25,133 nt of DNA from a virus. Positions 1 through 25,133 of the stretch are shown piece by piece; position 1 is the first letter of the stretch, and every line of letters starts with the position of its first letter. A program made the translations under genes and the position numbers. The notes beneath the pieces were generated by a model that worked only from the letters and a program-made list of their open reading frames with translations, ran no database searches and had not been told where the DNA came from. Location of the stretch: the IMG/VR virus record IMGVR_UViG_3300035145_000752, positions 1 through 25,133 of that record, one strand, 5' to 3'.

Positions 1-202
1 TGTCATGCTTCTCTTGTTTAGATGTTTGAAAGTACAGTTTGTAGTATCGTTTCTTCATTTCATCTAGTATAGCATTATCATCATCAAATGCCATGTATTT
101 GGTTAGTTGGTATGCTCCTTCTAGTTCACTGATTAGACGTAGTATATTGACTGATGATGGTTGTAATCCACCATGAGACCATTTACTTAGATCGTTTGAC
201 AC
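1..202 (-). CDS. Hypothetical protein, 3' end beyond window
   Basis: An open frame runs from a GTG codon at 202 to the window edge, giving 67 residues without a stop. An in-frame TGA lies just upstream of the GTG, so the start cannot be much earlier; the alternative is an internal ATG at the start of the segment MAFDDDN. The protein is charged and probably helical (LISELEGAYQL, then ILDEMKKRYYKLYF). GGAG lies about 12 nt before the GTG, a weak ribosome site. It overlaps the end of the preceding 28-residue gene by 20 nt. I do not recognise a family, and the C-terminus is missing. Confidence 0.5.
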   Translation of the reverse strand, partial: MSNDLSKWSHGGLQPSSVNILRLISELEGAYQLTKYMAFDDDNAILDEMKKRYYKLYFQTSKQEKHD

Positions 203-269
203 CCCATGTCATCTCCATAGTGATAGTAAGTAGTAGTATGAATGTAATAATGAAGATAGTGCTAATCAT
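183..269 (-). CDS. Tiny single-pass membrane protein (28 aa)
   Basis: A 28-residue frame begins with ATG at 269, overlapping the stop of the 60-residue gene upstream by 8 nt (ATGATTAG), the coupling style used throughout this region. Residues 2-17 are almost entirely hydrophobic (ISTIFIITFILLLTI) and are followed by a short basic tail ending in VKRSK, so it would be a single membrane helix with a cytoplasmic basic end. Function unknown. Support comes from the overlap and the clear membrane segment; its length makes chance possible. Confidence 0.45.
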   Translation of the reverse strand: MISTIFIITFILLLTITMEMTWGVKRSK

Positions 270-444
270 AACCAAGTATATTACGAGATGGTATTAATTG
301 TTGTGCCATCTTATCACGTAGTTGATTAATACGTTCTTCATCATAACATTGGAAGTTAGGGTGCTTTTCTACCTTCTTGTAATAGTGTAGAGCGTTAATG
401 ATAATAGTATAATCTTCTAGTGATAGGTTAAAGTCAGTATTCAT
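262..444 (-). CDS. Small hypothetical phage protein (60 aa)
   Basis: Sixty residues with ATG at 444, four bases after the oxygenase stop at 449. The protein has an acidic N-terminus, a tyrosine-rich helix (residues 10-23) and a charged segment with DEERINQLRDKMAQQL. It has no signal peptide or membrane helix and looks like a soluble helical protein. It probably shares a transcript with the oxygenase upstream and overlaps the 28-residue gene downstream. I do not recognise the family and assign no function. Confidence 0.7.
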   Translation of the reverse strand: MNTDFNLSLEDYTIIINALHYYKKVEKHPNFQCYDEERINQLRDKMAQQLIPSRNILGYD

Positions 445-448
445 TGTC

Positions 449-955
449 TCATACTATGTTAAATGCAATGATTGATTTACGTTGTGTTGATGGATTAGGT
501 GGGGAACAATGTGTAATAAATGATGGGAATATTAATAGATCACCCTGTTGTACGTTAGGGGTAATCATTTGTTGTATATTGAGTGGATTACGTAATACTG
601 TTGGGTGAGAGTCTGGTGGTAGTTCTAGGTAGTATACCACATTATAGACTGATTTAGGGTGACGATGCCAACAATGTGTGTCAGTTTGATGATACTGTTG
701 AAACCATGGTTCAGACAGTGTGTAATCTTGTATGTCTACTTGTTGTGTGAACTTATCAATGACTGGGACAATATGTGGATGAAGTAGTTGCCAGTATGGT
801 CGTGGTTGATCTAGTTCCCAATCAGTTTTTGTTACTCTATCAGTATGATCGATTGTATGATTAGGCAACGTATCAAGACAATCTAATAGTGGTTGTTGAA
901 TTGATTGTGGTAATGATACTGTTACCAATGGTGCTGATAGAGTAATAATATTCAC
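449..955 (-). CDS. Putative 2OG-Fe(II) oxygenase (168 aa)
   Basis: The C-terminal half fits the double-stranded beta-helix fold of 2-oxoglutarate/Fe(II) oxygenases, close to the group annotated in Pfam as 2OG-FeII_Oxy_5 (from memory). Visible landmarks are W96-H97-R98-H99-P100, then VYNVVYYLELP (residues 103-113), GDLLIFPS (138-145), H149 in THCSPPN, and R159 before IIAFN. H149 would be the distal iron ligand and R159 would bind 2-oxoglutarate. The usual HxD is replaced by a His-rich HRH, as I recall for this subgroup. The start is GTG at 955, overlapping the previous stop as GTGA. Substrate unknown. Confidence 0.75.
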   Translation of the reverse strand: MNIITLSAPLVTVSLPQSIQQPLLDCLDTLPNHTIDHTDRVTKTDWELDQPRPYWQLLHPHIVPVIDKFTQQVDIQDYTLSEPWFQQYHQTDTHCWHRHPKSVYNVVYYLELPPDSHPTVLRNPLNIQQMITPNVQQGDLLIFPSFITHCSPPNPSTQRKSIIAFNIV

Positions 956-1110
956 GTTAATCGTACACGATAATCTTTAAGTTTTTGGATTAGTTCATTG
1001 TGATCTGTTACTCCTGGTGCGATTAGTTCTCTTGCTCTTGCTACGTCATGTGATGACATTGATTCAAGTGCTTTGAGAATATGATCGACTTCCTGTAGTG
1101 ATAGTGTCAT
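952..1110 (-). CDS. Small hypothetical protein (52 aa)
   Basis: A 52-residue frame with ATG at 1110, overlapping the stop of the membrane protein upstream (ATGA) and the GTG start of the oxygenase downstream (GTGA). The sequence looks like two helices: LSLQEVDHILKALESM, then a loop SSHD, ARARELIAPGV and NELIQKLKDYRVRLT. It has no membrane segment. The double coupling to its neighbours is the main support. Function unknown; the fold would suit a small helical regulator or assembly factor, but that is only a guess from composition. Confidence 0.7.
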   Translation of the reverse strand: MTLSLQEVDHILKALESMSSHDVARARELIAPGVTDHNELIQKLKDYRVRLT

Positions 1111-1346
1111 GTGAAACTAGTGAGCGATTTGTAAACAGCACTAATATGCATGTTTCCGTGTATATATCCTGCTACGATAATAGCAATACCAAAGAGAAAA
1201 CATGCTACAAGAGATAGTACAAGAGGGACAGTTGGATTACTTACCTGTGTATTGGTAACACTTGTATTCGTGTTTGTATCTGTCGATGTATTTTTGGGCG
1301 TGGTCGATACAGGTGAACCAACATCGTTTTGATTCTGTGATGTCAT
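1107..1346 (-). CDS. Single-pass membrane protein with Thr/Asn-rich stalk (79 aa)
   Basis: ATG at 1346 gives 79 residues: a low-complexity Ser/Thr/Asn stretch (residues 1-41, with TDTNTNTSVTNTQ), then a strongly hydrophobic segment (VPLVLSLVACFLFGIAIIVA) and a short tail. It is likely an inner-membrane protein with a disordered outer stalk. The first 110 nt overlap the 55-residue gene upstream in another frame, and no ATG or GTG lies in frame between the end of that gene and the membrane segment, so the overlap is real if both genes are. It ends in ATGA with the next gene. Function unknown. Confidence 0.6.
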   Translation of the reverse strand: MTSQNQNDVGSPVSTTPKNTSTDTNTNTSVTNTQVSNPTVPLVLSLVACFLFGIAIIVAGYIHGNMHISAVYKSLTSFT

Positions 1347-1404
1347 GAAGAAAGATAGGGAACGTCTCAATATAGGGGAAGAACTCGATCTTTCTCGAAT
1401 TCAT
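1237..1404 (-). CDS. Small CWFTC-motif hypothetical protein (55 aa)
   Basis: ATG at 1404, four bases after the stop of the AbrB-like gene, gives 55 residues. The segment KRCWFTCIDHAQKYIDRYKH resembles small cyanophage proteins I recall with a W-F-T-C core followed by a helix ending in RY. The two cysteines (CWFTC) could bind metal or form a disulfide. The frame stays open for about 109 codons upstream, but that part is Lys/Ser/Thr-rich and lies over the better-supported AbrB-like gene, so I take the later start. Its 3' 110 nt overlap the membrane protein downstream. Function unknown. Confidence 0.65.
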   Translation of the reverse strand: MNSRKIEFFPYIETFPIFLHDITESKRCWFTCIDHAQKYIDRYKHEYKCYQYTGK

Positions 1405-1408
1405 CACT

Positions 1409-1765
1409 TTAAGTGGCGTATCTTTGGATTGCTTCTGCTTTGATCGCGAACCAACCGCCTTGCGCTTCTGGACTGTGGTAGTATTGCCCGAAGGTTTCTT
1501 TTGCTGTTTCTTCGATGTAGTTGTCGTAGACTTGATCGAAGTCTTTGCCTTCGCTTTGGGAGTCGTAGTAAGTTTCTGTTGGTTCTTCTTTAGTGCTGCT
1601 TGTGTCCGTGATTTTGGTGAGGATGATCTTACCTTGGGAGACACTCCACGCGAGTTCGTCTCCTTCTTCCCAGTTGAGCGTTTTGAGGATGTGGTTGGGG
1701 ATTTCGATGTAGTAGTCTTCCGTGTCGGCATACTGTTTGATCTCAGTAGTGAAATTACTTGACAT
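1409..1765 (-). CDS. AbrB/MazE-like swapped-hairpin DNA-binding protein (118 aa)
   Basis: Residues 14-53 match the swapped-hairpin AbrB/MazE/SpoVT pattern: YYIEIPNHILKTLNWEEGDEL, then a short strand and GKIILTKI. The pattern is a strand with a central Pro, a helix with L-W, GD, and a closing I-x-L-x-K. Such domains dimerise and bind DNA as transition regulators or antitoxins. The C-terminal part (54-118) is acidic and unlike a typical toxin-binding tail. It overlaps the metallopeptidase-like gene by 11 nt, and no recognisable toxin is adjacent. It could regulate phage or host genes, or be a stand-alone antitoxin; the sequence does not decide. Confidence 0.7.
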   Translation of the reverse strand: MSSNFTTEIKQYADTEDYYIEIPNHILKTLNWEEGDELAWSVSQGKIILTKITDTSSTKEEPTETYYDSQSEGKDFDQVYDNYIEETAKETFGQYYHSPEAQGGWFAIKAEAIQRYAT

Positions 1766-2432
1766 AATTATTCTCCTTTAACCACTTGTATGTGAGAGGA
1801 GTCGGTTCATAATCCGTCCACATTGTGCCCCTGGCGCAACTCTGAAGTGCTTTCATAGTCATGTTCTCAGTTCTACCAGCCCAACCTGCTTCTGCTTCCC
1901 ATGGTACACTATGCTCTGGATATGTACGCTCTGCTAATACTCTCCAGATCATAGGAACTTCATCCTCTGGTTTAATAATAGCAATGAGTGAGTTATCAAT
2001 AGTGCCTGCCATACAATCCTGTGCTGCGTGCCATCCTTCGTGACGCATCAACATCATCAATGTACCAGGGCTATCCATGTACTTATCATTGAGATAGATG
2101 TTGTTACTCACAGTATGATACACACCACGGTGCATTACTGGGAAGTAACGCTCATCAGCAAGATATACGTTGATACCAACAGCATTCATTGCCTGTAACA
2201 TAGCATTGAATTCATATGCTACTGGTGTATAACGCTCTGGATCATTATATTGTGATGAGATATCCAGGAGAGAGTGTACTTCATCAACATCTTTGGTACA
2301 CTCACGCACTAACATACAACCCATAGCATCCATGCTATTGTATCCTTTGGTGATCTTATCTTCACCAGCAAATACAGGTGCTGATGCTAGAGATACTGCT
2401 GCTAGTAGTGTGGCAAGTTTTGATCGTAACAT
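1755..2432 (-). CDS. Exported HEGWH zinc-metallopeptidase-like protein (225 aa)
   Basis: Residues 1-22 form a clear signal peptide: MLRSK, a hydrophobic core LATLLAAVSLASA, and a cleavage site PVFA before GEDK. Residues 131-135 are HEGWH, a match to the zinc HExxH motif with the catalytic Glu at 132, inside a helix LMMLMRHEGWHAAQDC. E179 and E181 (PWEAEA) are candidates for a third ligand of gluzincin type. Cysteines 39, 45, 140 and 199 could form disulfides after export. The product should act in the host periplasm or on the envelope, perhaps in lysis or surface change; substrate unknown. The start ATG lies two bases after the previous stop. Confidence 0.75.
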   Translation of the reverse strand: MLRSKLATLLAAVSLASAPVFAGEDKITKGYNSMDAMGCMLVRECTKDVDEVHSLLDISSQYNDPERYTPVAYEFNAMLQAMNAVGINVYLADERYFPVMHRGVYHTVSNNIYLNDKYMDSPGTLMMLMRHEGWHAAQDCMAGTIDNSLIAIIKPEDEVPMIWRVLAERTYPEHSVPWEAEAGWAGRTENMTMKALQSCARGTMWTDYEPTPLTYKWLKENNYVK

Positions 2433-2434
2433 GA

Positions 2435-2563
2435 TTAGTCTTTCCGCAATTGTCTGATTTTCTGTAAGATTACTTCTGCTTCTGCGTGTTTGTCTGCATT
2501 ACATGCTTCCATGTAGCGTACAATAAGATCACGCATCTCGTCAGTTATCGGAAAATCACTCAT
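2435..2563 (-). CDS. Small hypothetical protein (42 aa)
   Basis: I choose ATG at 2563, where the codon overlaps the previous stop in ATGAGTGA; upstream in-frame starts would overlap the neighbour more deeply. The 42 residues are helical and charged: ITDEMRDLIVRYMEACNADK followed by AEVILQKIRQLRKD. It has no signal or membrane segment. It sits in a run of overlapping short genes from 3279 to 2435, so it is probably translated by coupling from the shared message. Function unknown. Confidence 0.7.
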   Translation of the reverse strand: MSDFPITDEMRDLIVRYMEACNADKHAEAEVILQKIRQLRKD

Positions 2564-2810
2564 GATCATCCTCAGGCAATGACATATAGAGTTGTAGCAG
2601 TTCTTCTTCATTAAAGAATGCTGTACTCTCATCCTCTAGTTGATTAGGGTCCATCCACTCATAGAACTCATCAGCAAGTGCCATTGCGCTATCAATATCA
2701 TCATTTGCCATATGATGACGGAAACGATCTACAACATGATCATAAATGTCATCACGTTGTTGTGAAAGACGTTCGGTAACGTCTTTATCGTTGGTGAATG
2801 AATAACTCAT
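2556..2810 (-). CDS. Acidic helical hypothetical protein (84 aa)
   Basis: Eighty-four residues with ATG at 2810 overlapping the previous stop by four bases. The protein is strongly acidic, with an N-terminal helix (VTERLSQQRDDIYDHVVDRF), a middle segment DDIDSAMALADEFYEWM and a Glu/Asp-rich end. It is like the small acidic proteins made early by T4-like phages, some of which bind host proteins; that comparison is general and gives no specific role. No family recognised. Confidence 0.75.
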   Translation of the reverse strand: MSYSFTNDKDVTERLSQQRDDIYDHVVDRFRHHMANDDIDSAMALADEFYEWMDPNQLEDESTAFFNEEELLQLYMSLPEDDHE

Positions 2811-3055
2811 AGTTTGGTTGCGAACAGGATGTTGGCGAGGTGATCGTACTGGATAAATTCTACATCATCAGGGAGTAGAGAGACTGCTGCTGCCGCGAAG
2901 TCGTTAGGAAACTTCTTGAATAAGCGCCAGAACTTCTCAATACCATCATCATCAAGATCTTCGTGCGGAAGTACACGGATCTCCCATGATCCACGAGTGT
3001 ATCTGTTAGGATACGGGTTGATGTACTCGCGGATGTGCTCTTGCAACAGATTCAT
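2807..3055 (-). CDS. Hypothetical protein (82 aa)
   Basis: Eighty-two residues, ATG at 3055, overlapping the stop of the gene before and the start of the gene after by four bases each. It has an aromatic and basic N-terminal half (INPYPNRYTRGSWEIRVL), a helical middle (GIEKFWRLFKKFPNDFAAAAVSLL) and an ending ILFATKL. Probably soluble and globular. Not recognised; the overlaps and coding-like composition support it as real. Confidence 0.75.
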   Translation of the reverse strand: MNLLQEHIREYINPYPNRYTRGSWEIRVLPHEDLDDDGIEKFWRLFKKFPNDFAAAAVSLLPDDVEFIQYDHLANILFATKL

Positions 3056-3279
3056 TTTACAAAGACCTCACTGTTTTGTTCGAGAGTAAGTTGTTGTGCT
3101 TGCTTCAGATAGTAGCACATGTGCGCTACATACTCAACATCTTCTTCGCAAGGATCAAAATCATAGGCGGCATCCCAATCAACAGTGCCGTCAGTATTAA
3201 CTGGCGCACCATAGAGGTCATCACCATCGATTGCGTAAGCATTGCCATCAGCAACAAGATAGAACTGAGGAGCAGACAT
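3052..3279 (-). CDS. Acidic hypothetical protein (75 aa), first gene after a strong promoter
   Basis: ATG at 3279, 23 nt downstream of the -10 box of a near-consensus sigma70 promoter, so it is probably first in a message that continues through 2435 and perhaps to the metallopeptidase. The protein is acidic, with short strands (QFYLVADGNAYAI, DDLYGAPV) and a Cys-containing acidic segment DFDPCEEDVEYVAHMCYYL. The small beta-rich start with repeated YAI/LYG could be a dimeric barrel, but this is speculation. The leader has CCTCC and no Shine-Dalgarno sequence before the ATG. Confidence 0.75.
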   Translation of the reverse strand: MSAPQFYLVADGNAYAIDGDDLYGAPVNTDGTVDWDAAYDFDPCEEDVEYVAHMCYYLKQAQQLTLEQNSEVFVK

Positions 3280-3301
3280 TGGAGGAAAAGCGTGGATTTA
3301 C

Positions 3302-3330
3302 AGTATAGTATGTATTTGACAGCGTGTCAA
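3302..3330 (-). promoter_or_regulatory. Near-consensus sigma70 promoter
   Basis: On the minus strand TTGACA (3330-3325) is followed by a 17-nt spacer and TATACT (3307-3302). The -35 contains the TGA stop codon of the upstream 152-residue gene, and the -35 is one arm of the palindrome TTGACA-CGC-TGTCAA. The next start codon is 23 nt beyond the -10. This looks like a host-polymerase early promoter. Confidence 0.75.
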
Positions 3331-3785
3331 CGCTTGTAGAGATATCCGCCAGCCCAGTCACAGTTCTCCAGAACAAACTCACGCTGTTCGATGATGCGGA
3401 GGTCGAAGCGAACACCATTCTTAGCAGGCGCTTTGAATGATGCTGCCATATACATCTCACCAGTCTTCTTGTCAACGAAAGCGTGGACGGAGCGAGAGTC
3501 GTTGTCAGTCACCATGATGATCTTGTGATACTTGCGACCAGTCTCGATCACATAAGTGTAGTGATCGCCATTCTTGATCTCATCAATACGCTGCTGAGTC
3601 ACTTGAGTCATGATCTCAGGATTGCCAGTCTCATTGGCAGCGAAGAACTTCTGGCGACGAACGGCAGTTTCAATGTAGTCTTGCTCCAGTGCCTCACAGA
3701 TCATCTGAGTCCAGAGCAGGACATTCTCTTCGATGCGCTTGCGAGCATCAGCAGTGGCACAGTAGTCAGCGAAGGTGGCAGTCAT
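3327..3785 (-). CDS. Conserved cyanophage-type hypothetical protein (152 aa)
   Basis: I choose ATG at 3785; the frame is open to 3839, but that extension overlaps the previous gene and includes a promoter-like CCCTATACTA. The protein has a helical N-terminal half (DARKRIEENVLLWTQMICEAL) and a C-terminal half with HAFVDKKTGEMYMAASFKAP and the ending DWAGGYLYKR. The VHAFVDKKTGE...SFKAPAKNGVR...DWAGGYLY pattern is one I recall in many T4-like cyanophages as a protein of unknown function. Its stop codon sits inside the next promoter. Role unknown. Confidence 0.8.
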   Translation of the reverse strand: MTATFADYCATADARKRIEENVLLWTQMICEALEQDYIETAVRRQKFFAANETGNPEIMTQVTQQRIDEIKNGDHYTYVIETGRKYHKIIMVTDNDSRSVHAFVDKKTGEMYMAASFKAPAKNGVRFDLRIIEQREFVLENCDWAGGYLYKR

Positions 3786-3805
3786 GGTGTTTGTGTCGAT
3801 GTGAA

Positions 3806-3815
3806 TAGTATAGGG
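3806..3815 (-). promoter_or_regulatory. CCCTATACTA promoter-like element (copy 1)
   Basis: CCCTATACTA on the minus strand, with a -10-like TATACT (3812-3807) located 22 nt before the ATG at 3785. No recognisable -35 lies at 16-18 nt. The same ten bases occur before the next two genes at matching distance, which is the main evidence. Confidence 0.5.
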
Positions 3816-3819
3816 TAGA

Positions 3820-4068
3820 TCAGGCGTTGCGGATCTCACCGCCGACCACTACGTCAGCTGGCACACGAGAGATGGTGTAGCGAAGGATCTGACCGTCAAA
3901 CTGACGCCAGGCATCCACAGTCTCGTTCACGATACGGTTGTGCTGACGATCCATGCCCTTAGCAGTGGTGCAGCGACCTGCCTTGCGGAAGTAGATGATG
4001 GGTTGCACTGCATCCTTGGTGTCGATCTCGATCTTGTAGAAGGAGTGCTTGACGACTTGAACGGTCAT
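3820..4068 (-). CDS. Hypothetical basic protein (82 aa)
   Basis: Eighty-two residues, ATG at 4068, 22 nt after a CCCTATACTA element. Strand-like N-terminus (QVVKHSFYKIEIDTK, then QPIIYFRKAGR) is followed by a helix (RQHNRIVNETVDAWRQF) and a final strand ILRYTISRVP. A compact alpha/beta protein with net basic charge seems likely; similar proteins occur in cyanophage small-gene blocks as I remember them. The stop is at 3820, next to the promoter-like element of the next gene. Function unknown. Confidence 0.75.
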   Translation of the reverse strand: MTVQVVKHSFYKIEIDTKDAVQPIIYFRKAGRCTTAKGMDRQHNRIVNETVDAWRQFDGQILRYTISRVPADVVVGGEIRNA

Positions 4069-4088
4069 GGGTGGTTTGCTGATGAACT

Positions 4089-4098
4089 TAGTATAGGG
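4089..4098 (-). promoter_or_regulatory. CCCTATACTA promoter-like element (copy 2)
   Basis: GCCCTATACTAAG on the minus strand; TATACT is at 4095-4090, 22 nt upstream of the ATG at 4068 and just beyond the stop of the preceding 55-residue gene. There is no -35 match at 17 nt (ATGGTC is found there). It shares 13 bases with copy 3. Confidence 0.5.
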
Positions 4099-4109
4099 CA
4101 GGATGGGCG

Positions 4110-4277
4110 TCAGACCATACGGACTGTGACACCAGTTGTACCGTCCTTATCCAGTTGACGACCCATCAGTTCACTGTGGATACTACGAGCCAACTGCTGA
4201 TCGAGAGTCTGATAGCAGACCTCACCCTCTTCGGGAGTGACGGCAGTGATCTCGTAGTAGTTGCCTTGGAGTGTCAT
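4110..4277 (-). CDS. Small hypothetical protein (55 aa)
   Basis: A 55-residue frame from ATG at 4277 to TGA at 4110. It starts with strands (MTLQGNYYEITAVTPEEGEV) and continues with a helix (YQTLDQQLARSIHSEL) and a final strand TTGVTVRMV. The CCCTATACTA element 23 nt before the ATG and the following element directly after the stop support it as an independently transcribed gene. Not recognised; function unknown. Confidence 0.7.
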   Translation of the reverse strand: MTLQGNYYEITAVTPEEGEVCYQTLDQQLARSIHSELMGRQLDKDGTTGVTVRMV

Positions 4278-4298
4278 GGTGCCCTGTGTTGATGTCCT

Positions 4299-4308
4299 TA
4301 GTATAGGG
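4299..4308 (-). promoter_or_regulatory. CCCTATACTA promoter-like element (copy 3)
   Basis: The minus strand reads TGAGCCCTATACTAAGG, so the element follows the stop codon of the 44-residue gene with almost no gap. TATACT is at 4305-4300, 23 nt before the ATG at 4277. No -35 box is visible. Confidence 0.5.
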
Positions 4309-4309
4309 C

Positions 4310-4444
4310 TCAGGTCAGCAGTTCCTGTGCCTCATAGGACAGTTCTTCCATTGGCATGTCCTTCTCCATCTCAACGATGTCGTATTCTTCTTCGATCTGT
4401 TCCAGGAGCCAGCGGTCGAGCATTACTTCAGAAATAGTAGACAT
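4310..4444 (-). CDS. Very acidic small protein (44 aa)
   Basis: ATG at 4444 to TGA at 4310 gives 44 residues, very rich in Glu and Asp (LEQIEEEYDIVEMEKDMPMEEL) with few basic residues. It is probably one or two acidic helices. It sits seven bases after the previous stop. Small acidic proteins of this kind in T4-like phages sometimes bind host enzymes or polymerase, but nothing here identifies a target. Confidence 0.65.
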   Translation of the reverse strand: MSTISEVMLDRWLLEQIEEEYDIVEMEKDMPMEELSYEAQELLT

Positions 4445-4451
4445 AATAGTT

Positions 4452-4634
4452 TCAGAGGTGAGTGTTTTCCATGAGGAGCATTTCATCGACAGTCATTTCA
4501 AGCTCTGCTGCCTTTAGTTCGAGATGATCACAACATGTGTCATCATCGTGGAGATCAATCTCTTCAATGTCAGTGAGACATGTTAACTTACCGAAGAGAA
4601 AATCAATGAAGTCAGTGTCGTCTTTAGAAAACAT
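4452..4634 (-). CDS. Acidic hypothetical protein (60 aa)
   Basis: Sixty residues with ATG at 4634, overlapping the end of the 53-residue gene by 11 nt (ATGTTTTCTAA). It is strongly acidic, with FIDFLFGKLTCLTDIEEIDL and a second helix LKAAELEMTVDEMLLM. Cysteines at the centre (DDDTCCDH) next to His and Asp could bind a metal, although no known finger is matched. Function unknown. Confidence 0.7.
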   Translation of the reverse strand: MFSKDDTDFIDFLFGKLTCLTDIEEIDLHDDDTCCDHLELKAAELEMTVDEMLLMENTHL

Positions 4635-4785
4635 TGGTCCAGCGAGTGTGTTGTGCTTTAGTTATTTGTCCTGCGTGAAGAGCATTGTCGCATACATTGA
4701 CAAATACTTGGAACTTCTCTTCACGCGAGAGATTGTGTTTAGAAGCAGTCTCTGCGATGATCTTGAGAACTTGTGTTTTAGTCAT
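4624..4785 (-). CDS. Conserved small cyanophage-type protein (53 aa)
   Basis: ATG at 4785 to TAA at 4624 gives 53 residues. It is a helix-turn-helix-like bundle: TKTQVLKIIAETASKHNLS, EEKFQVFVNVCDNAL, and the ending ITKAQHTRWTNVF. The ending KAQHTRWTN is one I recall from short proteins in many T4-like cyanophages. The gene starts two bases after the previous stop and its end overlaps the next start. It may bind nucleic acid or protein; no evidence decides. Confidence 0.75.
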   Translation of the reverse strand: MTKTQVLKIIAETASKHNLSREEKFQVFVNVCDNALHAGQITKAQHTRWTNVF

Positions 4786-4787
4786 AA

Positions 4788-5030
4788 TCAGCAGTAGACG
4801 GGGGAGTAATCGTGACCTTCGTAAGCATTGAGGTTGAAGTCACTTACTGTAGCACCGTTAGCAATATACTGATTGATGTCATACATTGCATCAGACTTAA
4901 CACGAGTGGTGAAAGAGATCATACGCTGATCGTTCTCTGCCTCAGGGTGCCAGATGACACGCTTGATGAAACGCTTGCCAGTGCCAACAGGATAGAAATC
5001 GATCTGTGTGGCGGAGGTGTGGAGTCGCAT
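4788..5030 (-). CDS. Hypothetical protein (80 aa)
   Basis: Eighty residues, ATG at 5030, with AAGGGAA about seven bases upstream, one of the better Shine-Dalgarno-like sites in this block. The sequence has strands (QIDFYPVGTGKRFIKRVIWH, RMISFTTRV) and a helix (DAMYDINQYI), ending EGHDYSPVYC. Probably a small globular alpha/beta protein. No family recognised. A possible -10 box (TATTCT) lies 24 nt upstream of the start. Confidence 0.75.
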   Translation of the reverse strand: MRLHTSATQIDFYPVGTGKRFIKRVIWHPEAENDQRMISFTTRVKSDAMYDINQYIANGATVSDFNLNAYEGHDYSPVYC

Positions 5031-5053
5031 GTGCTTCCCTTGACGACTTCTAT

Positions 5054-5059
5054 AGAATA
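5054..5059 (-). promoter_or_regulatory. Possible -10 box before the 80-aa gene
   Basis: The minus strand reads TATTCTATAGAA between the stop at 5062 and the start at 5030. TATTCT lies 24 nt before the ATG, like the -10 boxes elsewhere in this block, but there is no -35 at 17 nt (GCCCCA). Position is the only real support. Confidence 0.25.
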
Positions 5060-5061
5060 CA

Positions 5062-5259
5062 TCACTGAGGGTCCTGTGGGGCAGTTGGTAGACAGTTCTG
5101 CAAGTGGTTGTATAGGGCGCTGGCGTTGACGTTGTGGTGGTAAGAATATTGTTCTGTGTGACCCAGAGGGCATCCCATCATCATATCCAGCAGGAAACGG
5201 ATCTGAGAGGCGCTCAGGGGCACATCAGTGGTATCGGTAGCAGCATCGGGTTCAGGCAT
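5062..5259 (-). CDS. Hypothetical protein (65 aa)
   Basis: Sixty-five residues from ATG at 5259. An acidic disordered start (PEPDAATDTTDV) is followed by a helix LSASQIRFLLDMMMGCPLGH and a His/Asn-rich segment YSYHHNVNASALYNHLQNC. Several His and Cys residues (CPLGH, HH, H, C) hint at metal binding, but the spacing matches no finger that I know. It lies 23 nt after the previous stop, without a clear ribosome site. Function unknown. Confidence 0.65.
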   Translation of the reverse strand: MPEPDAATDTTDVPLSASQIRFLLDMMMGCPLGHTEQYSYHHNVNASALYNHLQNCLPTAPQDPQ

Positions 5260-5282
5260 CTTACAGGCGATTCTAGAGGGGT

Positions 5283-5576
5283 CTAACAGAACGACAGGAC
5301 CGAGCGTCGCATCGGTTTGACGATCTGCATTGCAGTATAGGGTGTTGTCTTGTCAATGTCTACCTGATCTCCACACTTGGTGGCATTAACAGGCGCTGAA
5401 TAGGTTCGCGACTTTGTATTGTAGAACCCCCAGATCGTAGAGACAGGATCACTAGTATAATTGTAATGGTCGGGATGGTGTAACCAAATAGCCACAACAT
5501 TACGCTTAAAGGACTTGACTTGATAAGAGTATCCTTTGGGTGCTTTGTGAGGAAATTCATTTGGAAGTTCAAGCAT
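5283..5576 (-). CDS. Hypothetical protein downstream of the methyltransferase (97 aa)
   Basis: I choose ATG at 5576, which overlaps the methyltransferase stop by eight bases (ATGCTTGA); the frame is open to 5645, but that part lies inside the methyltransferase. The protein has aromatic strands: FKRNVVAIWLHHPDHYNY, STIWGFYNTKSRTYSAPVN, and TTPYTAMQIVKP. The pattern WGFYNTK...Y.APVN...G..VD....TPYTAM resembles a short conserved protein I recall from cyanophages, probably a small beta fold. It may be unrelated in function to the restriction-like pair, though translated with it. Confidence 0.75.
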   Translation of the reverse strand: MLELPNEFPHKAPKGYSYQVKSFKRNVVAIWLHHPDHYNYTSDPVSTIWGFYNTKSRTYSAPVNATKCGDQVDIDKTTPYTAMQIVKPMRRSVLSFC

Positions 5577-6630
5577 GGAGTTTAGACCAGATGTGACGTT
5601 GGATGATGTCAAAGCGCAGATTGTATGCTCCGTTGGTAGACACAAATGCTACATCGGACCAATCAGTCTCACGCATGACGCTGTGAATCTCAGTGTCACG
5701 AGACTGTACCACTATACCATATCCGCGTCGCTGCGGAAGACTCTCAAAATTATCGTATACTGTCATCGCACCAGACCCAAAGCATGTGGATGGCAAGTAG
5801 AAATCGCAAGAATTTAGATGTTGTTTGTTACGGGTGGTGCCTGGTGTACCACCATCAGACAGTGAATATAGTTTCACAATGTTAGTCAGATCTACAACAT
5901 CTTCGTCTATCTTGTGATGCTTAGACCACACTTGAAATACCACGTTGACACTAGTTGATGCACCACCAGGATAACGGAACGTAGGATCTACAACCTCACT
6001 ATGCACGAGATTCATACCTTTCACGCGACCCTTACAACTACCTTTGCCGCTACTATTAAATGTCTGTGGAAGTATGAAGCACACATAGTCAGAGAACTGT
6101 GCCGCATGATTGATAAACCTAAGCGCAAGATTTCCGCGCAAACCAAATGGAGGATTGCCTACACATATATTCTTGGTTGTATCTGGAGTCCACTGAAGAA
6201 AATCCTGACGTAGAACCTCACTATCCCGTGGTTCAATATCTAAACCAACATATCCTTTCATTCCAAATGCAGCACACAGAGGAGAGAGCAAGTCAAAGAA
6301 TGCACCATCACCCGCAGATGGTTCAATAAATGTATACTCACTCCAACCACCTTCACCATCAAGTTCAGTTATTACATCAATTGCTTGATTCATGCAATAC
6401 TGTGCTGTCTCCCAATCAGTAAAGAACTGATCTTTCTCCTTCACTGAGAACTGAGAATAATCAACTGCAATATCATCGATGCGACAGAGATCAAAATACC
6501 ATTGTGGTGGCACTTCTTTCTTCTCTAACCACCGATTGACTGTACCTTTGTGAAGATACAATGCATCACAAATAGCATCCATGCCATGCTTATTGTAGAT
6601 AGGGAGGAAGAAATCGTAGATATTATTCAT
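5569..6630 (-). CDS. N6-adenine DNA methyltransferase with N-terminal HTH (353 aa)
   Basis: A gamma-type amino-methyltransferase order is visible: a possible motif X helix (ETAQYCMNQAIDVI, 74-87), motif I FIEPSAGDGAFF (101-112) for AdoMet binding, motif II acidic GLDIEP (129-134), motif III RQDF (141-144), and catalytic motif IV NPPFG (159-163), typical of N6-adenine enzymes. Residues 17-45 (MDAICDALYLHKGTVNRWLE) look like a helix-turn-helix, which could bind the operator or help target recognition. The C-terminal 150 residues are probably the recognition domain. The ATG directly follows the stop of the nuclease-like gene with no gap, suggesting one operon. It may protect phage DNA; an orphan regulatory methylase is the alternative. 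Confidence 0.8.
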   Translation of the reverse strand: MNNIYDFFLPIYNKHGMDAICDALYLHKGTVNRWLEKKEVPPQWYFDLCRIDDIAVDYSQFSVKEKDQFFTDWETAQYCMNQAIDVITELDGEGGWSEYTFIEPSAGDGAFFDLLSPLCAAFGMKGYVGLDIEPRDSEVLRQDFLQWTPDTTKNICVGNPPFGLRGNLALRFINHAAQFSDYVCFILPQTFNSSGKGSCKGRVKGMNLVHSEVVDPTFRYPGGASTSVNVVFQVWSKHHKIDEDVVDLTNIVKLYSLSDGGTPGTTRNKQHLNSCDFYLPSTCFGSGAMTVYDNFESLPQRRGYGIVVQSRDTEIHSVMRETDWSDVAFVSTNGAYNLRFDIIQRHIWSKLHA

Positions 6631-7242
6631 TCAGTTGCCGAGTTTGTTGATGAGGAAGAGACCAAGCAGTTCGTCTTGTGGGTTGTTGAAATCATACTGA
6701 AACGTGATACCAGCGTCAATGCCTCTCTGGATAGACTTCATGCTAAAGTCAACCTTCGCTTTGCCTTCTTCATTCTTACGCTGGTGACCTTTCTTACCAA
6801 AGAGAGAAAGATCAATCATGTTATCTTTCACAACCTGATCGTAGTTGACAACAGTGATATAGATCACATCATTGGCATCATAATCAAGAAAGACAAGTTT
6901 ATCCCACTTATCATCAGAGAAATAAACATTCTCATGCTGCCAACCAATCGCTTTACCCTTGGCAACGGTACGACCAGATGTCTTAACCTCAATACGACGT
7001 TTCTTACCATTATGAAGAAACCAGAACAAATCATATACACCATCATCATTAGATGTATTAGAGTCTTCGTCCCATTGAACTGGAATGTCTGTGTAATCTT
7101 TAATAATGTCACGAAGCAACTCCTCTCCCCACTTTCCTTTGTAATCAGTGGAGAAGTTGACAACATCTTCAAAGACAGAACCAGACCAGTAAGATGCCTG
7201 CTGCTTGTAACTCTCACTCAGTTTGGTGACGATGGAGCGCAT
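6631..7242 (-). CDS. Putative PD-(D/E)XK nuclease, restriction-enzyme-like (203 aa)
   Basis: The core is KWGEELLRDII (37-47), D71 in VYDLFW, then K-R-R-I-E85-V-K87-T-S, a classic D-x(13)-E-x-K arrangement of PD-(D/E)XK nucleases, with E40 as a possible extra acidic residue and later strands KLVFLDY and VIYITVV. Type II restriction enzymes often have this fold and size. I place the start at ATG 7242 because a promoter lies at 7267-7295; the open frame reaches a GTG at 7323, but that would include the promoter and terminator. It is directly followed by the adenine methyltransferase. Target site unknown; a nuclease degrading host DNA is an alternative. Confidence 0.65.
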   Translation of the reverse strand: MRSIVTKLSESYKQQASYWSGSVFEDVVNFSTDYKGKWGEELLRDIIKDYTDIPVQWDEDSNTSNDDGVYDLFWFLHNGKKRRIEVKTSGRTVAKGKAIGWQHENVYFSDDKWDKLVFLDYDANDVIYITVVNYDQVVKDNMIDLSLFGKKGHQRKNEEGKAKVDFSMKSIQRGIDAGITFQYDFNNPQDELLGLFLINKLGN

Positions 7243-7266
7243 GGGGTTGGTTGCTTTGATACAGAT

Positions 7267-7295
7267 AGTATGGCATGAAAAAGGGAGGGCGTCAA
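7267..7295 (-). promoter_or_regulatory. Extended -10 sigma70 promoter for the nuclease-methyltransferase operon
   Basis: On the minus strand TTGACG (7295-7290), 17-nt spacer, TGC (7275-7273), CATACT (7272-7267). The TG before the -10 makes it an extended -10 promoter. The nuclease ATG at 7242 is 25 nt beyond the -10. The -35 hexamer is exactly the loop of the terminator hairpin described separately. Confidence 0.7.
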
Positions 7296-7302
7296 CCCTC
7301 CC
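7278..7302 (-). terminator. Rho-independent terminator containing a promoter -35
   Basis: The minus strand reads GGGAGGG (7302-7296), loop TTGACG (7295-7290), CCCTCCC (7289-7283), then TTTTT (7282-7278): a perfect 7-bp GC-rich stem, 6-nt loop and T-run. It lies ten bases after the stop of the 52-residue gene and would end the transcript of the upstream block. Confidence 0.85.
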
Positions 7303-7312
7303 AACCAGTTTC

Positions 7313-7471
7313 TCAACTGTCACTAAAGATAGGAATGATATTAGTCTTAGCGTGTTGCGTTTTATTGATATGCTGCTCCCACAGTGCGGCGTCTTCCAAA
7401 TTGTAGAAGATCGCTTCTTGGCGGGCAGTGCCCTTCTTCTTGTTCTTCATCCACACAACTGCGTACTTCAT
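7313..7471 (-). CDS. Small basic hypothetical protein (52 aa)
   Basis: ATG at 7471 gives 52 residues: KYAVVWMKNKKKGTARQEAI, then FYNLEDAALWEQHINKTQH and an ending NIIPIFSDS. The pattern of a strand, a basic turn, and a helix with EDAALWEQ is like short phage proteins I recall with a Y-x-V-V-x-x-x-x-K start. It ends ten bases before the terminator, so it is last in its transcript. Its first 110 nt overlap the C-terminus of the preceding gene in another frame. Function unknown. Confidence 0.7.
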   Translation of the reverse strand: MKYAVVWMKNKKKGTARQEAIFYNLEDAALWEQHINKTQHAKTNIIPIFSDS

Positions 7472-7652
7472 GATAAAACTGAGGATAGACAACGATGTTA
7501 ACATAGTGACGACCCCACCGTGAGTTTGCACTCTTGGGGAGTGGGATGTCTTTGAAACAAATAGTGATGTAATACTCACTAATGAAAGAAATGTAACCTG
7601 TGACTTCCCCATACTTCACAGGTTGGAGCAACTCAAAATCAGTCTGCTTCAT
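7362..7652 (-). CDS. Hypothetical protein with odd C-terminal overlap (96 aa)
   Basis: I choose ATG at 7652; earlier in-frame ATGs lie inside the coiled-coil gene. The first 60 residues are convincing: beta strands (TDFELLQPVKYGEVTGYISF, EYYITICFKDIPLP) and RWGRHYVNIVVYPQFYHEV, resembling conserved small cyanophage proteins. The last 36 residues (from about RSCVDEEQEEGHCPP) lie over the 52-residue gene in another frame and look less natural. Either a long overlap is genuine or a single-base change has removed a stop near 7471 and lengthened the protein. The coupled start overlaps the previous gene by 14 nt. Confidence 0.65.
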   Translation of the reverse strand: MKQTDFELLQPVKYGEVTGYISFISEYYITICFKDIPLPKSANSRWGRHYVNIVVYPQFYHEVRSCVDEEQEEGHCPPRSDLLQFGRRRTVGAAYQ

Positions 7653-7836
7653 CGAATGCTTTCCGATCCTTGTTCTCAGGTTTAGGGAGACGGAACATCT
7701 CCTTGAGATCATTCAATTCAGACAACTGTCTTTGTAAATCGTCAATTTGATGCTGTAGGATCTGAAAGTTAGCATCATTGTTGTTTTGCATCATCAAGAT
7801 ATTCTTGATAGCATCTCTAAATTCTTCTTCTTTCAT
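7639..7836 (-). CDS. Coiled-coil protein (65 aa)
   Basis: Sixty-five residues, mostly one helix: residues 22-45 have hydrophobic heptad spacing (ANFQILQHQIDDLQRQLSEL), so a coiled-coil dimer is likely. The ends are polar and charged. ATG at 7836 follows the previous stop by five bases. Such short coiled coils in phages may be adaptor or assembly proteins, but nothing indicates which. Confidence 0.7.
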   Translation of the reverse strand: MKEEEFRDAIKNILMMQNNNDANFQILQHQIDDLQRQLSELNDLKEMFRLPKPENKDRKAFDEAD

Positions 7837-7841
7837 GGTAA

Positions 7842-8141
7842 TTAGTAACGCTGAGGTAATTTATCATACTGCCACTTCTTGGCAAGATCTTCAAGGTCAA
7901 CCTCACGATGTCCCATCATAAGATCACGAAGACTGCGAGCGCGACAGTATGCTTTCTCGTGGTATTTAATCACATCATCGATGCAAGATAGCATCTCTTC
8001 ATATGCTTGTCTGCTCGATACTTTATCATCTTGGAGGTAATCATCGATAGCATCTTGCATACGATCTTTACGTTGTCCTGCATAAGTCTTTCGCAAAAAG
8101 TCTTCGGTTCCTTTAAGTTCAGGGCGTCCTTCAATTGTCAT
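7842..8141 (-). CDS. Helical conserved phage protein (99 aa)
   Basis: ATG at 8141 overlaps the previous stop as ATGA. The protein is helical: RKDRMQDAIDDYLQDDK, ARQAYEEML-like SRQAYEEMLSCIDDVIKYHE, and ARSLRDLMMGHREVDLED. The pattern of D-Y-L-x-D-D...AYEEML..IDD...YH....A..LRDLM-GHRE is one I recall in T4-like cyanophage small proteins of unknown role. Probably cytosolic and early. Function unknown. Confidence 0.75.
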   Translation of the reverse strand: MTIEGRPELKGTEDFLRKTYAGQRKDRMQDAIDDYLQDDKVSSRQAYEEMLSCIDDVIKYHEKAYCRARSLRDLMMGHREVDLEDLAKKWQYDKLPQRY

Positions 8142-8332
8142 GAATAAAACTCTTCATTACGGCGGCGGTCAAGATAAGCAATGATTTCACCACGCCACTC
8201 TAGCAGTTCATGATAACAGCACTGCTCGTGAGCATCTTGGCGCAGTTCATGGTCTGGTTTCAGTACACTCTCGTAAAAGATGTAGAATGCATCCTTACGT
8301 TTTTCATGTTTGGTGTTGTCGTTCCAGTCCAT
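8138..8332 (-). CDS. Small charged protein (64 aa)
   Basis: Sixty-four residues from ATG at 8332, very rich in charged residues and His/Cys (DAHEQCCYHELLEWRGEI). An N-terminal KHEKRKDAFYIFYESVLK helix is followed by a helix ending in LDRRRNEEFYS. The EQCCYHE cluster might bind metal. It overlaps the next gene by four bases (ATGA), so the two are probably translated together. Function unknown. Confidence 0.7.
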   Translation of the reverse strand: MDWNDNTKHEKRKDAFYIFYESVLKPDHELRQDAHEQCCYHELLEWRGEIIAYLDRRRNEEFYS

Positions 8333-8384
8333 GTTAGTTTAGCGGAGTCCTATGTATTTTAGATGGTTTTGTGAGGAAATCTGT

Positions 8385-8390
8385 ATAATA
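8385..8390 (-). promoter_or_regulatory. Possible extended -10 promoter before 8332 gene
   Basis: TGATATTAT on the minus strand (8393-8385) fits an extended -10, but the -35 at 17 nt is only CGAACA. An imperfect hairpin surrounds it (TCTG/CAGA flanking ATATTATA, about 8373-8400) with no T-run after it. The start at 8332 is 53 nt away. Confidence 0.3.
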
Positions 8391-8400
8391 TCAGACTTTC

Positions 8401-8547
8401 TTAATATTGTTCGCCATCTCGTGCTTTAGCAGGACTGTGAACGAGATCGACAAATGCCATAGCAGTCTCAGAAAATTCGTTTGGTATCACAACAGCAAAT
8501 ATACCTGCTGCAGCAACACAAAAACAAGTCATCCAGAAATGCCTCAT
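8401..8547 (-). CDS. Small membrane or exported protein (48 aa)
   Basis: ATG at 8547 to TAA at 8401 gives 48 residues. The N-terminus MRHFWMTCFCVAAAGIFAVV is hydrophobic after one basic residue, like a membrane anchor or an uncleaved signal. The tail (ETAMAFVDLVHSPAKARDGE) is polar. It lies between the 90-residue gene and the 64-residue gene with short gaps. No family recognised; the hydrophobic start and the otherwise empty interval support it. Confidence 0.55.
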   Translation of the reverse strand: MRHFWMTCFCVAAAGIFAVVIPNEFSETAMAFVDLVHSPAKARDGEQY

Positions 8548-8574
8548 AATAACTGGGGAATCAATACTCTGTCA

Positions 8575-8847
8575 TTATAGACCAGATGGACCCCATCCGT
8601 CGTTCTCAGGGACAGTATCATCATCGTCTACTTGATCGACTGATGCAATGTCACAAACTGGCACCTCATGCTCGCCACCAATCAAATACCATGGCATAAT
8701 CTCGCCATGGTACTCTGGATGTGCCTGATAATTCTCAGGATAGACACGATCACCCACGTACTTTAGTTCGCTTTCGGGAATATCGTTGTCGCGTAACATT
8801 GCTTGTAGCTGCAAGTGCGTCAGTTCATATTGTGTAGGGACCTTCAT
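8575..8847 (-). CDS. Acidic hypothetical protein (90 aa), first of the small-gene block
   Basis: Ninety residues with ATG at 8847, 28 nt after the -10 of the promoter at 8875-8903. The sequence is a helix (TQYELTHLQLQAMLRDNDIPE), a proline- and tyrosine-rich middle (VYPENYQAHPEYHGEIMPWY), and a very acidic end (DQVDDDDTVPENDGW). Being directly after a strong promoter, it is probably made early. The acidic tail suggests binding to a basic or nucleic-acid-binding partner, but that is only inference. Family not recognised. Confidence 0.75.
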   Translation of the reverse strand: MKVPTQYELTHLQLQAMLRDNDIPESELKYVGDRVYPENYQAHPEYHGEIMPWYLIGGEHEVPVCDIASVDQVDDDDTVPENDGWGPSGL

Positions 8848-8874
8848 GCTGTGCTGTTTCGCAAACGCTTTGCT

Positions 8875-8903
8875 ATCCTACCACACTGTCAAGGGGGTGT
8901 CAA
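8875..8903 (-). promoter_or_regulatory. Extended -10 sigma70 promoter at the late/early boundary
   Basis: TTGACA (8903-8898), 17-nt spacer, TGG then TAGGAT (8880-8875). A second TTGACA (8892-8887) repeats the -35 eleven bases downstream with a C-run between. It starts five bases after the stop of the 261-residue gene and drives the 90-residue gene. Confidence 0.65.
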
Positions 8904-8906
8904 TGC

Positions 8907-9692
8907 CTAGACATCCTCAAATTCAAACACGTCTCGTATCTGTACTTGTTTCTTTACCAGTTCTCCAGACTCCCATGTAAACCTAACCGAAGTCTTTTGT
9001 AATCTAGGTGCATTGTCAGTGATTATGTTACACTCATCTTGTGTCAGTAGTCCAGCACTTACAAGATGACCGTAGTATTCTGCCTTCAATGCTTCATAAT
9101 GACTGTTACCACGATTATAGAAAACATCAGCATCTCTAAACATCAATGGAGTTCTGTCAATAAACTCAATTACTACTCTATCATCCTTGACATTGAACCA
9201 ATATACTATATTGAGACGACCTGAATATGCATCGAGTAATTTCTGTCTCGCAGCATTATACAGGTCACAAGTATCAAGTTCTTGCATAGATCTACCTGCA
9301 GTTCTCATAGTTGCAGTTACCCATTCAATGTCAGAATTCTGATCTGCATAGAATCCAGTGATAGCAATCTCAATACCACTTTCTCTTAGTTCTTTTAGTT
9401 TATCTGGTTCTCTGTAAACAAAAGGAAACCATTCAATAGTGCTATATTCAGTTGCGTGAATACGAATGAAATTGCCAAGAATATCATCACCATCTCTATA
9501 TGTGATTGATCCATCAATTCTATCAGCACCATCTACACCTTCCTCAGATAGAGCACTTTCCATTGCGGCACAAAGATCCACAATGTCTCCATCTGCAGGA
9601 TTAAAATACTTGTATGGAATTGATTTACCGTATGCAGTTTGTGTTCCAGACGGGAGATCAATTACTTTGTATCCAGAGAAGTAGTCTCTCAT
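8907..9692 (-). CDS. Hypothetical protein, last gene of the fibre-adjacent block (261 aa)
   Basis: ATG at 9692 overlaps the previous stop as ATGA. The protein is alpha/beta without signal or membrane helix: DIVDLCAAMESALSEEGV, then GSITYRDGDDILGNFIRIH and STIEWFPFVYREPDKLKEL, AITGFYADQNSDIEWV, and a later VIEFIDRTPLMFRDADVFY with KAEYYGHLVSAGLL. The repeated aromatic strands suggest a compact enzyme or structural protein. I recognise no family. Its place after three oxygenases suggests late expression, ending at the boundary promoter. Confidence 0.75.
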   Translation of the reverse strand: MRDYFSGYKVIDLPSGTQTAYGKSIPYKYFNPADGDIVDLCAAMESALSEEGVDGADRIDGSITYRDGDDILGNFIRIHATEYSTIEWFPFVYREPDKLKELRESGIEIAITGFYADQNSDIEWVTATMRTAGRSMQELDTCDLYNAARQKLLDAYSGRLNIVYWFNVKDDRVVIEFIDRTPLMFRDADVFYNRGNSHYEALKAEYYGHLVSAGLLTQDECNIITDNAPRLQKTSVRFTWESGELVKKQVQIRDVFEFEDV

Positions 9693-10042
9693 AGTGTTAG
9701 ACCATTTGTGTATGCAAGAAAACCAGTATTATCGTAAACTTTGACATTTACTTTCAATTCTGGATAGGAAAGAGATACACCTGACTTCGGAAAGTTTTCT
9801 CTTGCAAATTCAATTGATCTTTCCTTGTCGTCAGACACGAGCACAAAAAACTTCTGTGCTTCAAATGTTGGAAGCACATTGCCTGGCAACACCTCTCCAT
9901 AAAATGCTAGAGCATTGTCAATAGCATCTTGATCTGATGAGGCATTGATGCCAATTCTATCAACAATAATTACGCACTTATCGAGAGAACGTGCATAGTT
10001 TTCAAGAACATCAGCAAGTACGTGGGTATCAGCGAATATCAT
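9689..10042 (-). CDS. Hypothetical protein (117 aa)
   Basis: ATG at 10042 overlaps the oxygenase stop by four bases, and its end overlaps the next start likewise. Residues 1-60 alternate helix and strand (LADVLENYARSLDKCVIIVDRIGIN, QDAIDNALAFYGEVLPG), followed by KFFVLVSDDKERSIEFARENF and VNVKVYDNTGFLAY. The regular pattern suggests a small alpha/beta fold. I do not recognise it. Coupling on both sides suggests it works with the oxygenase or the 261-residue protein. Confidence 0.75.
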   Translation of the reverse strand: MIFADTHVLADVLENYARSLDKCVIIVDRIGINASSDQDAIDNALAFYGEVLPGNVLPTFEAQKFFVLVSDDKERSIEFARENFPKSGVSLSYPELKVNVKVYDNTGFLAYTNGLTL

Positions 10043-10554
10043 TTTAATTGCGTTTTCCAGACTAGAGTTTTTCTCATGCCACCAAATGTTCTGGTAGTCT
10101 CTTCAGAGAAATGTTTTACCATTCCTGGGAAGTATATAGATTTATTTATTTCAGGTACGATGAACTGTGGACCTTCATCAAATAAGAATACAGTTTTACC
10201 ATTCCATCTAATGTCCCATCCTTCATTTGCATACCACAAGAAAGTTCTACCACGTTCATCATATGCATCAACGTGTGGTTGACCGCCAGTGCCATACACT
10301 GATCCATTGCAATAGCAATCATCGAGAGTTAATTCTTCACCAACTATCTCTTGAACTTTTTGAAACAAATGTTCGGTAAAAAACTCTTCATCTTTCAACA
10401 CCATTCCCCAAAATGGAGGTGCATTTTGATATCCATTTTTTGATGAGATGTTACCATAGGACCATCTACCACGATCAAGATATGTACGTATCGTATCTCT
10501 TTCTGCTTTTGAGAAGGTTCTATGATATGTTTTTATATCCTCTGCTTTAAACAT
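10039..10554 (-). CDS. Putative 2OG-Fe(II) oxygenase (171 aa)
   Basis: The iron triad is visible: H94-V-D96 in GQPHVDAYDE and H148 in MVKHFSEETTR, with R161 (GGMRKTLVW) as the likely 2-oxoglutarate contact; R155 is an alternative. Between them are strands RTFLWYAN, WNGKTVFLFDE and KSIYFPG, the usual double-stranded beta-helix order. The length is near the minimum for the fold. ATG at 10554 overlaps the stop of the PKHD-type gene by one base. Likely substrates are a protein side chain or small metabolite; the fibre-adjacent position makes phage proteins worth considering. Confidence 0.8.
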   Translation of the reverse strand: MFKAEDIKTYHRTFSKAERDTIRTYLDRGRWSYGNISSKNGYQNAPPFWGMVLKDEEFFTEHLFQKVQEIVGEELTLDDCYCNGSVYGTGGQPHVDAYDERGRTFLWYANEGWDIRWNGKTVFLFDEGPQFIVPEINKSIYFPGMVKHFSEETTRTFGGMRKTLVWKTQLK

Positions 10555-11198
10555 TACGAAAACTCCCTGATTAAATTATATCTGACTTTCTCCAAGTCTG
10601 CGATGATAGGTTTTACTGCATCATAATTGCTAAGAACCATCTTACCCATTTCGATGACAGAAGAACGAGCTCTACTATCATTAACAGTGGATTGCATCCA
10701 GAATACCATCACTCTCCTTTCACCAGAAATAATAGGATTTACTTTGTGTAATGTTCCTGTTGGGTAGATCACACACATACCAGGATCTAATTTATATTCT
10801 ATCTCGTTTGTACCAACATGCAATACTAACTCCCCTCCCTCATATTCGTCAGGAGAGTTTAAAAAACAACTAACACTAAAGTCAGTTCTAACACCATTCA
10901 TCTGATAGTAATCATTGTGATACGCATAATGCATGTCCTTCTCATATTTCAAGAACATAGGAGAGTTCCAACACTTTGGTGTGTAGATATATCCAAACTC
11001 TCTACAATTGCGTATAGCATTCTCTGTGAGGTTATTGAGAGCAACCTCATTTTCTTGACTGTCAAACAGTTCTAAATTGTATTTCTTAGACCTGTCACTA
11101 TCTCCAGATGAAGACCCATCTCTAAATTTACAGAAACCATAGTAGTCTGAAATTGTAGAGAGATCTTCATCACTCAACATTCTACAAATATGAAACAT
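10554..11198 (-). CDS. PKHD/YbiX-type Fe(II)-dependent hydroxylase (214 aa)
   Basis: The core matches the PKHD-type hydroxylase (YbiX/PiuC) pattern: H94-N-D96 in YHNDYYQM, RTDFSVSCFLNSPDEYEGGEL (104-124), LDPGMCVIYPTGTLHKV (137-153) with H151 as distal iron ligand, and RRVMVFWMQS (161-170) with the 2-oxoglutarate-binding Arg. The family uses Fe(II), O2 and 2-oxoglutarate; in bacteria it is linked to iron uptake loci, while in cyanophages it is annotated as a prolyl 4-hydroxylase-like protein. Length is normal. It begins 14 bases after the previous stop. Substrate unknown. Confidence 0.85.
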   Translation of the reverse strand: MFHICRMLSDEDLSTISDYYGFCKFRDGSSSGDSDRSKKYNLELFDSQENEVALNNLTENAIRNCREFGYIYTPKCWNSPMFLKYEKDMHYAYHNDYYQMNGVRTDFSVSCFLNSPDEYEGGELVLHVGTNEIEYKLDPGMCVIYPTGTLHKVNPIISGERRVMVFWMQSTVNDSRARSSVIEMGKMVLSNYDAVKPIIADLEKVRYNLIREFS

Positions 11199-11212
11199 AA
11201 TAAAATCTAAAT

Positions 11213-12136
11213 TCAGTCAGTATCGATATTTACCTGTTGCTGTGCTTGGTACACACGTTCTGGATCTTCTTTATACAGTTTTCCTTTGAGTTCTGGATAG
11301 ATTAAACCAACTTCTAACTCATCCATCAACTCATACATTTTAGTCTCAACTTCAATTTCATCATTCTTAATTTGATCTAGATACTCAACAACCCCTTCCA
11401 TGTTCGCTGCAACGAAATCTCCAGAGGCAATGAAGTCTAGTTTAGTGAACTGATCGTCTGTACCCATATATTCTACCACATTTCCATCCGAATCTTGTCC
11501 GTTTGGGTATTGCTTAAAATACTGATTAGGATCGATAGGATACTTCGCAACACATGCAGCTTTAAATGCATCTAGAGAAGTTTCAAATGTATCAAAATCA
11601 GGAAGAACTCTTCTTAATGCTCTTCTCCAGTCTTTCCACATTTGCTGTTCGCCATCAAATTCTTCTTCATAATCAACAGTCATTCTCCAATCACTATATG
11701 CCAACATTGCCTTGATTTCTTTATGCATCTTCATGTATTTTTTCTCATGATAAAATGCTTTATCATAGAATTCCTTGGCAGATTCTTTAAATGATTCTTT
11801 CTTAGAATTTTTCTCTAAGAAAAAGACAGTATCAAACAACCTAGAGATTTCTTGTGCTTGCTCTTTGGTTGGCATGTTAAATTGATATGTCTGCCAATAT
11901 GAAGATTGGTTTTCAAAATCAACTCTCTTTCTCTTACGCTGACACATGTAAGATCCATCTGTATAATATGCAAAAAATTGCATCTCATCCTTTCCAGGAT
12001 CATGCCACAGTGGTTGTAGATTATCCAGGATGAATTGATCCCACGCCTCATCACGAGGAGTAACTGTAAATTGCGATTGCGAAACAATTACTTTCGCCTC
12101 GAAGTTAACTTCGATCAATGGAGCTTTTTCTTGCAT
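11213..12136 (-). CDS. Tail-fibre-assembly-like protein (307 aa)
   Basis: Residues about 137-180 contain a pattern like the phage tail fibre assembly / APC family: KEIKAMLAYSDWRMTVDYEE followed by W167, W170 and RRALRRVLP (S-D-W, then W..[YW]R.ALR..P). Flanking parts are unlike the usual 150-200 residue members: an N-terminal beta segment with QFFAYYTDGSYMCQRKRKR, a Lys/Glu-rich helix (NSKKESFKESAKEFYDKAF), and an acidic C-terminal helix (DEIEVETKMYELMDELEVG). It lies two genes after the 1370-residue fibre, which suits a folding or attachment chaperone. The match is by eye and limited to the short segment. Confidence 0.55.
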   Translation of the reverse strand: MQEKAPLIEVNFEAKVIVSQSQFTVTPRDEAWDQFILDNLQPLWHDPGKDEMQFFAYYTDGSYMCQRKRKRVDFENQSSYWQTYQFNMPTKEQAQEISRLFDTVFFLEKNSKKESFKESAKEFYDKAFYHEKKYMKMHKEIKAMLAYSDWRMTVDYEEEFDGEQQMWKDWRRALRRVLPDFDTFETSLDAFKAACVAKYPIDPNQYFKQYPNGQDSDGNVVEYMGTDDQFTKLDFIASGDFVAANMEGVVEYLDQIKNDEIEVETKMYELMDELEVGLIYPELKGKLYKEDPERVYQAQQQVNIDTD

Positions 12137-12137
12137 C

Positions 12138-12830
12138 TTAAGGAACCTTGATGTACCATCCAGTCAAAATATATTTATCTTGAGTAAACACTGTGTTGCC
12201 TTTATGTACGTGAGTCATAGCAGCAGGCCAAATAACTAGTGTACCCTGAGTTGGTTGAATCCTTCTTCTTTGATAGAGAAACTCAGTTTCTGCCTCTCCT
12301 TCTGGCATGTCGTTCAAATAAATCGCCCAGACCAGTTCACGATAACTGTAGTGATATCCACCTGTCTCATAATGCCAAACATGATATCCACCCTCAGGTT
12401 CTGTCTTCTGGAGTTTCATATCACCAGAGACATACTTAGCATTTTTTAACTGACTGTATTTCTCCACATACTGTGTAGTACATGCTGTAAGATATTGATT
12501 TACCTGTGATGCTAATACAGGATTAGAATCATTCAATAGGATAGCAGTATCTTTTCTTCCTAGTTTACCATTTGCAAACTGAGTGTCGCCATTCATTACA
12601 ACACTTTTACCGCTGATCTTGCCAGCAGCTACTGCAGTAGGGTCTACATCATCCGCAGTAGCATTAATGTAACTACTGTTACACATGTATTCTTCGTAAT
12701 GATTAATAACTTGTTCGCACATATATGCAGGAACAAAGTTTTCCCAAACACCAATGAAGTCTTTAAACTCAAACTTAGTGAGTTTAGGATCTTGCATCAA
12801 TTCAAGAGGTTTAATAGGTACAGAAGCCAT
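12138..12830 (-). CDS. Putative 2OG-Fe(II) oxygenase with HxE variant (230 aa)
   Basis: The C-terminal half follows the oxygenase order: H153-Y-E155 (in YHVWHYE) where HxD is expected, RELVWAIYLND (164-174), GTLVIWPAAMTH (196-207) with H207 as distal ligand, and K219 or a neighbour in place of the usual Arg (DKYILTGWYI). Glu in place of Asp is known in a minority of the superfamily, so activity is plausible but not sure. The N-terminal half (residues 20-130) starts with a helix like those of prolyl hydroxylase relatives (FVPAYMCEQVINHYEEYM). It is the first gene after the large fibre, with a possible late promoter 29 nt upstream. Confidence 0.8.
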   Translation of the reverse strand: MASVPIKPLELMQDPKLTKFEFKDFIGVWENFVPAYMCEQVINHYEEYMCNSSYINATADDVDPTAVAAGKISGKSVVMNGDTQFANGKLGRKDTAILLNDSNPVLASQVNQYLTACTTQYVEKYSQLKNAKYVSGDMKLQKTEPEGGYHVWHYETGGYHYSYRELVWAIYLNDMPEGEAETEFLYQRRRIQPTQGTLVIWPAAMTHVHKGNTVFTQDKYILTGWYIKVP

Positions 12831-12858
12831 TATGATTCACATGTTAAAATGATATAGG

Positions 12859-12866
12859 TATTTAGA
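12859..12866 (-). promoter_or_regulatory. Possible T4-type late promoter
   Basis: TCTAAATA on the minus strand differs by one base from the T4 late consensus TATAAATA. It overlaps the fibre stop codon and lies 29 nt before the oxygenase ATG at 12830. A single near-match in AT-rich DNA is weak evidence. Confidence 0.3.
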
Positions 12867-15800
12867 ATGCTTTAATTAGGTACTTTGCTCGGAAGAAAGG
12901 TTGCATCAAAGAAATTGGTATATTTGGTTGGATCGCTACATTAGGAATCAATGCTTTTGAACTTGATAACTGGAAAGATCCTACGTTTGCTCTAATACCA
13001 GTTTCAGAAGAACTAAATGCAACTTCCGTTGTATTATTAGTAGGAGCACCGCCAAATGATGTACCTACTCCATTGTTATTTCCATATGTAAATGCATTAG
13101 TTGGATCACCATAAGGATTAGTAGATAACGTATGATTATGTTGCAACATTCCACCACTAGGAGTGAATAAGTTTGCCGTTGCATTACCACTATAGACATC
13201 TAGAGCGCCCATGTATTGGTAGTTTCCAGAATTCTTATTATTATCCAATTGCAAACTATTATCTCTAGGAGAAGGCCAGAAGTTAGAATAAGTTTGACTA
13301 TAGGTATCTCCAGGGTTGTGAGAACTTGGACCCTGTGGAATTGCGTTAGACCAATCGTTACTAGATCTTCTCCAGAAACTATTATCATGAGACCAACGCA
13401 TTGCTCTAATGCCCCATGCCATCAATCCCATCGATACATTCAAAGATCTGCCACTTGCAGCAGAGTGTGTATGTCCTGGGATTGGAACTAGAGTCTCAAC
13501 CAAAGGACCAACATCTGCCTTCATATTACCTGCAACATTGTAATTAATTCTAGCAGTAATTCCATCATATCCTGTAGTATTAACTGTACCAAGTGCATAG
13601 AATACACCAGCAGTTCCTTCATTACCAGTTCCTTGAATTTGCTCCAATGGTGGAGTACCAGCAGCATCTACCTTTGCAATATACCAGTTACCACCCTCAG
13701 ATCCTACTTCATTTACATCACCAGTTCCAGTCCCATCAGCACCAAATCTAGTAACAACAGAAGGAGCTGCTGGGGTATTTCCATCAACATTACCAGTTCC
13801 AAATACTCTTCTGTTTCTGAAATCTGGGAGATTAAATTGACCTGTGTAAGTTCTACCTGTTACAGCAGCACTTCTAAATCCATTACCACCGTAAGTATTT
13901 CCAATAACATCAAACAAATCTGGATAGTCTGATGCATTTTTTGACGTTCCATCACACACAATGAATCCAGGATATCTAGAACTATTAGATCCAGTCAAGT
14001 TGCCCCAGTTACCATCTGCTTGTCTGAAAACTGTGATAACTGTTCCTAAAGCATATCCATCTTCTTTCTTTCTTCTAGACATCCAAGTACCATCACCACC
14101 AGATGATGGTGCTGCAGACAATACACTAACAGTCCATGTATCACTAACACCACCAATGGTAACTGATAAAGTTGCTCCAGTTGATGCATAAGATCCAGTA
14201 ATCAACCTCAATTGAACTGGAGTTCCTGGTGCAAAATCAGTAACTGTATATGGTAGAGGATTCCATGTGTTGCCAGTGTCAAAAGATACCTCTTGACTTG
14301 TAGTGTTACCAGCACTCGATACACTAGCAGAGAATGAGGTTTGCGTATCAAATCCACCAGGAATTACGGTATTGCTGTAAACAGTAACAAATCCCTGCTG
14401 ATTATTCCTATCTACAAAATTAAATGAGTCTGGAGTAGTATCTGCTGCAGTTCCTGTAGCAATTCTCCAATCGTCGGTAACAGATCCAGATGCTCCAGAA
14501 CCAACCTGAACTGTAGCAGTGACAACATCACCATCACTTGATCCAGAAGTTCCTCTAACTTGAAGTGTTTGGTTGTTATTAATTGTACTAGTAGAAGTTG
14601 GAGTAATCCAACCACCACCATTAATATTAACTTCAAAATTTGTAGATACTGCAACCACAGAAGGACTATTAATACCTGTAATAGTTACAACATTACTTGC
14701 ATATTGTGTGTTAGCAGTTGCGCCATTGATGTCTGTAAAATTAAATGCATCTGGACCAGTGTCGGTTGTTAATAATGTAGTTACATTCCAAGGTACAGGA
14801 GCACTTGTACCAACAACAACTGATGCAGTTGTTGTAAGGTTTGGAATACCAGAAGTTAATGCTCGTACTTTTAATGTGTCTCCATTACTGATAGTGCCAG
14901 ATGTTCCTTGCTCTACTCCGTTGATAACAACTGCAGCATCAGTGCTAGCTCCTGCAGTAACAGCAGATACAGTGGCAAGTCCAGATGTATTCAATCCACT
15001 AATTGTTACTTGATTACTATCAACATATGTTGCTAATGCTTGATTAGTTAGATCAGTAAATGAGAAAGGATCTGGAATATTTGGTGGTACTGACTGTGTA
15101 GTAATCGTGAAAGATGCAGTAACCTGATATCCAACTTCACCATAAGAAATAGATCCCGTTGCTTCAGCATCATATGATGTTGATGATGTAACAATTAATT
15201 GGAAAGTATCTCCATTAACAAATGTCGTAGATGTACCAACATTTGTACCATTTTTAATAATTGTAGCATTTACAGCAGATGCAGATACGGAAACATTAAT
15301 TCCAGAAACTGTTTTTGTTTCAGTGGTAGTATAAGCAGTATTGACTAATGCATTGACTTTATTAGAAAAATTACCAGGAGAATCTGGTCTGCCGTCTTCA
15401 TCATTATAGGTAATTTCAATATATCCAGAATTACCTGAAGTAGACTGTCCTCCTCCAGTTCCAACATTACTTGCACCAGCACTTGGAACTACTGAGTGAT
15501 ATCCAGTATTGTAATAACTTCCTCCACCAGATCCTCCACTAGCATCACTATCACTTCCAGGAGTGTTTCCAGCAGCACCACCAGTGTTACCACCGCCGCC
15601 ACCGCCGCCGCCTCCGCCGTCGCCGCCATGATTAGGAGCACCAGCACCTTGAGTTAGGTTTTGAGTTGTGCTAAGAGTAGTTCCACCAGCTCCACCAAAC
15701 TGACCTGCACCAGGACCACTGCCGTCATTTCCTGCACCGCCTGCACCGCCACCACCGCCTGCAACAACAATTGCATCTCCAATACCAACATTTGTGTACG

Positions 15801-16974
15801 CGATGGTAATAGATCCATTAGCAGCGGCAGTGCTGCTTTCATTTCTATTTCCGTTAGTGTCACCTAGAGAAGCATTGGTAGTGTAACTAGAGTTGTAATA
15901 TCCACCACCGCTTCCACCAACACCGCCTGCAATGTGGTTACCTGAATTATAACTAGCTCCACCATTACCACCAGGACTTCCTGCTCCACCGCCACCGCCA
16001 CCAGAGTTAGCAGCACTTGCTAAAACACTAGCAGCGTTTTGACCATTAGTAGGATTGTAAGTAGTTGTTAAACCAGTGCCAGCTGGATAGATTGTGGTTG
16101 ATGGATCTCCCAAACTATAACCAGATCCACCTGATCCTCCTCCACCACCTGCCATAACAGCAATAATGTTTCCATCAGTGTCAACACGAATGGCACTGTC
16201 TCCACCGCCACCACCGCCGCCAGCACTCGACCTCCAAGTCTCAGCCAGAAAAGCAGAAGCTGCTCCTACTCCACCAAGAACAACTCCACCGCCGCCAGTT
16301 CCACCTGGGACTGATCCTAATCCTGTAGAACCATTATTTCCTCTAGTTCCAACAATAATACTGAGAGTTTTACCAGCAACATTAAATAATGTTCCGCTAA
16401 TAATTTGACCTCCCTGTCCTTTTGGAGCAATATCAGGACCAACTCCATAGATATCTATGGAATCACCACCTTTACCGCCTTGCGCTCCCCTTACAGTATA
16501 ATTTACTGTAGTAATTCCTAGTGGAATTGCAATCGATGTACCAGATGCATATGTTTGATTGAAATTAATCGTGCCACCAGCAGGAGTGCCTGGGTCAATC
16601 GCAATATATGATGCAGCACCGCCACCACCGCCACCGCCAGAAGATCCAGAACCACCAGCGTTACCACCTCCGCCACCGCCACTAACAGTGCCGCCATTAT
16701 TGCCACCCAATCCACCTGCAGCACTACTAGCAGAGGATTGACCTCCTCCACCACCACCGCCAACAAATAATTGTAAGGTAGCACCACTAGCAACACTGAC
16801 AGCAGATCCTGTAACCACAGCACCAGCTCCTCCACTTGCACCAGGAGATCCAGCGTCGGATCCTGATCCACCACCACCGCCGCCATGTACCTCATAAGTA
16901 AATTCAGTTACTCCAGAAGGTAGAGTAAAAGTATTTAATCCTGGTGTGCTAAATGTCTGAGTTACTAATGCCAT
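12862..16974 (-). CDS. Modular glycine-rich tail fibre with four repeats and collar domain (1370 aa)
   Basis: Three parts are visible. Residues 1 to about 525 are glycine-rich, with many GGGGG runs separated by short strands such as GITTVNYTVRGAQGG, like the polyglycine sandwich of T-even adhesins. Residues about 527-960 hold four tandem units near 527, 633, 740 and 846, each opening PD-x-F-x-F-x-D-like and then V-x-I-x-G, probably Ig-like beta domains. From about 965 comes a tail-collar domain (ALGTVITVFRQADGNWGN, PGFIVCDG, then LPDFRNRRV near 1047), a His-rich segment (HTH, HNH), and the ending YLIKAF shared with the neighbours. It is probably the distal receptor-binding fibre. It starts five bases after the previous stop. 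Confidence 0.85.
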   Translation of the reverse strand: MALVTQTFSTPGLNTFTLPSGVTEFTYEVHGGGGGGSGSDAGSPGASGGAGAVVTGSAVSVASGATLQLFVGGGGGGGQSSASSAAGGLGGNNGGTVSGGGGGGNAGGSGSSGGGGGGGAASYIAIDPGTPAGGTINFNQTYASGTSIAIPLGITTVNYTVRGAQGGKGGDSIDIYGVGPDIAPKGQGGQIISGTLFNVAGKTLSIIVGTRGNNGSTGLGSVPGGTGGGGVVLGGVGAASAFLAETWRSSAGGGGGGGDSAIRVDTDGNIIAVMAGGGGGSGGSGYSLGDPSTTIYPAGTGLTTTYNPTNGQNAASVLASAANSGGGGGGAGSPGGNGGASYNSGNHIAGGVGGSGGGYYNSSYTTNASLGDTNGNRNESSTAAANGSITIAYTNVGIGDAIVVAGGGGGAGGAGNDGSGPGAGQFGGAGGTTLSTTQNLTQGAGAPNHGGDGGGGGGGGGGNTGGAAGNTPGSDSDASGGSGGGSYYNTGYHSVVPSAGASNVGTGGGQSTSGNSGYIEITYNDEDGRPDSPGNFSNKVNALVNTAYTTTETKTVSGINVSVSASAVNATIIKNGTNVGTSTTFVNGDTFQLIVTSSTSYDAEATGSISYGEVGYQVTASFTITTQSVPPNIPDPFSFTDLTNQALATYVDSNQVTISGLNTSGLATVSAVTAGASTDAAVVINGVEQGTSGTISNGDTLKVRALTSGIPNLTTTASVVVGTSAPVPWNVTTLLTTDTGPDAFNFTDINGATANTQYASNVVTITGINSPSVVAVSTNFEVNINGGGWITPTSTSTINNNQTLQVRGTSGSSDGDVVTATVQVGSGASGSVTDDWRIATGTAADTTPDSFNFVDRNNQQGFVTVYSNTVIPGGFDTQTSFSASVSSAGNTTSQEVSFDTGNTWNPLPYTVTDFAPGTPVQLRLITGSYASTGATLSVTIGGVSDTWTVSVLSAAPSSGGDGTWMSRRKKEDGYALGTVITVFRQADGNWGNLTGSNSSRYPGFIVCDGTSKNASDYPDLFDVIGNTYGGNGFRSAAVTGRTYTGQFNLPDFRNRRVFGTGNVDGNTPAAPSVVTRFGADGTGTGDVNEVGSEGGNWYIAKVDAAGTPPLEQIQGTGNEGTAGVFYALGTVNTTGYDGITARINYNVAGNMKADVGPLVETLVPIPGHTHSAASGRSLNVSMGLMAWGIRAMRWSHDNSFWRRSSNDWSNAIPQGPSSHNPGDTYSQTYSNFWPSPRDNSLQLDNNKNSGNYQYMGALDVYSGNATANLFTPSGGMLQHNHTLSTNPYGDPTNAFTYGNNNGVGTSFGGAPTNNTTEVAFSSSETGIRANVGSFQLSSSKALIPNVAIQPNIPISLMQPFFRAKYLIKAF
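14082..15396 (-). repeat. Four tandem ~106-residue repeat units inside the fibre gene
   Basis: Protein repeats begin near residues 527, 633, 740 and 846 of the 1370-residue fibre, a period of about 106-107 residues (about 320 bp). Shared landmarks are F-x-F-x-D/N-x-x-N, then Y-x-S/D-N-x-V-x-I-x-G. DNA identity between units is low, so they are old duplications. Confidence 0.6.
15590..15628 (-). repeat. GGN trinucleotide tract (polyglycine)
   Basis: On the plus strand this stretch is almost pure CCG/CCA/CCT triplets, encoding ten or more glycines on the minus strand. It is much richer in G+C than the rest of the window. Similar shorter tracts occur at 16200-16225, 16615-16640 and 16740-16765. 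Confidence 0.7.
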
Positions 16975-16979
16975 TGGTA

Positions 16980-17849
16980 TTAATATTTGATAATATATTC
17001 TACTAAGAGGAATGGAGCAACGGTCTCATCAAATGTATCTACATCTTGTGTAGTAATATTTACTGTTGTTTTTATATTATTAGCAGGAACTTGAGTTGTT
17101 GCATATGTATATTTAAAGTTATGATCGTAATCGTTTTGCGATACGGGCATAGTAATTAAATGATCGTGTTGTGCTGAAATAGCACTAGTTCCGTCTGGAG
17201 TTGCAAGATTAAAAAGATTGTTTCCTGCAAATGGTCTACAATTATTTCCAGAGTGACTGTCATCACCACTAGGTCCAACAGCAGGAGAGACAAAATAGTT
17301 ACCAGTACAATTCAATACCTGAGCGTTACTACTATGACCGTGACCTTGGAAGTGGGAGGAAGTAATAATTCCAGTAAATGAATTTTCTGGAGCAGCATAG
17401 AAAGGGTTTCCTAATACATCACCAGTTCTTCCAGTAATAGTAAAATTTCCAGAATATTTAACTTCTGCAGACTCTCCACGATTTGATGTTACTTCAAATT
17501 CTGCTCCAACATGTGGAGTGTTACCATCAGATAAATTTTCAGATAAGTAAGTTCCAGTCGCTGATCCAGGAACAATATATTTTGATCCTATATCAGGTAA
17601 TTGGAACTCATCATCTTCCAATTCACCTTTAGCAAATTTGCAACTATCTCCAACTCCCAAGACCGCCGCTAACTGAGGATAATCACGTTGTTTAAAAATT
17701 GATCCGTCACAGCGCAAAAACCCTGCAGGCAACTTAGACCTATAATTTCCTGCATTTGGATCATTTCCAGCAGGCAACTGGCAGGTAAATGGATGAATAG
17801 TTCCAACCATTCCACCATATTTTGCTTTTTGTACTGCGTAATTTGCCAT
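16980..17849 (-). CDS. Tail-collar domain fibre protein (289 aa)
   Basis: A tail-collar domain fills residues 12 to about 90: GGMVGTIHPFTCQLPAG, then LPAGFLRCDGSIFKQRDYPQ, a helix with AAVLG, and EFQLPDIG. The rest is Gly/Ser/Asn/His-rich beta structure (HFQGHGHSSN, QHDHL) like the metal-binding trimeric tip of T4 short tail fibres, closing with LLVEYIIKY. Its stop and start contacts are tight: the ATG overlaps the previous stop as TGATG. Probably a trimeric short tail fibre or adhesin. It is about half the length of T4 gp12, so a direct gp12 equivalence is not claimed. Confidence 0.8.
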   Translation of the reverse strand: MANYAVQKAKYGGMVGTIHPFTCQLPAGNDPNAGNYRSKLPAGFLRCDGSIFKQRDYPQLAAVLGVGDSCKFAKGELEDDEFQLPDIGSKYIVPGSATGTYLSENLSDGNTPHVGAEFEVTSNRGESAEVKYSGNFTITGRTGDVLGNPFYAAPENSFTGIITSSHFQGHGHSSNAQVLNCTGNYFVSPAVGPSGDDSHSGNNCRPFAGNNLFNLATPDGTSAISAQHDHLITMPVSQNDYDHNFKYTYATTQVPANNIKTTVNITTQDVDTFDETVAPFLLVEYIIKY

Positions 17850-19201
17850 CAGTATGCTCTAATTATATACAATACGACTACCTTTGGAGTAGGTACAGTA
17901 ACTGTAATATTTAGTGCCTGTGGTATATTATCTGGGACAACATTAGCGGTAACATCGGAAAATGTTAATTGTCCTGGCATTCTTAAGGAAGAAGATTCTC
18001 TATCTAAATTAACCTGAAAAGATGCGTGATCGTGAGATCTGATAGAGTCACTAAATCCAGCAGTATCACTAATCTTAGCGAAATCAATACCAGAATGGTT
18101 AAAGAAGACTTTATATGGTCTATGATCGTCACCCGAGTTTCCAGAACCAGCATTTCCATCTCCTGGGTCCCAATTTCTATTTGGTACTTCAGTAGTAAGA
18201 CCACCCACACCATATGGCATTTCTCCATTATGGTTTGGATCACCATCTAAAACTTGTGGGTCAAATTTTCTATTATGTCTGTTGCTACCCGAAGAGATAT
18301 TACCGTCTGATGGGAATGGAGCTGGCAAATCATTTGCAATACCAAACCAATTTGAAATACCATGGGAAATTGAAGTCTGTGCTTTCAAGTTTGGTCCAGG
18401 TTGTTCTGATTGAATATTACCTAATACAACACCATCAGTACCATTACCAAATGCATTTCCTTGAATTAATCTGTTTGGTGCTCCTCCAGAAAAGTTTGCA
18501 ATTGGAATAGTAATTCTGCCATCAATCTGTGCTCCATCTAGAATTTCGTCAAATGGATCCTGAAAGATATTATATGTAATTGTTCTAGAACAAGCAACAC
18601 CTCCAGCAGGTTGCGCTAATCCCTGTCCGTAAATGGTAGGGAAAGAAGTTTCGTGAGCGTGAATAGGGGTATGATTTCTTCCTAATTTTCTCGCACCAGT
18701 ATATACTGTTCTAGATCCAAAACCAGGATCTAAAGTATGTCCCGTGATAGTTCCAGAGAAATCATTTTCTGGTGTATATGAAAATAGAATATCAGCGTAT
18801 GCCTGACTTTCTCTATCTTTAGTTCCATTATCTTGATCGGACCCGATAGTAGAACCCACTACAGCTGAAGCAGCAGCAGTATCAATTTGTGCGTTAACAG
18901 CACCAGCACCAAAATAAGTGGCATCAATATCAGCAAGAGGTTTTTGGTTTAAATCAGGAAGTGAAAATTCCTGACTCTCCGTTGATGCTGTATTCCAAGG
19001 AAAATCTGTAATGTCAAAACTAGATGATCCTCCATAATAATCACCAATAGCTTGTGCTAACAGAGGATAATCTTTTGCTAGAACATTATCTCCACTACAG
19101 ATAATCCATCCCGAAGGGACTCTCGTCAAATCACCAGTCCACGGCAGGATTGTGCCAATCGCTGCCGCTTTCATGGTTTTTAGGTATCCGTAATTTGCCA
19201 T
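17849..19201 (-). CDS. Tail-collar domain fibre protein, short-tail-fibre-like (450 aa)
   Basis: Residues 14-86 match the phage tail-collar domain: AIGTILPWTGDLTRVPSGW, IICSGDNVLAKDYPLLAQAI, and EFSLPDLN. The following 360 residues are beta-rich with His pairs (HTPIHAHETS, RSHDHASF) and end in VVVLYIIRAY, like the ending of the two neighbouring collar proteins. T4 gp12 uses a His-rich tip to hold iron and bind LPS; a similar arrangement is plausible. The start MANYGYLKT is like that of the next protein (MANYAVQKA), suggesting a duplicated N-terminal attachment segment. It starts one base after the stop of the giant structural gene. Confidence 0.85.
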   Translation of the reverse strand: MANYGYLKTMKAAAIGTILPWTGDLTRVPSGWIICSGDNVLAKDYPLLAQAIGDYYGGSSSFDITDFPWNTASTESQEFSLPDLNQKPLADIDATYFGAGAVNAQIDTAAASAVVGSTIGSDQDNGTKDRESQAYADILFSYTPENDFSGTITGHTLDPGFGSRTVYTGARKLGRNHTPIHAHETSFPTIYGQGLAQPAGGVACSRTITYNIFQDPFDEILDGAQIDGRITIPIANFSGGAPNRLIQGNAFGNGTDGVVLGNIQSEQPGPNLKAQTSISHGISNWFGIANDLPAPFPSDGNISSGSNRHNRKFDPQVLDGDPNHNGEMPYGVGGLTTEVPNRNWDPGDGNAGSGNSGDDHRPYKVFFNHSGIDFAKISDTAGFSDSIRSHDHASFQVNLDRESSSLRMPGQLTFSDVTANVVPDNIPQALNITVTVPTPKVVVLYIIRAY

Positions 19202-19202
19202 C

Positions 19203-22200
19203 TTAGATTTCTACTAACCACCAACCACGCTTAGAGCTTGGGACGCCAGATGACGTTCCATCACTATTTAGATCACCTGCATAGATCAGTCCGAATGCGG
19301 CATTTGGAGTAGTTACGTTCAACTCACCACCATTATGGTTAGAGAGGTTAACACCACTTACAGTTGGAGCAATGTTTGTATTATCTCCTTGGATTCTCTG
19401 ACTGGTTGCTGCACGAATTACAAGTTTGAGATTGTAAGACAGATCACCACCAATGTCAACGAATCTAATCATATCACCATGCTTAGGCGATTCTGGTAGT
19501 CTGATGTAAAGATCTCCCGTGACATTTACGAAGTAGTTGATGTTACTGACAACATCAGCACCACCAGAAGACTGAGATAGATAATCCCAACGTCTTGCAC
19601 CAGTAGGACCATAGAAGTAATCAATTCCTCCTAGTTTAACAGTAGAATTGTTACTTACCTTGAAGATATCGGTTGTTCCGTTTCTAACAGCGAAGTCACC
19701 ACCATTGACCTGTAAGTCACTAGCGAAACTGCTAGTTCCAGATGTTGCTTCACTTACAAACAGTCCAGCAATTGTTAGGTTGCCACTGGTATTCTCCAAG
19801 CGTAGTTTGTTATTTGTTCCTACATTATCCTTAATTGTGAAGTCACCGCCATTGATGACCGTATCTCCAGTGCTAGCATCTACAAGGAACTTATTGAATC
19901 CAGCGCCAACACTCAGATCACCGCGAATCTTAGTATCTCCATTTGCGCTATCAACTTCAAATGCAATTGTTCCAGCAGTTGTTCCATTTGTAACTCTGAG
20001 ATACTCACTTCCAGCAGTTGTAGATCCTTTGAGTAGAATAGTCTTATTGACTTCCAACTCACCAAGAATAAACGTATTGCCAGTTGTCGATAGTACCTCA
20101 AACGTCTTAGTTGAAGTAGGTTCTGCACCATCATTAATTCTAAGTCCTTGGATAGATGTTAGTGCAGTAAGAACACTTACAACACGAACAAATTCACTAT
20201 CAGAAAGTCTTAGATAATCATTAGCAACAATAGATCCACCAAACTCGGCAGTTTGTACTTGAGTAATAGTAGTATTAACGCCAGTGGTTAGATAACTTGC
20301 ATTATCAGACTTATCAAGTCTGAAGATTGGGGTGTTATCTGGGTGAATTCTTGCTGTAGTTCCTTCTGCTCCACGCTCAACCTTAACACGAATTCCTCCT
20401 CCACTAGGAGTTTGATCGGTTAGGTTAGTGAGTTCAATAACTCTTACAATTTCTGACTGATCTTCATCAGTTGCAGATTGATCGAGAAGTAAGAAGTCAC
20501 CAATTGAAATCTCTCCAGCAGTAACAACTTCATTGAATCCAATGAATTCTTCTGTTGCTGAGATTTGAGCGGCACCAAATGCGTCTAGTTCTTTATCACT
20601 AATATTGATTCTCTTATAAAGGTCAATATTAAAGTCTGCTAGACTTCCTGCAGGGTGTGTTACGCTAGTTGTTCCAAAGACGTTTCTAACGACCTCAAAA
20701 CCACCAGCATTAACGCCACCATGTAGTTCAATATCACCATCAAAGTCTGCTCTTGCATTTACACGTAGAGCATTTCTAACTCTAGTTGTACCACCCTGAG
20801 AACCCATATTCAGAGTAGATGCTGATGTAGCAAAATCAACTGTGTTAGGACCACCACTAGCAGCAAGTAGTTCAAAACTGCTATTCAATGAGAACAACTT
20901 ACCTGTTCCAGATCCTGCAGTGATGCCACTACCAATTTGAACGTCACCATCTAGGTTTGTATTTCTTGTCTTGATCTCGGTCATAGAACCGCTATTCAAG
21001 AACGCACCACCTAGAGTGATGTTACAATCGTAAGTGTCATTATTATTTGCTACGGTAGCAATTCTAACTTCTGCCTGTTGAGATGCTCTATGAATATTAA
21101 AGGATGTTGTTGTAGCAACGTTACCAAGAGCAAATTGAGATGAAGATGCATAGTTAGCAATGTTGATCGTATTTGCGGCAGTATTTCCAGATGCATTCGC
21201 AATCTGTAAATTCTCTGCTGCCATTGCAAATCTCACCGTTGTTGGTGTATTCATCAAATCAACAGATGTGCTGGTAGTATCAAGAGCACCAGTAAAGATG
21301 TCTAATCTACCACTAATGGTGAGGTCTCCACTGTTAAATGTCTTGCCCCTCATCGCAATATCATAAGCGGAGAAGACTCCGTTCATTTCAGTAGCGGTGG
21401 TATTAATACCAATTCTTCCATTATCACCACCTAGAGGACCAGCGGTTGTGGAAACACGCAAGACTGATAATGCACCAAGATCACCAGGAGTACCACTACC
21501 AACAATTAGAGCATTGTCTTGCTTGATAGCGTTAGCGTAACGAGCATGACCGTCATCTACTGACAAGAATGATGGTTCAATGAAGGTTCTACCCGAAATG
21601 AATGTAGTACCACAAACATCCAAGTTTGCTACTGGTTCAGTTCCCTCAACTTGATTACTTCCGTTAGTCGTATTTTGTTCTACGAATGCGTTGTAAACAG
21701 AGTCATGAGATGCTCTGGAGATCGTGTTGATACCAAGTTTAAAGTCTGCAAATGCAGTGGTATCAGTTCTGAGTGCTTCAGCACCAATAACACCAGTCTC
21801 TTTCCAGATAGAATTAGAATATTCTAGTGTTGGAGCAGGAGTATTGTTAGAAACTAATGTAGCCCAACTGGAAACACTTGCTACCTTGGGGTTAGCAATT
21901 TGAATGTATAGGTAGTTGTCAGTAATATCAAAAGGATCATTAGTTGGAGAGTAAATCGTCCAACCAGTTGGTAGGTTGAAGTTAGCATCAGGATAGTTCT
22001 TAAATCTGATTCTCGATCCAGCAGTAATTCCGAGACTGTCTAGTGTCTGAGGAAGATTGGTGTTGATATCAAGGAACGTAATCTTAATAACATTAGATCC
22101 ATCAGTTGTGATGGTAGAAATGTTATCATTACTGATACGTGTGAAGAAGTTCGTTAGGATCCAACCAAGAGAACCACTCTTACCAATTTCACCACCCTTG

Positions 22201-25133
22201 AGTAGAATATCTCCTTGATCTGGGATAACTCCCTGATAAGAAATTACTTGATCTGCAACAATCGCATTTCCACCAACACTAACCAATCCAGATTGATTAG
22301 GACTGAGGTTTGATGGACCACCTGCTGCATAATGTGTCTGGATCTTATACTTCTGTCCGTTTCCTCTAGAGTTGAAAGCGAAGATCGCTGCATCAATACG
22401 GTTCTTACCAATTCTGATGTCTCCATCGAGAGGTGAAGAAGTAGCCCATCCAAGTCTATCAAGAATTTCATCTTGCTGTAGTTGAGTTACAGGATCAATA
22501 GATGATACATTAGATCTAATAATTAGAGAATTTCTCTGATTTGTTAGATCTTCATCTTGAACGGTAATTAGAATTGGAGATTCAAATGTGTTAACAAGAT
22601 CGCCATCACCACCAATAACATTGATATACTCATTGAACGTTACTGGCGTATCGAACGTCGTAACGAGACCTGCAATTACATCTTCATCATCACCGTCATC
22701 CTCAAGAACTGCAGCATCAATGAATGTCTCTTCACCAGTAATAGCGTTGATTCTTCTATTACCGATATAGAGATCACCCTGTGAGTTAATACCAGTGTAG
22801 AAGACGATACCAGCGTCTTGTTTCTTACTTTGGGCGTAGAAGTCCTCAATGAACTCTAGAACGATCTCCTGACGTGCTGGGAGACCTGTGGAGTAGTTAC
22901 CAGGACCGAAACCAAGGTATTCAAACGTGTGGTTACCAGCACGAGCGATAGATGGTCTTCTAAGTTCAACGTAGTAACGCTCCTTAGAAACAATTCGACC
23001 ATCACCTGCAATAGGAATGCGACGATCTTCAGAACCTGAAGCTGCATTACCTTCCTGTGCTCTAATTCTATTGTCAATTACATTACCAACAGAGTCGCTA
23101 GTAGTGTTTGTATATTCAGATTCAATAAACGCAGGTTGCTGAGTCAAATCTTCAACCATTTCTCTGGTTGTAGAGTTCTTAACGTCGTTGACTGTAACAA
23201 GACCATGAATATAGTTGTCCGCTGCAGAGAAAGCAGAAGGAGGATCAATTAACTGAGAATAATAGTTCTTCTCTTCAATTGAAGTACCGTTGTTTTGGAA
23301 CCAAAGAGGATCATTTCTGTAGTTTAGAGGATATAGTTTACCAACTGGTTGAGAGAACTTGTATTTCTTAAAGTTTTCAGCAACACCAGCACCTTGTGGG
23401 AATGGTGAGACATTACCACGGAGAGCAGTTAGATAGTAGATACCATCTTGCTGTCCCGAAATACGCTTTTGTAGTTCTTCACTATCGAAGATGTAGAAGG
23501 TATCTTCAATAACACCAACGTCCTCAACCTTATCAACATAGTATTCAACACCCGCACCGTCAGTAACACGATCACCTGGGGTGATAGTATAGATGTTAGC
23601 GCCGTTTTGCTTGTAATAATACTCAGGATATTTTTTTCTGATTAGTGTTTTCAGAGGTAGCGATTTACCCATGTCTTGATCTTCAAGCATGGTAGCAAAA
23701 ACATTACCCTGTCTAAATTCGGTAGCAGTATATTCACTGAATTCAAGTTTACCACCACGGATATTCTTGATGATTAGATAATGATCGCCACCAACATTCA
23801 TGTATGCATGAATATTAGCAGTACCAGAAGAATTACCACTAAACTGAACTTGGTTAGCTGTAATATTTTGTGTCTTGTTAGCAACGAATGAACCGCCCTG
23901 AGGAGATTCAATCTTAACCGTAGTAAAGAGTTCGTTTCTTAGACCAGGATAGTTAAGAGTATCAACCGCATGGTCGTATACAGTTAACTCTAGATACTTG
24001 ATTGAAGAATCAAACTCGTCTTCTACATAACGACCAGACTGAATAGTTGCTTGAATACCAGAAGCAAACTTAGCAAATGCTTTGTATACAGTTCCAGAAC
24101 CAGTTAAATCTTTACCATATGGATCATATGCAAATGCTTGATTTAGATTTTGTGCTTCAAAATCAGCGGCAGTATATCCAATAAATTCACCAGACTGTCT
24201 TGGGTTCTCGAAACGAGCACCATATACAGATCCTGTTACAGGTTTGAGTAAGATCTTCTGTGGTACAAGTTTACGAGTGTCGTCAGTTCTAGTCTTAAGA
24301 ACGAAACCATTGATAGGATCTCTTGCGTTCTCAAGATACTTAGGAATGACATAACGTAGTTTATATGTTCTGTCATCCTTATCTCTATTGTCGGTAAGAC
24401 GTTCAAACCACGTATCAGTAGTCTTTGGTCTATCGCTGTAGTCACTCTGCTGGATTCTCCAGAGAATATTATTAATGTTAACTCCATTGTTTGGAGTAAC
24501 TTCATCGATACACTCAATATACCACTTACCAGTATCGCCAAAAGTAGGATCAAACTTAACTGGAGAAATACGCTTGTTAGCAAATACCTCAAACTTCAGA
24601 TTGTTCTGACCCGATTGGAACAGAATAGGTCTTTGGTTTGCTAATGCATCGCCTGCACTTTCGTGAATGGTGAATACCTTGTTAGAATGATAACGGACAT
24701 AAACTTCTTTCTGTGGATCAATTCTACCAAAGTTAGGATCATTGGTATCAGTGACTGCAATACTTGCACTCGTATCCCATCCAGTTCCAAGTAATGGTAG
24801 ATTTGATCCTTCTAGTGCTCTAAAGAAAACTTTCTGTGGAGTTACATTACTTGCAGGAATATCAAAAATGTGAGCGATATTTGTCTCAATACCACCACTG
24901 GTAGCATTGGTAAGATTGACAGTATATGTGTGGCAATCGTAAGAAATATCTCTGACGAACTGATAGATGTCGATCTCGATATTTGGATCAATAGTATCAG
25001 TCTCAGATGAGTAGATATAGATACCTGCTGCAGCATTCTCAGGAGAGGTTGCCAACATCAATTTGTTTTGTGATGCAGCAGATCCATTGAATACTGTGGT
25101 GGTGTTATATTCTTTTCCACCTTCAATAGTCTT
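19203..25133 (-). CDS. Giant virion structural protein, 5' end beyond window (>1976 aa)
   Basis: The frame is open to the window edge, so the apparent TTG start at 25061 is not the true one; 1976 residues are present. The N-terminal 1000 residues visible are mixed beta structure typical of baseplate or tail-fibre shafts (YYVDKVEDVGVIEDTFYIF, ERYYVELRRPSIARAG). From about 21500 down to 19550 come many short strand-turn repeats (GDLTISGRLDI, GDTKIRGDLSVG, NGGDFTIKDN, NGGDFAVRNG), like beta-helical fibre shafts. The ending PSSKRGWWLVEI is one I recall from cyanophage fibre and baseplate proteins. It precedes the collar proteins, so a baseplate or proximal fibre role is likely. No enzymatic motif seen. 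Confidence 0.8.
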   Translation of the reverse strand, partial: KTIEGGKEYNTTTVFNGSAASQNKLMLATSPENAAAGIYIYSSETDTIDPNIEIDIYQFVRDISYDCHTYTVNLTNATSGGIETNIAHIFDIPASNVTPQKVFFRALEGSNLPLLGTGWDTSASIAVTDTNDPNFGRIDPQKEVYVRYHSNKVFTIHESAGDALANQRPILFQSGQNNLKFEVFANKRISPVKFDPTFGDTGKWYIECIDEVTPNNGVNINNILWRIQQSDYSDRPKTTDTWFERLTDNRDKDDRTYKLRYVIPKYLENARDPINGFVLKTRTDDTRKLVPQKILLKPVTGSVYGARFENPRQSGEFIGYTAADFEAQNLNQAFAYDPYGKDLTGSGTVYKAFAKFASGIQATIQSGRYVEDEFDSSIKYLELTVYDHAVDTLNYPGLRNELFTTVKIESPQGGSFVANKTQNITANQVQFSGNSSGTANIHAYMNVGGDHYLIIKNIRGGKLEFSEYTATEFRQGNVFATMLEDQDMGKSLPLKTLIRKKYPEYYYKQNGANIYTITPGDRVTDGAGVEYYVDKVEDVGVIEDTFYIFDSEELQKRISGQQDGIYYLTALRGNVSPFPQGAGVAENFKKYKFSQPVGKLYPLNYRNDPLWFQNNGTSIEEKNYYSQLIDPPSAFSAADNYIHGLVTVNDVKNSTTREMVEDLTQQPAFIESEYTNTTSDSVGNVIDNRIRAQEGNAASGSEDRRIPIAGDGRIVSKERYYVELRRPSIARAGNHTFEYLGFGPGNYSTGLPARQEIVLEFIEDFYAQSKKQDAGIVFYTGINSQGDLYIGNRRINAITGEETFIDAAVLEDDGDDEDVIAGLVTTFDTPVTFNEYINVIGGDGDLVNTFESPILITVQDEDLTNQRNSLIIRSNVSSIDPVTQLQQDEILDRLGWATSSPLDGDIRIGKNRIDAAIFAFNSRGNGQKYKIQTHYAAGGPSNLSPNQSGLVSVGGNAIVADQVISYQGVIPDQGDILLKGGEIGKSGSLGWILTNFFTRISNDNISTITTDGSNVIKITFLDINTNLPQTLDSLGITAGSRIRFKNYPDANFNLPTGWTIYSPTNDPFDITDNYLYIQIANPKVASVSSWATLVSNNTPAPTLEYSNSIWKETGVIGAEALRTDTTAFADFKLGINTISRASHDSVYNAFVEQNTTNGSNQVEGTEPVANLDVCGTTFISGRTFIEPSFLSVDDGHARYANAIKQDNALIVGSGTPGDLGALSVLRVSTTAGPLGGDNGRIGINTTATEMNGVFSAYDIAMRGKTFNSGDLTISGRLDIFTGALDTTSTSVDLMNTPTTVRFAMAAENLQIANASGNTAANTINIANYASSSQFALGNVATTTSFNIHRASQQAEVRIATVANNNDTYDCNITLGGAFLNSGSMTEIKTRNTNLDGDVQIGSGITAGSGTGKLFSLNSSFELLAASGGPNTVDFATSASTLNMGSQGGTTRVRNALRVNARADFDGDIELHGGVNAGGFEVVRNVFGTTSVTHPAGSLADFNIDLYKRINISDKELDAFGAAQISATEEFIGFNEVVTAGEISIGDFLLLDQSATDEDQSEIVRVIELTNLTDQTPSGGGIRVKVERGAEGTTARIHPDNTPIFRLDKSDNASYLTTGVNTTITQVQTAEFGGSIVANDYLRLSDSEFVRVVSVLTALTSIQGLRINDGAEPTSTKTFEVLSTTGNTFILGELEVNKTILLKGSTTAGSEYLRVTNGTTAGTIAFEVDSANGDTKIRGDLSVGAGFNKFLVDASTGDTVINGGDFTIKDNVGTNNKLRLENTSGNLTIAGLFVSEATSGTSSFASDLQVNGGDFAVRNGTTDIFKVSNNSTVKLGGIDYFYGPTGARRWDYLSQSSGGADVVSNINYFVNVTGDLYIRLPESPKHGDMIRFVDIGGDLSYNLKLVIRAATSQRIQGDNTNIAPTVSGVNLSNHNGGELNVTTPNAAFGLIYAGDLNSDGTSSGVPSSKRGWWLVEI

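Follow-up and report, generated by a model that had tools for sequence, protein, structure and literature searches.

The gene pair and its surroundings

The window, by which we mean the whole stretch of DNA analysed here, is a viral record of 25,133 bases. It is a fragment of a T4-like (lytic-type) cyanophage, and the host type is marine cyanobacteria: 24.9 kb of it matches, in pieces, 204 records of Synechococcus or Prochlorococcus phages or cyanophages, with Sf-CH1b first. The small gene at the downstream end of the locus (phrog_573) matches 361 records, all of them Synechococcus or Prochlorococcus phages or cyanophages.

The locus holds two genes, here called R and M, whose features are listed in Table 1. 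The ATG of M (6630) comes without a gap after the stop codon of R (6631–6633). For R we use the ATG at 7242, which is the start kept in the homologues; a longer open reading frame beginning with GTG at 7323 is not. Both reading frames had been reported in an earlier note on this DNA, with the motifs D71, E85-V-K87, PSAGDGAF and NPPFG, and all of these are present.

Table 1. Features of the R–M locus, in window coordinates
Feature	Position	Strand	Basis
R, the leading gene, encoding a predicted 203-aa PD-(D/E)XK nuclease	6631–7242	minus	33-member alignment, AlphaFold model, Foldseek
M, 353-aa predicted N6-adenine DNA methyltransferase of gamma type, with a probable HTH at its N terminus	5569–6630	minus	PADLOC, M.TaqI profile match, model
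R codon D71, predicted catalytic Asp ahead of strand 72–75	7030–7032	minus	Invariant; model secondary structure
R codons E85-V86-K87, on strand 81–94	6982–6990	minus	E85 and K87 invariant; model secondary structure
R codons G39-E40, helix Glu of the predicted fold	7123–7128	minus	Invariant; helix 32–50 in model
M predicted SAM-binding motif EPSAGDGAF, residues 103–111	6298–6324	minus	Conserved
M predicted catalytic motif NPPFG, residues 159–163	6142–6156	minus	Invariant
M probable N-terminal helix-turn-helix, about residues 17–37	6520–6582	minus	Model helices; sub-threshold Pfam in homologues; T30, R33 and W34 invariant
Promoter-like site TTGACG-17-CATACT, TG before the -10, -35 within the terminator hairpin	7267–7295	minus	Conserved in L031 and L032; with changes in L022
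Terminator-like hairpin behind phrog_13220, the small gene that precedes R	7283–7302	minus	Conserved with the promoter in relatives
CAGTTGAGAAACTG dyad, belonging to an intergenic module that recurs in cyanophages	7306–7319	minus	Module comparison
Small gene phrog_573, downstream of M and overlapping its stop codon	5283–5572	minus	Absent with R and M at the empty site of Sf-CH1b

Elsewhere in the window, two 2OG-Fe(II) oxygenase genes (10554–11198 and 12138–12830, minus strand) stand on either side of a gene resembling a tail-assembly chaperone, and both resemble parts of one long PHROG (phrog_61).

R is a predicted PD-(D/E)XK nuclease

The R alignment comprises 33 homologues, between 27 and 94% identical to the window protein. 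Its invariant residues include D33, G36, G39, E40, D58, N62, D67, Y70, D71, E85, K87, T88, Q102 and D114, and because this invariance holds down to 27% identity, the aligned sequences argue that the D...ExK motif is not a chance occurrence. An AlphaFold model of R (pLDDT 87.3, pTM 0.84), run as the check set in advance for refuting the PD-(D/E)XK core that the earlier note had proposed, is nuclease-like: E40 lies within a helix, D71 begins one strand, and E85 and K87 are on another (residue ranges in Table 1). When the model was compared with the PDB using Foldseek, the seven best matches were, where named, entries for nucleases of the PD-(D/E)XK type; the first were I-Ssp6803I, NhoI, chains of SPARDA complexes, the restriction endonuclease 3ndh and EcoRV. 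The best E-value was 4.4e-4, with a probability of 1.00 and modest TM-scores (0.3–0.55). From the invariant motif together with the predicted fold, we take R to be a PD-(D/E)XK nuclease.

No curated family covers R at a score above its cut-off. Pfam NOV_C (PF13020) matches R with 15.7 bits, below its curated cut-off of 22.1, and 13 of the 33 family members give NOV_C matches at E up to 0.1 (best 0.00088). The R profile had no match among PDB sequences, a tblastn search of INPHARED with R gave nothing at E 0.1, and cultured phages were reached only from a divergent homologue, L092. Two scans of genome contigs with R alignments returned no bacterial relatives, at a sensitivity limited to the chosen peptide patterns.

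M is a predicted N6-adenine methyltransferase

The comparisons made with M agree with the earlier assignment as an N6-adenine methyltransferase, and we predict an enzyme of the gamma class. The protein matches the PADLOC Type II methyltransferase model at E=2.6e-45, the M alignment profile finds M.TaqI among PDB sequences at E=2e-5, and EPSAGDG and NPPFG are conserved across the homologues, so that a single Rossmann domain contains first a SAM motif and then NPP(F/Y). In the M model (pLDDT 89) the N-terminal region contains helices at 17–24 and 28–37, and T30, R33 and W34, which fall within it, are invariant in the alignment. Pfam HTH matches were found in two homologues, L018 and L080, both sub-threshold. 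The N-terminal HTH that had been claimed is probable: it is borne out by the model helices, but Pfam supports it below threshold and in some homologues.

The M of the window differs from its relatives at ten otherwise invariant positions, carries a 7-aa insertion, lacks the C-terminal tail of the relatives and sits on a long branch in the M tree. A check for decay showed intact catalytic motifs but accelerated change. Judged from the alignment and tree, this M evolves unusually fast, and we are less sure that it is active than we are for the M of its relatives.

The upstream signals are shared with other cyanophage loci

Upstream of R there is a terminator-like hairpin and a promoter-like site of the form TTGACG-17-TG-CATACT. 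As statistical signals both fail, neither being commoner in the region than in shuffles; the real evidence for them is conservation, as judged from aligned relatives. The hairpin with TTGAC inside it, followed by the extended -10, is conserved in L031 and L032 and, with changes, in L022. A near-identical terminator–promoter unit is held by S-H9-1, and related dyad-plus-promoter modules sit before other genes in several cyanophage loci. The earlier note gave the pair an extended -10 promoter of its own and an upstream terminator. Both signals are present, and conserved in close relatives, but the promoter is generic to cyanophages. These comparisons point to an element of general use in cyanophages, with the cassette wired into it, rather than to a private promoter.

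The aligned upstream regions, inspected by eye, contain no cassette-specific operator for the HTH of M, which leaves the proposed autoregulation, by which the HTH would delay the nuclease, unsupported. The CAGTT-N4-AACTG dyad upstream of R was tried as an HTH site and rejected because it is generic to cyanophage promoters.

The recurrent intergenic module to which this dyad belongs (window 7267–7319, minus strand) occurs also in L022, L014, L036, L037, L038 and L103. After the dyad there is sometimes a TTGAC-containing terminator hairpin, then an extended -10, and in many cases the ATG is preceded by an A-rich leader such as GAGTCAAAGGAACA. The terminator and the -35 of the promoter have bases in common in this module.

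R and M are inherited together

We collected 36 distinct M homologues from IMG/VR, of which one (L065) has no usable upstream DNA, leaving 35. The close homologues of R and M are all on metagenomic contigs, some of them nearly identical. In 33 of the 35, the next gene upstream of M is an R homologue, overlapping it or within a few bases and always in the same order. The two that have no upstream R, L099 and L100, are the most distant M proteins. Conversely, L050 carries R and has no M anywhere in its 20.7-kb contig, and L041 (146–1397), on a contig that begins 145 bases upstream of R, has an R homologue with an intact motif and no M downstream. L041 is possibly an M-less version of the cassette; its R directly adjoins g17 and phrog_573, which neighbour the pair in the window. 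More remote relatives of R (T4-GC 685) lie beside two methyltransferases in P-SSM7, and have no adjacent one in S-ShM2 or S-SSM4. The claimed pairing is largely upheld: the genes are seldom apart, with L050 and possibly L041 as the exceptions for R, and L099 and L100 for M.

Between close pairs, dN/dS is about 0.06–0.07 for R and about 0.08–0.17 for M. Since these values are far below 1 for both genes in close relatives, neither looks like debris, and purifying selection on both is indicated. Taken with the gene order, the sequences describe a conserved two-gene cassette that is co-inherited.

It might be supposed that M works by itself to counter host restriction–modification systems, as an anti-restriction methyltransferase, and that R has an unrelated role, for example in DNA processing. 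Solo M-like enzymes are indeed common in phages, and solo relatives of R exist, both in L050 and L041 and as the GC685 proteins of S-ShM2 and S-SSM4. The near-obligate linkage, the fixed order and the overlapping or abutting frames make this improbable.

The nuclease is exchanged beneath a near-constant methyltransferase

Pairwise identities of R and of M are loosely correlated (r = 0.51). The clearest departure is between L018 and L048, whose M proteins are 93% identical and whose R proteins are 38% identical. The DNA of these two loci aligns in the 5' flank (78%), in the promoter up to the start of R (78%), and once more over M and the DNA beyond it, beginning at the R/M junction (87%). Between these segments the R genes give no DNA alignment, so that the exchange runs almost exactly from the start codon of R to the start codon of M. 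L045 and L062 have a similar layout, with M about 84% and R 44% identical. The R-tree clade of L042, L043, L045, L046, L048 and L049 (support 100/99) is scattered over three supported M clades. The opposite case also occurs: the window and L031 share 94% identity in R but 74% in M.

The R and M trees therefore conflict strongly, and the alignments indicate that the R allele is exchanged by recombination while the promoter and M stay. That the R–M order outlasts these exchanges speaks for a pair that functions together. R lineages as different as those of L018 and L048 must, provided that both systems are active, be compatible with one protecting methylation, and the exchange of R beneath a constant M is in this respect an unusual natural experiment.

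The insertion site and other cargo

In Sf-CH1b the gene that precedes R in the window (phrog_13220, 92% identical) is followed 36 bases on by a g18 homologue, with R, M and phrog_573 all absent. This empty site, in a variable block, agrees with the earlier proposal that the cassette was dropped into a block of small genes.

A variable insertion site would also fit with R being a free-standing endonuclease of the homing type by which the cassette is mobilised, with M as a passenger or as protector of the cleavage site. The best Foldseek match of R, I-Ssp6803I, is itself a PD-(D/E)XK homing endonuclease, and cyanophages are known to have homing endonucleases of the intronless kind (PMC3037559). 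R, unlike I-Ssp6803I, has no intron link and is paired with a methyltransferase. Against homing, which has no need of an adjacent methyltransferase, M follows R immediately in 33 of 35 cases across differing genomic contexts, and the R gene is itself swapped out under constant M and flanks. We consider the homing explanation very improbable.

Other cyanophages have different genes of restriction–modification type in this part of the genome. In ACG-2014e (L036) the interval corresponding to the cassette site contains a 2OG oxygenase gene and three others, the last encoding a gamma methyltransferase with NPPY; these three are possibly a different modification or restriction system. They (7728–10513) overlap or abut and encode a 233-aa protein, a 370-aa protein that is ParB-like by eye, and the methyltransferase. 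Sf-CH1b (L035) has, between its g26 and g27 homologues (9556–10895), a gene for a 206-aa protein overlapping one for a beta-class (SPPY) methyltransferase, a possible further restriction–modification pair. S-SM2 (L111) encodes an MjaI-type restriction enzyme (3065–3592; PF09568, 1.2e-46), with no methyltransferase detected by Pfam in three neighbouring genes, and in S-SCSM2R an endonuclease gene overlaps a D12 methyltransferase gene. The order is M-first in Bellamy (L113, 6028–7846), where an Eco57I-type methyltransferase gene is followed 1 base later by one for a 187-aa protein; this protein contains DGR...QFKFK, has no database match and is possibly PD-(D/E)XK-like. Such varied genes across cyanophages suggest that restriction–modification-like functions are a recurrent and varied cargo in this part of the genome.

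The R profile finds no family members in S-SM2, S-SCSM2R or Bellamy, whose restriction–modification-like genes are unrelated to R. P-SSM7 differs: PSSM7_054, beside its two methyltransferases, is a distant relative that matches the R profile at E=4e-5, and its S-SSM4 homologue (77% identical to it) aligns with R in hhalign with a probability of 93.

A proposed role for the cassette

We consider it probable, from the sequences and models together, that R and M form a compact phage-borne restriction–modification cassette of Type II-like organisation. M would methylate adenine within a short sequence in the phage DNA, and R would cleave unmethylated copies of that sequence, whether these lie in the host chromosome, in the DNA of co-infecting phages or in both. 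R could come first because the incoming phage DNA would already have been methylated in the previous cycle; the R-first order would put a plasmid at risk when it enters a naive cell, whereas a phage with premethylated DNA would be safe. T4-like cyanophages would keep the cassette at a variable site for cargo genes, with recombination exchanging the nuclease allele and leaving the promoter and methyltransferase in place.

What such a cassette is mainly used for can be read in two ways. The first, which we put forward tentatively, is degradation of the host genome, giving nucleotide recycling and transcription shut-off in place of the T4 functions denA, ndd and denB. Cyanomyoviruses lack all three of these genes; a 2010 review left their route of host-DNA breakdown open and allowed for an undescribed method of degradation (PMC2984593). 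The pair is thus a concrete, testable candidate for host-DNA breakdown by T4-like cyanophages. R directly follows a promoter of sigma-70-like form and is the first gene after it, and virion-packaged restriction enzymes of chloroviruses are held responsible for early degradation of host DNA (PMC7019647). Against this, most cyanophages do not have the cassette described here, and a complete marseillevirus restriction–modification system leaves the host DNA intact, with exclusion of rival viruses proposed instead (PMC7253447).

The second, which we put forward almost as tentatively as the first and rate only slightly below it, is that the cassette mainly excludes co-infecting phages, the R alleles being swapped since rivals evolve inhibitors of particular nucleases. 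It accounts for the exchange of R beneath a near-constant M and promoter, fits with the different restriction–modification-like genes of other cyanophages, and has the marseillevirus system as a precedent (PMC7253447). However, no inhibitor is known, and the mutual exclusion observed with chloroviruses was shown not to be due to their restriction enzymes (PMC7019647). More speculative still, and in our view unlikely, is the broader proposal that T4-like cyanophages, being without denA and denB, the nucleases with which T4 attacks host DNA, use exchangeable restriction–modification cassettes as a self/non-self nuclease; replacement of R would then be the signature of an arms race directed against the nuclease protein and not against the recognition sequence.

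Comparison with known systems

Virus-borne restriction–modification is already known, and single components have been annotated in cyanophages. In the open-access literature searched we found neither the R family, nor its linkage to M in uncultured cyanophages, nor nuclease exchange under a constant M. The arrangement resembles Type II systems in that a predicted PD-(D/E)XK endonuclease gene adjoins a gamma N6-adenine methyltransferase gene and the methyltransferase has a probable HTH extension; it differs in its location in a T4-like phage, in R always being first, and in the exchange of R alleles under a constant M. Chloroviruses and marseilleviruses likewise encode adjacent restriction enzymes and methyltransferases, with host DNA degradation or rival exclusion as proposed roles. 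Their enzymes are different, however, and their hosts are eukaryotic, and swapping of nuclease alleles was not found for them in the literature searched. S-SM2, S-SCSM2R, Bellamy and P-SSM7 share with the window the presence of restriction-enzyme-like and/or methyltransferase genes in the small-gene block around helicase and 2OG-oxygenase genes, although the enzymes themselves, PSSM7_054 excepted, are unrelated to R and M.

A bacterial restriction–modification pair with the same gene order was seen in Mycoplasmopsis cynos (L105, 2205–3876), where a relative of M (32%) is preceded by a 262-aa protein with PDF...LEVK; these genes are readable only with TGA as Trp.
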